Below, piece by piece: positions 1-64,000 of a DNA stretch of 64,000 nt (position 1 is the stretch's first letter; every line of letters starts with the position of its first letter). The DNA lies in the IMG/VR virus record IMGVR_UViG_3300042402_002715, positions 1-64,000 of that record; one strand, written 5' to 3'. A model generated the notes under the pieces. The model made no database searches. It was not told where the DNA came from and was given only the letters and a program-made list of their open reading frames with translations. The stretch comes from a virus. The position numbers and the translations under genes are program-made.

Positions 1-1
1 A

Positions 2-778
2 AACGCTGTAGACCCAAAAGATCCACAATTTAACGAACCAACAATTAAGTCTGATAAAATAAGAGTTGGTTGGTTAGGAGGATCATCACATTTACATGAT
101 TTAAAATTACTTGACGGGATGGTTCAAAAATTAGGATCAATTCAAGATAAATTACAATATTATGTTTGTGGTTTTGATATTCGTGGAACTGTAACTGAAA
201 TAAACAAAGACACCGGAGAAAAAACTCAAAGATCAATTAAACCTGAAGAAACTGTTTGGGTTAAATACGAACAAATTTTTACAGATAATTACAAAATAAT
301 AACACCAACATATAAAGATTATTTAGACACATTCACAGAAAATGATTACTTTGGTGTTGAAAAGGAGAATTATGTTAGAGTTTGGACAAGACCTGTAAAT
401 TCTTATGCAAAAAACTATTCAAAATTTGACATTTCATTAGCACCAATTAAAAATCACATGTTTAATAGAATGAAATCTCAATTAAAAGTTATTGAGGCTG
501 GTTTTTACAAAAAAGCATTAATTGCATCAAATGTTGGTCCTTACACGATTGATTTAAAACATGCACTTAAAAATGGTGAGTTTACAGATGGAAATGCTCT
601 TCTTGTAAATGAAAACAACAATCATAGTGACTGGGCAAAAAACATCAAAAAATTAGTTGACAATCCAAACATGATTACCGATCTTGGTGAAAGACTGTAT
701 GAAACAGTAAAAGACAAGTATGACTTGAATAACGTTACCAACACAAGGGCAGAATTTTACAAATCTTTAATTAAATAA
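2..778 (+). CDS. Glycosyltransferase, GT4-like (5' end outside window)
   Basis: The frame is open from the first base, so the gene begins upstream of the window. The first ATG (119) lies inside the conserved fold, after a stretch reading RVGWLGGSSHLHDLKLLDG that is typical of the start of the second Rossmann lobe of GT-B enzymes. The C-terminal part (SLAPIKNHMFNRMKSQLKVIEAGFYKK is the core) carries the donor-sugar-binding E of the GT4 family. It would transfer a sugar from an activated donor in the cytoplasm. It heads a run of sugar and methyl transfer genes. Family is clear, substrate unknown. Confidence 0.82.
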   Translation, partial: NAVDPKDPQFNEPTIKSDKIRVGWLGGSSHLHDLKLLDGMVQKLGSIQDKLQYYVCGFDIRGTVTEINKDTGEKTQRSIKPEETVWVKYEQIFTDNYKIITPTYKDYLDTFTENDYFGVEKENYVRVWTRPVNSYAKNYSKFDISLAPIKNHMFNRMKSQLKVIEAGFYKKALIASNVGPYTIDLKHALKNGEFTDGNALLVNENNNHSDWAKNIKKLVDNPNMITDLGERLYETVKDKYDLNNVTNTRAEFYKSLIK

Positions 779-780
779 AA

Positions 781-1482
781 ATGATAAACATACCTATTAC
801 AAAAATTTTATTCTTAGATATTGAAACAGTTGGTGGCTGTCCGGATTATGAGTCTTGTCAAAAGTTTAGTCCTGAAATTGCAAGTCAGTTTGATAAATAT
901 TTTGATTGGTTTTTAAAACGATTTCCAGAAGATAGTACACTTTCTAAAGATGATGTTTTTAAAAAACGAGCAGCTCTTGTTCCAGAATTTTCAAAAATTG
1001 TTTGTGTATCTGTAGCCTTTGTTTTAGACAACGGTGAAACAAAAAAACAATCTTTTTATGGTGAAGATGAAAAAACTTTATTAAAAGAAGTTAGAGTTCT
1101 TTTGGATCGTTGTGAAAAACTTGGGTTCTATCTTTGTGGTCACAATCTTAAAAACTTTGATATTCCGATGCTTGCAAAAAGAATGATTATAAATGGAATT
1201 CGTCCATCTAAAATTCTTCCATCTTATGATACAAAACCTTGGGAGATAAAAGCAATTGACACAAAAGAAATTTGGCAATACGGTTCATACACATCAATTG
1301 GTTCTTTGGATTTATTATGTTCTTGTTTAGATATACCAACACCTAAAGATGGTGAAATAACTGGAGCTAATGTTCATAAAGCGTACTGGGAAGATCAAAA
1401 AATAAAAGAAATTACAGAATACTGTGAAAAAGATGTGGATGTATTAATTGAAGCAATAATGAAATTAAAAAGTTTAGAATAA
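781..1482 (+). CDS. 3'-5' exonuclease, PolB exonuclease-domain type
   Basis: The three DEDDy exonuclease motifs are visible: ExoI FLDIET (11-16, acids D13 and E15), ExoII HNLKNFDIP (121-129) and ExoIII YCEKDVDVL (214-222, Y214 and D218). The 233-residue length fits stand-alone exonuclease-domain proteins related to the proofreading domain of family B DNA polymerase. A role in phage DNA replication or repair is inferred. It starts 2 nt after the previous stop, and its own stop overlaps the dUTPase start by one base, so it is translationally linked. Confidence 0.85.
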   Translation: MINIPITKILFLDIETVGGCPDYESCQKFSPEIASQFDKYFDWFLKRFPEDSTLSKDDVFKKRAALVPEFSKIVCVSVAFVLDNGETKKQSFYGEDEKTLLKEVRVLLDRCEKLGFYLCGHNLKNFDIPMLAKRMIINGIRPSKILPSYDTKPWEIKAIDTKEIWQYGSYTSIGSLDLLCSCLDIPTPKDGEITGANVHKAYWEDQKIKEITEYCEKDVDVLIEAIMKLKSLE

Positions 1483-2087
1483 TGAGTGAAGAACAAAAAA
1501 ATGAATTAGGTGATCTTGATTCCCTATTTACCGGAGAAAGTGTAAACGATGAAGAAACTTTTGACCCAAACATCTTTAGCACGATGTTATCTGAGTTTGG
1601 TCTTGATATAAATCAATTGTCAAATGAAATGGAAGAATATCAACCAACAATGCCTTTAAGATTTTCATCGTCAAATGAAAATTCAGTTGATCCAGAATAT
1701 GCTTACCCAACAGATTCAGGTTTTGATTTGTATTCAACAGAAGAAATTACAATTGAATCTTTTGGTAGATCTTTAGTTCCTACCGGTTTACATTTTGATA
1801 TTCCAGATGGTTACGAAATACAAGTTAGATCAAAAAGTGGTCTAGCTTTAAAACAAGGATTAATGGTTTTAAATTCTCCAGGAACTGTAGATCAAGGGTA
1901 TACTGGTGAAATTAAAGTTATATTATTTAATACTACGACTAATAAAATTAAAATTGAGAAAGGTCAAAAAATTGCTCAAGCAGTTGTTAATCCTGTTGTT
2001 TCCGGTAAATGGATTAATTTAGTTAAAGTTGATAACATTGATGACAAAGATAGGTCTGATAACGGATTTGGTTCAACAGGAATTTAG
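1482..2087 (+). CDS. dut: dUTPase (deoxyuridine triphosphatase)
   Basis: Trimeric dUTPase fold with the family motifs in order: TDSGFDLYS (77-85), YEIQVRSKSGLA (111-122), PGTVDQGYTGEI (133-144), GQKIAQAV (161-168) and the C-terminal glycine-rich arm DRSDNGFGSTG (190-200). It hydrolyses dUTP to dUMP, keeps uracil out of phage DNA and supplies the dTMP precursor. About 65 residues precede the core, an acidic extension not needed for catalysis. Start ATG overlaps the preceding stop by one base. Confidence 0.95.
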   Translation: MSEEQKNELGDLDSLFTGESVNDEETFDPNIFSTMLSEFGLDINQLSNEMEEYQPTMPLRFSSSNENSVDPEYAYPTDSGFDLYSTEEITIESFGRSLVPTGLHFDIPDGYEIQVRSKSGLALKQGLMVLNSPGTVDQGYTGEIKVILFNTTTNKIKIEKGQKIAQAVVNPVVSGKWINLVKVDNIDDKDRSDNGFGSTGI

Positions 2088-2088
2088 T

Positions 2089-2835
2089 ATGGAAAATTTA
2101 ATATGTTTTACTTTAGGTTATAATTTAGACTATTTAAAATTAACTAAATTATGTGTTGATAGTTTAAAAAATACAGGATATTCTGGTGATTTATTATTTA
2201 TCACCGATATGAAAAATGAAATTCTGGAAACTATTACTTATGATGGGAATATTTTGTTTATGGAAACAAAAAAATCCGATTTAATCGGTTCATCATCAAA
2301 TAAATTAAAAATACACAAATACGAAGAAATTTTAAAATATAATAAAGTTATTTGTTGTGATTTGGATACTCTTTGGTTAAAATCCCCAAATATTTTATTT
2401 GAGTCAATGACTGAAGATAAATTTTATGTTGCTGACGATAACCATTCAAACCTTTTAATGTCAGCACCACAACACTATTACGGTGATTACCTACTAACTA
2501 ATGATGAATTACACGAAATAAATCTTAACCAAATTAAAGGATTTAGTGCTGGTTTTTTTGCTTTCCCAACAAAACTGTTAAAACATCTTATTGAGATGGA
2601 TAGTCTTTATGATAATAGTACAATTGAATCTCCTTGTGCTGAACAACCAGTTTTTAATTCATATTTGTGGAGAAAAAAACTTTATTCAAATTCTTTTAAT
2701 GGCTTAGTTAGTCACGGTGGATACTGGGGACACATTTTTAATGGTGTTTTAATACATTTTCCAGGCGGTATTGGTAATTTCCAAGTCAAATATAATAAAA
2801 TGATTAATTATTTAAAAAATATAAAAAATGAATAA
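2089..2835 (+). CDS. Glycosyltransferase, GT-A fold (GT8-like)
   Basis: I start at the ATG at 2089, one base after the dUTPase stop. The longer frame from 2029 only adds residues that overlap the dUTPase end. Residues 1-10 (MENLICFTLG) open a GT-A nucleotide-sugar fold, and the metal-binding DLD is at 91-93 (VICCDLDTLWL). A later AEQPVFNSY segment resembles the acceptor-side motif of family 8. It overlaps the next gene by 8 nt. Substrate unknown. Confidence 0.72.
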   Translation: MENLICFTLGYNLDYLKLTKLCVDSLKNTGYSGDLLFITDMKNEILETITYDGNILFMETKKSDLIGSSSNKLKIHKYEEILKYNKVICCDLDTLWLKSPNILFESMTEDKFYVADDNHSNLLMSAPQHYYGDYLLTNDELHEINLNQIKGFSAGFFAFPTKLLKHLIEMDSLYDNSTIESPCAEQPVFNSYLWRKKLYSNSFNGLVSHGGYWGHIFNGVLIHFPGGIGNFQVKYNKMINYLKNIKNE

Positions 2836-3475
2836 AAATAAATTTTTAGAAATTGTAAAACCAATCACTATGACATCAAAGGAAAGAATTGATTGTTTAT
2901 ATGATTCGTTAGAATATATTAGAACTAATAATATTGACGGTGATTTTGTTGAGTGTGGTGTTTGGAAAGGTGGTAATATTTTAGGGATAATGGAATATTT
3001 AAATTACCACAAAATGTATGATAGAAAAGTTTGGGCTTATGATACATTTTTAGGTATGACAGAACCAGAAAGTGTTGACATAGATTTAAATGGTAATAGT
3101 GCTAAATCAATGTTAGAACACATAATGTGTATATCAACAATAGACGAATTTAAAAAAAATATAGAGAATACTAAATTTCCTGTTGATAATCTTAAAATAA
3201 TAATTGGGGATATTTGTGAAACATTAAAAAATAAAAATAATATCCCGGATAAAATATCTCTTTTAAGGTTGGATACTGATTGGTATAAATCAACAAAAAT
3301 TGAACTTGAGATGTTGTACCCAAATTTAAAAAATGATGGTATTTTAATTGTTGACGATTACGGTCATTGGAGTGGATCAAAAAAAGCAGTAAATGAGTAT
3401 TTTGAAAATAAAAAAATAAACATAAGTCATATTGACTATACAGGAATTAAAATAATTAAAAATGAAAGTATTTGA
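2828..3475 (+). CDS. TylF/MycF-type O-methyltransferase
   Basis: Class I SAM methyltransferase of the macrocin O-methyltransferase (TylF) family: SAM-binding VECGVWKGGN (41-50), the AYDTFLGM strand-2 motif, and the metal-binding LRLDTDWYKST and IVDDYGHWSGS segments in the C-terminal half. Members methylate sugar hydroxyls of glycosylated products. It is the first of four methyltransferase genes in a row, so methylation of a phage- or host-made glycan is likely. Overlaps its neighbours by 8 and 14 nt. Confidence 0.8.
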   Translation: MNKNKFLEIVKPITMTSKERIDCLYDSLEYIRTNNIDGDFVECGVWKGGNILGIMEYLNYHKMYDRKVWAYDTFLGMTEPESVDIDLNGNSAKSMLEHIMCISTIDEFKKNIENTKFPVDNLKIIIGDICETLKNKNNIPDKISLLRLDTDWYKSTKIELEMLYPNLKNDGILIVDDYGHWSGSKKAVNEYFENKKINISHIDYTGIKIIKNESI

Positions 3476-4007
3476 AACTAGGGAAGATTTGTTAAAAAGT
3501 TTAGATTCTAATCTTATAATTTGTGAGATTGGGGTATTTAAAGGCGAATTTTCAAAATTTATATTAGATAATTTATCACCAAAAGAATTACACTTAATTG
3601 ATGTTTTTGAGGGTACTGTTGGTTCTGGAGATAAAGATGGTAATAATGTTGTATTTGTAAATTTAAATGAAGAACTAGTTAGAATAACATCAGAATTTAA
3701 ACCTTTTGAAAACGTTAAAATTCATAAAGGTTTTAGTGGACAAATTTTAAATCAATTTGACGACGAATATTTTGATTTAATTTACATTGATGGTGATCAT
3801 TCGTATTTTGGAGTAAAAAACGATATTAATTTATCATATCAAAAAACCAAACCTAATGGTTTTATTTGCGGACATGATTATGTCTCACCCAGATTTGAGG
3901 GGGTTGTTAGAGCTGTTAATGAATTTTGTAATGAAAAAAATTTAAAAATAGATTATCTCTCAAAAGATGGTTGCCCAACATATTGTATAAAAAAATTAAA
4001 AAATTAA
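3462..4007 (+). CDS. Class I SAM-dependent methyltransferase
   Basis: SAM-binding motif CEIGVFKGEF at 21-30, an acidic LIDVFEGT strand-2 segment near 46, and YIDGDHSYFG (108-117) typical of Methyltransf_24-like enzymes, followed by GFICGHDY. At 181 residues it is a bare catalytic domain. Second of four consecutive methyltransferases; its start overlaps the previous gene by 14 nt. Substrate not predictable; a glycan hydroxyl is inferred from context. Confidence 0.75.
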   Translation: MKVFETREDLLKSLDSNLIICEIGVFKGEFSKFILDNLSPKELHLIDVFEGTVGSGDKDGNNVVFVNLNEELVRITSEFKPFENVKIHKGFSGQILNQFDDEYFDLIYIDGDHSYFGVKNDINLSYQKTKPNGFICGHDYVSPRFEGVVRAVNEFCNEKNLKIDYLSKDGCPTYCIKKLKN

Positions 4008-4011
4008 AATT

Positions 4012-4605
4012 ATGACAGAACTATGTGAACTTTTTTATAAGTATAAATCGGATAAATGTCCAAAAGTATTTCATTCTTATTCACCAAAATACTATGATAT
4101 TTTAAAAGAATATAAAAATAATTTTAAGTATATCTTAGAGGTTGGTGTCGGTACTAAAGAGATTATGACGCCAATATCTGGTTCAGATTATCAGATTGGG
4201 TCAAGTTTAAAAGGTTGGCGTGATTTTTTTGTAAATTCTTTTATTTTTGGTTTAGATATAAATAAGGATGTTCTTTTTGAAGATGAGAGAATAAAGTGCT
4301 TTTACACTGATCAATCAAAAAGTGATTCTCTACTTAATACAATTAATGAAATAAATAAATTTACAAATAAAACAATAAATTATGATTTAATCATTGACGA
4401 TGGTAGTCACGAGGTAGAACATATGGTTTTAACATTTAAAACTTTAAAAGAATTTTTAAATAAAGGTGGTTTCTATATAATAGAAGATATAAAATTAAAA
4501 GACTTAAAATTTTTTGAGGGGTTAGCTTGTGAAAATTACGAAATAATTTACTCACATAATGGTAAATTTGAATGGGATTCTTTTCTAGTTTTTAGAAAAA
4601 GATAA
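4012..4605 (+). CDS. SAM-dependent methyltransferase, cephalosporin-hydroxylase-like
   Basis: SAM-binding ILEVGVG (41-47) is followed by the LIIDDGSHEVEHM segment (126-138) and GGFYIIEDI, the pattern of rhamnosyl/cephalosporin-hydroxylase-like methyltransferases that modify sugars. Residues 1-30 (YKSDKCPKVFHSYSPKY) are the family's typical N-terminal acceptor region. Third of four methyltransferases; separated from the previous one by 4 nt. Confidence 0.75.
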   Translation: MTELCELFYKYKSDKCPKVFHSYSPKYYDILKEYKNNFKYILEVGVGTKEIMTPISGSDYQIGSSLKGWRDFFVNSFIFGLDINKDVLFEDERIKCFYTDQSKSDSLLNTINEINKFTNKTINYDLIIDDGSHEVEHMVLTFKTLKEFLNKGGFYIIEDIKLKDLKFFEGLACENYEIIYSHNGKFEWDSFLVFRKR

Positions 4606-4624
4606 TTAAAAAAATTAATATAAA

Positions 4625-5221
4625 ATGGAAGAAAAAAATGAAATTTTAAAAATCATTGATGGTCACAACATTAACGGGTTTAATGTTAATGGTGGGACAG
4701 ATAAAGCTTGGGGACATAGTTATGACATATTTTATTCAGAACATTTTGAAAAATATAGGAAAACTTCTGGTGCAATATTAGAAATAGGTGTTCAATACGG
4801 TGGGTCGTCATTACTATGGCATGACTTTTTACCTAATTATAACATTGTTATGGTTGATATTCATAATCAAGTTCATTCAAGTATTTGGGAAAAAATGAAT
4901 AGTGATAGGTATGAATATATTAATATGGATGCTTTTAATTTAAAAAGTTTAGAATTATTATCTGAAAAATACCAAGAAGGTTTTGATATTATTGTTGAAG
5001 ATGGTCCTCACACTTTAGAAACTCAAATTTTTACATTAAAGGAGTATTCTAAACTTTTAAAACCAGGTGGAATACTTGTTATTGAGGACATTCAAAAAAT
5101 AGAGTATGTTGACAATTTATTATCCACTAATATTGATTGTGACTATAGTTCATTAGAATTAATTGATTTACGACACATTAAAAACAGATATGATGATTTA
5201 TTAATCGTTTTAAAAAAATAA
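4625..5221 (+). CDS. SAM-dependent methyltransferase, paralogue of the preceding gene
   Basis: Same architecture as the gene at 4012: N-terminal WGHSYDIFYSEHF, SAM loop ILEIGVQYGGSS (51-62), acidic IIVEDGPHTLETQ and the strand GGILVIEDI. The pair probably arose by duplication and divergence within the cluster. Fourth consecutive methyltransferase. Substrate unknown. Confidence 0.74.
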   Translation: MEEKNEILKIIDGHNINGFNVNGGTDKAWGHSYDIFYSEHFEKYRKTSGAILEIGVQYGGSSLLWHDFLPNYNIVMVDIHNQVHSSIWEKMNSDRYEYINMDAFNLKSLELLSEKYQEGFDIIVEDGPHTLETQIFTLKEYSKLLKPGGILVIEDIQKIEYVDNLLSTNIDCDYSSLELIDLRHIKNRYDDLLIVLKK

Positions 5222-5227
5222 AATAAT

Positions 5228-5962
5228 ATGAAAGTAGCATTAGTTTGTATTGCAAAAAATGAAGACAATTATGTCCAAGAATGGATTGATTATCATAAAA
5301 AAGTTGGTTTTGATGATATTTTTATTTATCAAAATAACTGGCGTTGGTCTGGTGAATCTGAAAAAGTACATAAAATAAATTTTGATGGTAAAAATTTGCA
5401 GATTGTGGCATATAATAATTTTCTACAGTCCTATAAAAATGAATTTGATTGGGTCGCTTTTTTTGATGTTGATGAATTTTTAGTTTTAAAAAAACATAAA
5501 AACATTAAGGAATTTTTAAACGATTATTCTGATTTTGATGCTGTTGGTATTAACTGGGTTTTATTTGGGAATAATGGACACACTAAAGTTGATTCAGAAC
5601 ATAGTTTAATTAAAAGGTTTACAAAAAGACAATCAAATGTAAATCAACATATTAAAAGTATTGTAAAGATGAATAAAAATTTAAATATGATTATTCATAA
5701 TCCTACAACACCATGGGTAAATACAGAAAAAGAATATAAATTAGGACCTTTTAATATAAACGGTACAATTGAAATTGCCCAGATTAATCATTATTTTTGT
5801 AAAACGGAAGAAGAGTTTGTTGAAAAAATCAATCGTGGTAAAGCCGATAACCCGTCTATTAGAACTATGGACGAATATGAACAACATAATTTCAACGACG
5901 TAGAAGATCTAATAGCTTATAAATTTATGTACAATGATAACAATAATATACTCAACACATAA
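5228..5962 (+). CDS. Glycosyltransferase, GT92/GT2-like
   Basis: Starts with the nucleotide-binding strand VALVCIAKNED (3-13), which with EWIDYHKKVGFDDIFIYQN is typical of the GT92 (DUF23) group. The catalytic metal motif is FFDVDEFL (78-85). It overlaps the next gene by 29 nt in another frame, one of the longest overlaps in the operon. Acts on an unknown sugar acceptor in the cytoplasm. Confidence 0.8.
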   Translation: MKVALVCIAKNEDNYVQEWIDYHKKVGFDDIFIYQNNWRWSGESEKVHKINFDGKNLQIVAYNNFLQSYKNEFDWVAFFDVDEFLVLKKHKNIKEFLNDYSDFDAVGINWVLFGNNGHTKVDSEHSLIKRFTKRQSNVNQHIKSIVKMNKNLNMIIHNPTTPWVNTEKEYKLGPFNINGTIEIAQINHYFCKTEEEFVEKINRGKADNPSIRTMDEYEQHNFNDVEDLIAYKFMYNDNNNILNT

Positions 5963-7448
5963 AGATAAAGAATATAACGATAAATTTAACACCCATCTTG
6001 AAACAACTTCGGGTCTTAAAGACATTCAAATACTATTTTATGAAAATAATAATCAGTATTCTTTATCTGAATTATATAACAAAGGAATAAAAAACTCTAT
6101 TTACGATATTGTCGTTTGTTGTCATAATGATATTAAACTTGAAAAAAACTGGGGTAAAAAATTACTGGATGATTTTTATAACAATCCAGAATTTGGTATT
6201 ATAGGAAAGGCCGGATCTTGTTATTTTCCAGAATCTGGTGTCTATTGGGAAAAATTACATCAAACAATGGTTGGTCAAGTTTATCATCACCCAGAAAACC
6301 AAAAAAAGTTTTTAAGTAGGTATTCACCAAAATTACCATTTTTAATTCCTGTTGTTACAGTAGACGGTCTTTTCATTTCATTTGATAAAACAAAAATTAA
6401 ACACAGCTTTGATGAGTCTTATGGAAAATTTCATTTTTACGATCATGGATTTGCTATTCCAAATTATTTAAATGGTGTTAAATTAGGTGTAACCTCTTCT
6501 TTTGAGATTACTCATCAATCGGTCGGTCAACCTAATCAAGAATTTTGGGTGAGTAAAGAAAAGTTTGTTGAGAAATGGGGTCACATATTACCTTTAGATT
6601 TAAAACCTGAGTCCCCATTTGTCCCAGAAATAAAAAGAAAAAAATTTAAAAAATTTGGTAAAGTTGCAATAGTTATACCAACAAAAGGAAATGTTAACAT
6701 GTTAATTGATTGCATTAAATCATTCAACGATCATTGTGACTCAAATCAATATAATATTTTTATTGCTGATACCGGTTCTGAAAAGTCGGAAATAGACATT
6801 ATAAAAGAAAAAATATTGGATTTTAGTAATGTTACTTTAATTGAGTATGATTACTATAATTTTTCAAAAATTAATAACAATGTTGTTAAAAATTATGTGA
6901 CAAAAGATTTTGAATTTTTGTTGTTTTCAAATAACGATATTAAAATACTAAATGACGTTATTACCGGAATGTTAAATATTTTTAACGAAAATAAACACGT
7001 CGGGACCGTTGGGGCCAGGTTACATTTTGCTGATAATACAATACAACATGATGGTATTTTTATGGGTGTAAATATAATGAATAAATCAATTGATGTTGGT
7101 CACCTAAACTTAAAAAATTATTATAATTTTTTTAACTCTCCTAAAATTGTTTTTGGCAACACTGGAGGTCTTTTAATGATTAGAAAAAATGTTTTTGAAT
7201 TATGTGGTATGTTTAATGAAAATTATATATCGTGTTTTGAGGATGTTGAGTTAAACATAAAAACATTATCTATGAAACTTAATAATTATGTTTGTAGTAA
7301 CTGTGTTGCTTATCACTATGAATCCACAACTCGTAATGAAGATCCGGATAAATTAAAAAAATTAAGAATAGACTATGCCAACTGTTTAGTTCCGACCGTA
7401 ACAGAAAATTGGGAACACATAAAAAATAAATTAATTGAACTAAAGTAA
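5934..7448 (+). CDS. Two-domain GT2-type glycosyltransferase
   Basis: 504 residues with two GT-A modules. The N-terminal half begins MITIIYSTHK and contains CCHNDIKLEKNWG, the acidic site of glycan-synthesis GT2 proteins. The second module begins about residue 242 at KVAIVIPTKGN, with DTGS and FSNNDIKI metal/donor motifs, GNTGGLLMIRK and CFEDVELNIK near the end. Such bifunctional enzymes can add two sugars in turn. Its start lies inside the preceding gene. Confidence 0.8.
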   Translation: MITIIYSTHKDKEYNDKFNTHLETTSGLKDIQILFYENNNQYSLSELYNKGIKNSIYDIVVCCHNDIKLEKNWGKKLLDDFYNNPEFGIIGKAGSCYFPESGVYWEKLHQTMVGQVYHHPENQKKFLSRYSPKLPFLIPVVTVDGLFISFDKTKIKHSFDESYGKFHFYDHGFAIPNYLNGVKLGVTSSFEITHQSVGQPNQEFWVSKEKFVEKWGHILPLDLKPESPFVPEIKRKKFKKFGKVAIVIPTKGNVNMLIDCIKSFNDHCDSNQYNIFIADTGSEKSEIDIIKEKILDFSNVTLIEYDYYNFSKINNNVVKNYVTKDFEFLLFSNNDIKILNDVITGMLNIFNENKHVGTVGARLHFADNTIQHDGIFMGVNIMNKSIDVGHLNLKNYYNFFNSPKIVFGNTGGLLMIRKNVFELCGMFNENYISCFEDVELNIKTLSMKLNNYVCSNCVAYHYESTTRNEDPDKLKKLRIDYANCLVPTVTENWEHIKNKLIELK

Positions 7449-7470
7449 TGATTTTATCACACAGTAAAAA

Positions 7471-8307
7471 ATGACAAAAAAAATAATTAACTTCACACCA
7501 ACCGGAACCCAAACAACTAGAGACAACTCTTTAGCTCCGCTTACCCCAAATGAAATAATTGAGGAAGTACACCAAGCATATGAGTTCGGAATTACAATGA
7601 CGCACATTCACGCTAGAGACCCAAAAGATTTTAAGAACACTTATAAAAATGAAGTATACCGTCCAATAATTGAAGGTATTAGAAAACACTGTCCGGATTT
7701 AACAATCTGTGTTTCGTTAACAGGAAGACTACACCCAGAGTTTGAGAAACGATCTGAAGTATTAGAACTATATCCAGATATGGGGTCATTAACAATGTCC
7801 TCTTTAAATTTCCCAAAAGCAGCTTCAGTTAATGAGCCTGATATGATTTTAAAATTAATTCAAAAGATGAAAGATTATGGTGTAACTCCGGAATTAGAAT
7901 GTTTTGACACTGGAATGATTAACTACACAAAATATCTAATAAATAAGGGTATATTAGAGGGTCCTAATTATATGAATGTAATTTTAGGTAACATTTATAA
8001 TACACAAAGCGATATATCTTCTGTATCATCAATAATTAGTAATTTACCAGAAAACACTAAAGTTTGTATTGGTGGGATAGGTAAAGAACAATTAAAATCA
8101 AATATATTAGGACTATTGTATGCTGATGGAATTAGAATTGGATTGGAGGATAATTTATACTACACAAATAAAATTAAAACAACTAATATTAAATTATTAC
8201 AAAGAATCCGTAATATAATAAACGAAATGGGTTTGGATGTTTTATCACCATTAGAATTTAAAAATTTAGGATATGGAAATAAAAAAATTAACAATATTAG
8301 GTTTTAG
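7471..8307 (+). CDS. BKACE / DUF849-family beta-keto acid cleavage enzyme
   Basis: Clear member of the family typified by 3-keto-5-aminohexanoate cleavage enzyme (Kce): zinc-site HIHAR (45-49, H45 and H47), SLTGR (82-86), ELECFDTG (141-148) and RIGLEDN (222-228) with the metal-ligand Glu226. Known members condense a beta-keto acid with acetyl-CoA and release acetoacetate and a new CoA ester. Length 278 is normal. A metabolic TIM-barrel enzyme between a glycosyltransferase and an acetyltransferase is unexpected in a phage; it might make an acyl-CoA donor for glycan acylation (inference). Overlaps the next gene by 35 nt. Confidence 0.88.
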   Translation: MTKKIINFTPTGTQTTRDNSLAPLTPNEIIEEVHQAYEFGITMTHIHARDPKDFKNTYKNEVYRPIIEGIRKHCPDLTICVSLTGRLHPEFEKRSEVLELYPDMGSLTMSSLNFPKAASVNEPDMILKLIQKMKDYGVTPELECFDTGMINYTKYLINKGILEGPNYMNVILGNIYNTQSDISSVSSIISNLPENTKVCIGGIGKEQLKSNILGLLYADGIRIGLEDNLYYTNKIKTTNIKLLQRIRNIINEMGLDVLSPLEFKNLGYGNKKINNIRF

Positions 8308-8914
8308 TGAGGGTGCGTTAACAATGTTATTGGACATTTTAGATTCTCAAGAAATTTATCCCGTCATTGATGTAATCAATAATTTAAATTTAAAACCCAA
8401 TAAAAAATACAAACACCCAAGGTTTAACATTAATTTAATTAGTGGTGTTGAAATTGGCGATAAATTAATCATATTAGGAGTTACAACACCTAATATCAAG
8501 AAAAAAATCTGTAATACTTTTAATATTGACATTAATCAAAACTTAATTAATTTAATTTCTAGTAAATCCAACATTTCAAAAACGGTTGAGATAGGTAAAG
8601 GAGTATCTATTAACGTTAATAGTTGTATTGCTGGTCACTCTAGGATTGAGGATTTTGTTTTTATTAATAGAAATGTTAGTATTGGGCACCATACTGTTAT
8701 AGGTAAATATACAACTATAAATCCTGGTGTTAATATTGCGGGAAATGTAACAATAGGTGAAGAATGTTTAATTGGTATTGGGGCCAATATAATTGACGGT
8801 GTTAAAATTGGTAATAATGTTACTATTGGTGCTGGGTCTTTGGTAACTAAAGACATACCTGATAATGTTATAGCTTATGGAACACCATGTAAAATAATTA
8901 AAAATAATGGATAA
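8273..8914 (+). CDS. NeuD/PglD-like sugar O/N-acetyltransferase
   Basis: The N-terminal third (MEIKKLTILGFSEGA) is a degenerate PglD-type Rossmann/pyruvyl-like lobe. From about residue 95 onward there are hexapeptide repeats of a left-handed beta helix (VEIGKGVSI, IGHHTVIGKY, VTIGEECLIG, VKIGNNVTIGAG), ending in IAYGTPCKII. The GHH motif supplies the catalytic His. It acylates a sugar using an acyl-CoA. Its position directly after the BKACE gene, with a 35-nt overlap, suggests a functional pair. Confidence 0.85.
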   Translation: MEIKKLTILGFSEGALTMLLDILDSQEIYPVIDVINNLNLKPNKKYKHPRFNINLISGVEIGDKLIILGVTTPNIKKKICNTFNIDINQNLINLISSKSNISKTVEIGKGVSINVNSCIAGHSRIEDFVFINRNVSIGHHTVIGKYTTINPGVNIAGNVTIGEECLIGIGANIIDGVKIGNNVTIGAGSLVTKDIPDNVIAYGTPCKIIKNNG

Positions 8915-9479
8915 AATTTTTTGTATCGGATCAAATAAAACTGGAACAACTTCATTAACTAAAGCATTACAAATTTTAGGTTATTCGGTATGTCCAGAAC
9001 ATATAATGTTTAATCAAAATTCTAAACATTTTTATAATCAAAGTATTGGTAATTACACCCAATTATTTAGGTTAATTGATTTATATGACGCATTTGAAGA
9101 TCGTCCATGGAACCATTCAGATTTTTATAAAAAATTAGATGAGAATTTTCAAAATTCAAAATTTATATTAACTATTAGAGATACTGATAATTGGATAAAT
9201 TCCTATAGAAGGTGGTCAAAAAAAATAAATTTAAAGGGAGGATGGTTTTATCGATTAGTTTCTAATATTTGTTACGGTGTTGACGATTTTTTAAATAATG
9301 AAGACATTATGAGGGTAAAATACGAACAAAGAAATCAAGAAATAATAAATTATTTTAAAGATACTGATAAGTTATTAATTTTAAATTTTGAAGAATCCCA
9401 AAATTGGGATAGTTTATGTAATTTTTTAAAGAAACCAATACCCACTCAAAATTTCCCACATTTAAATAGAACAAAATAA
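8907..9479 (+). CDS. Sulfotransferase family protein
   Basis: The PAPS 5'-phosphosulfate loop GSNKTGTTSL is at 8-17, and the 3'-phosphate motif FILTIRDTDNWINSYRRW lies near the middle. The 190-residue length matches small bacterial and viral Sulfotransfer-type proteins. It would move sulfate from PAPS to a hydroxyl, probably on the glycan built by this operon. PAPS synthesis genes are not in the window, so the host supply would be used. Confidence 0.83.
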   Translation: MDKIFCIGSNKTGTTSLTKALQILGYSVCPEHIMFNQNSKHFYNQSIGNYTQLFRLIDLYDAFEDRPWNHSDFYKKLDENFQNSKFILTIRDTDNWINSYRRWSKKINLKGGWFYRLVSNICYGVDDFLNNEDIMRVKYEQRNQEIINYFKDTDKLLILNFEESQNWDSLCNFLKKPIPTQNFPHLNRTK

Positions 9480-9494
9480 AACATATAAAATAAT

Positions 9495-10070
9495 ATGTTA
9501 CACATTATAACCCCACTTTATCGTTTTAATTTAATTGAAAAGGTATATAATTCTATTTTAATGAATGATGATATAACTTGGCACATTTCAAAATCAAATA
9601 AACGAGAAGATTTAAATTATGATTTTTTAAAAAAGGATAAAAGAATTAAATTATATAATGTTGATTGTGATGATAATGAAATTTATAAAAAAAGAAACGT
9701 TGTTTTTGAAAATATTAAAGATGGTTATTTTTGTTTACTAGATGACGATACTATTTTTCACGAAAATATGTATATAAAATATTTGGATTGTGTTGAAAAT
9801 AATTTTAAAGGGATGCTCGTTGGGGAACAGACGGATTCGGACGGAGAACTAAGATTAATTGCCAGCAAACCTGTTTATGAAAAAATTGACACTGGTAATG
9901 TAATTTCACACCATAAATGTTTAGAAATTTGTAGATGGCCTAGCTATCACCAACCAGGAATAAATCAAAAAGATTTTCTTTTTTGGGAATCAGTTTATAA
10001 TTACTATGGTAATAAGTGTGGAATTTGGAACCAACCATTAAGTTTTTACAATAAATTAAAAGAAAATTAA
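9495..10070 (+). CDS. GT-A-fold glycosyltransferase-like protein
   Basis: 191 residues starting with MLHIITPLYRFNLIEKVYNS, the first beta-alpha unit of GT2-like enzymes. The metal motif is CLLDDDTIFHENMY near residue 80, and a basic-aromatic C-terminus follows. It is shorter than usual GT2 proteins but has the core nucleotide-binding half. Last gene of the glycan cluster, 1 nt before phoH. Confidence 0.68.
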   Translation: MLHIITPLYRFNLIEKVYNSILMNDDITWHISKSNKREDLNYDFLKKDKRIKLYNVDCDDNEIYKKRNVVFENIKDGYFCLLDDDTIFHENMYIKYLDCVENNFKGMLVGEQTDSDGELRLIASKPVYEKIDTGNVISHHKCLEICRWPSYHQPGINQKDFLFWESVYNYYGNKCGIWNQPLSFYNKLKEN

Positions 10071-10071
10071 A

Positions 10072-10803
10072 ATGACGACTAGAAAAAAAACAACACCTAA
10101 AGAAGAAACGGCACAACCACTCTCAAGAAAAGATTTTATAAATTCCGTAATTAAGAAAAGACAAAAAAATAAATTCTTGTCGGAGCACCAAGAAGACTAT
10201 TACAACATTTTAAAAACAAATCAAATTACAATTGCTTCCGGACCAGCTGGAGTTGGTAAATCTTATATCGCAATGAAAGCGGCTGTTGATTTACTTATTG
10301 ATCCGGATAATTCATATGAAAAAATAATAATTGTTAGACCAGCTGTTGAAGCTGAAGAAAAACTTGGGGCACTTCCTGGCAATCTTGAAGAAAAACTAGA
10401 TCCATACATTTTTCCATCTTACTATCTTTTAAATAAAATTATTGGTAAAGAAGCAAGAGAAAAATTAAAAGATGCTGAGATTATTGAAGTTTTTGCTCTA
10501 GCTTATATGAGGGGAATGAACATTGACAACTCAATATTAATTTTTGAAGAGGCACAGAACTCAACACCAAACCAAATGAAATTATTGTTAACAAGGATTG
10601 GATATAACAGTAAATTTTTTATTTCTGGTGATTTAGAACAGACTGATAGATACAAAGACAAAAAACAATCAGGTCTTTACGATGCACTACAAAGATTTAA
10701 AAACATTTTAGATATTGGTGTTTATGATTTTAGAAATGCTAAAAATGTTCGTAATCCATTAATTAGTAAAATTTTAGCAGAATATGAAGAGAATAGGGAT
10801 TGA
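10072..10803 (+). CDS. phoH: PhoH-like ATPase
   Basis: P-loop GPAGVGKS at 57-64 and Walker B ILIFEEAQN at 155-163, with the PhoH-specific VRPAVEAEEKLGALPG and ISGDLEQTD segments. PhoH-like ATPases are common in T4-like phages, and relatives have RNA helicase or RNase-linked activity; the role in phages is not settled. A basic 25-residue N-terminal tail precedes the core. Overlaps the next gene by 20 nt. Confidence 0.92.
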   Translation: MTTRKKTTPKEETAQPLSRKDFINSVIKKRQKNKFLSEHQEDYYNILKTNQITIASGPAGVGKSYIAMKAAVDLLIDPDNSYEKIIIVRPAVEAEEKLGALPGNLEEKLDPYIFPSYYLLNKIIGKEAREKLKDAEIIEVFALAYMRGMNIDNSILIFEEAQNSTPNQMKLLLTRIGYNSKFFISGDLEQTDRYKDKKQSGLYDALQRFKNILDIGVYDFRNAKNVRNPLISKILAEYEENRD

Positions 10804-11455
10804 GGTTAATGGTGTTTTAAGGGACACAATAGAAAAATTTAAACAAGTTTATGAAAAACAATTAATTGATAATAATCAATCTGAATTTGTTTTACAAACT
10901 TATGAACTTGATATGTCCGGAAATACGGAAGAGTTGGTATCACCTAAACCATTTGATTATGGTATCATTAATAATGAGGTAACATCATTAAGTTTATTGG
11001 AACACTTTAAATTTCAAAATAAAGAAGAGTTATATTCATTTATGTATGAAGAATATACTATGGAGTTGTTTGGTCATGCCCCATCAACAGAAATGACAAC
11101 TTTTAATATGTTAAATGATTTATATTATGAATTAAGAGAAGAATATAATTTAAGTATTGTCTCAGATGAGATTGGTAGATCAAAACCAGCAACATTATTT
11201 TTCCTATCAAAATTTGGTTGTCTATTAGAAAAAGTATTTTTTTATAGTGAAACAACTAAAAATAACATGTGGAATAGTGTGGACATTTTACTTACATCAA
11301 ACCCTAGCTTATTATTAGAAAAACCGAAAGATAAAATTGTTGTAAAATTTAATACAACATATAATAAACAAATAAAATCCGACTATGAAATTTCTTCTTT
11401 ATCGGAATTTAAAAACACTTTAGAAAAAATATTAGAACATGTTCCAAATTTTTAA
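10784..11455 (+). CDS. HAD-like hydrolase/phosphatase-related protein
   Basis: Begins RIGIEVNGVLRDT, which resembles the HAD motif I strand (hhhDxDGhh) but with E and N where the nucleophile Asp pair should be, so activity may be lost. A SIVSDEIGRSKPATLFFLSK segment resembles HAD motifs II/III. Function therefore unclear. Overlaps phoH and the following small gene. Confidence 0.5.
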   Translation: MKRIGIEVNGVLRDTIEKFKQVYEKQLIDNNQSEFVLQTYELDMSGNTEELVSPKPFDYGIINNEVTSLSLLEHFKFQNKEELYSFMYEEYTMELFGHAPSTEMTTFNMLNDLYYELREEYNLSIVSDEIGRSKPATLFFLSKFGCLLEKVFFYSETTKNNMWNSVDILLTSNPSLLLEKPKDKIVVKFNTTYNKQIKSDYEISSLSEFKNTLEKILEHVPNF

Positions 11456-11693
11456 CGAAAACTATTACTTGGATTTAGATGAATTAGAGAATTATACTCA
11501 ATTTACTGGTAGTTCAGGAGAAACAAACATTCATCTTGTTAAATACGAAACCGTAAAAACAATGATTGATGTTGTATTAAGTGAGGAAAATGAGGTTGAT
11601 GAAAATTTAGGTATGAAAACCAATGAAGTATCAATCCCTTTTAAAATCGCATTTAACACTTTATTAATGAAAAAAATAATAAACAAAATATAA
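11439..11693 (+). CDS. Small hypothetical protein
   Basis: 84 residues, acidic in the middle, not recognised. It overlaps the upstream HAD-like gene by 17 nt and ends 5 nt before the next glycosyltransferase, so it is probably expressed from the same message. An antisense frame over it is a shadow. Confidence 0.55.
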   Translation: MFQIFNENYYLDLDELENYTQFTGSSGETNIHLVKYETVKTMIDVVLSEENEVDENLGMKTNEVSIPFKIAFNTLLMKKIINKI

Positions 11694-11698
11694 AAAAT

Positions 11699-12760
11699 AT
11701 GAATCAAGAACAAATATCAAAACTAGAAAGTTCTATTGAGAACATGAAAAATAAAACCATGAGGATTTATTTTTTAGTTCAAGATACGAAAGGTAATGCA
11801 AAAGCTTCTGTAAGATACATCTATCAGATGGCAATGTCTTTAAAAAAATCTGGATACAACGCAATTATTTTACATGAAAAACCAGACTATTATGGTGTAA
11901 CTAATTGGTTGGGTAATAACTATATGGAAGAGTTAGAACATAGATCAATTGAAGGTGCAAACCTAGAAGTCTCACCAGAAGATTTAATAGTTATACCGGA
12001 ACTATATGGTTTCATTATGGATCAAATTAAAAAATTACCGTGTGGTAAAGTAGTGTTATGTCAATCTTATGACTATATCTTTGATACTCTACAACCAGGA
12101 GATTCTTGGGCTCAGTTTGGTTTTATAAAATGTATAACAACATCTGAAAAACAAAAAGAGTGGATTATCAACACAATGAGAAATGTTTCTGTTGATGTTA
12201 TTGAACCTTTTATTTCTGAAAATTTTAAAAAACAAGAGTTTCCACCAAAAACTATTATTAACATTCACACAAGAGAACATAGAGATACAACAAACACAAT
12301 TAAAGCGTTTTATTCTAGATTCCCACAATACAGATGGTTTACGTTTAGAGATTTAAGAGGATTATCTGAAGAAGAATTTGCTGAAAGAATGAAAGATAGT
12401 TTTGCATCTGTTTGGGTTGATAATATTTCCGCTTACGGAACATTCCCTTTAGAGTCTATTAAATCAGGTATTCCGGTTATTGGTGTTGTACCTAATATGG
12501 TGCCAGAGTGGATGAATGAAAATAATGGTATTTGGATTAACAATCAAAATATTCTAGTTGATGTTATTGCAGATTTTGTACAAAACTGGTTAGAAGATAA
12601 TATCAGTCCAGAACTTTACTCAGAAATAGATAAGACTTCAGAATCATTAAAAACTAGTGAGGACTTTGAAAAATCAGTAAATGAAATTTTTGATAATATG
12701 GTAACAAAAAGATTAACATCCTTTACGGAACAACTAAATAAACTTGAAACAATTGAATAA
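11699..12760 (+). CDS. Glycosyltransferase, GT-B fold
   Basis: 353 residues. After an about 20-residue leader comes MRIYFLVQDTKGNAKASVRY, the first strand and glycine-poor loop of GT-B glycosyltransferases. The second lobe (TIINIHTREHRDT onward) ends with AYGTFPLESIKSGIPVIG, the donor-binding E motif of GT4-like enzymes. Paired with the GT2 gene that follows after one base. Confidence 0.78.
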   Translation: MNQEQISKLESSIENMKNKTMRIYFLVQDTKGNAKASVRYIYQMAMSLKKSGYNAIILHEKPDYYGVTNWLGNNYMEELEHRSIEGANLEVSPEDLIVIPELYGFIMDQIKKLPCGKVVLCQSYDYIFDTLQPGDSWAQFGFIKCITTSEKQKEWIINTMRNVSVDVIEPFISENFKKQEFPPKTIINIHTREHRDTTNTIKAFYSRFPQYRWFTFRDLRGLSEEEFAERMKDSFASVWVDNISAYGTFPLESIKSGIPVIGVVPNMVPEWMNENNGIWINNQNILVDVIADFVQNWLEDNISPELYSEIDKTSESLKTSEDFEKSVNEIFDNMVTKRLTSFTEQLNKLETIE

Positions 12761-12761
12761 A

Positions 12762-13562
12762 ATGGAAAATAAAATATCAGTAGTACTACCAATTAAAAGT
12801 GGTAAATATGGTTTGTTTGATGAGTATTTCACAAAAGCAATCCAATCAATTAAAAATCAATCATCTTACGTTGAGGAGGTAATCCTTGTTCATACAGATG
12901 AAACAATATTAGATAACTTTCTAGGTGGGTTTGACTTTAGTGGTCTAACAGTAAACAAAGTTTTGTGGACTGAAGAACCTAACTTTGCAAAACAAGTAAA
13001 CAAGGGTGTAAGTGAAGCTAAGAGTGAATGGGTTTCTTTATTAGAGTTTGATGACGAATATTCAAACATTTGGTTTAAAAATGTTGATAAATATATCAAA
13101 CATTATCCAGAAGTGGAATCATTTTTACCTATCGTTGTTGATGTTGATGAAAAAGGAATTTTTGCTGGGTTTACTAATGAGGCAACTTTTGCTGCTAACT
13201 TTACTAGTGATCTTGGTGTATTGTCTAATGACATTTTACAAACATACCAAAACTTTCAAATTTCTGGAATTGTTATTAAAAAAGATGTTTTTCTAAAAAA
13301 TGGTGGTTTTAAATCAAATATCAAATTAACTTTTGGTTATGAGTTCTTTTTGAGAATGACAAACCAATCAGTAAAGTTTTTAACAATTCCAAGGATCGGA
13401 TACAAACATATTAACATGAGAGAAGGCTCAATTTTTTGGAATTATAAAAATGGTAATGATAGATTAAGTGAAGACGAAGTTAAATTTTGGATTGAATCGG
13501 CAAAAAAAGAATATTTATTTACCGCTGAAAGAGAAATAAAATATGAGCCACAAGAAGTTTAA
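12762..13562 (+). CDS. GT2-family glycosyltransferase
   Basis: I choose ATG 12762 (MENKISVVLPIKSG), one base after the preceding stop, over an in-frame ATG 18 nt upstream inside the previous gene. Features: VVLPIKSG opening strand, SLLEFDDEYS acidic metal motif near residue 90, and SGIVIKKDVFLKNGGF in the acceptor half. Its last base forms TAATG with the sigma-factor start. Confidence 0.8.
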   Translation: MENKISVVLPIKSGKYGLFDEYFTKAIQSIKNQSSYVEEVILVHTDETILDNFLGGFDFSGLTVNKVLWTEEPNFAKQVNKGVSEAKSEWVSLLEFDDEYSNIWFKNVDKYIKHYPEVESFLPIVVDVDEKGIFAGFTNEATFAANFTSDLGVLSNDILQTYQNFQISGIVIKKDVFLKNGGFKSNIKLTFGYEFFLRMTNQSVKFLTIPRIGYKHINMREGSIFWNYKNGNDRLSEDEVKFWIESAKKEYLFTAEREIKYEPQEV

Positions 13563-14311
13563 TGGTTGAAAATGAAAATTTAAACACTGAACTTAACGAA
13601 AAGAAAAAGAAAGGAAGAAAACCAACTGTAAAAAAATATTTTGATGAGCCAGAAGAAAATGCCGTAAGATTGTATTTGGGAACTGATTCTAAAGAAGATA
13701 AAAATAAAATTTACAATGAGTTTTTAAGACATCCTTTAGATAAAATGATTTCGTCAATAATAAGACGATACAAGTTATATAGAAAAGATATGGACTTTGA
13801 AGAGGTCCATATGGATACACATTCGTTTTTAATGACAAAGATGGATAAGTTTAAACCATCTAAGGAAAAAAAAGCGTATTCATATTTTGGTACAATATGT
13901 AAAAATTATTTAATGGGTCAAATACAAAAAGACCAGAAAGAGACAAATAGAAAAATTTCTTATGAAGATATTTCAAGTGACATAGATAATATGCCAAACA
14001 TGGTATATTACATTGATGGTGACGAAATAACAACAGAACAAATAATAAGTAAGTTTCTTGACGAATTAAAAATTTCTATGGATGAAAAAGGTGTTACAGA
14101 ACAAGAAGTAAAATTAGGTGAGGCGTTACACGACATATTTCAAAATTACTCAACAATTTTTCAAGAAACTTCAAATAATAATAAGTTCAATAAAAACATA
14201 ATATTATTTGAATTAAGAGAAATGACAAACTTATCAACAAAAGAAATTAGGAACTCATTAAAAAGATATAAAAAAATATATTTTAAAATTGTTAGCGAAT
14301 TAACAAAATAA
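13562..14311 (+). CDS. Late-transcription sigma factor, T4 gp55-like
   Basis: 249 residues: a basic N-terminal stretch, then a sigma-region-2-like block (RHPLDKMISSIIRRYKLYRK, and AYSYFGTICKNYLMGQIQKD) and a C-terminal helix pair resembling the diverged gp55 tail. In T4 gp55 replaces sigma70 and reads late promoters of the form TATAAATA. Here it would serve the rTATTTATw motif found upstream of the virion genes. Located right before the first virion gene. Start is coupled to the previous stop (TAATG). Identification is by family pattern and context. Confidence 0.72.
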   Translation: MVENENLNTELNEKKKKGRKPTVKKYFDEPEENAVRLYLGTDSKEDKNKIYNEFLRHPLDKMISSIIRRYKLYRKDMDFEEVHMDTHSFLMTKMDKFKPSKEKKAYSYFGTICKNYLMGQIQKDQKETNRKISYEDISSDIDNMPNMVYYIDGDEITTEQIISKFLDELKISMDEKGVTEQEVKLGEALHDIFQNYSTIFQETSNNNKFNKNIILFELREMTNLSTKEIRNSLKRYKKIYFKIVSELTK

Positions 14312-14321
14312 ATATTTATTA
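14312..14321 (+). promoter_or_regulatory. Late-type promoter motif
   Basis: ATATTTATTA lies a few bases upstream of the ATG at 14326 and heads the plus-strand virion block. Confidence 0.6.
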
Positions 14322-14325
14322 AATT

Positions 14326-14697
14326 ATGCCAAGACCACAAAAAAAAGAAATTAACCTAACTAAGGAATCAATGTTGTCATTGATGCAAGAAATCTATAAT
14401 GAACTTGTTGAACAAAGGAATACCGCAATTAGAATTCAAAACAAAATGTTAAATCTAATGAAGGAAGTTGAGGATATGACTTTAATTGGTCCTATAATTG
14501 AAAAACAACAAAAAATTGTTAACGATTGTGTTGAGAAAAAACTATCCCTTTCAAAATTACAAGCACAAATCTGGCAAAAAACTCAAGATAAACAAGAAAA
14601 TTTTACTCTTACTGATTTAGATTTTGATGATGCGATTATGAAATCACTCATAGATAAAGATACTTCTTCAGACGGTGGATATAAAATGAATAAATAA
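14326..14697 (+). CDS. Hypothetical coiled-coil virion-region protein
   Basis: 123 residues, strongly helical with heptad-like Leu/Ile/Met spacing (SLMQEIYNELVEQRNTAIR), and an acidic tail. First gene after the late sigma factor and preceded by a late-type motif, so a virion or assembly role is likely. No family recognised. Confidence 0.65.
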   Translation: MPRPQKKEINLTKESMLSLMQEIYNELVEQRNTAIRIQNKMLNLMKEVEDMTLIGPIIEKQQKIVNDCVEKKLSLSKLQAQIWQKTQDKQENFTLTDLDFDDAIMKSLIDKDTSSDGGYKMNK

Positions 14698-14703
14698 TTT
14701 ATT

Positions 14704-16623
14704 ATGGCTGTTTTAGATGTAAATGATGGGTTTAAGTCTGTTGGGGATAAAATCTCAACAACAAAGAAATATAAAAAAATAAAAGAAGATTTTGATGTTT
14801 TAAAAAAAAAGAAAGGTGATACTTTTGAAAAAAAAAGTTCTGATTTAAAAAAACAACTTTCTGAAGCCAACAAACAACAAAAAAAATTTTTAAAAGAACA
14901 GAAATCTCAAATTGATAATTTATTAGATTTAAAATTTCTATCAACTGGATCTGGTTCTAGTACAAAAAAATATTTGAAAAAAACTTTTGTTAAGTCAATT
15001 GAGGAACTAAAACCAAAAATTTTAGATTTGTTAATCCAAGAATTTATTTCAGCTATTGGATGTTCTCAAGATCAGGAATTTACAAATCAAACTTTATACA
15101 TTAGGGTAAAACCTCTTGATTTACAAAATATACTAAAAGAAGATCCACAAGGTGATGTTGGTAAATTATTATACGAACAAACTGATGTTCAGTATGGTAA
15201 TTTTCCATTTTCAATGAATAGGGAATTATATAGTAGAATACAAAATATTAATCAACCATTTTCAGTTCCAGCCGGTGGTTCACCATACAAAGGTAAATCA
15301 AATCAAGATTTATTTGACATAACGTATGTTGAAAGTTACTTTGATCCAATATCATCTCAGACAATACAGGGTAATTTTTATAAAATTGATTTAAAGAACA
15401 GAGTAAACGGTGTAAATAAAATTACTGAATTTATTAAAGATTACTTTGCAAGTATATCAATAGTAGATTTAAAAAATTTATTTTCAAACTTAATGAATCA
15501 ATTAAGTGGTGCTATATCAATTAAAAAAGGTGAAGGAAAGTTAGACCTTGGTGATTTACAAAAAATACTTTTAATCTTACAAAGAGTTTTAGGTTTATGT
15601 GTTGATAAGACAGAAGAAATTGATGTTTCAGGAACTGCAAAAGTTTCAGATAGTGATGCTTTGGATGATTCTTTCTTTGAGTTTACTGAAGTTGATTTAA
15701 GAATTATTGATCAAAAAATATCCGACATTAAACTTGGTGTTGTTGAGTTTGAGGAGTGTGACACTGTTAAGTTACCTGTAAATACTGATGATATTATATC
15801 AGCACTTAATAATCTTAATTTTATTGATAATAGTAATAACAATAATAATATAGACGATGCTGCCGATTTAACAGATGTTTTAACAAATAATCCGGGTTGG
15901 TTCCCATTACAAATTAACATAGATTTAAGTTTTCTTAAAGAGTTTCCTAAAGCATTAATTTTAACATTATTATCACCAAAAGTTTTATTACCATTATATA
16001 TAATGTTAAAAGCTGTTGGTGACAATGTAGATCTTTTAATAAATTCATTTATGGATTTTGCAAAAAAATTTAAATCATTAATTTTTAAACTAACTTCAAA
16101 AATCGGTTCTTTGTTTACAAAAATTTTATTTGAAATAATTAAAAAAGATATTAAAAATCTTATAAGATCTGTAATTGGTGATATAAAAAATGAAAAAATA
16201 AGGAATAGACTAGAAGCAATCCGAGCACTAACCGAAGTTCTTGTGACACTTGCAAGAGTTATAAAAGATTTTAGGGAATGTAAAAGTGTTATTGATGAAC
16301 TTTTAGCTTTACTAAAAATTGCCGGAAGAGGTTTTGGAAATAAAATTCCTTACCCATTACTTTTAGCTTCCGAATTTTTAGATGGGTATTCTTCAAGTCG
16401 GGCTTTTTTGAACGTTATAGAAGAGTTTGAAAAATTGGGATTACCTACGGGTCCTATGCCAGATGGTAGTCCAAATTTAATGTTAATTTCACTTAAAGCA
16501 TTATTAGATGGTCAAGAAAAAGAAGATAGACAAAATGGTGGGTTACAGGTTGCAGTTAAACCTATGGCGGTATCACCAATAAACTTAACACAAGGTCTTA
16601 CCATATACGGTACGAAAACTTAA
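14704..16623 (+). CDS. Large virion structural protein (probable baseplate/tail)
   Basis: 639 residues. The N-terminal ~80 residues are Lys-rich coiled coil. A Ser/Gly-rich hinge and a beta-rich middle follow. Residues ~400-560 hold long hydrophobic helices without charge gaps (ALILTLLSPKVLLPLYIMLK) that could insert in membranes or form buried bundles. No family identified. Position between the sigma factor and an OB-fold baseplate gene suggests a baseplate or tail component. Confidence 0.6.
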   Translation: MAVLDVNDGFKSVGDKISTTKKYKKIKEDFDVLKKKKGDTFEKKSSDLKKQLSEANKQQKKFLKEQKSQIDNLLDLKFLSTGSGSSTKKYLKKTFVKSIEELKPKILDLLIQEFISAIGCSQDQEFTNQTLYIRVKPLDLQNILKEDPQGDVGKLLYEQTDVQYGNFPFSMNRELYSRIQNINQPFSVPAGGSPYKGKSNQDLFDITYVESYFDPISSQTIQGNFYKIDLKNRVNGVNKITEFIKDYFASISIVDLKNLFSNLMNQLSGAISIKKGEGKLDLGDLQKILLILQRVLGLCVDKTEEIDVSGTAKVSDSDALDDSFFEFTEVDLRIIDQKISDIKLGVVEFEECDTVKLPVNTDDIISALNNLNFIDNSNNNNNIDDAADLTDVLTNNPGWFPLQINIDLSFLKEFPKALILTLLSPKVLLPLYIMLKAVGDNVDLLINSFMDFAKKFKSLIFKLTSKIGSLFTKILFEIIKKDIKNLIRSVIGDIKNEKIRNRLEAIRALTEVLVTLARVIKDFRECKSVIDELLALLKIAGRGFGNKIPYPLLLASEFLDGYSSSRAFLNVIEEFEKLGLPTGPMPDGSPNLMLISLKALLDGQEKEDRQNGGLQVAVKPMAVSPINLTQGLTIYGTKT

Positions 16624-16625
16624 TT

Positions 16626-16835
16626 ATGGACAAAGTAGAATCATCAAAAATTGTAGAAATAATTAAAGAACATAAAACAAGACCTAATAAGGATCTTATT
16701 TTAGCTTTAGAATTTATAAAAAAAGATTATGAATTAACTAAAGAAAACTTAATAAAATTAAGTGAACATTTAGATAAATTAGAATTAAGTTACAACACAA
16801 TATTAAAAGAATATGAGTCGAGAGGTATGGTATAA
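16626..16835 (+). CDS. Small helical protein
   Basis: 69 residues, predicted all-helical and charged, beginning MDKVESSKIVEIIKEHKTRP. It sits 2 nt after the large structural gene and overlaps the next gene by 23 nt. Function unknown; probably a small baseplate or chaperone protein by position. Confidence 0.6.
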   Translation: MDKVESSKIVEIIKEHKTRPNKDLILALEFIKKDYELTKENLIKLSEHLDKLELSYNTILKEYESRGMV

Positions 16836-18372
16836 CGATAAAACAATTTTCCAAGGATATGTAAAAGACAATCAAGATCCTATGATGCTTGGTAGAGTTA
16901 GAGCTGTTCCTTTATTTGAGAGGTATCAGGACTCTTTACCGGAAGATTGGCAAGAAGAAAGAGATAAATGGACATCAAAAGACCCATTTATCTTTTTACC
17001 ACTTTTACCTTATTATATAAATCAAGTTCCAAAAAATAATGAATATGTGAACATATTTTATTATAATAAGGGCGAAAGATTAGATAATAGTAAATTTTAT
17101 ATCCAAGGACCAATTACAAGACCACAAAACAATTTTAAAGAAGAATATACCAATTCACAATCAATGCTCGCTAGTGGTGAGTTTTTTAAACCGGCAAATT
17201 CTTTAAAAGATAGAACAACTGGACTAACAGACCCAAAAGTTTTTGGTATATATGCTGAACCTGGTGATAATGCAATTATGGGTAGGGGAACTTCAGACAT
17301 TGTGGTTAAAGAAAATGATGTATTAATTAGGTCTGGAAAACTAAATCCTTTGTTATCATCAAGTGCTGATTTTAATTTACCGGTACCAAATGATAAAAGA
17401 TCTTTTTTACAAATATCAACGTTTGGTTTAGAAAAGGTTGATAACCCAACACAAACAGTTACGTCATCAGAAATAATACCAAAAGAAGTAAAAAATCTTG
17501 TTGAGTGGGAAATAACAAACCCATCAACGACTGGAACAACATATGACGGTAATGTGAAATTATATAGTATTAAAAAAACGCCAGAAACATTAAGTAATAA
17601 AATATTTTTAGATACAGATTTAACACAATTTATTAATACTAAATTATTTGAATTATCTTTTACTGGATTAACAAAAGATGATTCTATTAACTTTATTAAC
17701 CAATTTATACAAGGTGTTAATAACGGAAAAATTAATATAAATGGATATATGTCATATCCATCACAAAATGGGTCAAACTTAGAAGATCAATTTCCTTTTA
17801 TTTTTAGACCAACAAAAAACACAACAAACACATATCTAGGTGCAACAATAGATAGTGGTGTAAGTGGGTTAACTTCTTTTAATACAGTTGTTGATTTTTT
17901 CTCAAAAATAAAGTTATCACCAGCAAATAAAGAATTTGGATTTGGTCTTGTTTGGGATAAAAATGTTTTAGGACAACAAGAAACTTTAAAGACATCAACA
18001 ATTGAAAGTTCAAGTTATAAGTCAAATCCAGTTACGTATGGTGCTTTGGGTGGTGATTTTCTTTATCTATTATCTCATAAATCTGTGATACCAACAAAGG
18101 GGGATCCAATTGATTTAAAAGGGACTCTATATGGTATACCACAACCAAAATTTACAGATGAAATAATAAATAAGACAGACCCAATGGTAAGAGGTGATCA
18201 ATTAATGGATTTAATAAATTTAATTGTTAAGTTTCTTGTTTCCCATGTTCACGCATTTCCAGGACTTGCACCTGTCCCAGTAGGAACTGACGGAACCTCA
18301 TCTCAAGACATCATACAAAAATTATTAGACGCAGATAAAACAATATTAAATCAAAATATTCGGATTAATTGA
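16813..18372 (+). CDS. Baseplate OB-fold protein, T4 gp5-type N-terminal domain
   Basis: 519 residues. Residues 15-33 (GYVKDNQDPMMLGRVRAVP) match the signature of the OB fold of T4 gp5/VgrG-like hub proteins. The C-terminus carries SHVHAFPGLAPVPVGTDG, like the segment that follows the OB/needle part in phage hub proteins. Large insertions (about 150-440) separate them. A tail-lysozyme domain is not visible. It likely forms the baseplate hub or spike. Confidence 0.72.
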   Translation: MSREVWYNDKTIFQGYVKDNQDPMMLGRVRAVPLFERYQDSLPEDWQEERDKWTSKDPFIFLPLLPYYINQVPKNNEYVNIFYYNKGERLDNSKFYIQGPITRPQNNFKEEYTNSQSMLASGEFFKPANSLKDRTTGLTDPKVFGIYAEPGDNAIMGRGTSDIVVKENDVLIRSGKLNPLLSSSADFNLPVPNDKRSFLQISTFGLEKVDNPTQTVTSSEIIPKEVKNLVEWEITNPSTTGTTYDGNVKLYSIKKTPETLSNKIFLDTDLTQFINTKLFELSFTGLTKDDSINFINQFIQGVNNGKININGYMSYPSQNGSNLEDQFPFIFRPTKNTTNTYLGATIDSGVSGLTSFNTVVDFFSKIKLSPANKEFGFGLVWDKNVLGQQETLKTSTIESSSYKSNPVTYGALGGDFLYLLSHKSVIPTKGDPIDLKGTLYGIPQPKFTDEIINKTDPMVRGDQLMDLINLIVKFLVSHVHAFPGLAPVPVGTDGTSSQDIIQKLLDADKTILNQNIRIN

Positions 18373-18380
18373 TATTTATT
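18371..18380 (+). promoter_or_regulatory. Late-type promoter motif
   Basis: GATATTTATTA sits 12 nt upstream of the ATG at 18393. Confidence 0.5.
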
Positions 18381-18392
18381 ATAAAAAAGTAA

Positions 18393-19853
18393 ATGTCAAT
18401 TAATAATTCATATTTTAGTAGGAACAATACCCTCATTTCAAATAGCTTTGTTAACACCGGAAGAAATCCTGTTATGGAATTATTTTATGGTGAAGGAAGT
18501 CTTGTTAACCCTATTGGTTATACAAGATTTATTTTTGATCTTGATTTAAAACTTCTTAAAGAAAAAGTCGCACAAGGAATTATATCTACTGGTTGTACAA
18601 CAAGCATGAAACATACTTTACGAATGACTAACACAAGTTATTTTGATAAAGATTTCTTAAACAGTAAAACATCACAAGGTAGATTAAGGGCAACATCTTT
18701 TGACTTAATTCTTTTTAGAATACCATATGTAAACCTAGACCAAGATCAACCACAAAATTGGGACGAAGGTGTTGGTTATGATTACTACGATGTAATTACT
18801 GGAATACCAAATGATAAGAACTACTCTGATCGTCCATCAAACTGGTATCAAACAACAACCATTGGTGTTTGGGAACAACCAGGAATATACGATAATAACA
18901 ATGGTGGTCTATTTCCATATTCAGGTCTTACAATTGTTGCTACACAACATTTTGAATTTGGTGATGAGAACATTGAGTTTGATATGAGTAATGAAATCAA
19001 TAATCTATTACAAGGTGGAATACCAAATTGTGTGGGTTGGGGAATTGCTTATGTTCCACAAGTTGAAAATTTAAGTGGGACAACAGGAACATATTCTGTT
19101 GGGTTCTTTACAAGACACACTCAAACATTTTATGAACCATTTTTGGAAACCGTATATGATGATTTAATTGAAGATGATAGAAATTCATTTTCTTTAGGTA
19201 AAGCAAACAAGTTATATTTATATATCTACGAAGATGGCGATTTTAAAAATTTAGACAGACCTCCATTAGTCACAATAAGTGATGCGGGTGGAGATCCAAT
19301 TGCAGGCCTAATAAATTTAACAGCATGTACAAAAACTAAAGGTGTTTACGAAATTACAATACCACCACTTTTAGGTTATAAAACTCCTTGTACTTTTCAA
19401 GACACTTGGACAAATATTGTAATGGATGGTTTTATATTACCTGATGTTTATAATGATTTTGTTTTATACCCAGTTCAAAAAAATATTCAAATAGGAACAT
19501 CAACAAATGATCCAAAAGTTTATGGTTTTGACTTTTTTGGTATTAAACAAGATGAAAAAATATTAAACACAGATATAAGAAAAGTTGGTGTTATTATAAA
19601 ACAAGCATATACAACAAATAAAATGTTACCAAAAGTAGGAGCGTTTTATAGAATATATGTTAGAGAAGGAACAACTGAAGTTCAAGTACAAGACTGGTCA
19701 AAACTTAATAGAACACCAAACGAATATTATTTTATTTTTGATACCAGAGATAAAATACCAAATGAATATTATGTTGATTTAAAGGTAATTTCTTCTGGTG
19801 AAGTTAATACTTATAAAAAACAAATAAAATTCCAAATTGTAAATAAAAAATAA
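18393..19853 (+). CDS. Virion structural protein (tail/baseplate)
   Basis: 486 residues, rich in aromatic residues, Asn, Gly and Thr, with the beta-strand-rich composition of wedge or fibre-attachment proteins. The C-terminal ~90 residues (GVIIKQAYTTNKMLPKVGAF onward) look like an Ig-like sandwich. No family recognised. It precedes two Cys-rich proteins and probably anchors them (inference). Confidence 0.6.
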   Translation: MSINNSYFSRNNTLISNSFVNTGRNPVMELFYGEGSLVNPIGYTRFIFDLDLKLLKEKVAQGIISTGCTTSMKHTLRMTNTSYFDKDFLNSKTSQGRLRATSFDLILFRIPYVNLDQDQPQNWDEGVGYDYYDVITGIPNDKNYSDRPSNWYQTTTIGVWEQPGIYDNNNGGLFPYSGLTIVATQHFEFGDENIEFDMSNEINNLLQGGIPNCVGWGIAYVPQVENLSGTTGTYSVGFFTRHTQTFYEPFLETVYDDLIEDDRNSFSLGKANKLYLYIYEDGDFKNLDRPPLVTISDAGGDPIAGLINLTACTKTKGVYEITIPPLLGYKTPCTFQDTWTNIVMDGFILPDVYNDFVLYPVQKNIQIGTSTNDPKVYGFDFFGIKQDEKILNTDIRKVGVIIKQAYTTNKMLPKVGAFYRIYVREGTTEVQVQDWSKLNRTPNEYYFIFDTRDKIPNEYYVDLKVISSGEVNTYKKQIKFQIVNKK

Positions 19854-19867
19854 AAAAAAAATAAAGA

Positions 19868-20485
19868 ATGGCAAATTACCTAATACAATCTTGTGATGGT
19901 CTAACAAGTTTAATTGTTGATACAAACGGAAACACTATAAATATTGGTTCAAAATATTTTTTTACATTTACAGGTGAAACGTTACCAATCTGTGGTGAGG
20001 TGATTAGTGAAGATTCTGGATCAATAAACGAGACATTAAATACCGTAACTTTATATTCTAACTGTTTAGAATGTTTAGAAAGTGAAGGATTTTCTGCGGA
20101 ATTATCATCATGTAATGATGAATTCATTTATCCCCAAATATTAAATGAATTTCCTAACTTACCTATAGTCGGTGAATATTACAGATTTTGCGATCCTTCT
20201 GGTGGTGGACTTTGTTTTTGTTTTGAATTTGTAGGTTTTACATATGAGCCAGGAATACCGGCACTTTATAATGGTGGACCCTTTTTAGATTGTGATTGTC
20301 AAGAACAACCAAGAAATTCAGGAACTGAAAGTTTAATTTGTGAAATTTGTTGTGATTGCGGAGCAACAGGATCAACAGTAAATCAAATAACACCACCTCA
20401 TCCAGTATGGACTGATGGATATGGAACTCAGGTTACACAATTAAACATGATTACATTAGGTGGGCCTAATGGGTTGAATAATTAA
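19868..20485 (+). CDS. Cys-rich tail/adhesion protein, short paralogue
   Basis: 205 residues with repeated CxxC pairs (NCLECLES, CDCQEQP, CEICCDCGA) at about 70-residue spacing. It ends with a module TPPHPVWTDGYGTQVTQLNM plus ITLGGPNGLNN that is nearly identical to the end of the next gene. The conserved C-terminus suggests a shared docking or trimerisation module. Probably exposed on the virion tail. Function inferred from composition and position. Confidence 0.62.
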   Translation: MANYLIQSCDGLTSLIVDTNGNTINIGSKYFFTFTGETLPICGEVISEDSGSINETLNTVTLYSNCLECLESEGFSAELSSCNDEFIYPQILNEFPNLPIVGEYYRFCDPSGGGLCFCFEFVGFTYEPGIPALYNGGPFLDCDCQEQPRNSGTESLICEICCDCGATGSTVNQITPPHPVWTDGYGTQVTQLNMITLGGPNGLNN

Positions 20486-20494
20486 GTACTAAAT

Positions 20495-22519
20495 ATGGCA
20501 GATACAGTAAGATTATCGGGTGAAAGATGTTGTGATAATAGGTTTTTCGATAGAATAGACATTGTTGAACCATTAAGCGCAATTACCACTGGTAGTACAT
20601 TACAACTTCAAAATCAAGAGGGTATATTTTGTATGAATGTATTAACTGTAGAAGTGGGTCCTTATGGTGTAAATCATACTCTACTTGATGTTTTTACAAC
20701 TTGTGAAGAATGTTTAAGTGGAACATCTAATGCGGTACAAATAGAAACTTGTAATGGTCAAAACAATTATTTTGTAGATATTAATTCTTTTACAACACTA
20801 CCAACAATAGGTGATATTTACTATATTAATATAACAAGAAATAATAAACTAGTTGAGGATTGTTTTACTATTGTATGTTATAAAAATACTGAAGAACCAT
20901 TGTTTAATGTCATCTCAATTTCTGACCCATATACAGGATGTACAGAATGTTATGTTAACAACTTTCAAGTATGGGAAGTGATTGATTGTTTTGGTGTAAA
21001 TACATATTATGTTAGTTTACCCCCAAACAATGACTATACTAATTATATAATAACATTTGAATTAGTTTTTGGTGAACAAATTTGTGGTACTGTAACACAA
21101 GTTAATATATTTGCCGAACCAGATGTTACTTTAATCTCAATTTTAGGTTTGTCCACTGAAGTAGAAGGTGGTACCGTTTCTTGTGAAGATTGTTTATCGA
21201 TAAGTAGTGAAAAAAGAATAATTGTTAATTGTTTAAATAGTGACAACACACAAGTAGTATGGGGCTCAGTATTTTATGAGGGTAGTGAAGTAACAAATTT
21301 GTCAACAGAGGATGGTTGTTTTGAGGTTGGTGATTTAACGGAATCGGCAGTCACAATAAACACATTTCTAAATTATGATCCACAACCTAATTGTCAAGAA
21401 TGTATACAATGTGAAGGATTGTATTACACCTACTCAAGTTGTACAAATAGTGGTCCAGTATTCTCTATAGATGAATTTACACCATTACCAACATCTTTAG
21501 GTGATGGTTTTTATGGTCCGTTTACAGGAATAACAGATGGTAATGGTGTTGGTTTTGGTTTATATATCACTGTTTCTGAAGGTCAGATTGTTGGTTCAAC
21601 ATTTGATGTTGGTGTTGGTTACCAAGTTGGTGATACAATTACAATATCATCTGAATTAGTAGGAACAGAATCAGATTTAGTAATCACAGTATCCGAAGTT
21701 ACAACTACAGGAGTAGTTTTTTCTTATCAGTATGTTGAAGATTCTATTGGAAAAAGTTTTTATATTCCTTATTTAGATGATTGTGTAGAGATAACCAACA
21801 TTTCAAACATAGGATCTCCAAATTTTTTCATTTTAAGTTTTGAAGTTTTTGATAATTGTACAAGTTGTCTTCTTAATAATGATTTTTACGTATGGTTAGC
21901 TGAAGAATGTAATACATTAAATCAAAATGTGGTTGTTTTAAATAGTAATTCATTTAATATTGGAGATTATGTAAAAGTTTTAAGAGGATCAACTGAATTT
22001 CAATGTCATAGATTAATTAATCCTTACGTTTACGATACTTCAAATTACACTACGTATTTATCAAATTCTGTAACACCATTTAGTGATTGTGAAACATGTA
22101 ATAGTGGAACTTTAATTGGGGCCTCAATTGCAAAGTGTGGTGGTGGAGGACAACAGTTTGTTAATATTCCAATAAACACATGGAATCAAATGGAGTATTT
22201 AGATTCACAATCTATATTTGTTTTAGAACAATATGGTCAATGTTATGGATTATTAAATGCTTGCCCATTAGAACCTAATTATACGACAATATACCCAATT
22301 GAAACTTATTACAATTGCATCACATGTTTAGACGATAACACAAGATTCCCAAGAAGTGCAAATACTGAAACATTTTTATGTCAAGAAATATGTACATCTG
22401 GTGGCACAACTACAATATCGGTAACACCACCTCATCCAGTATGGACTGACGGTTATGGAACTGAAGTAACTCAATTAAATATGATTACATTAGGTGGAAT
22501 AAATGGTTTAAATAATTAA
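20495..22519 (+). CDS. Cys-rich repeat tail/adhesion protein, long paralogue
   Basis: 674 residues with about eight beta-rich repeats of 70-85 residues, each closing on a CxxC motif (TTCEECLSG, GCTECYVN, SCEDCLSIS, NCQECIQC, NCTSCLLN, DCETCNSG, NCITCLDD). The last ~31 residues (TPPHPVWTDGYGTEVTQLNM and on) repeat the end of the previous gene. Cys pairs could bind metal or form disulfides outside the cell. Likely receptor-binding or decoration fibre. Confidence 0.62.
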   Translation: MADTVRLSGERCCDNRFFDRIDIVEPLSAITTGSTLQLQNQEGIFCMNVLTVEVGPYGVNHTLLDVFTTCEECLSGTSNAVQIETCNGQNNYFVDINSFTTLPTIGDIYYINITRNNKLVEDCFTIVCYKNTEEPLFNVISISDPYTGCTECYVNNFQVWEVIDCFGVNTYYVSLPPNNDYTNYIITFELVFGEQICGTVTQVNIFAEPDVTLISILGLSTEVEGGTVSCEDCLSISSEKRIIVNCLNSDNTQVVWGSVFYEGSEVTNLSTEDGCFEVGDLTESAVTINTFLNYDPQPNCQECIQCEGLYYTYSSCTNSGPVFSIDEFTPLPTSLGDGFYGPFTGITDGNGVGFGLYITVSEGQIVGSTFDVGVGYQVGDTITISSELVGTESDLVITVSEVTTTGVVFSYQYVEDSIGKSFYIPYLDDCVEITNISNIGSPNFFILSFEVFDNCTSCLLNNDFYVWLAEECNTLNQNVVVLNSNSFNIGDYVKVLRGSTEFQCHRLINPYVYDTSNYTTYLSNSVTPFSDCETCNSGTLIGASIAKCGGGGQQFVNIPINTWNQMEYLDSQSIFVLEQYGQCYGLLNACPLEPNYTTIYPIETYYNCITCLDDNTRFPRSANTETFLCQEICTSGGTTTISVTPPHPVWTDGYGTEVTQLNMITLGGINGLNN

Positions 22520-22523
22520 AATT

Positions 22524-22973
22524 ATGAATATAGAAAGAATAATAAGAAAAGTTTTAAAAGAAGAAGACGAACACAGATCTGGAAGATACATGTTTTTTTC
22601 TAATCTAGAACAAATGAAAAGACAATGTGATTTATTGTTAGATTTAGATGAAGAAATGGTTGAGTCTATTTTAGAAGATGGTCACGATTGGGCTCAAGAC
22701 CACATAGCTGAAGCAAAAAACAATATAGATCAAGTATTTGATTTTATTATGAACGAATCAGAAGGTGGCGAAGAAAGTGATTACGACGATGATATGGTAA
22801 TGGAAGGAAGAAAAAAAACCGGAACAAAATTATGTGCTAGAGGAAAAGCTGCTGCCAAATCTAAATTTGATGTTTACCCCAGTGCATATTCAAATGGTTA
22901 CGGAATTCAGGTTTGCCAAGGAAAAAAACCTGGTCTTGACGGTAAAAAAAGATGTTCTGGAGTTTATTGTTAA
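22524..22973 (+). CDS. Head-tagged small protein with KSKFDVYPSAYSN domain
   Basis: 149 residues. The N-terminus IERIIRKVLKEE matches the phage's tag family, with a predicted protease site after KVLKE (residue 13). The middle is acidic. The C-terminal domain (CARGKAAAKSKFDVYPSAY..GYGIQVCQGKKPG) is a short Cys-containing module found in many marine T4-like phages and not assigned a function. Probably an internal head protein. Confidence 0.68.
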   Translation: MNIERIIRKVLKEEDEHRSGRYMFFSNLEQMKRQCDLLLDLDEEMVESILEDGHDWAQDHIAEAKNNIDQVFDFIMNESEGGEESDYDDDMVMEGRKKTGTKLCARGKAAAKSKFDVYPSAYSNGYGIQVCQGKKPGLDGKKRCSGVYC

Positions 22974-22989
22974 AAATATCTTAAAATAG

Positions 22990-23022
22990 TTTGGTAATAT
23001 GATTATTTTTTTTATATCTTTG
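22990..23022 (+). promoter_or_regulatory. Host-type promoter (TTTG-N21-TATCTTTG)
   Basis: The -33 box TTTG at 22990-22993 and the -7 box TATCTTTG at 23015-23022 match the Bacteroidota consensus. It lies 15 nt upstream of the ATG at 23038. Confidence 0.8.
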
Positions 23023-23037
23023 TAGAAATAATAAACA

Positions 23038-23460
23038 ATGATAAAGAGAATAGTTAGATTTTTTAGAAGATTAAAGTTAAGATTTTACTTATTGGGTAAA
23101 AAAGGCAAGATGTTTAAAACATACGAAGAAGAAGTGTCGTCATACGAAAAGACTTGTTTTCAAATTTGTCTTAAGACTATAAAACATCCCTCAACAAAAT
23201 TTATGATTGCCCCAATGTCAAATAAAAGATACATTGAAAATAAAGAAATGGATATTTTTATTACAATGGATTATAGTAGGATTGATTTAACAAATCATGT
23301 CTATCACTATAGTGTAAAACTAAATAATAGAGATTGGGAAAGAATTACATATATCTTTGATGTTGAGACAGAAAAGAGAAGATTGAACTATGAAGATATC
23401 ATTAATTCTCAGATAAAAAATTCTTTACATAATGTATTAGAAAGAATTTCTAATCTCTGA
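23038..23460 (+). CDS. Hypothetical basic protein under a host-type promoter
   Basis: 140 residues, very basic first 30 residues (IKRIVRFFRRLKLRFYLLGK), mixed alpha/beta remainder. Not recognised. Its own strong host-type promoter and terminator make it a monocistronic, probably early gene in the middle of late genes. Its last 24 nt overlap the convergent gene's end. Confidence 0.7.
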   Translation: MIKRIVRFFRRLKLRFYLLGKKGKMFKTYEEEVSSYEKTCFQICLKTIKHPSTKFMIAPMSNKRYIENKEMDIFITMDYSRIDLTNHVYHYSVKLNNRDWERITYIFDVETEKRRLNYEDIINSQIKNSLHNVLERISNL

Positions 23461-24420
23461 TAAAATATTAAAAACAATGGAGTCTACGGACTCCTTTTTT
23501 GTTTTGTAAGAAGTCATTACAGGTTTTTGTCCTTTACCAGATTGTGGATCATTTTTTTCTGCCTTTCTTTTTTGTTGACAGGCGTTTCTTTTTTGTGATA
23601 CCGACATTTTACCCGCAACACCAGCGGCTCTACATTTAGGGTAAGATCCGGAACTAGCATCAGATCTACCACAAGGTGGATGTTTACCATCAACTTTTCT
23701 ACATATATCAACCCATGGTCCTTTTGGTTGTGATGAACCTTTTGGTTTTTTCTTTTTCCCAAACCATACAGCAAGGTCCTCTTTTATTGTATGTACGGGA
23801 TATGTTTCATCTTTTAATTTTTTAAAAAATTCAGGTCCTTTATAATATGTATTACTTTTTTTATTATTTTTTAAATTACTTTTTTTGGAATGATGATTTA
23901 CACTAAAATCAAATTCGTACTCAAAAGGTGCTAAAGTTGTGTTTGGCCATTTTTTTAACCCTATTGAAAACGGTCCATTAAATTCCCCAGCAGTTACTGA
24001 AGTGTCAGCTTCTTTTATTATTTTTTTATTAAAAAGATCACTAACTACTGTATTTTTTTTAATTTCTACCCATTCTTTAATTGGAACAAATTTTAATTTT
24101 TTCCCTGGAGTTTGATTTATAGCATTACCATCTTCATCACTTCTTGTTAAGTTAGGATGATTTTTTAAAAAGATAGAATTTTTTTTTGCTTTTGTTTCAA
24201 TTTTTTTTATTTGTTTTTTTGTTTCATCCATTTTACCATCATAACTGTCATAAGACAATAATGGACTATCGTATTTTGATACAGGAATTGTAAAAGGTGC
24301 CATTTGATTTTTTTCAAACAAACGAATTCCAGGTTGTAAAGGGGCGATATAAGAACCTCTACCACCACCATCAGAAGTAGCTTCTCTTAATATTTTCTTT
24401 ATTAATTTATCGTCTATCAT
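23437..24420 (-). CDS. Head-tagged protein with Cys/Lys-rich phage C-terminal domain
   Basis: 327 residues. Tag MIDDKLIKKILREA has a predicted cleavage after ILRE (residue 13). The C-terminal third (AVWFGKKKKPKGSS, then WVDICRKVDGKHPPCGRSDA and YPKCRAAGVAGKM) is a conserved small basic domain seen in cyanophage-type T4-like proteins, function unknown. A basic, tagged protein is a good candidate for a DNA-associated internal head protein. Late-type motif upstream. Confidence 0.68.
   Translation of the reverse strand: MIDDKLIKKILREATSDGGGRGSYIAPLQPGIRLFEKNQMAPFTIPVSKYDSPLLSYDSYDGKMDETKKQIKKIETKAKKNSIFLKNHPNLTRSDEDGNAINQTPGKKLKFVPIKEWVEIKKNTVVSDLFNKKIIKEADTSVTAGEFNGPFSIGLKKWPNTTLAPFEYEFDFSVNHHSKKSNLKNNKKSNTYYKGPEFFKKLKDETYPVHTIKEDLAVWFGKKKKPKGSSQPKGPWVDICRKVDGKHPPCGRSDASSGSYPKCRAAGVAGKMSVSQKRNACQQKRKAEKNDPQSGKGQKPVMTSYKTKKESVDSIVFNILSEIRNSF
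23479..23500 (+). terminator. Intrinsic terminator with UACG tetraloop
   Basis: Stem GGAGTC/GACTCC closed by TACG (a UNCG-type loop) and followed by T6. It ends the plus-strand gene at 23038 but lies inside the coding end of the convergent minus gene. Confidence 0.85.
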
Positions 24421-24423
24421 TGT

Positions 24424-24435
24424 TAATATAAATAT
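24424..24435 (-). promoter_or_regulatory. Late-type promoter motif
   Basis: On the minus strand the sequence reads AATATTTATATTA about 5 nt upstream of the ATG at 24420. Confidence 0.6.
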
Positions 24436-24443
24436 TTGTAAAA

Positions 24444-24659
24444 ATGGAAACTGAAGAAAATAAAGAATTATTTGGTAATTTATTTGGAACTATTGATCTT
24501 TTAAGTGAAGATCATCTTGAAGTAATACTTACAACTATGGATAAAGAACATTCTTTATATTATTTAATTGAGTCAGTTAAGGCTGCACACAAACGAGGTG
24601 CTTTTACAATAGGTGAAGTTGAGATAATCTCAAAGGCTATTAGAACAATATCAAAATAA
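24444..24659 (+). CDS. Small helical hypothetical protein
   Basis: 71 residues, acidic N-terminus, helical (NLFGTIDLLSEDHLEVILTT). Not recognised. Divergent from the tagged gene at 23437-24420, with only 23 nt between the two starts, so the same AT-rich spacer must hold both promoters. Confidence 0.62.
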   Translation: METEENKELFGNLFGTIDLLSEDHLEVILTTMDKEHSLYYLIESVKAAHKRGAFTIGEVEIISKAIRTISK

Positions 24660-24666
24660 CCTTACT

Positions 24667-25725
24667 TTATTTTATTTTTTTTATCATTGTCCCGTCATCA
24701 TATATCTCAATGATTATACCGGTGGTATATATAGGATCAACCTTTTGTCCTAATAGATTTATATAACCTATAATTTTTTTATCTGTAATATCTCTTGTAA
24801 TTACAATTGGACCAAATGTTTCATATTTTCCATCAATATCATATTGTTGTAATCTATAATATGTTAAAGGGTTTAAATTATAGTCAATATACGAATATTT
24901 AATATCTTCCGTAGAATTTTCTGCAGCAATTTTAGTTGTAATTTTTTTCCAATTTTCACCATCTACACTAGACTCTAAATCAAAATGACTTGAGTTCTGT
25001 TCAGACTCGGTAGTCCAATTAATTAAATTAAACTTTGAGTAGGTAACACCATCAAAATAACTTAATTCAACAGGTAATGGACCACCTGTTCTAGTTAATT
25101 CAAAATTATCCATCCACCATTCTTCACCAGCTGAATTTGCTCTAGCAAATATATCAATAGCAATTTGTGTTGTACCCGCAGGTATATTAAGTTGTATTAC
25201 AGAATACCCATCGCCTGTGGATGTTCTATCACCTCCTGCAGATGGTCCTATGGTCGTTAAAGTACCATTGGCAGTTTTAGTATATGCTGTTGAATTATAG
25301 TTCCAAAATGCGTTTGAAGCACCAGTAATACGAAGTTCATTGACATATGAAGTACCACCGTTTGTTGATAATTGCACTGTGATATAATCACCAATATCAA
25401 CTCCCCGTGTTCCTGATGTTGATGTAAAACGGTAAGACCCTAATCTAAATTTGAATTGATAATCATATGCGGCGTCTACAACTAAGTTAGGAAATGAATA
25501 CCAATCTGATTCATATGCCGATGTACCATTACCTGTACCATAGATTACAGCACTAGAGGTTGATGAAACAAAGGCATTTGTATAATAACCGGTTGTAGCA
25601 GCTGGAATCCACCAAACACCTGACCAATCAACATCAAATGTTTCTACATAATCAAATTTATAAAGTGTTTGTGATATTAAATTTGTTGTAACCAACATCA
25701 ATAGGGTTAAAAAAATGTTTTTCAT
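24667..25725 (-). CDS. Secreted protein with T9SS type A sorting domain
   Basis: 352 residues. Signal peptide at 1-19 (MKNIFLTLLMLVTTNLISQ). A beta-sandwich carbohydrate-binding-like region follows (VETFDVDWSGVWW). From ~215, LPVELSYFDGVTYSKFNLINW is the Fn3-like module seen in flavobacterial secreted proteins. The tail (GYINLLGQKV, then GIIIEIYDDGTMIKKIK) is a type A T9SS sorting signal. In the host it would be exported and anchored on the surface. Very unusual between phage head genes. Late-type motif upstream. Confidence 0.8.
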   Translation of the reverse strand: MKNIFLTLLMLVTTNLISQTLYKFDYVETFDVDWSGVWWIPAATTGYYTNAFVSSTSSAVIYGTGNGTSAYESDWYSFPNLVVDAAYDYQFKFRLGSYRFTSTSGTRGVDIGDYITVQLSTNGGTSYVNELRITGASNAFWNYNSTAYTKTANGTLTTIGPSAGGDRTSTGDGYSVIQLNIPAGTTQIAIDIFARANSAGEEWWMDNFELTRTGGPLPVELSYFDGVTYSKFNLINWTTESEQNSSHFDLESSVDGENWKKITTKIAAENSTEDIKYSYIDYNLNPLTYYRLQQYDIDGKYETFGPIVITRDITDKKIIGYINLLGQKVDPIYTTGIIIEIYDDGTMIKKIK

Positions 25726-25740
25726 AATTAAGTATTTTTT

Positions 25741-25752
25741 CTTAATAAATAC
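25741..25752 (-). promoter_or_regulatory. Late-type promoter motif
   Basis: Minus strand reads GTATTTATTAAG 16 nt upstream of the ATG at 25725. Confidence 0.55.
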
Positions 25753-25827
25753 TTTGAAAAAGTTTAATTATAAAGTTAAAATTTACTTAAATGAACATTT
25801 AGTGTTATTAAATTATTATTCATAAAA

Positions 25828-25857
25828 AAAGGAGATAATTTCTTATCTCCTTTTCTC
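25828..25857 (-). terminator. Terminator after major capsid gene
   Basis: Perfect 11-bp hairpin AAAGGAGATAA/TTATCTCCTTT with a 4-nt loop, followed on the minus strand by a T-run. Confidence 0.88.
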
Positions 25858-25875
25858 TTATTCAGTTTTAATTGA

Positions 25876-27747
25876 TTATCTCAATTCTCTTAAGTCAAAC
25901 GTTCTAACTCCATCAACTGTGATACGTCCGTAGAAACGGTTGTTAACCATTTTCTTAGCATATCTCGTCATTATACCTTTGATAGGTGTAAAGTTGAATG
26001 GGTTATACATTGTAGGTGTTAATTGAAGAGGTACATACGGTGCGTAAATGTAACCAGTGTCAAGTAAAGATGTTCCTTTGTGACCAATCAAGATTTGATT
26101 TGGTGGGAAGTAAGGATCTCTATACACTTGGTAACGACCAGAAAGTGTACCAACTCTTTCAATACCCATGTTGTATTGATCTTGCTCAGGAGACGCGTTA
26201 GATACGTGGAAGTATTCTAAATCATCAAAGATTGCAGAAACCTCAGAAGATACGATGATCCAGTTAGCACCACCTCTAAGTGTAGACTTGTGGATTTGTG
26301 CTGACAATTGGTTAATCGCTGTGATCAAAGTTTGGTTCCAGTCTTTTTGAGTATAAGAAGTTGTTAAACTCAATCTTCTCCATCCGTTGTAATCCCATCT
26401 TAAATTCCAAGCAGCACCTTTTCTCAAGTCTCTCAAGATTTCTCTATCAATTTCAGCAGCAACTTGTTCTGATAATAAAGCTGTTAATTCAGCTTCAGCA
26501 TCAATATTATGGAATGCAGCAACGTCTTGTGCAAGTTCTGGAGACCATTGTGCTCTTAATTTTCTTTCAGTTACAGAAACTGTTACTGATTGAAGATCAA
26601 AAGATACTTCACCAATTTCTTCAGCAAACTCAAGATTTTCGTAAGTTCTATACATAGCTATTAATTCAGTTCCCTCTAAAGCACCTAATGTAGATCCTGT
26701 ATAGCCATCTAAAGACTCAGCGCCACAATCAAAACATGCTGGACAAGAAAGGTCAACTTCTAAATAGATACATCCTGTATTATCACAGATGTCGTAGTAA
26801 GTACCACCATTTCCGTAGTTAGGACTGTTAAAGAAGTTTGTTTGTGTAGGTTGTCCTTGATTGTAATCAACGATACCTTTACCATATTGTTGAGTTACAA
26901 CTCTAAACAATAATGGTTTACCAACTCCGTTAGCGGCATCCCAAACAACATTACAAGTATCAGCAGATGTAGTAATAGGAGATGTTGCAAAAATTCTTAA
27001 ATCAGAAAGAAAAGTTTCACTATCAACTTCGTTACCATCAGGTCCGATTAATTTACCAGCACCAACATTTAAAGTTCTAAAGTCACACATCTTAACGATA
27101 ATTTTTCTTCTGTTACCATTTTCGTAAGCGGCAGCAGCACCAGCGGTATCTAATGAACCGTTATCCCAAATTACCATGTTAGTTTGTGCCGTTACAGCAG
27201 ACCATTTTCCTTTTGAGTAATCAAATAATCCTGGAGGATCTAAACCAGCTTCTGAACCTTCATAAAATAAATCATAAAGATTTTTAGCGTATGCGTTACC
27301 ATTTGGTGGATAACCAGCACCAATTTGTTGTTGGATGTCTGTGCCTGAATTTCCTGGAGATCCTACTGGAGGATAGTGAGTAGCAACATCAGTTGGATTA
27401 GTTTCTTGGTATCCTTGGATACGAGGCACAAAGTAGAACAATTTACCGATAGGTAAGTTCATTGCTTGTACAGAAACGATATCGTTAGCTAACAATTTAG
27501 AGAAAACTCTTCTTACGATAGGGAAAACAACAGTTTCAAATGCTCCGTTAGAACCTTCTGAAGTTGCTTCGTTAATCAAGTGAGAAGCTTGGTTTTCGTA
27601 TAATTGTGCTACGTTCTCTTTTAGGTGGCCTTTAAGACCTTCAAGGAACCCTAATCTGTCCCATTTGTTAATTGTATCTTCTTTGATAACTTTAAGGTGT
27701 TTTAACCCAATGTTACCTACAAGACCTGATTCTAATAATGCTCCCAT
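25876..27747 (-). CDS. Major capsid protein, T4 gp23-like
   Basis: 623 residues. The N-terminal region (LGFLEGLKGHLKENVAQLYE) and AFETVVFPIVRRVFSKLLAN with DIVSVQAMNLPIGK are hallmarks of gp23. Residues 54-61 (ASHLINEA) fit the T4 prohead-protease motif, predicting cleavage after E60 as in T4. It forms the hexamers of the head shell. It is longer than T4 gp23 (521), with an insertion around 150-350 that includes two CxxC pairs. Strong terminator follows; late motif about 40 nt upstream. Confidence 0.95.
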   Translation of the reverse strand: MGALLESGLVGNIGLKHLKVIKEDTINKWDRLGFLEGLKGHLKENVAQLYENQASHLINEATSEGSNGAFETVVFPIVRRVFSKLLANDIVSVQAMNLPIGKLFYFVPRIQGYQETNPTDVATHYPPVGSPGNSGTDIQQQIGAGYPPNGNAYAKNLYDLFYEGSEAGLDPPGLFDYSKGKWSAVTAQTNMVIWDNGSLDTAGAAAAYENGNRRKIIVKMCDFRTLNVGAGKLIGPDGNEVDSETFLSDLRIFATSPITTSADTCNVVWDAANGVGKPLLFRVVTQQYGKGIVDYNQGQPTQTNFFNSPNYGNGGTYYDICDNTGCIYLEVDLSCPACFDCGAESLDGYTGSTLGALEGTELIAMYRTYENLEFAEEIGEVSFDLQSVTVSVTERKLRAQWSPELAQDVAAFHNIDAEAELTALLSEQVAAEIDREILRDLRKGAAWNLRWDYNGWRRLSLTTSYTQKDWNQTLITAINQLSAQIHKSTLRGGANWIIVSSEVSAIFDDLEYFHVSNASPEQDQYNMGIERVGTLSGRYQVYRDPYFPPNQILIGHKGTSLLDTGYIYAPYVPLQLTPTMYNPFNFTPIKGIMTRYAKKMVNNRFYGRITVDGVRTFDLRELR

Positions 27748-27785
27748 TTTTAATTTTTTTTAGCTTTATTTTTATTTATGTATTG

Positions 27786-27797
27786 TATAAATATACT
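27786..27797 (-). promoter_or_regulatory. Late-type promoter motif
   Basis: Minus strand reads GTATATTTATAC about 40 nt upstream of the capsid ATG, leaving a longer leader than at the other sites. Confidence 0.5.
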
Positions 27798-27831
27798 TTA
27801 CTTTTGAAAAAGTTAATTTTTCGTTTATTTT

Positions 27832-29430
27832 TTATAGTTTTCCCATCAAATCTTTCATTCTTAAGAACTGTGGATTTTCATATGTTTTAGATTCAATTAA
27901 ACTAACTGCCGATCCAGACGACGCTGTTTTATTTACAGTTCTTTCAATTGACTCATTCAATGAACCACCTTCATTAAGAGAATTATTTGATAATTCAGAC
28001 TTAACAACTCTATAAAGATTTTTTGATTCTTTTAATGTTTCAACATCATCAAATCTTCTCAAGATGTTAATCTTTTCTTGTTTTGTTGTTGAATGCTCAG
28101 TAAACAATCTTGTTGCATAAGCTAAGTTTGAATTAAATACTGCAACTTCATTTAATTTAGTTCTAAACAAATCAAGTGCTTTTCTGTATTCATCATTTTT
28201 AGTTCTTAACTCAATTACTTCTTCTTTAAGATGTCTTGGTGCTGCTTTTGGTTTAGGTAAACCTCTACCAAATGATCTTCCAGAACCGTAAGTTCTTGAA
28301 GCTTCTTTAGTTTCGACTTTTTTACCTTTTTTGATTGGTCTAAATTCACCATCAAGGTTTTCACCATCTTTATACGTAAATTTAGCTTTACCCATTCCAA
28401 CACCTTTTGTTCCTTCTTTTTGTTTAGGCATTTTATAATCAGTAACTTGACCGTATTTGAATTTAGGTCCTTTACCGGTTAACCCTTTAGAACTTTTTTT
28501 GGTTTTTTTAGATTCATAAATGTTTAAATCATCTTCTTCTTCTTCACCTTCAAAGTCCATCATGTCCATATCATCCATTTCCATCATGTCCATATCATCC
28601 ATTTCCATCATGTCCATATCATCCATTTCCATCATGTCCATATCATTCATTTCTATTTCATACATGATACCCTCAACCTCTTCGCTATCCTCCATATCTT
28701 CTTCATCTTCAAAAGAAAAATCTTCATCTTCTTCGTCTTCATATCCAAAGTCCATGTCTTCATCTTCTTCGTCTTCATATCCAAAGTCCATGTCTTCATC
28801 TTCTTCGTCTTCATATCCAAAGTCCATGTCTTCATCTTCTTCGTCTTCATATCCAAAGTCCATGTCTTCATCTTCTTCAAATTCGTTTAGTTCAGTACCG
28901 TCTTCATACATTTCCTCAAGTTCTGAGTCAAATGCTGTTTCATCAAAATTTTCCATAGATTCATTTAATTTAATGATGTATTCATCGTCATCATCTGTTA
29001 ATGTGATAATATTGTTATCTCTTGTAACTACAACGCCATCATTATCACCCATGGCTTTAAATACTCGGATTACTTCAGCATCAGAGGCATCTCTCATGTC
29101 TATTGTTTCATCTTCACCAGTTTCCATTCCAGCCAAACTTTCATCACCCATCATTTCTGGGTCCTCAAGTGCAGGTTCTGCCGCTACCATATTAGGATCC
29201 ATTTCCATTCCAGTCTCGTCAGACATCATAGCCGGGTCTTCTGTAGCAACATCTTCTGGGTTCATTTCTGGTTCTATAACCTCTTCTTGTTCCATAAGAG
29301 ATTCTTTTACTAGTGAATTAATTTCTTTCCTCATTGTTGATGAAAGTATTCCTTGTGCATTTTTTTTAAGAGATTCTTCCAAATTCTTTATTTGGAACAA
29401 TGCGTCTTCTATCATGTTTTTTTCTCCCAT
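27832..29430 (-). CDS. Prohead core scaffolding protein, gp22-like
   Basis: 532 residues. The N-terminus and the C-terminal third (KAAPRHLKEEVIELRTKNDE, TRLFTEHSTTKQEKINILRR) are helical like T4 gp22. The middle is extremely acidic with two tandem repeats: about four copies of a 12-residue unit (MDFGYEDEEDED) and 3-4 copies of an 8-residue unit (MDMMEMDD). The scaffold directs capsid assembly and is then cut up by the protease. Position between protease and capsid genes matches T4 21-22-23. Confidence 0.85.
   Translation of the reverse strand: MGEKNMIEDALFQIKNLEESLKKNAQGILSSTMRKEINSLVKESLMEQEEVIEPEMNPEDVATEDPAMMSDETGMEMDPNMVAAEPALEDPEMMGDESLAGMETGEDETIDMRDASDAEVIRVFKAMGDNDGVVVTRDNNIITLTDDDDEYIIKLNESMENFDETAFDSELEEMYEDGTELNEFEEDEDMDFGYEDEEDEDMDFGYEDEEDEDMDFGYEDEEDEDMDFGYEDEEDEDFSFEDEEDMEDSEEVEGIMYEIEMNDMDMMEMDDMDMMEMDDMDMMEMDDMDMMDFEGEEEEDDLNIYESKKTKKSSKGLTGKGPKFKYGQVTDYKMPKQKEGTKGVGMGKAKFTYKDGENLDGEFRPIKKGKKVETKEASRTYGSGRSFGRGLPKPKAAPRHLKEEVIELRTKNDEYRKALDLFRTKLNEVAVFNSNLAYATRLFTEHSTTKQEKINILRRFDDVETLKESKNLYRVVKSELSNNSLNEGGSLNESIERTVNKTASSGSAVSLIESKTYENPQFLRMKDLMGKL
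28557..28645 (-). repeat. 24-bp tandem repeat in the scaffold gene
   Basis: Three and a half near-perfect copies of a 24-bp unit encode the MDMMEMDD peptide repeat. Confidence 0.85.
28725..28870 (-). repeat. 36-bp tandem repeat in the scaffold gene
   Basis: Four near-identical 36-bp units encode the MDFGYEDEEDED peptide repeat. Confidence 0.88.
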
Positions 29431-29446
29431 TGATATTTTTCTTTAC

Positions 29447-29458
29447 AATATAAATATT
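29447..29458 (-). promoter_or_regulatory. Late-type promoter motif
   Basis: Minus strand reads AATATTTATATT 17 nt upstream of the scaffold ATG. Confidence 0.6.
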
Positions 29459-29489
29459 GGTAGTTGGAGAAAAATTCGGTGTAAAATAA

Positions 29490-29515
29490 AAAAGGGGACA
29501 AAATTGCCCCCTTTT
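29490..29515 (-). terminator. Terminator after the 71-residue gene
   Basis: AAAAGGGG/CCCC(C)TTTT hairpin with a 9-nt loop lies downstream of the stop at 29535. Confidence 0.8.
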
Positions 29516-29534
29516 ATAAAAAAATAATTTTTAA

Positions 29535-29750
29535 TTAGTCTATTACTTCATCAATTTTACTTTCAGTTATTGATGTGATTCTCCAATCCATTGTATAGTT
29601 TTCATATACTTTTGTTACTTTTGCCTCAACATCAGTAGGTGTATAACCTAATACTAATTTTTCTTCTTTTACTTTTTTTACTCTACCAGATTCACTGTCT
29701 AATAGATCCGATGTGATTTTTGCTACAAAATATTTTTCTCCTTGTTCCAT
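29535..29750 (-). CDS. Small conserved Bacteroidota/phage protein, DUF4494-like
   Basis: 71 residues, a single beta-rich domain: YFVAKITSDLLDSESGRVKK followed by EEKLVLGYTPTDVEAKVTKV. This pattern resembles the DUF4494 family of Bacteroidota and their phages, function unknown. It lies 4 nt downstream of the protease gene and is followed by a terminator, so it ends that operon. Confidence 0.62.
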   Translation of the reverse strand: MEQGEKYFVAKITSDLLDSESGRVKKVKEEKLVLGYTPTDVEAKVTKVYENYTMDWRITSITESKIDEVID

Positions 29751-29754
29751 AATT

Positions 29755-30471
29755 TTATTTTTCTAAATAATGAGACAATTTTTTCATTAAGTCAAGAGAT
29801 TTGTTACCAGTTTCACCAACATTTCTTTCAATTGACATTTTTTTCTCCTCATCTAGATTTTCTTCATATTTCATTCTATCGTCTTTATTTAAAAATAAAT
29901 AAGCCCCAGGTGTTGATGGTGATGAAACAAGGTCAAAACAAATTAGTTCAAAATCATCTTGTACTTCATTTTGTTCCCCAACCTTTTTAAGTGACCCAAC
30001 ACCACGAGAAGATATACCTAAAGTAACACCTTGTCTTAAATAATTTGCGGCAATGTCTCCTTTTGTTGAACAAATCCCTCTTTCATGAAAGCCTGGACTT
30101 GTAAGTAATTTTAATTTACCCAATAATACTGGACCATCCCACCATACTTCAGTGATTATGTGTGATACACGATCAAGATCAATAAGAGAAGATTCTGGGT
30201 GATTTAATTCAGATAGAGATGTTCCTTTCTCAATCATCTTTTTATAGTTATCAGCTTCTCTTTTTAAGATTTTTTCTGGGTATACTCTACCGTTCCTATT
30301 AGGTGTATTATATTTTTGTAAAACCGCATAAAATTCAAAGGGTTTTGAGTAATCCAAGAAATTTTTTTGTTCCATAATAAAATGGTTACCACTTTCTCTT
30401 GGGTTTATATATCCCGCATCATATTCAATAAGAATACCCTTACCAGTTTCGTTAGGTGCTAAAATTTTCAT
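29755..30471 (-). CDS. Prohead protease, T4 gp21-like serine protease
   Basis: 238 residues. Herpesvirus-assemblin-type fold: catalytic His in ELNHPESS (H91), Ser in GISSRG (S154/S155) and an acidic ICFDLV (D180) close by. FYAVLQKYNTPNRNGRVYP is a typical gp21 N-terminal block. It matures the prohead by cutting after [I/L]-x-E, so it probably processes the capsid protein, the scaffold and the tagged proteins in this window. Late-type motif upstream. Confidence 0.9.
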   Translation of the reverse strand: MKILAPNETGKGILIEYDAGYINPRESGNHFIMEQKNFLDYSKPFEFYAVLQKYNTPNRNGRVYPEKILKREADNYKKMIEKGTSLSELNHPESSLIDLDRVSHIITEVWWDGPVLLGKLKLLTSPGFHERGICSTKGDIAANYLRQGVTLGISSRGVGSLKKVGEQNEVQDDFELICFDLVSSPSTPGAYLFLNKDDRMKYEENLDEEKKMSIERNVGETGNKSLDLMKKLSHYLEK

Positions 30472-30483
30472 ATTTAATTTTTA

Positions 30484-30494
30484 TTATAAATATT
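30484..30494 (-). promoter_or_regulatory. Late-type promoter motif
   Basis: Minus strand reads AATATTTATAA 12 nt upstream of the protease ATG; the same spacing recurs at 31961. Confidence 0.65.
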
Positions 30495-30960
30495 ACTCCT
30501 TTTCGGTTTTTATTTTTATTAACTTAGTATTTCCATTTTTAGTCAAGTAAAATTTAAAATATTCATTCTTTGTTAATACATCGGAATATATTTCTTTTAT
30601 AATATTTTTTAATGATTTTTTTAATTTTGTCGATTTAAAGTCTATTTCTTGTTTTAAAAATAAATTTATTTCTAAATTCATAAAAGATTTCTTTTTTAAG
30701 TGTAACCCACTAGTTCTTAAGTCTAGATCTACAATAAATTTATCATCAAATAAATTTTTATCTATACTCTGAAATACTGAATGTTTAACTGATCTATTCA
30801 TATTTAAAACAATTCTATTCCAGTTTTCATAATCTTCTTTTGGTTCTACCCAGGTCTGTAAGTTTAAATATAGTGATTTAAATTCTTTTGAATCTACTGT
30901 ACCGTAATGTACTTTAGATGTTCTGAAACCATTTATTTTGGTGGTTTTTCCTTTCTTCAT
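30493..30960 (-). CDS. Hypothetical protein in the portal-protease interval
   Basis: 155 residues, basic, mixed alpha/beta, not recognised. In T4 this interval carries the small prohead core proteins gp67 and gp68, so a head-core role is possible from position only. It ends at the late motif of the protease gene. Confidence 0.6.
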   Translation of the reverse strand: MKKGKTTKINGFRTSKVHYGTVDSKEFKSLYLNLQTWVEPKEDYENWNRIVLNMNRSVKHSVFQSIDKNLFDDKFIVDLDLRTSGLHLKKKSFMNLEINLFLKQEIDFKSTKLKKSLKNIIKEIYSDVLTKNEYFKFYLTKNGNTKLIKIKTEKE

Positions 30961-30978
30961 AATTTTTTTCCATGTGAC

Positions 30979-31012
30979 TTTGGTTTATTTTTAAAAAAAA
31001 TACTTAATTTTG
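30979..31012 (+). promoter_or_regulatory. Host-type promoter for bS21
   Basis: TTTG at 30979-30982 and TAATTTTG at 31005-31012, 22 nt apart, 37 nt upstream of the bS21 ATG. It runs against the surrounding late genes. Confidence 0.78.
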
Positions 31013-31049
31013 TGATATATATCAATATAATAAACATTTTAAATAAATT

Positions 31050-31235
31050 ATGTTAATAGTCCAAGTAAAAAAAAATGACATAGAGAGAGCTCTTAAAGAG
31101 CTAAAGAGTAAAGTTATAAAAACTCGTCAAAATTCACATCTCAATTATAGAAAGGAATTTACAAAAAAATCAGTTGAGAGGAGAGATTTGTTAAACAAAG
31201 CAATCTATAGACAAAAATTACAATCAAATAGTTAA
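31050..31235 (+). CDS. rpsU: Ribosomal protein bS21 homologue
   Basis: 61 residues with the bS21 pattern: MLIVQVKKNDIERALKELKS, then YRKEFTKKSVERRDLLNKAI, closest to Bacteroidota-type S21. bS21 sits on the 30S platform next to the anti-Shine-Dalgarno end of 16S rRNA. A phage copy could swap into host ribosomes and alter initiation. It is a lone plus-strand gene inside minus-strand head genes with its own host-type promoter, consistent with early expression. Confidence 0.88.
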   Translation: MLIVQVKKNDIERALKELKSKVIKTRQNSHLNYRKEFTKKSVERRDLLNKAIYRQKLQSNS

Positions 31236-31948
31236 ATATTTTTATTTAATTCTTGTAGTTTAAAATAATTTAATTTATCGTACTTTTCGTTTTTAACTTT
31301 TGTTATTGTCTCCGTTATTTTAAATTTAACGTCATTGTCAGTTTCTTTAGATTTTAAATCATTTAATTTGTCAATAACATCTTCTTTAATTATTTCATAT
31401 TTTAAAGTTAACTTTTCGTCCGACTCTGATAATATTGATTCTAATTTTATTTTTTCATTTTCATTTAGTGATGACAAATAATTTTTTACGGTTTTATTTG
31501 CAATCTGAACCATCTGATTAATACTAATATTTTTTAGTTCGTCAACATTTTCATCTTTTTTCTTTAGATTTTCTATTAAAATATTTTTACTTTTAATTTT
31601 ATTTTCTAATGTTAAAAGATTACTAGAAAAAACATTATCAATATCTTCGTAAATATTTTTTGTTTTAATATCACTAACCCATAATTCTAAATCATCCATA
31701 TCAGATTTAGAAATTTTGTTAACAGTATTTTCATAGATAGTAATACTTTGATTTACAAAATCAGAAGCTATAGATTCGTTTAAACCTTTTTTTGATGATA
31801 ACTCATCGTATAAATAATAAATTTTATTTATGTTTTTATTTTTTGCAACTAATTGGTCAAAGACAAATAAATCTCTTTTTATTGTATTGTTTGTGTATGA
31901 TTCTACCAAACATTTTTCTATTTTTGATTTAAGTAATCCAAATTTCAT
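31232..31948 (-). CDS. Hypothetical helical protein, possible head core protein
   Basis: 238 residues, almost all helical and Lys/Glu/Asn-rich with coiled-coil character (LENKIKSKNILIENLKKKDE). No family recognised. Lies between portal and protease like T4 gp67/gp68 (position only). Overlaps the end of the bS21 gene by 4 nt on the opposite strand. Confidence 0.65.
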   Translation of the reverse strand: MKFGLLKSKIEKCLVESYTNNTIKRDLFVFDQLVAKNKNINKIYYLYDELSSKKGLNESIASDFVNQSITIYENTVNKISKSDMDDLELWVSDIKTKNIYEDIDNVFSSNLLTLENKIKSKNILIENLKKKDENVDELKNISINQMVQIANKTVKNYLSSLNENEKIKLESILSESDEKLTLKYEIIKEDVIDKLNDLKSKETDNDVKFKITETITKVKNEKYDKLNYFKLQELNKNI

Positions 31949-31960
31949 AACTAATTTTTA

Positions 31961-31971
31961 TTATAAATATT
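31961..31971 (-). promoter_or_regulatory. Late-type promoter motif
   Basis: Minus strand reads AATATTTATAA 12 nt upstream of the ATG at 31948. Confidence 0.65.
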
Positions 31972-33760
31972 AACCATTAAGTAATTTTTCAAGTTCATTC
32001 TCAATCTGACCTAAAGAATTGCTACCTTTGGATAGATCTATGTAATCATCACCAAATATATTATCACTTTCAAGTAATATATTTAGGTTGGATTTTTCAA
32101 CACCGTCCATCATAGGTGCCGGTTCGCCTCCTGCTGGTGCTGGTGGAGGTCCTCCTCCTGCCGGTGGTGGTGTTCCTCCTGCCGCATTTGTAGTTTCCCC
32201 AGATACGGTTTTATATAATTTGTCAACATTATCAAATAATCCGGTATGTGTTATAACTGTTGCTGTATTTGCGATTTCAGCGGCCACAGCTCTTTCTAAT
32301 CTTATCTGCTGGATTTCAAGTTTAATATCTTCATCAGAAAACCCAAATATGTGTTTTTTAGCCCAAGTTGCTGATGTTGGTTGTATCGTGTTTGGGATTT
32401 CTGTAACCATATCTTTATAAAGAGTTACCTTTTCTTTCCAAACATCTATCATTAATAAATCCGCCTGTTTAGATGGATTTGTAAGCCCTAAAGTAAAATT
32501 CCCAAGTTCATCTTCAAACCCAAGTAAAAATAAATGAATAATTGCAATTTTATTTAATTCAGCAATTACTGCTTTTTGAATTTTATTGATTGTTCTTGCA
32601 AAACGAATATCTAAAAGTGAAAGGTTTTTTCCATCACCAACTGGTTCCTCAAAGCCTAAATAAGCTTTTGGAATTCTAAGTGCCGTAACTAATTTCTTTT
32701 GGATGTACTCAATGTCGGCAATTTCAGATAAATTTGCCGCACCTGGTAAAGTATCAATTGGCATTGCTGCGGCAGCATCCCTAACTGGAATAAAATAATC
32801 TTGATCTACCGCCATTTGATTAAATCTTAAATCCACATTACCAGTGTTTTTATCGACAACCTGATCACGTTTAAATTTATTTGCAACACGTTGTACATAA
32901 GCTTCAACATCTTTGTCATCCATGTTTCCAACAAATACTTTAAAAACTCTTCTTTCTGGTGCTCTAGATGTACGATAAATTAACATCGCATCTTCAGATA
33001 ACACAAGTTGTTTCCAAATCCTTCTTGCTTTCTCAAGCATTGATGTTCCATATGGGAGTTTTCTATCATCACCAAGTAGTCTAAAGTGCGCAATCTCCCA
33101 AGTATTAAACTCCATATCTTTTGTTTTCCAATTAAACTTCAAAGTTTTGTTTTTAAATTCAACATCAGAACCAATATTAGCTGTCATGGTTCTTGCTTCC
33201 ATTCCTCTTTCCACCCTTTCAATTTCAATATTTGGTAATTGTAAACAACCAACAATTCCTTTTTCCGGATCTAGTTTTAAATAGACAAAATTATCACCAT
33301 ATTTACATGTATTTCTAATCCACATTGGTAAATTAATACTTATATCTAAAACTTTATTAAATAAATCGGCTAGAATTGCTTTAACTCTTTTTGATTCAGA
33401 ATATATTTGTAATACATAACCATCTTGGTTTGGTGTTGTTGATTCTTCAGAGTATATATCAAGTGCTGTTGAGATTTCTGGGGTATATTCCATAGATTCA
33501 TAATCATAGAATGCAGAAATCCTATTTGGTTCGTAATATACAGCTTGAGCATATAAGTTATTTTCTATTTTTTTCCAGTTATCCTGAATGTATAGACTTT
33601 GTTGCATTTGCAACTTTTCTCTTTCATACTCTTCTTTATCAGGTGTTCTTAGTAATACTTTTTTGTCTAGTCTATAAGACGGTTCATCCATATTTAACAG
33701 AGAATTGGGTCCAAACGTTTTGGATAACTTCTGCCATATTGTTAAATTATTTTGTTCCAT
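31970..33760 (-). CDS. Portal protein, T4 gp20-like
   Basis: 596 residues. Typical gp20 blocks: PNRISAFYDYESMEYTPEIS, MWIRNTCKYGDNFVYLKLD, KLPYGTSMLEKARRIWKQL, YRTSRAPERRVFKVFVGNMD and PKAYLGFEEPVGDGKNLSLL. It forms the dodecameric DNA gate and terminase dock. The C-terminus carries a Pro/Gly-rich linker not seen in T4, followed by an acidic helix that could contact scaffold. Confidence 0.94.
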   Translation of the reverse strand: MEQNNLTIWQKLSKTFGPNSLLNMDEPSYRLDKKVLLRTPDKEEYEREKLQMQQSLYIQDNWKKIENNLYAQAVYYEPNRISAFYDYESMEYTPEISTALDIYSEESTTPNQDGYVLQIYSESKRVKAILADLFNKVLDISINLPMWIRNTCKYGDNFVYLKLDPEKGIVGCLQLPNIEIERVERGMEARTMTANIGSDVEFKNKTLKFNWKTKDMEFNTWEIAHFRLLGDDRKLPYGTSMLEKARRIWKQLVLSEDAMLIYRTSRAPERRVFKVFVGNMDDKDVEAYVQRVANKFKRDQVVDKNTGNVDLRFNQMAVDQDYFIPVRDAAAAMPIDTLPGAANLSEIADIEYIQKKLVTALRIPKAYLGFEEPVGDGKNLSLLDIRFARTINKIQKAVIAELNKIAIIHLFLLGFEDELGNFTLGLTNPSKQADLLMIDVWKEKVTLYKDMVTEIPNTIQPTSATWAKKHIFGFSDEDIKLEIQQIRLERAVAAEIANTATVITHTGLFDNVDKLYKTVSGETTNAAGGTPPPAGGGPPPAPAGGEPAPMMDGVEKSNLNILLESDNIFGDDYIDLSKGSNSLGQIENELEKLLNG

Positions 33761-33799
33761 ATTTAAAAATTTAATAACTTTCTTTTTTTTCTAAATGTT

Positions 33800-34063
33800 T
33801 TAGCACCAAACCAAATTAAAATAATCTTGTGTGATCAAATTGTTTAATTGTTGTGTTTCCAAATTACAAGTTTGAATTGGAATTGTTGTGGTTGTAGTTG
33901 TTGTTGGTGAGATTACTGGGGCTTCAGCAAATTCTTCGTATGGTTTTCTTTTCTTATTGAAGTCCGGTTTAAAAGTTTTTGTGCTATAAATGTCTTGACC
34001 AACAACAATAAGTGAAGATCCACCAATTTTTTTCCCTGATTTTTTTCTACGACTTAAACCCAT
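33800..34063 (-). CDS. Small hypothetical protein
   Basis: 87 residues: a basic first 20 residues (GLSRRKKSGKKIGGSSLIVV) and a Thr-rich stretch near residue 55. Not recognised. It sits between terminase and portal genes with a late-type motif upstream, so a small head or connector protein is possible. Confidence 0.6.
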   Translation of the reverse strand: MGLSRRKKSGKKIGGSSLIVVGQDIYSTKTFKPDFNKKRKPYEEFAEAPVISPTTTTTTTIPIQTCNLETQQLNNLITQDYFNLVWC

Positions 34064-34065
34064 AA

Positions 34066-34076
34066 CAATAAATATT
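34066..34076 (-). promoter_or_regulatory. Late-type promoter motif
   Basis: Minus strand reads ATAATATTTATTG just upstream of the ATG at 34063, inside the end of the terminase gene. Confidence 0.5.
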
Positions 34077-35847
34077 ATCGTTTACCAAATAACCAACCGT
34101 ACTCAATATAATCATTTTTTGATGGTCCAGAAAAGTCTCTACCATATCTATCATTTCTTACATTTGTGTTTGGTAGTACTGGATTAAAAAAAGCTTCTTT
34201 TGCTACAGCTTCGTTATTTGCTACCGTCCAGGATTCAATCATTATTTTTGTTTTTTCTGTCACTTTCTCCAATTTAGAAAATGAAGATTCACCAACATAT
34301 ATTGCCATTGACACTCCCATAATAAGGTCATCGTGTTGTCCTTTTTGATGGTCTGGTCTACCGTTAACATAAACAAAAGTGTTCATTTCATTATACAACC
34401 TAACACTTTTTATTTTAAATTTGTGTCTTACATATTCCTCAAATGCTGCAATAATTTGTACACGTTTGTTATTAAAATTAATTCCTGGTATTTTATCAAC
34501 AGAAGTTTTATTGACCGCCCATATATTCATCGAGTCAACACCATCAATATATAAACTCTTATATCCAAGTTCTTGCATTTTTCTTACAGTAGTGATTCCC
34601 ATACCACCGGTGATATCAACAACACAAAACGCATTATAAATTAACCCCCACTTATATGCAATTTCAGCTAAAGCATCAGGCGGGATTTTTCCAACATATT
34701 CTAAAACTTGTTCTCTTTCATCAAAATCAATTATTTGAATGGATGAAAAGTCTTCACTATCACCACGAGAAACGTCAACACCCATAATGTATTTGTGTCC
34801 CTGGACCGGTTCTTTCCACATCCACAAAGAATTACCCATCATTTTTGTTGGGGCATCTTCTATTGTATTTTGTTTAATATACTCTAATTGTTTTGAATCA
34901 AATACGTTATCACCAGAACCTAAAAATTCGCAATTAAGTTCCTGATTAATTTTTCTTTTATCGTATTTAAGTTTTTTAACCATTTTCTCATACCAAGTAG
35001 AACATGGTTTGTATCCTTTTGAGAAATACTCTTTTATTTTTTCATAATCTCTATCGTATGGATCTGAATCCGCAAATGACACATTTCCAGAATGATCTTT
35101 TTCATCTTTGTTTAAAAGATAATCAACCATATCATCAGTTGGTACCAAAAAAAGATCTTTTGAATATCTTGGGTCTTTCCACCAAAACATCTCAGAAATT
35201 TTAAAGTTATTAATCCCTTTATTTGCCTGGTTATAAATTTCATAATAAATTGGGTCATATCCGTTTGGTGTTGACACAACAATTACTTTACCACCGGTAG
35301 ATAGTGACGCCATACAAGCAGCCCAGAAATCACCGTCAGCTTCAATAAACGCCGCCTCATCAAAAACAAGTATTGTTGGTGTATAACCCCTTAAGGCATC
35401 TCGTGATGTTGCAACAGCTTTTACTTCACAACCATTCGTAAGTTTATAATGTCTTTGTGAATTTTTATCAGCAGAAAACCCGGTCCCAACCCATGAAGGC
35501 CATTGATCGACAAATGCTCTAATTTTATTTGCCATCTCCATTGATGTATCAAGTTTGTTGGCAATAATCAATATTTTTTCAGGTCTTTCTTTTTTTGCAA
35601 ATACTAATCTTTTTGATATCCAAGCAGCAGTTACCGTTGATACCCCAGCCTGACGGTATTTTAATGCGATATTTTCTTCGTATTCTTCATAATCTTTTAG
35701 TAGGGATACTTGATCCGGAAATAACTCAAGTGGTACGTATTTAGATACGGTGTTATCATAAGTTTGTAGGTATGTTCTTAATGCGTATGGAGTGTCTTTC
35801 ATGCACCTTACATACTCTAACATTATTTGTTCTTTAGTTAAAGCCAT
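34075..35847 (-). CDS. Terminase large subunit, T4 gp17-like
   Basis: 590 residues. ATPase: Walker A-like YRQAGVST (64-71), Walker B ILVFDEAAF (159-167) and coupling motif STPNG (192-196). RNase H-like nuclease: MGVDVSRGDSEDF, VVDITGGMG and HDDLIMGVS supply the three acidic sites. It cuts concatemeric DNA and pumps it through the portal. Late-type motif upstream. No small-subunit gene is evident in the window. Confidence 0.95.
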   Translation of the reverse strand: MALTKEQIMLEYVRCMKDTPYALRTYLQTYDNTVSKYVPLELFPDQVSLLKDYEEYEENIALKYRQAGVSTVTAAWISKRLVFAKKERPEKILIIANKLDTSMEMANKIRAFVDQWPSWVGTGFSADKNSQRHYKLTNGCEVKAVATSRDALRGYTPTILVFDEAAFIEADGDFWAACMASLSTGGKVIVVSTPNGYDPIYYEIYNQANKGINNFKISEMFWWKDPRYSKDLFLVPTDDMVDYLLNKDEKDHSGNVSFADSDPYDRDYEKIKEYFSKGYKPCSTWYEKMVKKLKYDKRKINQELNCEFLGSGDNVFDSKQLEYIKQNTIEDAPTKMMGNSLWMWKEPVQGHKYIMGVDVSRGDSEDFSSIQIIDFDEREQVLEYVGKIPPDALAEIAYKWGLIYNAFCVVDITGGMGITTVRKMQELGYKSLYIDGVDSMNIWAVNKTSVDKIPGINFNNKRVQIIAAFEEYVRHKFKIKSVRLYNEMNTFVYVNGRPDHQKGQHDDLIMGVSMAIYVGESSFSKLEKVTEKTKIMIESWTVANNEAVAKEAFFNPVLPNTNVRNDRYGRDFSGPSKNDYIEYGWLFGKR

Positions 35848-35858
35848 AAAGATATTTT

Positions 35859-35870
35859 AATATAAATATC
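35859..35870 (-). promoter_or_regulatory. Late-type promoter motif
   Basis: Minus strand reads GATATTTATATTA about 12 nt upstream of the terminase ATG. Confidence 0.6.
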
Positions 35871-35904
35871 AAAACCCCCAGTTATTTTCATAAAAGGGGG
35901 TTTT
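35871..35904 (-). terminator. Terminator after the 423-residue gene
   Basis: AAAACCCCC/GGGGGTTTT hairpin with a 16-nt loop downstream of the stop at 35925; it abuts the terminase promoter motif. Confidence 0.82.
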
Positions 35905-35924
35905 AGGACAATATATTATTTAAA

Positions 35925-37196
35925 TTAAATACCTAGTTGTGATAAAATGTCATCATCTTCTTCATCCTCTTCTTCATCATCATTTTCTTCTAATTCTCTT
36001 ACGATTTCATTTACCATTCTTTGTATCTTATCTTTACCTGATTGTTTTTCTTCTAAAACTTCTTTGAACAGTTGGAAAAACTCTTCAGCCGGCATAGCAC
36101 TTAATCGCATAAATAGATAATGTTGGATGTGTTTCATATCATCTTCAGTTAGAATCTCAATAGGATATGATTTTTGTAATAATTCCCAGAACACCGGACC
36201 TAATTTTAAATCCCAAGCTTCTGCTGGAACCGTATCTTCAGCACCCATAATCATTTCAGCTTGTCTTGGATCGTCAGGTAAACCATGAGTTCCAAATACT
36301 TCGTAAACACCTTTAACAAGTTCATGAACTAATGTTGGGAAGTTTACACCTCTAGCTTTAACTGTTGGTGGATCTGTTTGGTTATCAATCTCAGAAGTCC
36401 CAACTTCACTACCACCTTGACCAGACATAGCTTCAAGTGTTTCTTCTGGATACAACCAGTATAAGTGATCAATAATTGCTGTTGTAATACCGTATAGTTC
36501 AATAAGATTTGGGTCAATTTCGTTTAATCTTTGTGATACCATATGATACATATATTGACCTTTTTTTGCGGCACCACCAATAAGAGCATTAATCATTCTT
36601 CTTTTTGCTCTTTCTCTGTCAAAGTTGTCCATAGCATCTAAGAAAGCCTCAACATCGTTTTCATGTTCTTGAGCACTTTTAAAAGCATCCATCATTTCTT
36701 CTCTTGATGGTTCTTCAGCTTGTCTTCTCATTCTTTCGTTTGACTCACTTTGACCCATACCCATAAGTTTTGCGTCAAATTGTAAAGAACCTGGAGGAAT
36801 TGCCATTTCTTTTTTAACTAATTCAACAGCTAAAGTTTCAAGTTCTTCTTTATATCTCGACTCAATTGATCCACTTTGTCTTAATGCCTGCATTACTAAC
36901 ATCATTAAATTCATTAACGGATTACCACTTGTAAGATGTCTGGTAGAACCAACACTTCTTTCTAATGCCGATCTTAATTTACCAACAGTATCGTTAAATC
37001 TTTTAGATGAAATAAGCTCAACAAAATCTCTACTCATCTTTGGCATTGCAGGATGTTTTGAGTATGGTGTAGATTTATCTAAAATCTTTCTTTCAATACT
37101 TGGATCCATTCTTTCTGGACCTTCATAATCAATTGGAGCTTCATTTAAAACTCTTTTTACAATATTATCAATTTGTCTATTTGTTAAATTTCCCAT
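35925..37196 (-). CDS. Head-tagged structural protein
   Basis: 423 residues. The N-terminus ends IDNIVKRVLNEA, predicting protease cleavage after VLNE (residue 19). The body is helical, with an acidic C-terminus (ELEENDDEEEDEEDDD). Not recognised. Lies just downstream of the repeat protein at 37206 and probably shares its transcript. Likely packaged or head-associated. Confidence 0.68.
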   Translation of the reverse strand: MGNLTNRQIDNIVKRVLNEAPIDYEGPERMDPSIERKILDKSTPYSKHPAMPKMSRDFVELISSKRFNDTVGKLRSALERSVGSTRHLTSGNPLMNLMMLVMQALRQSGSIESRYKEELETLAVELVKKEMAIPPGSLQFDAKLMGMGQSESNERMRRQAEEPSREEMMDAFKSAQEHENDVEAFLDAMDNFDRERAKRRMINALIGGAAKKGQYMYHMVSQRLNEIDPNLIELYGITTAIIDHLYWLYPEETLEAMSGQGGSEVGTSEIDNQTDPPTVKARGVNFPTLVHELVKGVYEVFGTHGLPDDPRQAEMIMGAEDTVPAEAWDLKLGPVFWELLQKSYPIEILTEDDMKHIQHYLFMRLSAMPAEEFFQLFKEVLEEKQSGKDKIQRMVNEIVRELEENDDEEEDEEDDDILSQLGI

Positions 37197-37205
37197 TATA
37201 TTTTT

Positions 37206-38267
37206 TTATTTTAAATTAACCTTAAGTTTATCCCATTTTAAGAAATTTGGTAAAGATCTTTTTACTGCTTTTGGTGCCGGATTGTGTTTTGGCTGAAATG
37301 GATTTTTCTTACCTGGATCTTTTTCTTTGGTTCTTTCTTTTGTTCCAGGTTTTGTTGGTGCTACTGTTTGTTCTTTAAATTCATTTTTAGCTTTTGGCGC
37401 TGGTCTATGTTTTGGTTCGTAAGGATTTTTTCTTTCCTTATCTTTTTCTTTTTCTCTTGTTTTTGTTCTTTCTTTTTCTTTTGTGTCACTAGCTTTTGGG
37501 GGTGGATTATGTTTTGGTTCATAAGGATTTTTTCTATCCTTATCTTTTTCTTTTTCTCTTGTTTTTGTTCTTTCTTTTTCTTTTGTGTCTTCACCTAAAG
37601 AGAACATTTTACCGATTGGTCTTTTCATTGTTTTCATTTCTTTTCCTTCGTCTTGTGAAAACATAGAATTCCTTTTTGGTTTTTTCAACATGAAAGATTC
37701 TGACTTATTAACTTTTTCATTTAAAGTGTTTATAAGTTGGGATTTTGTCATTGCAGGATTGATATATCTATCAACCATCTCAACAATACTATCCTCAAGG
37801 TATTTTTCATATCCTTCAGTTTTTACTTTTACACTTTTTTCTGGGTGTAATTTTTTAGGTAGATCTTTGTCTTTGGTATCCTGTTGGAACTCATTTGCTA
37901 ATTTACACCACTTACTTTTTTTGTCACCACTTTTGGTACATTTATTCCAGAAAAATCTTTGTTGTGCGGTGGATTTAAATCTTTCATTTGTTTCACCAGT
38001 TTCTTTTAGAGGTGTAACAACTGTTTTACCACCGGTTGTGTCAACCTCAACACCATTAACCATAGTTTTAGCATTTGGTTTTACTAAATATGATGTCGTA
38101 GGTTTTGTTATTGGAGTTGTATTTTGTGGTGTTGTAGATTGTTCTTTAGTCTCTAGTTTGTTAAACTTTTCAACTAGAACCTTAATTTGTGATTCATTTA
38201 ATTTAGATATTGTTTTTACACCCAAACCATTATCCAAAAGGATTTTTACATATTTGTTAGTTTTCAT
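37206..38267 (-). CDS. Lys/Pro-rich repeat protein, possibly head-tagged
   Basis: 353 residues. The C-terminal half has three copies of a ~34-residue repeat built on KEKERTKTREKEKDK and KNPYEPKHNPPPKA (the third copy shortened). The extremely basic repeat suggests nucleic-acid binding inside the head. ISKLNES near residue 22 fits the protease consensus. A RFFWNKCTKSGDKKSKWCK segment carries two Cys. No family recognised. Confidence 0.65.
   Translation of the reverse strand: MKTNKYVKILLDNGLGVKTISKLNESQIKVLVEKFNKLETKEQSTTPQNTTPITKPTTSYLVKPNAKTMVNGVEVDTTGGKTVVTPLKETGETNERFKSTAQQRFFWNKCTKSGDKKSKWCKLANEFQQDTKDKDLPKKLHPEKSVKVKTEGYEKYLEDSIVEMVDRYINPAMTKSQLINTLNEKVNKSESFMLKKPKRNSMFSQDEGKEMKTMKRPIGKMFSLGEDTKEKERTKTREKEKDKDRKNPYEPKHNPPPKASDTKEKERTKTREKEKDKERKNPYEPKHRPAPKAKNEFKEQTVAPTKPGTKERTKEKDPGKKNPFQPKHNPAPKAVKRSLPNFLKWDKLKVNLK
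37390..37590 (-). repeat. Two ~102-bp tandem repeats in the Lys/Pro-rich gene
   Basis: Two nearly identical ~102-bp units encode the 34-residue KEKER/KNPYEPKH repeat; a shorter third copy follows at about 37270-37340. Confidence 0.8.
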
Positions 38268-38667
38268 ATACTATTTTTTTTTCAAATTCTAAAACGACAT
38301 CTCGTTCGTATAGTTTATCTTTTACATCTTGTTCAGTATCACCAAACTTGAATACCAATCTTTTTGTTATTGAGAAATCAACCTCATCACACTCTCTTTC
38401 CCAACCCATTGCAATCACACCATCCATAGAGTCTAAAACAGAAAAAACATCAGATTCTTGAACCAAATCTAATGTTATTTTTTCATTTTTTAGTGTTCCG
38501 ACTTTTTTAATATATTCGACATCAGGTGGTGATGGATAACCATTTGCTGGTTTTGATTCCCAGTTTTCACCCCAAACATCTTCAGTTGTATCTGAGAATA
38601 TAAATTCATAGATATTATCACCTTTATAGTTTGGTCCCATCCCATTTATATAAATTAAATAACTCAT
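38257..38667 (-). CDS. Conserved T4-like phage protein of unknown function
   Basis: 136 residues, beta-rich (MSYLIYINGMGPNYKGDNIY, DEVDFSITKRLVFKFG), resembling a small conserved protein in other T4-like phages, function unknown to me. Overlaps the upstream gene's stop by 4 nt and the downstream gene's start by 11 nt. Confidence 0.6.
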   Translation of the reverse strand: MSYLIYINGMGPNYKGDNIYEFIFSDTTEDVWGENWESKPANGYPSPPDVEYIKKVGTLKNEKITLDLVQESDVFSVLDSMDGVIAMGWERECDEVDFSITKRLVFKFGDTEQDVKDKLYERDVVLEFEKKIVYEN

Positions 38668-40130
38668 AGAACCTGTCCTTCTGGTGTTATTTTTCTTTCA
38701 GTTAATCCTTGTTTGAATACTAAATTTTTCTTTGTTGTAGAACCAATTAGTTTTGCTTTAGGGAATTTCTCAATAAATTTTAAAGCCATTCTTTCTTGTC
38801 TTAAAGATTCTGAAAGTCTTTTAATTTCTGATGTATTTTTTCTTTTTATAAATTCAATTTCTTTTCTTGTTTCTTCTTCTTTTATAATATGTTCATCTTC
38901 TTTTATATTAAAATAATTTGAAATGATTCTATCAACAGTAGATTCACCGATATTTTCAGAGTAGCTGCGTTTTTTTCTTCTTCTGTCTCTTCTTTGACCT
39001 TCCATCATTTTATCTGCTAACACAGAACTATACGCACCTTTAAATTTATTTACAAAAGCATCACTTAAATTTTTAAATCCTTCTGCCATTTCACCTGGTG
39101 CCGGAGCCGGTGCTCCTTCTGGTGCTGGTGGAGGTCCTTCTAATCCTGGTTCTGCGCCCAAACCACCCATTGGTTCTTCTTCAGATTCCATACCCATATC
39201 ATCTTCCATTCCTTCTTCACCCTCTTCTTCTTCACCTTCCAGTCTATTAATGATCTCTTCAATATCATCTTCATCCAAAGCCTCAACATCAATTGCTGAT
39301 ATAATTGAGTTTATAACATACTTAATGTTATCTGAACTCATTTCTTTATCTTCACCGTAAGATCTTAATTTTTGTGCTAATTTCCCAGTAAGTTTTTGGA
39401 TAAGTTTAAATGTAATCTCTTCTTTTTTATCTTCACCACCTTCTTCTGGTTCCATACCAAGATCTCCTTCTGGAGCTGGCTCCATTCCTTCACCACCTTC
39501 TAGTCCAGCGTCTGGCATTGGTGGTACAGCTCCAGCATCTCCTTCTGGTGGCGTCATCCCAGGTAACGTCTGAGCCGCGTCAGTAGGTGCTGCCAATGGC
39601 GGTGCTGCCTGTGCATTTGGGTCTAAAGCCGGATCTCCTTGTTCCTCAAGTGGTGCCGTAGGTATTGGTGCGGCTCCCGCTACTGGAGGGGTTGTTGGTG
39701 CTTCCGGAGCAGGCGTTGTTTCTGATTTAGTTTCCTCTTTTTTTTTATCACCTAAGTCTAGATAGTACTTTTTTTTTTCAGACTGTTCAAACAAAGCAGT
39801 TCCTTTTTTGTTCTCATAAAGAGTATTTTTCTCCTTTGCAACCAAATTTAATCTTTTTAATGCTTGAGAATATGATTTATAATATTTTCTTTCTTGTATA
39901 TTTTCTAAATAATTAATTTCACCATTAAATGACTCTTTAATTATATATCCTTGTTTTTCTTTCACAATGACATAGTCAATATTATCCGCTAATTTAACAG
40001 AAAATACATTTTCTTTATCTTCATTTAAGTTAGAACCTTTATTACCATCATATGTTGCAATTTCCATGATTCTACGGATTTTATCCATTCCGCTAAGTTT
40101 TTCACTTCCAATAGGTCTTAATCCTCCCAT
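38664..40130 (-). CDS. Head-associated acidic Pro/Glu-rich protein
   Basis: 488 residues. Near the start, KIRRIMEIATYDG contains an I-M-E site fitting the prohead protease. Residues ~130-350 are a long Pro/Ala/Glu low-complexity region around a helical core (KLIQKLTGKLAQKLRSYGED). The C-terminus is basic and helical. Composition resembles scaffold or core proteins. Two late-type motifs lie upstream. Confidence 0.62.
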   Translation of the reverse strand: MGGLRPIGSEKLSGMDKIRRIMEIATYDGNKGSNLNEDKENVFSVKLADNIDYVIVKEKQGYIIKESFNGEINYLENIQERKYYKSYSQALKRLNLVAKEKNTLYENKKGTALFEQSEKKKYYLDLGDKKKEETKSETTPAPEAPTTPPVAGAAPIPTAPLEEQGDPALDPNAQAAPPLAAPTDAAQTLPGMTPPEGDAGAVPPMPDAGLEGGEGMEPAPEGDLGMEPEEGGEDKKEEITFKLIQKLTGKLAQKLRSYGEDKEMSSDNIKYVINSIISAIDVEALDEDDIEEIINRLEGEEEEGEEGMEDDMGMESEEEPMGGLGAEPGLEGPPPAPEGAPAPAPGEMAEGFKNLSDAFVNKFKGAYSSVLADKMMEGQRRDRRRKKRSYSENIGESTVDRIISNYFNIKEDEHIIKEEETRKEIEFIKRKNTSEIKRLSESLRQERMALKFIEKFPKAKLIGSTTKKNLVFKQGLTERKITPEGQVL

Positions 40131-40160
40131 AGTTATTTGTTTTTTTAATTAATTTTTTAT

Positions 40161-40182
40161 TAATAAATATAACAATAAATAT
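40161..40182 (-). promoter_or_regulatory. Tandem late-type promoter motifs
   Basis: Minus strand reads GATATTTATTG and then ATATTTATTAATA, two copies 11 nt apart, about 30-50 nt upstream of the ATG at 40130. Confidence 0.58.
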
Positions 40183-40204
40183 CTTTATCTATTTAATTGT
40201 TAAA

Positions 40205-40936
40205 TTATTGTTTTATGGATAGTCTATCATCCAAAATTTTTGAATATGCTGTCATTAATTTTTCGATGTAACCATTTCTTCTTAAGACTTTAAACACAAG
40301 ATTTTCAATTGAGTACTCTCCATCTTTTTCTAATCCACAGATTCTAAATTTTTTAAGTTTTGACTTATATTTTTTTAAAAGATTTCTTGATGTTTCAATG
40401 TCTTCCTCATCAATATTTTTAATCACACCGTCAATTATATTCATCCATTGTTTTGTTTTTTCTTTTAATAAAGATTTATCAATATTAACATCTTCATTTT
40501 TTGGTTCGTTTACCCACATGTCAAACAAAACAGAATAAATACCTGAACTAAAAGCAACCTCATTTTCATCTTGTACAAAACATTCGGCATCATAACCAAA
40601 TATTTTTATATTATGTCTTTGGTTAAATATAATTTTTTTTAAGTCAAAAAATTCAATATATAATTCTTTAGTATTTGGAGGAAATTGAGAATAGTTTATA
40701 ACAATGTGCAAATCTATATCCGAATATTTTGACCAATTATAATTTGCTAAAGAACCAATCATAATTATATCAGAAATTAAAAGCTCTATACCAAGAAAAT
40801 CTATAAATTCATTTGCAATTTCCAAAAGTCTATTTCTAACAATTGGTTCCATTCTAACTGAATTACCAAACTTTTCCCAAATTTTAGGGTTTAATTCTTT
40901 TTTTGGTTCAAAACTTTGTATAAGTGCATTATCCAT
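40205..40936 (-). CDS. Nucleotidyltransferase-superfamily protein
   Basis: 243 residues. The core motif is MIGSLANYNWSKYSDIDLHI: G61-S62 followed by D73-x-D75, the pol-beta-type metal site. The C-terminal helical part is like MNT/kanamycin-nucleotidyltransferase relatives. It could nucleotidylate a small molecule, protein or RNA; substrate unknown. Such genes are common in T4-like phages of environmental bacteria. Confidence 0.8.
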   Translation of the reverse strand: MDNALIQSFEPKKELNPKIWEKFGNSVRMEPIVRNRLLEIANEFIDFLGIELLISDIIMIGSLANYNWSKYSDIDLHIVINYSQFPPNTKELYIEFFDLKKIIFNQRHNIKIFGYDAECFVQDENEVAFSSGIYSVLFDMWVNEPKNEDVNIDKSLLKEKTKQWMNIIDGVIKNIDEEDIETSRNLLKKYKSKLKKFRICGLEKDGEYSIENLVFKVLRRNGYIEKLMTAYSKILDDRLSIKQ

Positions 40937-40940
40937 TACA

Positions 40941-40950
40941 TATAAATATA
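40941..40950 (-). promoter_or_regulatory. Late-type promoter motif
   Basis: Minus strand reads TATATTTATATG just upstream of the ATG at 40936. Confidence 0.5.
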
Positions 40951-40963
40951 ATGGTTTATTGAT

Positions 40964-41209
40964 TTACTCAGCTTTCTTGTATTTGAAAGTTTTAGATATA
41001 TTTTTACTAAAGAAAGCACCTTGTGATGGTGCAAGTCTAAACTGTGTGTAAATTTGATGTGGGACATCGTCATAAACATATGACCCACCATGTTTGAACT
41101 CAACTATTAATTTTTTTGTTAAAGTATCATATTCTGTTTTTACAATATTTGAAGATTCAATCTCGTTCAATATTTTTGTTCCTTTAATTTCTTCTCTTGT
41201 TACTGCCAT
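40964..41209 (-). CDS. KTSC-domain small protein
   Basis: 81 residues from ATG 41209 (MAVTREEIKGTKILNEIES). The longer frame upstream runs into the preceding gene and is rejected. KKLIVEFKHGGSYVYDDVPH and RLAPSQGAFFSKNI match the KTSC domain, a small beta fold of unknown function common in phages. Confidence 0.78.
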   Translation of the reverse strand: MAVTREEIKGTKILNEIESSNIVKTEYDTLTKKLIVEFKHGGSYVYDDVPHQIYTQFRLAPSQGAFFSKNISKTFKYKKAE

Positions 41210-41216
41210 AATTTTA

Positions 41217-43163
41217 TTAATTTTTACTCCAAATAGGACAATTAATTTTTCTAACCGGTTGTTTGTATTTAGTAAAGTTAACTGCTCTTCCAGCTCTAAC
41301 CCAAAATTTTCTTGCTTTAGCTTTAAAATCGCCACCACCAATATCAAGATCTAAATCCCACTCAATACTTGTCCAAACAATTATAACCCCAAGACCCCCA
41401 GAAGTTGAAACAATAAAATCAACATCTTTTCCGGTATCTGCAATAGTTTTTGGAGCTTCCATTGCCATGTTAAAACCACAAGTTGCGTGTCTAAATCGCG
41501 AATATAGTTGTTCATATTCATCATTTAAAGCTTGAGTCCCAATTTGAGTACCGGCTAACTGAGTAGCTTTTCTTACTGCAACCTCATCTCTATTACCATA
41601 AAACTCTCTTGGTGTTAATTTTGGATTACGAGCACGAGCTTTCAAATACAATGGAGCGTTAGCATAAGCTGTTTTAAAGTCCATTGGGGTACCATCTAAG
41701 AATGTACTTTCTGTATTGTTCCATCCTGGTCCTACATTTGGATCTGATAATTCTAATACAACAGTTCTATCAAACCCAGACAATTCAGACTCATCTAAAA
41801 TTTCATTTAAAAAGGTTTTCATAGCTTCAATCCTATCACGAGAAAGTGGAATATTATTTGTTTCATCATAATTTCCTTTTTTATCCGAATAAGTAGTTCT
41901 TACTTTACTTGTTGATGAATAAAAATTTAAATATAAACCTTTAGGTGTTGCTGTGTTGTTTGATTCTTTCATAATTCGTTTATATTCAGCAACAGCTTCA
42001 TTTACTTTTTTTCTAAGTTCACCTTTAGTTTCGTCAGTTATAGTTACACCATCGTCACCAAAAAAGTTTCTTGAGATCTCATCTCTTTGCTCAACACCGA
42101 TATTATCTGGTGGCCAACTATATGTTGTTGTTATTAATTGAACCCCGGTATTATTTTCTTTTTTCTTTTCATTTTGGTATTGTGAAAGTACTGAAATATT
42201 TTCAGTTTCAATTCTAATATCCTTAGCCTTAACAATCATACTTTGAGGTGTTGGATTAATACCTCTAAAAAAACCATCTAAAAATGCTTTATTTTTTAAT
42301 TGTTCACTGGCTTGGATTGTTAATTGAGCTATTACACTTTCTTTATATGGTGATGTTTGTTCTGTGCTAAGTTGAACACGACTATCGTTTTCTGCGGAAT
42401 ATCTTACATCAACATCTTTTAAAGTTTGGATTAATTCATCACCGGTCATTGGGTCGTAATTATCATTCCCATAAGAAGTATTAAACGTTCCTTTGGAATC
42501 AAGAGCACTAAAAATGTAATTCATTAAGTTTATAATTTCACTACTAGATTCAGTTGGGATAAAAACATTTTTTGAATTAAATGCTGTAAGTTCTGTATTT
42601 AATCTATCAACTTCCTTTTTAATATTCACATAAATTTCATTTGATGGTGATGTTGCAAGTTTGTTTTTAACTTTTAGTATTGCACCTAAAGCTTGTTTTT
42701 GTTTTATACTATCTTCTGGTTTTTGTGTTGCTGATGTTTTTTTAGTTTTATTGTTTGCCAAAATTTTTGTCTTATCAACACCTTTTAAACCAGAAGTTTT
42801 CATAAGTTGATTTACTGTATTTTCTGGTGAATTATCAAGACCAAAAGTTAAATCATCACCAAGCCAATTTTTTAAGGATTGTCTGGTTTCTGGAGAATCG
42901 TTTTCTTCAAACCATTGTAGCATACCAAGATATATTGGTGATTGTGAAAATTTTTCATCACTATCCCTTTCTTGTATATATGCAATTATATTTTTAATAT
43001 TTGCGTTTTCCCATTGTTTTTTACCGCCTTCAGTCCAATCTGTATATTTTAATACTTGTTCTTGAATTAACCATCTATTTTTTTGTTCAGATATTACCTT
43101 ACCAGGTGTATAATCAAAATAGAATTTCATTCTATTTATTTCTTCTAAAATATTTTTTTTCAT
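41217..43163 (-). CDS. Large virion protein with head/ejection-type N-terminal tag
   Basis: 648 residues. The N-terminus (MKKNILEEINRMKFYFDYT, then PGKVISEQ) matches the tag found at 50556 and 52671, with a predicted cut after VISE. A Gln/Lys-rich helical region follows, then a C-terminal beta-rich domain (FIVSTSGGLGVIIVWTS, WDLDLDIGGGDFK). Not recognised. A large tagged protein is a candidate for packaging with the genome. Confidence 0.68.
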   Translation of the reverse strand: MKKNILEEINRMKFYFDYTPGKVISEQKNRWLIQEQVLKYTDWTEGGKKQWENANIKNIIAYIQERDSDEKFSQSPIYLGMLQWFEENDSPETRQSLKNWLGDDLTFGLDNSPENTVNQLMKTSGLKGVDKTKILANNKTKKTSATQKPEDSIKQKQALGAILKVKNKLATSPSNEIYVNIKKEVDRLNTELTAFNSKNVFIPTESSSEIINLMNYIFSALDSKGTFNTSYGNDNYDPMTGDELIQTLKDVDVRYSAENDSRVQLSTEQTSPYKESVIAQLTIQASEQLKNKAFLDGFFRGINPTPQSMIVKAKDIRIETENISVLSQYQNEKKKENNTGVQLITTTYSWPPDNIGVEQRDEISRNFFGDDGVTITDETKGELRKKVNEAVAEYKRIMKESNNTATPKGLYLNFYSSTSKVRTTYSDKKGNYDETNNIPLSRDRIEAMKTFLNEILDESELSGFDRTVVLELSDPNVGPGWNNTESTFLDGTPMDFKTAYANAPLYLKARARNPKLTPREFYGNRDEVAVRKATQLAGTQIGTQALNDEYEQLYSRFRHATCGFNMAMEAPKTIADTGKDVDFIVSTSGGLGVIIVWTSIEWDLDLDIGGGDFKAKARKFWVRAGRAVNFTKYKQPVRKINCPIWSKN

Positions 43164-43195
43164 TTTTTTTAAATTTTCTTTTAAATTTTCTTTTA

Positions 43196-43206
43196 AATAA
43201 ATATCA
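43196..43206 (-). promoter_or_regulatory. Late-type promoter motif
   Basis: Minus strand reads GATATTTATTTA about 33 nt upstream of the ATG at 43163. Confidence 0.5.
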
Positions 43207-43222
43207 CAATAAAAAAAAGTGT

Positions 43223-43230
43223 TATATTTG
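43223..43230 (+). promoter_or_regulatory. Host-type -7 element (TATATTTG)
   Basis: TATATTTG sits 24 nt upstream of the CAP-protein ATG. No clear -33 TTTG is present. Confidence 0.6.
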
Positions 43231-43254
43231 TATTATAATTTTAAAATATTTAAT

Positions 43255-43764
43255 ATGAAATCTTTAGTCACAATTTTCACAATTTTTATTTCCGCAATTT
43301 GTTTTACTCAAACAAAACATGATGATTTAGATGAAATGTTTATTAAAAGAAACAAATCAGAATATAACAAAGTTAATTTTGATAGTTTGAGTAATTCATT
43401 GGTCAATATTATAAACCAATATAGAATTAAAAATAAATTAAGTAAATTTTCTGTAGATACTAATTTAATTAATTATTCTAAAAATTGGGGTAAATCTTTG
43501 TGTGATAAAAACACACTTATTCACTCAGATTTTACAGGAACAGATATTATTGGTGAAAACATTTATGGACTTTTTACTTATGGTACGTTTATCTGTAATG
43601 TCGAATACTTCAATAAACAACCACAAATAATTTTTGATTCTTGGAGAACATCAACTGGTCATAATGAAACTATGTTAAATGTTAGGGCAACTAAAATTGG
43701 TTTGTTTATCTATACTGAGTATAAAGTCAAATTTAAATTAGTAACCGTAATGGTTATAGAATAA
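43255..43764 (+). CDS. Secreted CAP-domain (SCP/PR1-like) protein
   Basis: 169 residues from ATG 43255, chosen because it follows a host-type promoter and gives a clean signal peptide (MKSLVTIFTIFISAICFTQ). CAP pattern: NYSKNWGKSLCDKNTLIHSD, GENIYG and DSWRTSTGHNETMLN. CAP proteins are extracellular and often bind lipids or act on envelopes. A phage-secreted CAP protein is unexpected. Monocistronic, with its own promoter and terminator. Confidence 0.82.
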   Translation: MKSLVTIFTIFISAICFTQTKHDDLDEMFIKRNKSEYNKVNFDSLSNSLVNIINQYRIKNKLSKFSVDTNLINYSKNWGKSLCDKNTLIHSDFTGTDIIGENIYGLFTYGTFICNVEYFNKQPQIIFDSWRTSTGHNETMLNVRATKIGLFIYTEYKVKFKLVTVMVIE

Positions 43765-43790
43765 AAAACCCCCTTAATGGGGGTTATTTT
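43764..43790. terminator. Bidirectional terminator
   Basis: AAAACCCCC/GGGGGTT hairpin with TTAAT loop between convergent genes; T-rich on both sides. Confidence 0.85.
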
Positions 43791-44163
43791 ATTTTAGGGA
43801 GTTAAGTTCGTCTCGTAATTCTATTGCCCTTTCAAAGTTCTGAGTTTTTATACATTCATCCAGTTCTTTCTTCAGACCACTTATTTTTTCTTTGTTTTTT
43901 TCAAGGTTTTTAATTTTGTCTCTTAACTCCACAGCTTCCTCAAAATTTTGTTCCTCAACAGCCATATTAAGTTTTTGTTTTAAAAGATATAACTCATCAG
44001 ATTTATTTAGATCACCTTTAGTATTTGTGATGTAAGTAAATGTAATTGAGCCATCTTCTGATTTGTAAGTTTTCTTTTCAAAATTAGTATCATTTAAGTT
44101 AATACCACTTCTAAATGAAAACATTTCATTAAAAATTTTATCAAATTCATTCCAGTTAAACAT
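43789..44163 (-). CDS. Double UVR-motif protein (McsA-like)
   Basis: 124 residues. Two UVR motifs: KLNMAVEEQNFEEAVELRDK and ELDECIKTQNFERAIELRDE. UVR motifs dock McsA onto ClpC and UvrB onto UvrC. It is divergent from a ClpC-like ATPase that has its own UVR-like M-domain motif, so it is probably a partner or adaptor of that unfoldase (inference). No zinc site. Confidence 0.75.
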   Translation of the reverse strand: MFNWNEFDKIFNEMFSFRSGINLNDTNFEKKTYKSEDGSITFTYITNTKGDLNKSDELYLLKQKLNMAVEEQNFEEAVELRDKIKNLEKNKEKISGLKKELDECIKTQNFERAIELRDELNSLK

Positions 44164-44231
44164 AATTTTATTTTTTTTTATAAGTTTATTTTGTCCCGGT
44201 TTTGACTAAATCCGCACCAAAACAAAAAACA

Positions 44232-44274
44232 TGACAAATTGTCAGTGTTTTTTTAAGTAACTGACAAAAAGTCA
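44232..44274. promoter_or_regulatory. Pair of 13-bp palindromes in the divergent UVR/Clp promoter region
   Basis: TGACAAATTGTCA (44232-44244) and TGACAAAAAGTCA (44262-44274) start 30 bp apart, about three helical turns. A further TTGACA half-site follows at 44279. Candidate operator for the divergent genes. Confidence 0.5.
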
Positions 44275-44324
44275 AATATTGACAACACAGAAGATTATAT
44301 TTAAAATTAAATAAAACATTTATT

Positions 44325-46388
44325 ATGGCAATAGAATTTGTAGATGACAACGACAAAAACAAAAAGAAAACTGATGGTGGAACACCTGTTTTAGATAACT
44401 TCAGTAAAGATTTAATCAAACAAGCTCAATTAGGAAAATTAGATCCTGTAATTGGTAGGGAAAAAGAAATTTTAAGAATTGCTCAAGTCCTATCAAGAAG
44501 AAAGAAAAATAACCCAATCATTATTGGTGAACCAGGTGCTGGAAAAACGGCAATAGTTGAGGGTCTTGCAATGATGATTCATAGCGGTGAATGCCCTAAA
44601 AATTTATCAGATAAAAGAATTGTATCATTAGACATTAATTCAATTGTTGCTGGAACAAAATATAGAGGACAATTTGAAGAAAGAATGAAAGTTATAATTG
44701 AGGAGTTACAAAATAACCCAAATATTATAATTTTTATTGATGAAATTCATACAATGGTTGGTGCTGGCAATAGTTCGGGTTCACTTGATGCGTCAAACAT
44801 ATTCAAACCGGCATTATCAAGAGGTGAAATTCAGTGTATTGGTGCTACAACTCTTGACGAATATAGAAAACACTTTGAGAAAGATGGTGCTCTAGAAAGA
44901 AGATTCCAAAAAATTATTGTTGATCCGTCAACAAAACAAGAAACATTTGAGATTCTTAAATTAAGTAAAGAAAAATATGAAGATCATCACAAGGTTAATT
45001 ACACCGATGAAGCTCTTTGGTTATGTGTCGAATTAGCTGACCGGTATATTACAGATAGAGAATTTCCAGATAAAGCATTTGATATTTTAGATGAAGTTGG
45101 GTCAAGGATGCAAATTGATATTAAACTTCCGGAACATATTGAAAAATTAAAACAGGAAGCTCAAGACATCAAAAAGGAAAAAGCTGATGTTATTAAAAAA
45201 CAAAAATATGAAATGGCTGCTGAATTAAGAGACCGTGAAAAAAATATTTTAACTAACCTTGAGGATGAAAAAAAGAAATTTGAGGAAGAGTTAAAAACTA
45301 GTAAAAGAGGTATTCCAGAAGAGTTAATTTACGAGGTTGTCTCAAACATGACAAAGATACCAGTAAGTAAAATTAATGTGGATGAAAAAAACTCACTTGT
45401 TAATTTAGAAGACACTCTAAATGCTAACGTTATTGGTCAAGAAGAAGCCGTTAAAAAAATATCAAAGTCAATTAGAAGGAATAGGGTCGGTATTAAAGAT
45501 CCAAATAGACCAATAGGTTCATTTATATTCCTTGGGTCAACCGGTGTTGGTAAGACGTTTTTAGCTAAAAAACTGGCAAAAGAAATTTTTGGTAGTGAAG
45601 ATAGTTTGATTCGTGTTGATATGTCCGAATATCAGGAAAAACACACCATATCAAGACTAATAGGTTCTCCTCCGGGATATGTTGGTCACGAAGAGGGTGG
45701 ACAATTGACAGAACAAGTAAAAAATAAACCATATTCAGTGATTTTATTTGATGAGGTAGAAAAGGCAAATAAAGAAATTTTTGGAACTTTACTTCAAATG
45801 TTAGATGATGGACATATGACAGATGGGTTAGGTAGAAAGATCAATTTTAAAAATTGTTTAATTATTATGACATCAAATATTGGTGTTAGAAAAGTTCAAG
45901 ATTTTGGAAGTGGTGTTGGGTTTAAAACAAACAACAACAGTGAAGCTGTTCAAGAGGAATATAAAAGAGATGTTTTGAAAAAAGAATTAAGTAAGTTTTT
46001 TGCTCCAGAATTTTTAAATAGAATTGATGATATTGTAATCTTTAATTCTTTGAAAAAAGAACATGTTGATAAGATTGTTAAACTTGAGATTGATAAATTA
46101 ATTGATAGATTAAAATCAATGAAATACAATTTTACATATGAACAATCGGTAATTGAAAAAATTGCAAAGGTTGGGTTTGATGAATTGTTTGGAGCAAGAC
46201 CAATCAAAAGAGCAATCCAGGATAAAATAGAAGATCTTATTTCAGAAAAAATATTAACAAATGAGGTTGTAGAGGAAAAACAATATATGTTATTTGTTAA
46301 AGGAGAAGGTGATGAGCAAACCATAGAACTAGAAGAAAGGGTTGTTCAAGAACCAAAGAAAAAGGGAAGAAAGAAAAAGGAGGATTAA
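44325..46388 (+). CDS. ClpC-like AAA+ unfoldase
   Basis: 687 residues, lacking the Clp N-domain. D1: GEPGAGKT (68-75) and IIIFIDEIHTMVGAG. Middle: UVR-like KKQKYEMAAELRDREK, as in ClpC/ClpE. D2: GSTGVGKT (404-411), RVDMSEYQEKH and FDEVEKA. After D2, GSGVGFKTN places V531-G532-F533 where ClpC carries its ClpP-docking VGF loop. It could therefore team with host ClpP. No phage ClpP in the window. Confidence 0.92.
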   Translation: MAIEFVDDNDKNKKKTDGGTPVLDNFSKDLIKQAQLGKLDPVIGREKEILRIAQVLSRRKKNNPIIIGEPGAGKTAIVEGLAMMIHSGECPKNLSDKRIVSLDINSIVAGTKYRGQFEERMKVIIEELQNNPNIIIFIDEIHTMVGAGNSSGSLDASNIFKPALSRGEIQCIGATTLDEYRKHFEKDGALERRFQKIIVDPSTKQETFEILKLSKEKYEDHHKVNYTDEALWLCVELADRYITDREFPDKAFDILDEVGSRMQIDIKLPEHIEKLKQEAQDIKKEKADVIKKQKYEMAAELRDREKNILTNLEDEKKKFEEELKTSKRGIPEELIYEVVSNMTKIPVSKINVDEKNSLVNLEDTLNANVIGQEEAVKKISKSIRRNRVGIKDPNRPIGSFIFLGSTGVGKTFLAKKLAKEIFGSEDSLIRVDMSEYQEKHTISRLIGSPPGYVGHEEGGQLTEQVKNKPYSVILFDEVEKANKEIFGTLLQMLDDGHMTDGLGRKINFKNCLIIMTSNIGVRKVQDFGSGVGFKTNNNSEAVQEEYKRDVLKKELSKFFAPEFLNRIDDIVIFNSLKKEHVDKIVKLEIDKLIDRLKSMKYNFTYEQSVIEKIAKVGFDELFGARPIKRAIQDKIEDLISEKILTNEVVEEKQYMLFVKGEGDEQTIELEERVVQEPKKKGRKKKED

Positions 46389-46404
46389 AAACCCTCCTTT
46401 TCTT
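46376..46404. terminator. Bidirectional terminator after the Clp gene
   Basis: AAAAGGAGG/CCTCCTTTT hairpin overlapping the stop, shared with the convergent M20 gene. Confidence 0.8.
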
Positions 46405-47190
46405 TTAATGTTTAGTGTAACCTAATTCCTCTATCATTAACTTACCAACTTTTATGCCATTATATGTGTCCTCAACAACAACATATTCATTTCTTGTGTG
46501 GTAGTTGTAATAACCAATTGATATGTTAAAACAAGATAGACCAAAATTTTGGTTTAACGGAAAGATGTCCGTGTAAGGGTGTCTGTGGTATTTGGTATCA
46601 CCTGGAAAGTGCTCTGTAATTAAACGACCACCAACATTAAAAAATTCTGAATCTCTTTTAAACATTGGTTTATTCATCAAAAACTCGGAAATCATATTGT
46701 TTTCTGGTGCGTCAAATTGAATTACATATCCGATGTTTTTAAAAAACTTGGGGTCAGCATTAGATGATCCTTTACACCCAGTTTCTTCAGCAACAAAAAA
46801 CGCAGCTTTTAGATTTGGTAATTCTTTTAGTAATTCAAGACAAGCATATACACCACATTTATCATCACCACCAATACCGGTTGGGTTTCCTTCATTGTTA
46901 TATGCTTTGAGTGCCAGTTTTATTTCTTTCTGAGCATTTGGTAACATTTCCTCAACAACATTTATTGTGTCAATGTTATGAACAGTATCGGTGTGAGCAA
47001 CAACACAAGGAAAATGGGAAATATCACCATCAGTTTGTTTTGTTGCATAAACATTGTTAAATTGATCAATGTAGTGTGGAATATTGTTTTCAGTCAACCA
47101 ATTACTTATAAACTCAACCATTAAATGTTCTTGATATGTTTTTGTTGGGACCGATAATACTTCCTTTAATAATTCAAAATTTCTTTCCAT
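46405..47190 (-). CDS. M20-family metallopeptidase-like hydrolase
   Basis: 261 residues. Metal motifs in order: AHTDTV (65-70, H66 and D68), GIGGDDKCG (105-113, D109), FFVAEETG (131-138, E135/E136), QFDAPEN (D160), and a C-terminal His in YYNYHTRNEYV. The dimerisation domain is reduced. Relatives cleave peptides or N-acyl amino acids. Its -7 promoter element ends 4 nt before the ATG, so the message is probably leaderless. Confidence 0.83.
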   Translation of the reverse strand: MERNFELLKEVLSVPTKTYQEHLMVEFISNWLTENNIPHYIDQFNNVYATKQTDGDISHFPCVVAHTDTVHNIDTINVVEEMLPNAQKEIKLALKAYNNEGNPTGIGGDDKCGVYACLELLKELPNLKAAFFVAEETGCKGSSNADPKFFKNIGYVIQFDAPENNMISEFLMNKPMFKRDSEFFNVGGRLITEHFPGDTKYHRHPYTDIFPLNQNFGLSCFNISIGYYNYHTRNEYVVVEDTYNGIKVGKLMIEELGYTKH

Positions 47191-47194
47191 ACAA

Positions 47195-47202
47195 CAAATA
47201 TA
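47195..47202 (-). promoter_or_regulatory. Host-type -7 element 4 nt from the ATG
   Basis: TATATTTG on the minus strand ends 4 nt upstream of the M20 start codon, predicting a leaderless message. Confidence 0.65.
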
Positions 47203-47217
47203 GAAATAAAATATGAT

Positions 47218-48285
47218 TTACAAAAATTTTCTTAAAGTTTTTTTGACACTTTCAAATAATTCCGGATGGTATAATGTTAAATTAAGATCTTCAAGGTTAT
47301 TAATAGATCTTTGTTGAATAGGTGAACCTGAACCTGGTTTTTGGATTTGCATATGTAGTGTATTTGTCTTTTCATCCAAAGATATAAACTTTATAGTAAT
47401 CTTTTTTTCAGGAATATTAATCCATTTATCAAACCCACCAAGTTCATGGACTTTATTGTATAGTTTATTAAATTCTTCAATATCATACTCATCAGAATTA
47501 TCACGAATTTCATCAAGTATTTTTTCTAAATGTTTTTTAAAGTTTTCTTGTTCTAAATTTTTATCAAAATCATCACACCAACCTTCGTATTGAAGATTCT
47601 CCCAATCACCAATATAACTAACTTGTGGGTATTTTTCGTGTAATTTTGTTAGAAGTCCTTTAAGATCTTCATCTTCAGCGTTTAGTAAACGATATAGTTT
47701 TAAAATAACATTAACTGTTGTCTCAAATTTATAACCGTGACTTTTTTGAACTATTCCGAACCTTTTAAATGGGTTATCAGTTTCTTTTACTATCACCTGT
47801 TTTGCACCCTCATAAATACATTCCTCTCTTTGTTCGGCACTGTCATAAACCAATTCATCAATTACATCTTTAAATCTAGTTTCTAAAAATCTTGATATTT
47901 TAGATAAATTACCATAATCACCTTCAATAACCCTTAAAGTTGGGTTTGTGTATTTTAATATCTCATTTACAAGTTCTGTATTTTCTTGATTAAAGTTTTG
48001 TAACGTATATCCTTCACTCCAATCATCATCATATCTGTAAGTATCCCAATCACCATGATAATAACTACTCATAAATCTTTTAAATATATAACGATCCTCA
48101 TCATCCTCATTAACACCTAAAACATCTAAAAAATCATCGTCATCATCAAAAGTAATTACAACCTTGATTGAATTTGATCCTCTTGTATGACGAACATCAT
48201 ATATTAACTTATCTGGATAGGACCATCTATTGATTTCTTGACCATTTGATAAATTTTTAAAAAATTCGTAGGTTTCACTTGCCAT
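47218..48285 (-). CDS. Hypothetical acidic protein
   Basis: 355 residues, very acidic (FDDDDDFLDVLGVNEDDEDR), rich in Tyr and Trp, no recognised domain. The C-terminal ~60 residues are beta-rich. A TATATTTATC late-like motif lies upstream. It starts next to the tmRNA promoter, divergent from it. Confidence 0.65.
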   Translation of the reverse strand: MASETYEFFKNLSNGQEINRWSYPDKLIYDVRHTRGSNSIKVVITFDDDDDFLDVLGVNEDDEDRYIFKRFMSSYYHGDWDTYRYDDDWSEGYTLQNFNQENTELVNEILKYTNPTLRVIEGDYGNLSKISRFLETRFKDVIDELVYDSAEQREECIYEGAKQVIVKETDNPFKRFGIVQKSHGYKFETTVNVILKLYRLLNAEDEDLKGLLTKLHEKYPQVSYIGDWENLQYEGWCDDFDKNLEQENFKKHLEKILDEIRDNSDEYDIEEFNKLYNKVHELGGFDKWINIPEKKITIKFISLDEKTNTLHMQIQKPGSGSPIQQRSINNLEDLNLTLYHPELFESVKKTLRKFL

Positions 48286-48290
48286 ATTAG

Positions 48291-48300
48291 ATAAATATAA
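48291..48300 (-). promoter_or_regulatory. Late-like motif upstream of the 355-residue gene
   Basis: Minus strand reads TTATATTTAT followed by CTAATATG, 5-6 nt before the start. Confidence 0.4.
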
Positions 48301-48301
48301 T

Positions 48302-48309
48302 TATATTTG
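48302..48309 (+). promoter_or_regulatory. Host-type -7 element for tmRNA
   Basis: TATATTTG, 27 nt upstream of the mature tmRNA 5' end; a short leader would be removed by RNase P. Confidence 0.65.
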
Positions 48310-48336
48310 TATTTATATATAGTTCTTTGATAATAT

Positions 48337-48726
48337 GGGGGTGTTTTTGGATTTGACAGGTATTGGCTGAGGAATAAGGGCATGTAGGGACTGAATTAAT
48401 CTCTTTAAAAACTGATTCACAAAACAACTGGCAATGTGCTAAACAAAATGGAAACTCTTGGATTAGTAAGAGGTTCTGAAGTTACTGTAGCTTAATTAGA
48501 TACGGAAACGGGGGGTCGGCAGACATATAACCTAGCAACAGAAGTCGTAGCTTGATAGAGCACACCGGATGGCTCTTTAAATCCGATTCGGGACCATTGG
48601 TTGTTGATTTACGATGGTGAAGAACAAATCAAATATTTTGGGGTATTAGAAAATACCAACCTAAACATGTAGTCCTTATCTGACAGGATATTATGGACGA
48701 GGGTTCGAGTCCCTCCACCTCCACCA
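48337..48726 (+). ncRNA. ssrA: tmRNA (ssrA), 390 nt
   Basis: 5' GGGGGTG pairs with 3' CACCTCC (G-U at one position), with ACCA encoded. The T arm GAGGG-TTCGAGT-CCCTC is perfect, and TTTGGATTTGACAGG is the conserved 5' tmRNA block. The tag reading frame is near nt 94-160. Two frames are open: one from GCT at 48438 (AKQNGNSWISKRF, stop 48477) and one ending in EVTVA with stop 48493. Neither ends in the usual LAA. tmRNA rescues stalled ribosomes and tags the peptide for proteolysis. Confidence 0.93.
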
Positions 48727-48730
48727 ATTA

Positions 48731-48757
48731 AAACCTCATCTCAGGATGGGGTTTTTT
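48731..48757. terminator. Terminator after tmRNA
   Basis: AACCTCATC/GATGGGGTT hairpin with TCAG loop and T6, shared with the convergent gene at 48760. Confidence 0.85.
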
Positions 48758-48759
48758 AA

Positions 48760-50556
48760 TTAACCAAAATGTTTATATGCGTTACCAATAGCAGATGCTA
48801 ATGAAACTTTGGTACCTACTTTATCTGTTAACCACCCACCAATCAATTGACCGTCTTTATCTGAACTATTAGGGTCCCATTTACCACCTTTAGACCAAGT
48901 TTTACCATTCCAAAATTTTACACTACCATTTTTGTAAAAACCAAGTTGTTTTCCACCATCGTACCCAGTTATAAAATAAGCTTCACCATTACTTGCGTCT
49001 TGTATTTTTAGTTTTGGTGATTTAGTTACACCTAACGCCTTTTTTAGACTACCCCAAATTGATGGACCAAGAACTGTATTCATTACACTCTTTTTTAACT
49101 TACCTGTTGGGTCCATAGCATATCCCGCGTATCCTCCAGTTACGGCATTTAACCTATCTTTACCTACGGTCATAACAACTTTTTGTCCTGTCTCACCTGC
49201 AGATTTAGTTAAACTTTTTTTAATTTTATCAAGAACTTTTGGTATATAGGTAATACCCTTCTCAATCGCCTTAATTGTTGGTCCAATAACAGGTACTTTT
49301 TGTTTTAACATTCTAAGACCTAGTTTTGCATTGGTTGCAGCCTTTCTTATTAATGTATCTATATTTTTAACTACGTTTTGAACATAAGGATAAAAAGACG
49401 GTAGATTTTTTTGTAACCACGCGATTAATACGTGTGCTTCTTGAGCTGCTTCTTTTCCTGGTTTTGCAAGACCTTTCCAAGCTTTACCAATCCAAGCACC
49501 TAAACCGGCACTAAGTATTGCCGCACAATCAGCAATAATGTCAATAAGATTTAATATACCTTTTTCTATATATTTGTAACAATCATATGCTAACATTAGT
49601 GACCAAATTATTGGTTCGGCGATTTCACCAATACCAACAGCATCTAAACCTATTGTTACTATAGAACCTTTAACACCACCTAAAAAATCTCTTATTCCCT
49701 CAATCATTTGATCTGGAGTTGCGGTTTGAAAAAATCTAAAGGCTTTATATTGATCTCTTGTTAATTTTAAACCATTTAAACCAGGAACTAATAACCACCA
49801 ATCACTATCAAAACCTAAATTTTTATCAGCCCAATTAACTGCCGAATCCAAAGTTTTAGTTGACGTATCATACACATCTTTACCAACATCGGTTATTGTA
49901 TCCATCCACCCTTTTTCTGTTTTTTTTGGCGCAACCTTTTTTGGTGCAACCTTTTTTGGTTTGGTTTTCATTAGATTAGTAAATTGTGGACCACCTGCGG
50001 CTCCGGTAAGTTTACCCCATTGACCTAAATTGAAGGCCGGATTAATAAACTTAGATTCTATAATCATATTACTAGCTGGTTGTCCAGCGTACTTTCCTCC
50101 CTGAAATTTAAATAACCAAAGTTTTTTATCAGCACCAGTAAAAGTAATAGGCCATCCACCATTTTTGTTAGTATCTTTATTAATAACCCAAGGTCCCCAA
50201 TACATAAAAGCTGATTTTACTGGATCATTAGCAACTTGCCATTGTACTGGAATACCACCTTTTTTTAGTTGGTCAAATAGTATTTTCCAATAACCAATTT
50301 GATCCGAACCTCTAACCCATTGTTCTGAGATAACATTTTGTTTTCTTGTTTCCCAAACTTCTTTAAAAACTCTTTTTAATTCAGTTTCAGAAATAATTTC
50401 TGTATTTTTTTTTGGTATAAATAAGTTTTCTATTTTATTTTGAATAACTAGATTTTTTGTATTATTGAAATTTTCAGATACTAAATTTTTAGAATCGTAA
50501 TTCATCACAAAACCAATTCTTTTTAAATCATCTTCAAGTATTATATTACTAACCAT
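48760..50556 (-). CDS. Large tagged virion protein, membrane-active paralogue A
   Basis: 598 residues. The tag (IILEDDLKRIGFVMNYDS, then KNLVSEN) predicts a cut after LVSE. Residues ~95-190 carry KSAFMYWGPWVINKDTNKNG and FKFQGGKYAGQPA, nearly identical to paralogue B. A central run of hydrophobic Gly-rich helices (GLDAVGIGEIAEPIIWSLML) could insert into membranes. C-terminal beta repeats (ITGYDGGKQLGFYKNGSVKF) follow. Likely an internal virion protein ejected into the host envelope (inference). Confidence 0.68.
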   Translation of the reverse strand: MVSNIILEDDLKRIGFVMNYDSKNLVSENFNNTKNLVIQNKIENLFIPKKNTEIISETELKRVFKEVWETRKQNVISEQWVRGSDQIGYWKILFDQLKKGGIPVQWQVANDPVKSAFMYWGPWVINKDTNKNGGWPITFTGADKKLWLFKFQGGKYAGQPASNMIIESKFINPAFNLGQWGKLTGAAGGPQFTNLMKTKPKKVAPKKVAPKKTEKGWMDTITDVGKDVYDTSTKTLDSAVNWADKNLGFDSDWWLLVPGLNGLKLTRDQYKAFRFFQTATPDQMIEGIRDFLGGVKGSIVTIGLDAVGIGEIAEPIIWSLMLAYDCYKYIEKGILNLIDIIADCAAILSAGLGAWIGKAWKGLAKPGKEAAQEAHVLIAWLQKNLPSFYPYVQNVVKNIDTLIRKAATNAKLGLRMLKQKVPVIGPTIKAIEKGITYIPKVLDKIKKSLTKSAGETGQKVVMTVGKDRLNAVTGGYAGYAMDPTGKLKKSVMNTVLGPSIWGSLKKALGVTKSPKLKIQDASNGEAYFITGYDGGKQLGFYKNGSVKFWNGKTWSKGGKWDPNSSDKDGQLIGGWLTDKVGTKVSLASAIGNAYKHFG

Positions 50557-50566
50557 TAGTTTTATT

Positions 50567-50576
50567 TATAAATATT
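50567..50576 (-). promoter_or_regulatory. Late-type promoter motif
   Basis: Minus strand reads AATATTTATA about 10 nt upstream of the ATG at 50556. Confidence 0.55.
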
Positions 50577-50589
50577 GTTTATAACTAGT

Positions 50590-52671
50590 TTATCTTGCAA
50601 CATTAGTTGTCTCAACGTCTCTATTAAGGGGTTGTTGAGCATTAAGATTGTTTTGTCTATCTTTTATACTAGCAAGTCTTTTTTGTTCTGCCGCAGCAGC
50701 TTCTTTTCGTCTTTTTTGTTCTGCATCTGTTGCAATTTTGTTTACGTCAACACCAGCAGTTTTAGCTGTTGTGTCAACTGATTTTACTAATCCCTTTGTT
50801 GCTCCACCAACACTTTTTGCTGTTGTTGCTGATACAGAACTTAATTTACCAATATCAGAACCGATATCACCCTGTCCAGATAATTTACCACTTCTTTGTA
50901 AATCAATTTTCTTATTGGCACCCTGCATTCCTTGTATGCCTCCACCGCCAGTGTATCCTAATTTTGCGAATTTGACAACTTTTCCACCAGTCTCACCACC
51001 AACATCTTGACCAACAGCTTCAGCGCCGGCCCAACCTAAATCTGAAGTCAAATCTGATGTAAGATTTGTTTTTAATTTCTGTGATGCTTTCTTTTGTATA
51101 TATGCCTTTCCTCTTTCAGATGCCACCGTACTACCAGCTCCGGCTGCAATTACAAAATCGTCAATAAATTTTGATACTGTGTTTGCTACAGAATTTATTG
51201 CTGTACCAATTTTTGATTTTGCTAGATATTTCCACCAAGATGTTGTTGTTAACCATTTTATAGCTTTGGAGATCATGCCACCAATTTTTGATACTCCGGA
51301 TTTAATAAGGTCCATAATACCTTTAAACCATTTAAACTTTGAGATTTTTGCAATTACACCACCTAATTTAGTTCCAGTACCCATTAATGGTTTTAACACA
51401 CTACCAACAGTTTTGCCGACGGCACCAGTTGTTAAAATATTTACAACATCTAAAAGGATCTCAACAATTTTTGCTTTACCACTAGCAATCCAAACTAAAA
51501 TATCACCTACTAATAAGATACCCCAACCTATTGAACTTACAACTTTACCAACACCTGTAAAATCTAAAATAGTTGTTACTGCCGCACCAGCAACACCACC
51601 TAAAAACATTCTTAGAGACTCAATTAATTTTTCAAAACCATCAATCGGTCTTGAAAATAGTTGTTGTACTCCTTCAGCGGCCTTTTCATAAGCATTTAGA
51701 CCTGTAACATCCCCAACAACACCAGCGGCTCTCATAGTTTGACTAACTGGTGGCGCTTTATATCCTAATTTTTGTAATCCAGTCCATATTTTACGGTATT
51801 GGCCATAATCATAATCACTCATCTCATCTTTCGCCCAATCACCAACATTTTTAATACCGGACATGCCTCTAGCTAAAACTTTTGCATTTACCGCATCAAG
51901 GATTTGTTTACAAGTTATTCTCCCGTATGCTGCAACGGCTTCAGCTTCGTATGTACCGGCACCATCAAAGGCGTAAGCTAATTCTTTAAAAATATCAGCA
52001 GCAACAGCAGGTATTTGATTTGCCGCAATTGGTTTACCATCAGCGGTTTTACAAGCGGCAGATCCTCCTGATTTTGGTTTTGATTTAGATAATTTAAGAA
52101 ATTCAGGACCACCTACAGCACCGGTAGTTTTACCCCATTGAGCTAAATTAAATGTTGCATTAATAAATTTAGATTCTAAGTTTATATTATTAGCTGGTTG
52201 TCCAGCGTATTTTCCTCCTGGGAATTTAAACAACCAAAGTCTTTTGTCGGCACCAGAAAAACTAATTGGCCACCCACCATTTTTATTAGTATCTTTCCAA
52301 ATAACCCAAGGTCCCCAATACATAAATGTTGATTTAACTGGATCATTAGCAACTTGCCATTGTACACCAATCCCTGAAGATTTAAGTTGATCAAATAATA
52401 CTTTCCAATACCCAACTTGATCGGCACCTCTGACCCATTGTTCAGCAATTAAATTTTGTCTTGATTCCCAAACTTCTTTGAATGCTTTTTTAAGTGTTGT
52501 TTCAGAAATAACCTCATTACTTGTTTTAGGTGTGAATAAAGTTTCTATTTTGTTTTCAACAATAACATTTTTACTTGTTTTTTCATTTTCAGTAACAAGT
52601 TTTCCTGGTTCATAATTCATCATGAATCCAATTCTCTTTAAATCTTCTATTAATAAAGTTTGATTAGTCAA
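50590..52671 (-). CDS. Large tagged virion protein, membrane-active paralogue B (TTG start)
   Basis: 693 residues from TTG 52671. This start aligns with the ATG of paralogue A (LTNQTLLIEDLKRIGFMMN) and lies just after a late-type motif. An in-frame ATG at 52752 would lie before that motif and inside a terminator. Cleavage tag ends PGKLVTEN. The WGPWVIWKDTNKNG block, long hydrophobic Gly/Val helices (GFEKLIESLRMFLGGVAGAA) and an Ala/Lys-rich C-terminal coiled coil follow. Probable ejection protein. Confidence 0.66.
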   Translation of the reverse strand: MTNQTLLIEDLKRIGFMMNYEPGKLVTENEKTSKNVIVENKIETLFTPKTSNEVISETTLKKAFKEVWESRQNLIAEQWVRGADQVGYWKVLFDQLKSSGIGVQWQVANDPVKSTFMYWGPWVIWKDTNKNGGWPISFSGADKRLWLFKFPGGKYAGQPANNINLESKFINATFNLAQWGKTTGAVGGPEFLKLSKSKPKSGGSAACKTADGKPIAANQIPAVAADIFKELAYAFDGAGTYEAEAVAAYGRITCKQILDAVNAKVLARGMSGIKNVGDWAKDEMSDYDYGQYRKIWTGLQKLGYKAPPVSQTMRAAGVVGDVTGLNAYEKAAEGVQQLFSRPIDGFEKLIESLRMFLGGVAGAAVTTILDFTGVGKVVSSIGWGILLVGDILVWIASGKAKIVEILLDVVNILTTGAVGKTVGSVLKPLMGTGTKLGGVIAKISKFKWFKGIMDLIKSGVSKIGGMISKAIKWLTTTSWWKYLAKSKIGTAINSVANTVSKFIDDFVIAAGAGSTVASERGKAYIQKKASQKLKTNLTSDLTSDLGWAGAEAVGQDVGGETGGKVVKFAKLGYTGGGGIQGMQGANKKIDLQRSGKLSGQGDIGSDIGKLSSVSATTAKSVGGATKGLVKSVDTTAKTAGVDVNKIATDAEQKRRKEAAAAEQKRLASIKDRQNNLNAQQPLNRDVETTNVAR

Positions 52672-52680
52672 AATAATTTT

Positions 52681-52693
52681 ATTAATAAATATT
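52681..52693 (-). promoter_or_regulatory. Late-type promoter motif deciding a TTG start
   Basis: Minus strand reads AATATTTATTAAT, 10 nt upstream of TTG 52671 and inside the longer ORF, supporting the TTG start. Confidence 0.6.
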
Positions 52694-52710
52694 AGAATTT
52701 TATAAAAAAT

Positions 52711-52740
52711 AAAAAACCCCACCAAAAAAGTGAGGTCTTT
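52711..52740 (-). terminator. Terminator after the lipoprotein gene
   Basis: CCTCAC/GTGGGG hairpin with a 7-nt T-rich loop and T-run on the minus strand, downstream of the stop at 52762. Confidence 0.7.
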
Positions 52741-52761
52741 AAAAAAATTCAAATCTTTAAG

Positions 52762-52935
52762 TTATTTAACAGATGTAGAATCTTTTACGGTTTCTGTTGC
52801 ATTTGTTGTTGCGCTATCAGTAGCACATTCAGTAGCATTAGGCGTTGCGTTTTCTGTTGCTGATTTTTCACCGCAAGATGTCATTAGAGAAATTGTGGTT
52901 AAAAGTGTCAAAGAAATCAAAAATAATTTTTTCAT
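52762..52935 (-). CDS. Small lipoprotein
   Basis: 57 residues. MKKLFLISLTLLTTISLMTS then C21: a lipoprotein signal with lipobox LMTS-C. The mature part is a short Ala/Thr/Asn-rich linker with NATE-type repeats. It would be anchored in a host membrane. Roles could be superinfection exclusion or an Rz1-like lysis component; neither is proven. It lies between two late-gene blocks, near the endolysin and holin. Confidence 0.72.
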   Translation of the reverse strand: MKKLFLISLTLLTTISLMTSCGEKSATENATPNATECATDSATTNATETVKDSTSVK

Positions 52936-53004
52936 TTTTAAAAGAGAAATTAAGGTTTATTTATTATATATATACTAAAAAAATTTATAAAGTAAAAAGT
53001 AAAG

Positions 53005-53918
53005 AAAAAAAAAGGTTGAGATTACACCTGTGTTTGAGAACCTTTGGAAGGATTATTGTTTCCCTTCGTATCCACTTTCTTTTGGAAAGTATTTCTCAGT
53101 GACGGTCTTTTAGGTTTACCACTCCTTTAGGTTTGAATTACTCTCATCTTACTTGACTCTTTCCGAGGATGCCTCCCCAGTTCGTCCTTGCGGGACTAAA
53201 GGTTTTTCGGATAATTACACTCAGACTTGGGATCCTTGTGTGCAATGAACGGCTCATTACTATGTAGTCACCTTTCATCCAAACCTGACAGACACTTTTC
53301 CTTTTTGTTGTTAATAATTTAGTTTTATTACTTTCCATAAAGTAGTTGTGTTGTGGATTATCAAAGTAGTGGTCTGTCAACCGAGCCAATTCATCTTTTG
53401 AACGAATCGATACTCAACTACTCTGTGAAATGTCCCCATTTCCATATTTCTAGACTACTTCGAGATCGAACCCTTGGTAGGGGACGGTCAAGGTTAGTAA
53501 CAACACCACTTGTACACTAACATACCTTTCGGTTTTAAGTATCCTATCATAATGGAACACGCAATGATAAAATTGGATAATCTTATTTTTTGCAATATCC
53601 CTACGGGTTATTCCTATTGGTGTTCCCACCTCAATCAAACGACCCACATCGCCCAATCATCTAACCACTTTCCCTACAGCGTTGCCCTCGGTACTAAAGA
53701 TTAAACGGTATCCCGCTTGTGTACTCAAGTTCAGTTACCTAAACCGCAAATAAGTTAACACAACTTACTCACTTTATCCTGGTTTCCCAGTTTATTTTAT
53801 GGACTATACACGGCCCAATATCTTTATCAGTTTTGGTTTTAAATCCTAAGATTTTAACCTACTCCTGAACGGATAATCTAAATTTTCAAAGAACGTTTTC
53901 GGTCATTTCCGAATTGTT
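53005..53918 (-). ncRNA. Giant structured non-coding RNA, about 914 nt
   Basis: No plausible ORF, and GC is clearly above the neighbours. A Bacteroidota promoter (TTG-N20-TAACTTTG) precedes it and an intrinsic terminator ends it. In minus-strand orientation there are many hairpins, two with GAAA tetraloops (CTGG-GAAA-CCAG at 53779-53790; ACC-GAAA-GGT at 53524-53533), others at 53899-53914, 53751-53767, 53542-53566 and 53082-53100, and an 8-bp long-range helix (53286-53293 with 53372-53379). Size and setting resemble the GOLLD/ROOL class of giant phage RNAs; family not proven. Confidence 0.78.
53011..53045 (-). terminator. Terminator of the giant RNA
   Basis: AAAGGTT/AACCTTT stem, followed on the minus strand by a run of about nine T. 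Confidence 0.85.
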
Positions 53919-53921
53919 TTA

Positions 53922-53952
53922 CAAAGTTAAGACTTTTATTTTGATTTGTCAA
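53922..53952 (-). promoter_or_regulatory. Host-type promoter for the giant RNA
   Basis: Minus strand: TTGAC at 53952-53948, then 20 nt, then TAACTTTG at 53929-53922. Confidence 0.85.
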
Positions 53953-53970
53953 GTACTTTGTGAACTTTTT

Positions 53971-54120
53971 TTATTTTTTTTCTACGTAGACTTTATCAGT
54001 ACCATATTTATTTGCCATTATATGGGCAAACTCTAAATTTGGTGTAAAAACTTTTTGTCCGTTATTGTTGATGTATCCGTAGATAGCAACCTCAACTAAT
54101 TCTGTTTCTTGTTCTGTCAT
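53971..54120 (-). CDS. Small hypothetical protein
   Basis: 49 residues (begins MTEQETELVEVAIYGYINNN), acidic with a small beta-hairpin-like core and Lys tail. Own host-type promoter upstream. Its stop lies close before the giant RNA's promoter. Not recognised. Confidence 0.6.
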   Translation of the reverse strand: MTEQETELVEVAIYGYINNNGQKVFTPNLEFAHIMANKYGTDKVYVEKK

Positions 54121-54138
54121 TTTGTTTGATTTATATTT

Positions 54139-54169
54139 CAAACATAAAATAATTATTCGGTTGTGTCAA
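54139..54169 (-). promoter_or_regulatory. Host-type promoter (TTG-N20-TATGTTTG)
   Basis: TTG at 54169-54167 and TATGTTTG at 54146-54139, upstream of the 49-residue gene. Confidence 0.8.
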
Positions 54170-54174
54170 GAAAA

Positions 54175-55125
54175 TTATAAAACTTTTTTAATTATTTGAT
54201 TGATTCTTTTTGTGTTTTTTGAAAACTTTTCTTCTTTCAATAACCACCCAAGGATATTCATTCCGGTTTTTTTATTTTTTTGTTCATCACTATCTAAACA
54301 AGTTTTTGCTAAAGTTAAAATTTCTTCATCACTTTTAGATGAATCACATTTTCTTCCAGCATTTAAAAATTTAAACTGTCCTGTTGTGTTTTTTTCGTTT
54401 CTCAAACACTGACAAAAATCTGTAGTGACTGGTTTTGACTTTTCTTCTGGTTTTTTTTCTTCTGATTTCTTTTCTTCTGGTTTTTTATCTTTTGATTTCT
54501 TTTCTTCTGGTTTTTTATCTTTTACATCTTTTGCCAGTAAAGGATCTGAATCCGGAAGTTCTGATTCTGGTGTGTTCCAGTATTTTGTCATATACGCCTT
54601 ACAAGTTGCACCTTCAGTTTTCATTTTATTTGATGATACCTCACCATGACCATATATATTTGATAGTGGATAACCTAATGATTTTACCAATTTTAAAGCC
54701 GTTTTACATTGAGGGATTAAAATATCATTATCTTCCTTTGCTATTATCTCAACACCTTGTGATGAGCTATTACCAAGATCTTTTGGTGCGGAAGGATAAA
54801 GTGATGTAACATGGGCACCTTTAGCCCCAGAAGGTAAACCTTTATATAATTTACCATCCCTATCAATAATCCAATGAATTCCTAAGCCTCTCGCATTTAA
54901 TACACTTATAACTTGAGAAGCCAGACCTCTACCAGCTGTATGATGAACAATAAAATATTTATCATTTGGTAATTTTTTTGATTTAAAAGTTGATGTTCCG
55001 GAAATATCGGTAATATCTAAAGCACCCTCTTTAAGAATGTTTTTTTTAAAACTAAAAGATGATATAGACTCATAAAGTCTATCAATTTCCATAAGTTCAT
55101 TTTTTTTTCCAGGAATATAACCCAT
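54175..55125 (-). CDS. N-acetylmuramoyl-L-alanine amidase (endolysin), Amidase_2 type
   Basis: 316 residues. Amidase_2 domain ~55-170: metal His in FIVHHTAG (H61/H62), SQGVEIIAK, H150 in IYGHGEVSS, and Cys in EGATC (165). It cleaves the amide between MurNAc and the stem peptide. A Lys/Pro/Glu repeat linker (KKPEEKKS) and a Cys-containing ~80-residue C-terminal domain follow. The N-terminus has a tag ending FKKNILKEG, suggesting the enzyme is also packaged or processed in the virion. Late-type motif upstream. Confidence 0.88.
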   Translation of the reverse strand: MGYIPGKKNELMEIDRLYESISSFSFKKNILKEGALDITDISGTSTFKSKKLPNDKYFIVHHTAGRGLASQVISVLNARGLGIHWIIDRDGKLYKGLPSGAKGAHVTSLYPSAPKDLGNSSSQGVEIIAKEDNDILIPQCKTALKLVKSLGYPLSNIYGHGEVSSNKMKTEGATCKAYMTKYWNTPESELPDSDPLLAKDVKDKKPEEKKSKDKKPEEKKSEEKKPEEKSKPVTTDFCQCLRNEKNTTGQFKFLNAGRKCDSSKSDEEILTLAKTCLDSDEQKNKKTGMNILGWLLKEEKFSKNTKRINQIIKKVL

Positions 55126-55134
55126 ACAGTTTTT

Positions 55135-55617
55135 CTATATAAATACTGTGGTTTTATTAAACCAATCAGGGATATCCCTATTTTTCCAATTTACAAATGA
55201 TTTTTTTGCTTCTCTATAATAATTTCTATAAGATTCTATAACGTCATTACCAATTTTGAATTCATCACCCATAGCAAGTGGTGGACAAGTAAAATCAACA
55301 TCTTGAATATTTGGTTTATTATCTAAACACCATTCTATAATATCTTGTGATTTATGTCTTTTACCGTATCGATAGGTATATTCTTTACACAATTCCAAAC
55401 CAAGATCACATAGATAAAGGTAATTTGAGAGGGATTCTCTTGTCCAGATAGCGCAAGGATGGTTTTTGTGTGATAATTTATAAGGGGCTTCGGTTCCAAT
55501 AACCCAATGAACACCACAAAGAAGTTGTGCTGTTTCAAGGATCATTTTTACAACGTGTTTATCACAATGATACTTAGCGCATTTTTTTGTATCAAAATCA
55601 AGGAAAAATATATTCAT
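55135..55617 (-). CDS. Conserved viral protein of unknown function
   Basis: 160 residues. Distinct blocks KCAKYHCDKHVVKMILETAQ, SHKNHPCAIWTRESL and YRYGKRHKSQ recall a protein widely conserved in T4-like phages and large DNA viruses. No established function known to me. The number of conserved His and Cys suggests a metal site. The downstream lysin's late motif overlaps its 3' end. Confidence 0.72.
   Translation of the reverse strand: MNIFFLDFDTKKCAKYHCDKHVVKMILETAQLLCGVHWVIGTEAPYKLSHKNHPCAIWTRESLSNYLYLCDLGLELCKEYTYRYGKRHKSQDIIEWCLDNKPNIQDVDFTCPPLAMGDEFKIGNDVIESYRNYYREAKKSFVNWKNRDIPDWFNKTTVFI
55137..55146 (-). promoter_or_regulatory. Late-type promoter motif for endolysin
   Basis: Minus strand reads GTATTTATATAG, about 11 nt upstream of the ATG at 55125 and inside the preceding gene's 3' end. 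Confidence 0.5.
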
Positions 55618-55646
55618 ATTGCTAAGTTAATGAAAAAATCAATAAC

Positions 55647-56345
55647 TTACAACATTGCACCATGTGATTTTTTGTGATGTCCACCACTATTACCAATAGG
55701 AATTGTAACACCAGCCTTAAGTTGTCCGCCTTGGTTGAAATACCCAGTATTTACAGAATGACTATCATGAGATTGGTGTGGCATTTTCATTCCCATACTC
55801 AAACCGATATTTTTGTTTCCAATATGTGCATGAGTACCAACACCTAATTCTTCTGGAGTACCTTTTTTATCAAATACAATATCCGCATGAAATTTATCAT
55901 TTCCAACTCCAAATTCCCAACCTTTAATTGTTTGGTTGTCAATTTTATCTTTTTCTGGTTTAAAAGACAATTCAATATGTTTTGAAAGTTCTGGTAAAAA
56001 TTCAGCGGTATTTATTTTTTGTTTAAGAACATTTATATCAGGTATTTTTGCAACATAGTTTGGATTTGCCATTATTGAATTTAGAACCTGTTGATTTTTT
56101 GATGTATCTGTAAGATCTATTTGATTTGTACTTATTAAGGTTTGCAAATCTACTGGTTTATCACTCACAGGCAATGGTTGTGTTGCCGGTAGGGGTTGTT
56201 GAGGTGTTGTTTGTGTTGCCGGAGGTGTTGTTTGTGTTGCCGGAGGTGTTGTTGGGTCCTCGGCCTCCATTAAAAATTTGTTATTAATATACCTTTGTTC
56301 GGATATTAAATTTGCTTCTTGTATATATCTTCTTTTTGTTGACAT
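55647..56345 (-). CDS. Head-tagged protein with Pro/Thr/Gln linker
   Basis: 232 residues. The start MSTKRRYIQEANLISEQ has two candidate protease sites (YIQE, LISE), followed by three PPATQTT-type repeats. The C-terminal half is beta-rich with Gly/His (LGVGTHAHIGNKNIGLSMGM). Not recognised. Probably a virion-internal protein. Confidence 0.62.
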   Translation of the reverse strand: MSTKRRYIQEANLISEQRYINNKFLMEAEDPTTPPATQTTPPATQTTPQQPLPATQPLPVSDKPVDLQTLISTNQIDLTDTSKNQQVLNSIMANPNYVAKIPDINVLKQKINTAEFLPELSKHIELSFKPEKDKIDNQTIKGWEFGVGNDKFHADIVFDKKGTPEELGVGTHAHIGNKNIGLSMGMKMPHQSHDSHSVNTGYFNQGGQLKAGVTIPIGNSGGHHKKSHGAML

Positions 56346-56369
56346 TTTTTTAGTATTTTAAATAGTTAA

Positions 56370-56393
56370 AACCCCACCTAAGAAGATGGGGTT
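56370..56393 (-). terminator. Terminator after the holin-like gene
   Basis: AACCCCA/TGGGGTT hairpin with a 10-nt loop, T-rich on the minus strand, downstream of the stop at 56410. Confidence 0.75.
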
Positions 56394-56409
56394 AATAATT
56401 TTAAATAAA

Positions 56410-56577
56410 TTATTTTTTAGTAATTACAGACCAAATAGCACCTGCTAAAGTCATTGCACCACCGATAATTTCAGTAACGGTACTTTCATCAATCCATCCT
56501 TTCATTACAACGATACCACCAACAAATGTTAATGTGTGTCTAACAATTCCTAAAACTTGTTCTTTCGTTAACTTCAT
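56410..56577 (-). CDS. Holin-like small membrane protein
   Basis: 55 residues. Two hydrophobic segments separated by a short polar turn: VRHTLTFVGGIVVMKGWIDE and VTEIIGGAMTLAGAIWSVI, ending in TKK. The RH..T..GG..V.KGW pattern is that of a small phage holin family (Pam3 gp28-like). It would permeabilise the inner membrane so the nearby amidase can reach peptidoglycan. Confidence 0.72.
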   Translation of the reverse strand: MKLTKEQVLGIVRHTLTFVGGIVVMKGWIDESTVTEIIGGAMTLAGAIWSVITKK

Positions 56578-56641
56578 TTTTTTTGTATTTAACGTTTATT
56601 TGTTTTTATATAAATACAAAAAGATATGAAAAAATGTCAAT

Positions 56642-56731
56642 TTAGATATTATCTTCTTTATGTGTAAGGTAAGAAACGACAACAATTCCTAAGATTGCTA
56701 TGGGTACTAAACAAGCTACAATTACTTCCAT
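56642..56731 (-). CDS. Tiny single-span membrane peptide
   Basis: 29 residues: MEVIVACLVPIAILGIVVV followed by SYLTHKEDNI. One transmembrane helix with a short polar tail. Next to the holin-like gene; could be an antiholin or lysis accessory. Assigned from composition only. Confidence 0.5.
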   Translation of the reverse strand: MEVIVACLVPIAILGIVVVSYLTHKEDNI

Positions 56732-56839
56732 GATATATGTTTTTTTAATAAATACAAATACAAAATACGTTCCAATATGGTAGATGAATAGAACTATGTT
56801 ATAGATTATTATTCACCGATTTTAAACCAACGTTTTTAG

Positions 56840-56922
56840 ATGTCAGGGTGGGATTTGAACCCACAATGAGCAGCCTTCCTCAACGGAAGGATTCGGCACC
56901 GATGCTTTTTACACTCCTGACA
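56840..56922 (-). tRNA. tRNA-like gene, anticodon unassigned (possibly Gln-TTG)
   Basis: Perfect 7-bp acceptor (TGTCAGG/CCTGACA) and T arm (GTGGG-TTCAAAT-CCCAC). The middle is abnormal: a 6-bp hairpin CCTTCC-GTTGA-GGAAGG replaces a normal anticodon arm. Read as a 5-bp stem, the loop CGTTGAG would give TTG with G instead of U at 33. CCA not encoded. Confidence 0.5.
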
Positions 56923-57007
56923 AACAACGACTCTTCAACTTTCTACTCCCAGCACCGAGGAATTGTATATAACTTAGCCCATCTCACCGCTGTGTGGGAA
57001 CTGAAGT

Positions 57008-57070
57008 TTATCGTCTTTTTCTTATGACAAACATAAATAATATAAATAATACTAACAATACTGGTGTCAT
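57008..57070 (-). CDS. Tiny membrane peptide
   Basis: 20 residues (MTPVLLVLFILFMFVIRKRR): a single hydrophobic helix with basic C-terminus. An 8-bp inverted repeat (TTATGACA/TGTCATAA) brackets most of it. Expression is uncertain because a terminator-like hairpin lies just upstream. Confidence 0.35.
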   Translation of the reverse strand: MTPVLLVLFILFMFVIRKRR

Positions 57071-57083
57071 AATTTTTAATTTT

Positions 57084-57250
57084 AAAAAAGGTGGAGATTT
57101 GCACCAACATATGATCACCCACATGTCTCGTTTCTTTTGTTTTTGGTACTCCACCATTGTAAGTTTCCCTTTTATATCTTACACCACCATTCACGAGATA
57201 TCCCGAATTCTCCAACGGTTGTTACTCTACTACCAGGAATCAAGCAACCG
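57084..57250 (-). ncRNA. Structured RNA downstream of a tRNA, ~165 nt
   Basis: Minus strand: CGGTTG/CAACCG (6 bp) at the 5' end, GTAAG/CTTAC in the middle, then GGTGGAG..CTCCACC (7 bp) enclosing an ACCAA/TTGGT helix and an A-rich loop, and finally T6. The last helix is terminator-like. No ORF of coding quality. Family unknown. Confidence 0.5.
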
Positions 57251-57254
57251 ATTG

Positions 57255-57356
57255 TAGTCAGGACAGGATTTGAGCCTGTATAATTAGCTTACGATTATCT
57301 AATTACCCACTTTTACAAGCAGTTCGGGGTTGCGTCTACCATTCCGCCACCTGACT
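57255..57356 (-). tRNA. Leu-type tRNA-like gene with enlarged anticodon arm
   Basis: Acceptor AGTCAGG/CCTGACT, Leu-type D arm (GCGGAATGGTAGACGC), long variable arm (TAATTAG/CTAATTA) and T arm ACAGG-CTCAAAT-CCTGT are clear. The anticodon region is 102-nt-gene oversized: stem ACCC/GGGT with extra bases and the loop candidate CTTGTAA. Anticodon not assignable with confidence. Confidence 0.5.
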
Positions 57357-57362
57357 ATATTT

Positions 57363-57438
57363 TGGCGGCTCCAACGGGACTCGAACCCGTACCACACGCC
57401 GTGACAGGGCGGTATTGTAGCCATTCAACCATGGAGCC
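57363..57438 (-). tRNA. tRNA-Asp (GTC)
   Basis: Cloverleaf with acceptor GGCTCCA/TGGAGCC, loop CTGTCAC (anticodon GTC), T arm ACGGG-TTCGAGT-CCCGT. G73 and CCA are encoded. Confidence 0.93.
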
Positions 57439-57447
57439 AAAATTTTG

Positions 57448-57519
57448 TAGTCTGTACGGGAATCGAACCCGTGACTTCGCCGTGAAAGGGCGACGACTTA
57501 ACCCCTTGTCGAACAGACC
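57448..57519 (-). tRNA. tRNA-Glu (TTC)
   Basis: Anticodon stem TCGCC/GGCGA with loop CTTTCAC (TTC); T arm ACGGG-TTCGATT-CCCGT. CCA not encoded. Confidence 0.93.
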
Positions 57520-57536
57520 ATTTTAATTTAGTTTTA

Positions 57537-57568
57537 CAAAGATAGTTAGTTTATTTTAATCTACCAAA
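57537..57568 (-). promoter_or_regulatory. Host-type promoter for tRNA-Glu/Asp with extended element
   Basis: TTTGG at 57568-57564, then TAGATTAAAATAAA-type spacer, then TATCTTTG at 57544-57537; spacing 20 nt. One of three copies of the same extended element. Confidence 0.82.
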
Positions 57569-57682
57569 TCTTTTTTTAAGTTTTTTCTTTAATGTTTTTA
57601 CAAAATCAGATTTAAAATTAGTTTTAACAAATTTTACTTTAGATGATTCTGAAGTTCCTGATAAAACCATATTTTCCATCAT
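57551..57682 (-). CDS. Possible small basic peptide
   Basis: 43 residues beginning MMENMVLSGTSESSKVKFVK and ending in a Lys/Arg tail. The last codons overlap the tRNA-Glu promoter, so the frame may be fortuitous. Confidence 0.35.
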   Translation of the reverse strand: MMENMVLSGTSESSKVKFVKTNFKSDFVKTLKKKLKKRFGRLK

Positions 57683-57709
57683 TTATTCTTTTTACTCGTT
57701 TATTTTTTG

Positions 57710-57782
57710 AGCGGAAGAAGGGACTCGAACCCTCAACCACCTGCTTGGAAGGCAGGAGCTCTACCAATTGAGCTACTTCCGC
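57710..57782 (-). tRNA. tRNA-Gly (TCC)
   Basis: Acceptor GCGGAAG/CTTCCGC; stem CCTGC/GCAGG with loop CTTCCAA; T arm GAGGG-TTCGAGT-CCCTT. CCA not encoded. Confidence 0.93.
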
Positions 57783-57788
57783 TTATTG

Positions 57789-57869
57789 TACTGACGGTTG
57801 GACTCGAACCAACGTTTTAAACTTACCGCTACAGGCATAGATGATATAAGCATCCACTGGTACGTCAGC
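57789..57869 (-). tRNA. tRNA-Ile (TAT), apparently without a D arm
   Basis: Acceptor GCTGACG/CGTCAGT and T arm GTTGG-TTCGAGT-CCAAC are perfect. Anticodon stem GGATG/CATCT with loop CTTATAT (TAT) starts only 7 nt after the acceptor, leaving no room for a D arm. A 25-nt variable region follows. The loop closely resembles that of the tRNA-Ile(GAT) in this cluster. Confidence 0.68.
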
Positions 57870-57875
57870 ATTTAG

Positions 57876-57950
57876 TTGCGTCGTTCTGGAATCGAACCAG
57901 ATTTATGAGGCTTATGAGACCCCCCCAGATACCAACCTGTCCACTCGCAA
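57876..57950 (-). tRNA. tRNA-Met-like (CAT)
   Basis: Loop CTCATAA (anticodon CAT) on stem GGGGT/GCCTC; T arm TCTGG-TTCGATT-CCAGA. D region TGGACAGGTTGGTATCT resembles initiator tRNA. The acceptor stem has two mismatches. Confidence 0.78.
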
Positions 57951-57954
57951 TATG

Positions 57955-58060
57955 TAGTCAAAGAAGGAGTCGAACCTTCACGAGATAAGTGTGAAAATCA
58001 CCTTACCCCAAGGAGTTTTGAGTATTATCTCCCAGCGTCTACCAATTCCGCCACTTGACT
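57955..58060 (-). tRNA. tRNA-Leu (CAA), enlarged anticodon region
   Basis: Acceptor AGTCAAG/TTTGACT, Leu-type D arm GCGGAATTGGTAGACGC, T arm GAAGG-TTCGACT-CCTTC. The canonical Leu-CAA loop CTCAAAA is followed by CTCCT, which pairs with GGGAG, but six extra bases (ATAATA) lie between GGGAG and the loop. GAGATAA can alternatively pair with TTATCTC in the variable region. 106 nt in all. Confidence 0.66.
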
Positions 58061-58061
58061 G

Positions 58062-58281
58062 TTTTGAGGTTGAGAGCCTCAGTGTTGTTATGACGTAGTT
58101 AATCACACTCCTACTGTATTCCTTTCTCAAGGGAACAACACAATTTTACTGTAGTTTAGTAGTTGACTCAAACTCTCGTTTCACCATCTTGAGTCAACAG
58201 GTTAATGCACTTTACGAGTTTCCCGTTTCTTACAACCACAATATTTTCCAATATTTCAAAGAATCCTTTTCCTTATTTGTT
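58062..58281 (-). ncRNA. Structured leader RNA of a tRNA operon, ~220 nt
   Basis: Starts at a TATCTTTG promoter (58285-58292) and runs into tRNA-Leu. Helices: GTTGACTCAA/TTGAGTCAAC (10 bp), GTGTTGTT/AACAACAC (8 bp), AATATT-GGAA-AATATT and CCTT-GAGA-AAGG, both with GNRA loops, and GAGG/CCTC at the 3' end. No coding frame. Family unknown. Confidence 0.65.
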
Positions 58282-58284
58282 TAA

Positions 58285-58292
58285 CAAAGATA
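58285..58292 (-). promoter_or_regulatory. Host-type -7 element for structured RNA and tRNAs
   Basis: TATCTTTG on the minus strand; no TTTG/TTG at the expected -33 position. Confidence 0.65.
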
Positions 58293-58296
58293 TGTA

Positions 58297-58634
58297 TTAT
58301 TTTGTATTAATTATTTTATATTTTCTTCCTTCTTTTTTTAATGTACCAACAAGGTCTTCTTTATAGTCAATTCCACTCCAAAAACCAGATCCGTCTGACC
58401 AAACACCTTTTTTATTGTTTTTATAAACCATATCACCTTCAAATGTAATGTATTCAGGTTGGTCATTTTTAGTCAAAGCATATGCTCTTGTCATTTCTCT
58501 ATTCTCAGATGGTGAATAATTACCTAACCAATCTTGTCTGCATAAAAATGTTGCTTGTCCAACAATAACTTCTTGCCCATCAAGAATAACTTTTTTGTTG
58601 AATTTTTTTTAAATGTATAAATGTAAGTACCCAT
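58297..58634 (-). CDS. Hypothetical protein with A_AAA_AAG frameshift site (or broken gene)
   Basis: Starts at ATG 58634 (MGTYIYTFKKNSTKK), 21 nt after a host-type promoter. The 0 frame stops after 36 residues. At 58596-58590 the in-frame heptamer A-AAA-AAG would allow a -1 shift into the frame VILDGQEVIVGQATFL..., which stays open to 58297. A 6-bp hairpin TTCTTG/CAAGAA lies just 3' of the site. The -1 product would be about 111 residues. Equally, one A may have been lost from a run of seven. Confidence 0.6.
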
Positions 58635-58654
58635 ATGTTTTTTTATTTGTTTTA

Positions 58655-58686
58655 CAAAGATATGTATTTTATTTCAATCTACCAAA
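58655..58686 (-). promoter_or_regulatory. Host-type promoter with extended element
   Basis: TTTGG at 58686-58682, spacer TAGATTGAAATAAA, and TATCTTTG at 58662-58655, 20 nt apart. Drives the frameshift-site gene. Confidence 0.82.
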
Positions 58687-58790
58687 TCTTTTTTAAACTT
58701 TTCTTTTCTTGTATATTTCTTTTTATTACGATACACATTTGGCCTTGTTGTCATCATAATCTCCTGATATGTAATCTCAATTGTTTTCAT
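58674..58790 (-). CDS. Small basic protein
   Basis: 38 residues beginning MKTIEITYQEIMMTTRPNVY, Lys/Arg-rich second half. Its start overlaps the end of the upstream gene by 14 nt, suggesting coupling. Its last codons overlap the following promoter's -33 box. Not recognised. Confidence 0.5.
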   Translation of the reverse strand: MKTIEITYQEIMMTTRPNVYRNKKKYTRKEKFKKDLVD

Positions 58791-59076
58791 CGTTATATAA
58801 TCTTTGAACGTGTTTAATTATTTTATTTATATCTTCTTCTGTTTGGTAAGCTAGTACATCATTTGTTATTTCTGTATCATAACAAATCTCCCACTGATTT
58901 TTTGTTCCTTTTAAAATTGCAACCTCCCAAGTATTATCATCTGTATATGAATAAAACCCACTTGGTGTTAAAAATCTAACAGCAGATAAACCATAACCAC
59001 CAGGAAAAAAAATTAATCCTTGTTGTCCATGCCCAGATTTATGTGGTTCAAATTCTATATCCTTAAATGTTATCAT
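58777..59076 (-). CDS. Small hypothetical protein, leaderless message
   Basis: 99 residues, alpha/beta, with GHGQQGLIFFPGGYGLSAVR and a C-terminal helix. Not recognised. Its -7 promoter box ends only 4 nt before the ATG. Confidence 0.65.
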   Translation of the reverse strand: MITFKDIEFEPHKSGHGQQGLIFFPGGYGLSAVRFLTPSGFYSYTDDNTWEVAILKGTKNQWEICYDTEITNDVLAYQTEEDINKIIKHVQRLYNDENN

Positions 59077-59080
59077 AAAA

Positions 59081-59112
59081 CAAAAGTATAAATAATTTTT
59101 TAATCTACCAAA
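59081..59112 (-). promoter_or_regulatory. Host-type promoter with extended element, 4 nt from ATG
   Basis: TTTGG at 59112-59108, spacer TAGATTAAAAAA, TACTTTTG at 59088-59081; spacing 20 nt. Confidence 0.8.
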
Positions 59113-59124
59113 TTTTCAAAGAAC

Positions 59125-59152
59125 AAAAAAACCCCTCTTTTTTAGAGAGGGG
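59125..59152 (-). terminator. Strong intrinsic terminator
   Basis: CCCCTCT/AGAGGGG hairpin with a 7-nt loop, followed by T7 on the minus strand; separates the 59.2-kb transcript from the downstream promoter. Confidence 0.85.
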
Positions 59153-59179
59153 CTTCAAAATTTTTATATGTATAAAATC

Positions 59180-59248
59180 TTACACCCTCTCCTTAAAAGA
59201 ATCCTCAGCTAAATCGCCTCCTATCAATGATATGTGTAAATTTTTCAT
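59180..59248 (-). CDS. Possible 22-residue peptide
   Basis: MKNLHISLIGGDLAEDSFKE plus RV, downstream of a TATATTTATA late-type motif (59266-59276) and before the terminator. Too short to judge. Confidence 0.3.
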   Translation of the reverse strand: MKNLHISLIGGDLAEDSFKERV

Positions 59249-59307
59249 TTGCGGTTTTTTATTTTGATATAAATATAGTAATAATTTTAAAAGTGTCAAG
59301 TTTTATT

Positions 59308-59814
59308 TTAATCTTCGATGCTATCAAGTAATTCAACAACCTCATCAACTGATTTTTCTAACACTTTTATATTTTTTATTGTGGCATCATCTTCAGCAAA
59401 ATCTTCTAAATCTCTAACTTTATCATAAGCAGATTCCAAGTCATTTAATAATCCATTAAGATCAATATCATAATCTTCAAAATCACTTTTATGAAGTTTG
59501 ACACCTTTTTCATTATAAGACCTAACCAATTGTTTAAGAACACTTAATGTTTTTTTCATTTTGATAAAATCATCCATTAAATCTTCAGCTACTTTATATT
59601 GGCCGTGTTCAAAAGAATCTCCTTTTATCATTGTTTTTAATTTACCAAATGCAATCATCATTCTACCAACACCATTAAATATTGCCATTGAAATATTGTT
59701 TGCGGTTTTTCTAACTTTCAAATCTTTTTTTACGTTTGGGTAACCATCTTCATTAATTACACGTTTAACAATTCTTGTTAAGTCTGATTCTGTTAATCTT
59801 ATTATTCTTTTCAT
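59308..59814 (-). CDS. Head-tagged helical protein
   Basis: 168 residues. The N-terminus contains LTRIVKRVINEDG with a predicted protease cut after VINE (residue 22). The rest is all-helical, acidic at the C-terminus (VDEVVELLDSIED). Not recognised. Late-type motif upstream at 59831-59840. A virion gene isolated among tRNA genes. Confidence 0.66.
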   Translation of the reverse strand: MKRIIRLTESDLTRIVKRVINEDGYPNVKKDLKVRKTANNISMAIFNGVGRMMIAFGKLKTMIKGDSFEHGQYKVAEDLMDDFIKMKKTLSVLKQLVRSYNEKGVKLHKSDFEDYDIDLNGLLNDLESAYDKVRDLEDFAEDDATIKNIKVLEKSVDEVVELLDSIED

Positions 59815-59830
59815 AATTTTTATATTTTAT

Positions 59831-59840
59831 TAATAAATAT
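59831..59840 (-). promoter_or_regulatory. Late-type promoter motif
   Basis: Minus strand reads ATATTTATTAATA about 17 nt upstream of the ATG at 59814. Confidence 0.58.
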
Positions 59841-59860
59841 ATAGATGATTAAAAAAGTTG

Positions 59861-59934
59861 TACCCCCAGCAGGACTCGAACCTGCAAAAATGTGAGCCTA
59901 AATCACACTCGTATACCAATTCCGACATAGAGGC
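59861..59934 (-). tRNA. tRNA-Leu (TAG), short variable loop
   Basis: Acceptor GCCTCTA/TGGGGGT (three G-U pairs), Leu-like D arm, stem TGTGA/TCACA with loop TTTAGGC, T arm GCAGG-TTCGAGT-CCTGC. The variable loop is only TTTTT, unlike the long arm usual in bacterial Leu tRNAs. Confidence 0.85.
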
Positions 59935-59943
59935 ATTTTGTTG

Positions 59944-60015
59944 AGGTCCTAATTGGAATCAAACCAATCTAACCGGTTTTGCAGACCGGTGCCTAAGTCT
60001 CTCGGCCATAGGACC
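59944..60015 (-). tRNA. tRNA-Cys (GCA)
   Basis: Acceptor GGTCCTA/TAGGACC; stem CCGGT/ACCGG with loop CTGCAAA; T arm ATTGG-TTTGATT-CCAAT. Confidence 0.93.
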
Positions 60016-60020
60016 ATATA

Positions 60021-60476
60021 TTAACGGCAGTGGTAATCTGCCGCTTTTGTTGCAATTTGATTATGGGGTTTTATATTTGTTTTATATCCCAAGGATGTCG
60101 CCCACCCAACAGCTGGTTGAACCAGTTTTGAACTAAAGTGTTTTTCATCACTATTAAAGTCCAAATCAATTTCAACTTTTACTTTTACTTTCTGGGTTAA
60201 CCATTCGGCAACCTCAATTGAATAATCGGCCTCATTCCAAAGACGTGTCCATTTATCTTTTATTTTTTTCACTTTTTGTTTGTGAAGAATATAATGAACA
60301 CCCCTATTTCCATACCTATATGCTATTACCGTAACATACACGGTACTTCTTCTGTGGTTTTGTGAGTCAGTCCCAATGTGGACTTCCACCCAGGGACATT
60401 CTTTTAGAACACCCAAAGTGTGATTAACCACATCTGGTATTGCAACACCATTAACCGTTCTAAAAACTCTGTTCAT
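60021..60476 (-). CDS. RNase H-like protein, YkuK/DUF458 family
   Basis: 151 residues. HIGTDSQNHRRSTVYVTVIA near residue 33 and DLDFNSDEKHFSSKL near 105 match the DUF458 (YkuK) RNase H-like family, which retains acidic catalytic-type residues. Nuclease activity has been predicted but not shown to my knowledge. The gene lies between tRNA genes, so an RNA-related role is plausible. Confidence 0.78.
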   Translation of the reverse strand: MNRVFRTVNGVAIPDVVNHTLGVLKECPWVEVHIGTDSQNHRRSTVYVTVIAYRYGNRGVHYILHKQKVKKIKDKWTRLWNEADYSIEVAEWLTQKVKVKVEIDLDFNSDEKHFSSKLVQPAVGWATSLGYKTNIKPHNQIATKAADYHCR

Positions 60477-60498
60477 TTTAGTTAATTTTAATTGTTTG

Positions 60499-60571
60499 TG
60501 GACAGGGAGGGTGTCGAACCCCCGACTCCAGGATCTTCAATCCTGAGCTCTACCAACTGAGCTACCTGTCC
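60499..60571 (-). tRNA. tRNA-Phe (GAA)
   Basis: Acceptor GGACAGG/CCTGTCC; stem CAGGA/TCCTG with loop TTGAAGA; T arm GGGGG-TTCGACA-CCCTC. Confidence 0.92.
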
Positions 60572-60580
60572 TTATTTTTG

Positions 60581-60651
60581 CACGTGGTGTAGGGATCGAA
60601 CCTACCCGGCGAGGTTTTGGAGACCTGCCCGACGCCCTGTCTGTACCACGT
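60581..60651 (-). tRNA. tRNA-Trp (CCA)
   Basis: Acceptor ACGTGGT/ACCACGT; loop CTCCAAA (CCA); T arm GTAGG-TTCGATC-CCTAC. D arm is short (GAC/GTC). Confidence 0.88.
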
Positions 60652-60658
60652 AAATTTG

Positions 60659-60687
60659 CCCGACCTAGCTCGGGACCGACATCGGAT
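60659..60687 (-). other. Two small hairpins upstream of tRNA-Trp
   Basis: CCCGA/TCGGG and CCG/CGG hairpins lie back to back between the methyltransferase stop and tRNA-Trp; possible processing signals. Confidence 0.4.
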
Positions 60688-60689
60688 AT

Positions 60690-61544
60690 TCATATACTAT
60701 CTAACCAAGAATTACCAAGTTTAACATAATCTTCATTTATCTCATATCCCTCAAAATTACATTCTAAAGTTTTTGAAACAACACATTCACTTCCAGATCC
60801 TGCAAATATAATTAAAACATTTGGTTTTAATTCTTTTGGTATTGAGGATTTTATTAATTTTTCGGTTAAAGATAATGGTTTTTGTGTTGGGTGTACAATT
60901 ATTTTATGATTTTCGTGACTCTTTTTTTCTTTTGGTTCACAAAAAATGTTACAAGTATCACAATAAAAATACCTTTCTTTTGCACCCGATCCTCCAGCTA
61001 ATGATGGTATTTTTATTACATCCCTTGGTAATGCGCCATTTTCGTTTGCATTATAAATTGTTTCTTTATCACCAAATCTCCCTTTAGTTGCCTTTCTTTT
61101 TTTTCCTGCGGCATTCTTAATAAAACTTTCAGTATAATCTTCTCTAACATCATCCAAATTAAAATTTACAGTTTCACCTTTCCAAACATGGATTATTGAT
61201 TCGTGACTTCTTTGCCAAAATTTATAGTGTGGGACCGTTTTATTTGTATAATGCCAGACTAACCATTTTTTTGTTTCATACTTAATATTAACAAATATAT
61301 GTGCTAAAATCTCACTAAAACCATAAATAAAAATAGAACCACCAGGTTTTAATACTCTATATGATTCAATAAACCATTCATTACACCAATCCAAATAATC
61401 CTTTAATGTTCTTTTATCTGAATCATTACCAAAATCTTTACCTATATTATATGGTGGATCTATAATGATTGTATCAATTGTATTGTCTTCTTTTTTTTTT
61501 AATTCGATTATACAGTCAACATTTAATATTTTGTTTTTTAACAT
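60690..61544 (-). CDS. DNA methyltransferase (N6-A or N4-C)
   Basis: 284 residues. Catalytic DPPY at 29-32, SAM-side HPTQKPLSLTEKLI and FAGSGSECV near 255 (F-x-G-x-G; Ala replaces the usual Pro-Phe context). A KERYFYCDTCNIFCEPKEKK segment adds a likely zinc knuckle in the target-recognition region. Overlaps the upstream putative restriction gene by 7 nt, so they are co-transcribed. Confidence 0.9.
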   Translation of the reverse strand: MLKNKILNVDCIIELKKKEDNTIDTIIIDPPYNIGKDFGNDSDKRTLKDYLDWCNEWFIESYRVLKPGGSIFIYGFSEILAHIFVNIKYETKKWLVWHYTNKTVPHYKFWQRSHESIIHVWKGETVNFNLDDVREDYTESFIKNAAGKKRKATKGRFGDKETIYNANENGALPRDVIKIPSLAGGSGAKERYFYCDTCNIFCEPKEKKSHENHKIIVHPTQKPLSLTEKLIKSSIPKELKPNVLIIFAGSGSECVVSKTLECNFEGYEINEDYVKLGNSWLDSI

Positions 61545-62128
61545 ATCGTTATTTTTTTTACAAAATTTATTAATGATAAATCAACCTCAACCCATAGTTG
61601 GTGTGACATTGATTTAGTTATTTTACATTTAATTTTACCATCTTTACTTATACCCTCCCAACCAGAAACTCTATTTTTATATTTACCTTTTTTTCCTATT
61701 GTTTCTATCCATTTGAAATTTTTATAATCAAAAATTTCTTTATTAATATAATTTATAAAATAATTTTTATCCCAAATTTCACTATCATTTCTAGATAAAA
61801 ATAAAAAACTATCATAATTAACGTTTTCCAAAAAATCTAATTTTTCCTCAATTGTTTCAAATCTACCAAGCCTATGTGATGAAAAAATTAATTTATTATC
61901 TTTTATTGTTCCGGTTTTTAGTTGTGGTAAAAATTTATTATTATCTAATTCAAAATTTAAATCGTGACCAGTACTATGGTTAAATGCGGTATACTTAGAA
62001 TTTTCTTTGTTCATTACTTGGTCTACTAAATCTTCCCAAGCTTCTGCCTTTACTGGTATTCTATAAATTTGGTGGTGTTGATATAACTTAGTTTCAATAA
62101 GTGATAAGATCTCTTCGTTAAATTTCAT
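61538..62128 (-). CDS. Putative restriction endonuclease partner of the methyltransferase
   Basis: 196 residues from ATG 62128 (MKFNEEILSLIETKLYQHHQ). The longer frame runs through tRNA-Arg and is rejected. HDLNFELDNNKFLPQLKTGT resembles the D-(E/Q)-x-K core of PD-(D/E)XK nucleases, and the size fits Type II enzymes. The overlap with a DNA methyltransferase supports an R-M pair. The promoter -7 box ends 4 nt before the ATG. Confidence 0.6.
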   Translation of the reverse strand: MKFNEEILSLIETKLYQHHQIYRIPVKAEAWEDLVDQVMNKENSKYTAFNHSTGHDLNFELDNNKFLPQLKTGTIKDNKLIFSSHRLGRFETIEEKLDFLENVNYDSFLFLSRNDSEIWDKNYFINYINKEIFDYKNFKWIETIGKKGKYKNRVSGWEGISKDGKIKCKITKSMSHQLWVEVDLSLINFVKKITIC

Positions 62129-62132
62129 AATA

Positions 62133-62163
62133 CAAATGTAATTAAAATTTTTTAAATGACAAA
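62133..62163 (-). promoter_or_regulatory. Host-type promoter, 4 nt from ATG
   Basis: TTTG at 62163-62160 and TACATTTG at 62140-62133, 19 nt apart; drives the putative R-M operon as a leaderless message. Confidence 0.78.
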
Positions 62164-62170
62164 CTAATTG

Positions 62171-62243
62171 TACCCCCTCAGAGACTCGAACTCCGACCTG
62201 ACACCTTAGAAGAGTGTTGTACTTCCAATTATACGAAAGGGGC
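62171..62243 (-). tRNA. tRNA-Arg (TCT)
   Basis: Acceptor GCCCCTT/AGGGGGT; stem ACACT/GGTGT with loop CTTCTAA; T arm CGGAG-TTCGAGT-CTCTG. Confidence 0.92.
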
Positions 62244-62246
62244 AAA

Positions 62247-62408
62247 TAAAAGATGATGAACAACTTTATCAGGAATCCCGTCCTCAGACTTCACACACCA
62301 TTAGAGAGCTGGGTTGTTACATCAACACAATTAAGATTGAATACCTATCCTTAGTGTGTACCCTTGCGAACACCTCTCCGTGTCCGTTGTTCTACGCCTT
62401 TTATCATC
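62247..62408 (-). ncRNA. Structured RNA between two tRNA-Arg genes, ~160 nt
   Basis: The outer closing stem is GATGAT/ATCATC plus GAACAAC/GTTGTTC (13 pairs with one bulge), joining both ends. Inside is a GTGTTC-GCAA-GG..ACAC hairpin with a GNRA loop. No ORF. Family unknown. Confidence 0.6.
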
Positions 62409-62413
62409 TTTTG

Positions 62414-62485
62414 TACCTTCGGAGAGGGTCGAACTCCCAATCATCAGATTCGTATTCTGAGGCTTTTCCATTAAGCTACGAAGGT
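62414..62485 (-). tRNA. tRNA-Arg (ACG)
   Basis: Acceptor ACCTTCG/CGAAGGT; stem TCAGA/TCTGA with loop ATACGAA; A34 would need host TadA to become inosine. T arm GGGAG-TTCGACC-CTCTC. Confidence 0.91.
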
Positions 62486-62491
62486 ATATTG

Positions 62492-62565
62492 TGTGTATGA
62501 TGGGTCACGATCCCATGGCCTCCACTTTCACAGAGTGGCACTCTACCAACTGAGCTACATACACC
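62492..62565 (-). tRNA. tRNA-His (GTG)
   Basis: Acceptor GTGTATG/CATACAC with G-1 encoded; stem CCACT/AGTGG, loop CTGTGAA. The T loop is ATCGTGA, with A54 and T58 swapped. Confidence 0.9.
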
Positions 62566-62571
62566 ATGTTG

Positions 62572-62639
62572 TCCCGTATGTTGGACTTGAACCAACCTCA
62601 AGTCGGATATGAACCAACTTTGATCCCTGATCATACGGG
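62572..62639 (-). tRNA. tRNA-Met or Ile2 (CAT), short D arm
   Basis: Acceptor CCCGTAT/ATACGGG; stem GTTGG/CCGAC with loop TTCATAT; T arm GTTGG-TTCAAGT-CCAAC. The D arm is only GATC-AGG-GATC. 68 nt in all. If a lysidine substrate it would read AUA. Confidence 0.82.
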
Positions 62640-62644
62640 AGTTG

Positions 62645-62733
62645 AGGAAAGCAGTGGTAACGATCCACAATCGGAGTCTCACCGATCGCAATGCTTAGCA
62701 GGCATGCCCCGTCGCCTTCAGGGATTACTTTCC
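62645..62733 (-). tRNA. tRNA-Ser (GCT)
   Basis: Acceptor GGAAAGT/GCTTTCC; loop CTGCTAA (GCT); long variable arm with ATCGG/CCGAT; T loop ATCGTTA (A54/T58 swapped). Confidence 0.85.
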
Positions 62734-62738
62734 ATTTG

Positions 62739-62811
62739 TGCTCATCACCGGTTACGATCCGATTCTCTCCACGATATCAGCGTGGTGCTTTCCCGATTAA
62801 GCTAGATGAGC
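62739..62811 (-). tRNA. tRNA-Ile (GAT)
   Basis: Acceptor GCTCATC/GATGAGC; stem CCACG/CGTGG with loop CTGATAT; T arm ATCGG-ATCGTAA-CCGGT (A54/T58 swapped). Confidence 0.91.
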
Positions 62812-62812
62812 T

Positions 62813-62970
62813 GGTACGTATTTAGGGGTATTTCTTAACCACCCCCTCAGCTCGTCAGCATCTCGGTGGTCGATACTTTAGTCACAGCGAACCCAACTGC
62901 TGTTTCTTACTAGATGCTCGCGGCCTACTTACTCGAGACGTTACCACTACGGGGAACCCAACATTGTATC
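62813..62970 (-). ncRNA. Structured RNA between tRNA-Ile and tRNA-Asn, ~155 nt
   Basis: Helices: AGCATCT with AGATGCT (7 bp, long range), ACAGC/GCTGT, and AGGGG/CCCCT at the 3' end. GC well above the genome. No ORF. Family unknown. Confidence 0.5.
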
Positions 62971-62972
62971 TT

Positions 62973-63050
62973 TGGCGGACCAGGTAGGACTCGAACCTAC
63001 TATCCCTCGCTTAACAGGCGAAAGCTTATAACCACTTAAGCTTCTGGTCC
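62973..63050 (-). tRNA. tRNA-Asn (GTT)
   Basis: Acceptor GGACCAG/CTGGTCC; loop CTGTTAA; T arm GTAGG-TTCGAGT-CCTAC. G73 and CCA encoded. Confidence 0.92.
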
Positions 63051-63054
63051 AGTG

Positions 63055-63135
63055 TGGAAGTGGTAGGGGTCGAACCTACACGCCTTTCGGACTTGATTTA
63101 CAGTCAAGCGAGCCAGCCAAATGCTCAACACTTCC
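63055..63135 (-). tRNA. tRNA-Tyr (GTA)
   Basis: Acceptor GGAAGTG/CACTTCC; stem CTTGA/TCAAG with loop CTGTAAA; medium variable arm; T arm GTAGG-TTCGACC-CCTAC. Confidence 0.92.
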
Positions 63136-63141
63136 TTATTG

Positions 63142-63212
63142 TACCTCAAGATGGATTTGAACCACCACCGATAGTTTGTAATACTACCACGCTCCGATTA
63201 CGCCATTAGGGC
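63142..63212 (-). tRNA. tRNA-Val (TAC)
   Basis: Acceptor GCCCTAA/TTGAGGT (one C-A mismatch); stem GTAGT/ACTAT with loop ATTACAA; T arm GGTGG-TTCAAAT-CCATC. Confidence 0.86.
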
Positions 63213-63223
63213 CTTTGTTTCTA

Positions 63224-63231
63224 CAAAGATA
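63224..63231 (-). promoter_or_regulatory. Host-type -7 element for the tRNA-Val group
   Basis: TATCTTTG on the minus strand, 11 nt upstream of tRNA-Val; -33 box weak (TCTG). Confidence 0.65.
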
Positions 63232-63273
63232 ATATTTTTTTTTAATTCTTCAGACATTGACTGAATTTTTTTG

Positions 63274-63347
63274 TGTCCCCGGTGAGACTCGAACTCACAC
63301 TCTTTCCATTAAAAGTGGAAAGCTTTAACCAGTTAAGCTACGAGGAC
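63274..63347 (-). tRNA. tRNA-Lys (TTT)
   Basis: Acceptor GTCCTCG/CGGGGAC; stem TTCCA/TGGAA with loop CTTTTAA; T arm GTGAG-TTCGAGT-CTCAC. Confidence 0.93.
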
Positions 63348-63408
63348 TTTTGTTTGTTATACTTGTCACTTTCCATAACACTTGTTTTTATTTGTTTATT
63401 TTATTTAG

Positions 63409-63481
63409 TCTAAGTGACAGGGGTCGAACCTGCGGCCTGAGCGTCCCAAACGCCCCGCTCTACCATCTGAGCTACACCTAG
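63409..63481 (-). tRNA. tRNA-Pro (TGG)
   Basis: Acceptor CTAGGTG/CACTTAG; stem GGGCG/CGCTC with loop TTTGGGA; T arm GCAGG-TTCGACC-CCTGT. Confidence 0.91.
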
Positions 63482-63489
63482 TTATTATT

Positions 63490-63578
63490 TGGAGGAAGAA
63501 GTAGGTGTCGATCCCAATACCCGCAAAGGTACCACCCGTTTTCAAGACGGGGTCATAGGCCGCTATGATTCATCTTCC
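63490..63578 (-). tRNA. tRNA-Ser (TGA)
   Basis: Acceptor GGAAGAT/TTCTTCC; stem CCCGT/ACGGG with loop CTTGAAA; long variable arm; T loop ATCGACA. CCA encoded. Its 5' end overlaps the homing endonuclease stop by 26 bp. Confidence 0.87.
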
Positions 63579-64000
63579 TTTTATTCCAGTCAATTTTTGC
63601 TTTTATACTTAATTTTTCTTTTGTTTCTTTTGAAACGTATAATCCTTTAGTCCATCCTTTTAAAATATAAGCTTCTAGTTCTGTTTTTTTTATTTTTTTA
63701 TTTACACAATCTTTATTAATCCATGTGGTACCAAATTGTGAATTTTTTTCACCAGATCCTTGTCCTTTTTTAGTGTTACTTATTTTTAACTTAATATCTT
63801 CAGAATGTGTTTTTCCGTAGAAACCATTTATTTCTAATAATTTACCACCATAACCACCTAAAGCAATATTCATACATAATTTGTCTTTCAATAAACTTTC
63901 ATTTACAATTTCCTTTTCTTTATTTATTAGTAAATCCCTGTTTGGGAAAAACTCAATTATTTCTTTTGTGTGGTTTTCAATCCCGTATTTTTTAATTGAG
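63553..64000 (-). CDS. GIY-YIG/NUMOD3-type homing endonuclease (N-terminus outside window)
   Basis: The frame is open to the window edge, and residues read from there (SIKKYGIENHTKEIIEFFPN, then CMNIALGGYGG) match the C-terminal part of the GIY-YIG nuclease domain. It is followed by the DNA-binding NUMOD3 motif INGFYGKTHSEDIKLKIS and NSQFGTTWI. A TTG at 63891 is internal, not the start. A mobile endonuclease inserted beside tRNA genes, ending 26 nt inside tRNA-Ser. Confidence 0.78.
   Translation of the reverse strand, partial: SIKKYGIENHTKEIIEFFPNRDLLINKEKEIVNESLLKDKLCMNIALGGYGGKLLEINGFYGKTHSEDIKLKISNTKKGQGSGEKNSQFGTTWINKDCVNKKIKKTELEAYILKGWTKGLYVSKETKEKLSIKAKIDWNKRKMNHSGL

Follow-up and report, generated by a model that had tools for sequence, protein, structure and literature searches.

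A probable T9SS cargo gene with a short C-terminal tail behind the capsid gene of a T4-like Bacteroidota phage

We found that a T4-like phage carries, directly behind its major capsid gene, an accessory gene whose product is likely to be a host-derived protein exported by the type IX secretion system (T9SS) of the host. The window, a stretch of 64,000 nucleotides from a 64.5-kb IMG/VR record, holds this gene at positions 24667 to 25725 on the minus strand, where it encodes a 352-aa protein composed of a signal peptide, an N-terminal domain (N-domain), an LPVEL module and a short sorting-type tail. The sequence-only reading had proposed the same open reading frame and surroundings of virion genes, and both were borne out: the gene directly follows gp23, the T4-like major capsid protein gene (25876 to 27747, minus strand; PF07068, E = 4e-73), and is part of a T4-like block to which the gp20 portal, an S77 prohead protease and a terminase also belong. 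The proposed export through the host's T9SS stands by inference from the host-type tail, its replacement of a canonical CTD and the swapping of domains among homologues, whereas the assignment of the tail to the type A sorting domains does not.

Architecture and evolution of the window gene

The N-terminus of the window protein reads MKNIFLTLLMLVTTNLIS followed by Q, in agreement with the Bacteroidetes Q-rule for signal peptides (PMC5837995). Cleavage is predicted before Q19, which is invariant in 12 homologues. The claimed signal peptide is thereby supported: residues 1 to 18 (25672 to 25725, minus strand) have the sequence of a Sec/SPI signal peptide, a feature of T9SS cargo in the broad sense.

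The signal peptide is followed by a beta-rich domain (about residues 20 to 214; 25084 to 25668, minus strand), delimited by structure models and by homologues in hosts. Two structure models reached mean pLDDT values of 64.6 and 74.3, and the domain's fold neighbours gave weak MAM/jelly-roll-like and Fn3 hints with low TM-scores, so that a MAM/jelly-roll-like fold is assigned at low confidence. No Pfam family matched the N-domain above its cut-off, and a PDB sequence search with it returned no match. F5_F8_type_C (E = 0.012, Pfam) and PNGaseA (E = 0.021, partial) both fell below the cut-off and were rejected as identities of the domain. An enzymatic N-domain, acting for example on surface glycans, would nevertheless be compatible with T9SS export and would compete only on the protein's role, which would then be to process host polysaccharide for release or spread. 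Four of 14 members match PNGaseA weakly (best E = 0.0055); this finding, weak structural matches to glycosidase accessory domains and the glycoside hydrolase and endoglucanase among Cryophage cargo (PMC7468147) all point in this direction. However, the PNGaseA matches are partial and below the cut-off, and among the other slot occupants that we tested, the domains are of binding type, none of them clearly catalytic; we consider an enzyme improbable.

The third part had been described as an LPVELSYF Fn3-like module, and a profile does locate an LPVEL beta-sandwich at about residues 216 to 310 (24796 to 25080, minus strand), which was modelled with a pLDDT of about 88 and has Fn3 domains as its structural neighbours. 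PHROGs contained no family for the window gene. Among named phage records, the search with the window protein returned only four matches, all from uncultured huge phages. In LR756502.1 and LR745206.1, two uncultured phages of more than 600 kb, LPVEL modules are matched and the match extends through the short-tail end.

The gene is under purifying selection, with dN/dS well below 1 in both of its parts (about 0.05–0.2 in the N-domain and about 0.2–0.4 in the C-terminal part). In a DNA comparison with the homologue at locus L002, identity is 97.8% over the signal peptide and N-domain and about 81% over the LPVEL part; long runs of 98–100% identity begin just upstream of the start codon. This difference suggests that the 5′ part of the gene recombined recently.

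A short tail in the place of a canonical CTD

The window protein ends in a tail of about 38–39 aa (24670 to 24786, minus strand), defined by a model and by profiles. The previously noted ending, KKIIGYINLLGQKV...DGTMIKKIK, was recovered, and a profile built from host tails only found a single match among 823 six-frame stretches of the window, with E = 7e-13; its presence in the window gene is therefore not due to chance. Three strands are predicted in the structure model (residues 318–322, 337–342 and 347–351). Both glycines, one in LLGQ and one before the second strand, are invariant, and the end is basic; the GxY position reads GII, as compared with the published description of Prevotella motifs B, D and E.

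The sequence-only reading had called this a type A sorting tail, an assignment that we reject. TIGR04183 (NCBIfam, cut-off 23 bits) did not match the window protein, nor did this or other T9SS models match its 12 homologues, and a Pfam search of the window protein returned no sorting domain. The tail is missing the YPNP-type first strand and is about half of the usual 70–80 aa. When the short tails were compared with 11 long host CTDs as profiles, the probabilities were 0.6–8%, giving no link between them.

The short tail nevertheless stands in for a canonical CTD, as judged by its identical position after the LPVEL module and by its exchange with true CTDs among homologues. Two homologues, L035 in a Crocinitomicaceae MAG (44.6 bits) and L030 in a viral contig (31.4 bits), share the N-domain and LPVEL module with the window protein but end in a true TIGR04183 domain, above the 23-bit cut-off. 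A search of 399 genomes of the order turned up related N-domains in 24 of them, both on proteins with long CTDs (L243, L261 and L269) and on proteins with short tails (L263, L265 and L266). In the family to which the Crocinitomicaceae MAG G001 belongs, an LPVEL module has one of two endings behind it: the short tail, with 0–5 residues after that, or a CTD of 69–89 residues. We searched 60 genomes of this family with a profile of the LPVEL module plus tail, and collected 30 short tails (a few without an LPVEL module) and 11 long ones from the host ORFs examined. Profiles of the phage and host short tails matched each other at 99.4% probability. Taken together, these comparisons identify the window tail, at the level of sequence, as a sorting-type domain at the extreme C-terminus that is common to secreted host proteins, and the best reading of the window protein is that it originated in a host.

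A profile search found the short tail in 34 of 60 genomes of the family, 185 of 299 of the order and 7 of 296 drawn from the phylum; because the family's own tails had served as its seed, these counts favour relatives of the family and would miss more distant short tails. The gene had been put forward as evidence for the host phylum, and the clue holds and becomes narrower, the tail being frequent in a single order, to which Crocinitomicaceae belong, but rare among the genomes drawn from the phylum. SprA was present in 59 of the 60 family genomes, including every genome with a short tail, in what is presumed to be the host family.

The same module and tail are widespread in viruses, where at least 400 stretches matched the LPVEL-tail profile. 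We kept the best 80 of 400, which yielded 79 newly fetched loci. All 79 contained an ORF ending in the short tail, which the search itself favoured, and 72 of these ORFs had a signal-peptide-like start, nearly all of them with Gln at the expected place.

These results bear on a rival explanation in which the Sec-exported protein would stay in the periplasm, or be freed only at lysis, and the tail would be a leftover of host ancestry or serve another purpose, with the T9SS uninvolved. The failure of TIGR04183 and Pfam to recognise the tail, and its lack of a profile link to long CTDs, are what such a protein would predict. However, the tail occupies the exact C-terminus in all 79 of the best viral ORFs with varied N-terminal parts (in a search that favoured such tails), is exchanged with true CTDs among homologues, and in the family draw is accompanied by SprA in every genome that has it. 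We therefore regard a periplasmic protein as unlikely, and favour export by the T9SS.

A variable slot behind gp23

Searches with the window gene returned homologues in 13 and then 22 viral loci, in overlapping sets. In T4-like relatives, gp23 flanks the gene on one side, as the left border of the slot, and on the other side are homologues of two genes that are conserved in synteny: a 71-aa gene (24444 to 24659, plus strand), which forms the right border in many relatives, and a 327-aa gene beyond it (23437 to 24420, minus strand). Other homologues occur in different phage contexts with no gp23 homologue nearby.

We characterized the slot in a sample anchored on the major capsid protein, which comprised 52 loci with both borders, the window included; some contigs are near-duplicates and the shares are rough. 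A secreted ORF with the short tail occupied the slot in 16 loci and the slot was empty in 14 (53–203 bp, no ORF), while 7 held only an ORF of about 227 aa and 15 held other genes. Because the slot is either filled with a short-tail ORF or empty in so many relatives, the gene is accessory: by its sequence context, it is an optional (moron) gene of a T4-like phage, preceded by a promoter motif of its own and placed in a slot whose content varies. Other slot occupants carry GEVED, CUB, fn3, GBD_T9SS_assoc and Ig_7 domains. The ORF of about 227 aa resembles an HNH endonuclease by motif, and Pfam gave no match for the one tested. Large ORFs also occupy the slot at locus L013 (1377 to 5365), and their GNAT, Mom-like and restriction-like matches are weak; the other strand there (3180 to 3665) encodes a protein that by eye resembles a tail tube.

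A late-type motif had also been claimed, and was confirmed by counting: of the 54 window genes, 17 have TATTTAT in the 60 nt before them, where 1.4 would be expected, and the motif lies 26 nt upstream of the window gene's ATG (25745 to 25751, minus strand). Across the 17 genes, the spacing of (A)TATTTAT to the ATG is about 11–51 nt. The sequence TATTTATA is the reverse complement of the T4 late box TATAAATA. By eye, the gene at 13562 to 14311 may encode a late sigma factor; a Pfam search with it returned no match.

Its position beside gp23 and its late motif, together with the Fn3-like module, would also suit a virion decoration protein, comparable to the Ig/Fn3 domains on other phage capsids. 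Yet the signal peptide obeys the Q-rule, the slot is empty in 14 of 52 related phages, homologues are found in phages with no gp23 homologue nearby, and the host homologues look secreted. The signal peptide and the empty slots rule out decoration as the main reading, and we consider it very improbable. Mis-assembly of host sequence into a phage contig would account for the host-like architecture, but the gene recurs at this slot in many viral contigs that are independent of one another, which leaves this explanation a negligible probability.

Other features of the window were observed alongside. The CAP-domain protein at 43219 to 43764 (plus strand; PF00188, E = 2.9e-10) has a Q-rule-like signal peptide, lies on the strand opposite to most of its neighbours and is probably a second exported phage protein. 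The neighbouring proteins at 19868 to 20485 and 20495 to 22519 (plus strand) end in a common C-terminus, TPPHPVWTDGYGTxVTQLNMITLGGxNGLNN, and are perhaps tail-fibre or adhesin paralogues. The gene at 44325 to 46388 (plus strand) encodes a ClpA/ClpB-like AAA+ ATPase (PF07724, E = 6e-65). A protein in the scaffold position (27832 to 29430, minus strand) contains tandem acidic repeats (EDEEDEDMDFGY, MEMDDMDM), of which the Ser-rich antisense ORF at 28520 to 29527 is probably an artefact.

Proposed mechanism and relation to known systems

Several steps would bring the product of this accessory gene, which is probably host-derived and occupies a variable capsid-adjacent position in T4-like Bacteroidota phages, to the surface of the infected cell. 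The gene would be transcribed late from its own motif, and its product would cross the inner membrane via Sec and be cut before Gln19. The short tail would then act as a minimal CTD, recognised by the host T9SS with its SprA translocon and a PorV-type shuttle, and the beta-domain protein would be moved over the outer membrane and either anchored or released. Its most likely job would be to alter the infected-cell surface late in infection as a masking or adhesive protein, for example by hiding receptors from superinfecting phages and keeping progeny from re-adsorbing. A functional analogue for this proposed role is Llp of phage T5, a phage-made envelope protein that blocks the receptor; it is a lipoprotein and does not involve the T9SS. 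Masking or exclusion is a tentative guess at the role, and adhesion or aggregation is an equally tentative one.

A broader proposal, which we hold at somewhat less than even confidence, is that T4-like phages of one Bacteroidota order maintain, next to the capsid gene, a slot for interchangeable cargo that carries a single, as yet unmodelled minimal T9SS signal; late in infection, each phage variant would then dress its host cell in a different exported protein. The findings offer a likely destination for the large set of phage proteins that match the module, and describe a sorting-type tail that is short and overlooked by TIGR04183 and Pfam in hosts and phages alike. For T4-like phages whose bacteria are uncultured, they supply a clue to the host order, and they provide a minimal candidate T9SS signal that is easily tested.

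T9SS cargo has already been described in a phage (Cryophage, 2020), and so have short CTDs (in Prevotella, 2025). Judged by the open-access literature searched, which may lack earlier reports, three elements are new: a short tail that neither TIGR04183 nor Pfam covers, the distribution of this tail at the level of an order, and a capsid-adjacent slot that recurs among T4-like phages. Cryophage also encodes proteins with T9SS sorting tails that vary between phage variants of the Bacteroidetes, for which T9SS hijacking and superinfection exclusion were proposed (Bellas et al. 2020, PMC7468147). That phage measures 76 kb and joins type A sorting domains to enzyme or PA14 domains, whereas the present phage is T4-like, its tail is short and not recognised by TIGR04183, and the slot behind gp23 is recurrent. 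The crAss-BACON ORFs are likewise Bacteroidetes phage genes near head genes with a T9SS sorting domain, but belong to another phage group and have other domains (de Jonge et al. 2019, PMC6949934). Host-surface modification was also proposed for Porphyromonas phage proteins with Q-rule signal peptides, for which no T9SS tail is mentioned (PMC10367356).

Compared with TIGR04183/Por_Secre_tail, which has true members on L035 and L030, the window tail occupies the same C-terminal place after LPVEL modules, but differs in its lack of a match and of a YPNP strand and in its roughly halved length. An experimental precedent is provided by the short CTDs of Prevotella intermedia, which are 40–55 aa long with one three-stranded sheet predicted, and which were shown to support cleavage and glycosylation (Ye et al. 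2025, PMC11969387). Both are C-terminal sequences well below 70 aa, predicted to be three-stranded, with conserved glycines and a basic end; the Prevotella CTDs come from another Bacteroidota lineage and have recognisable motifs B, D and E, whereas the window tail, compared with them by description, is about 38 aa.
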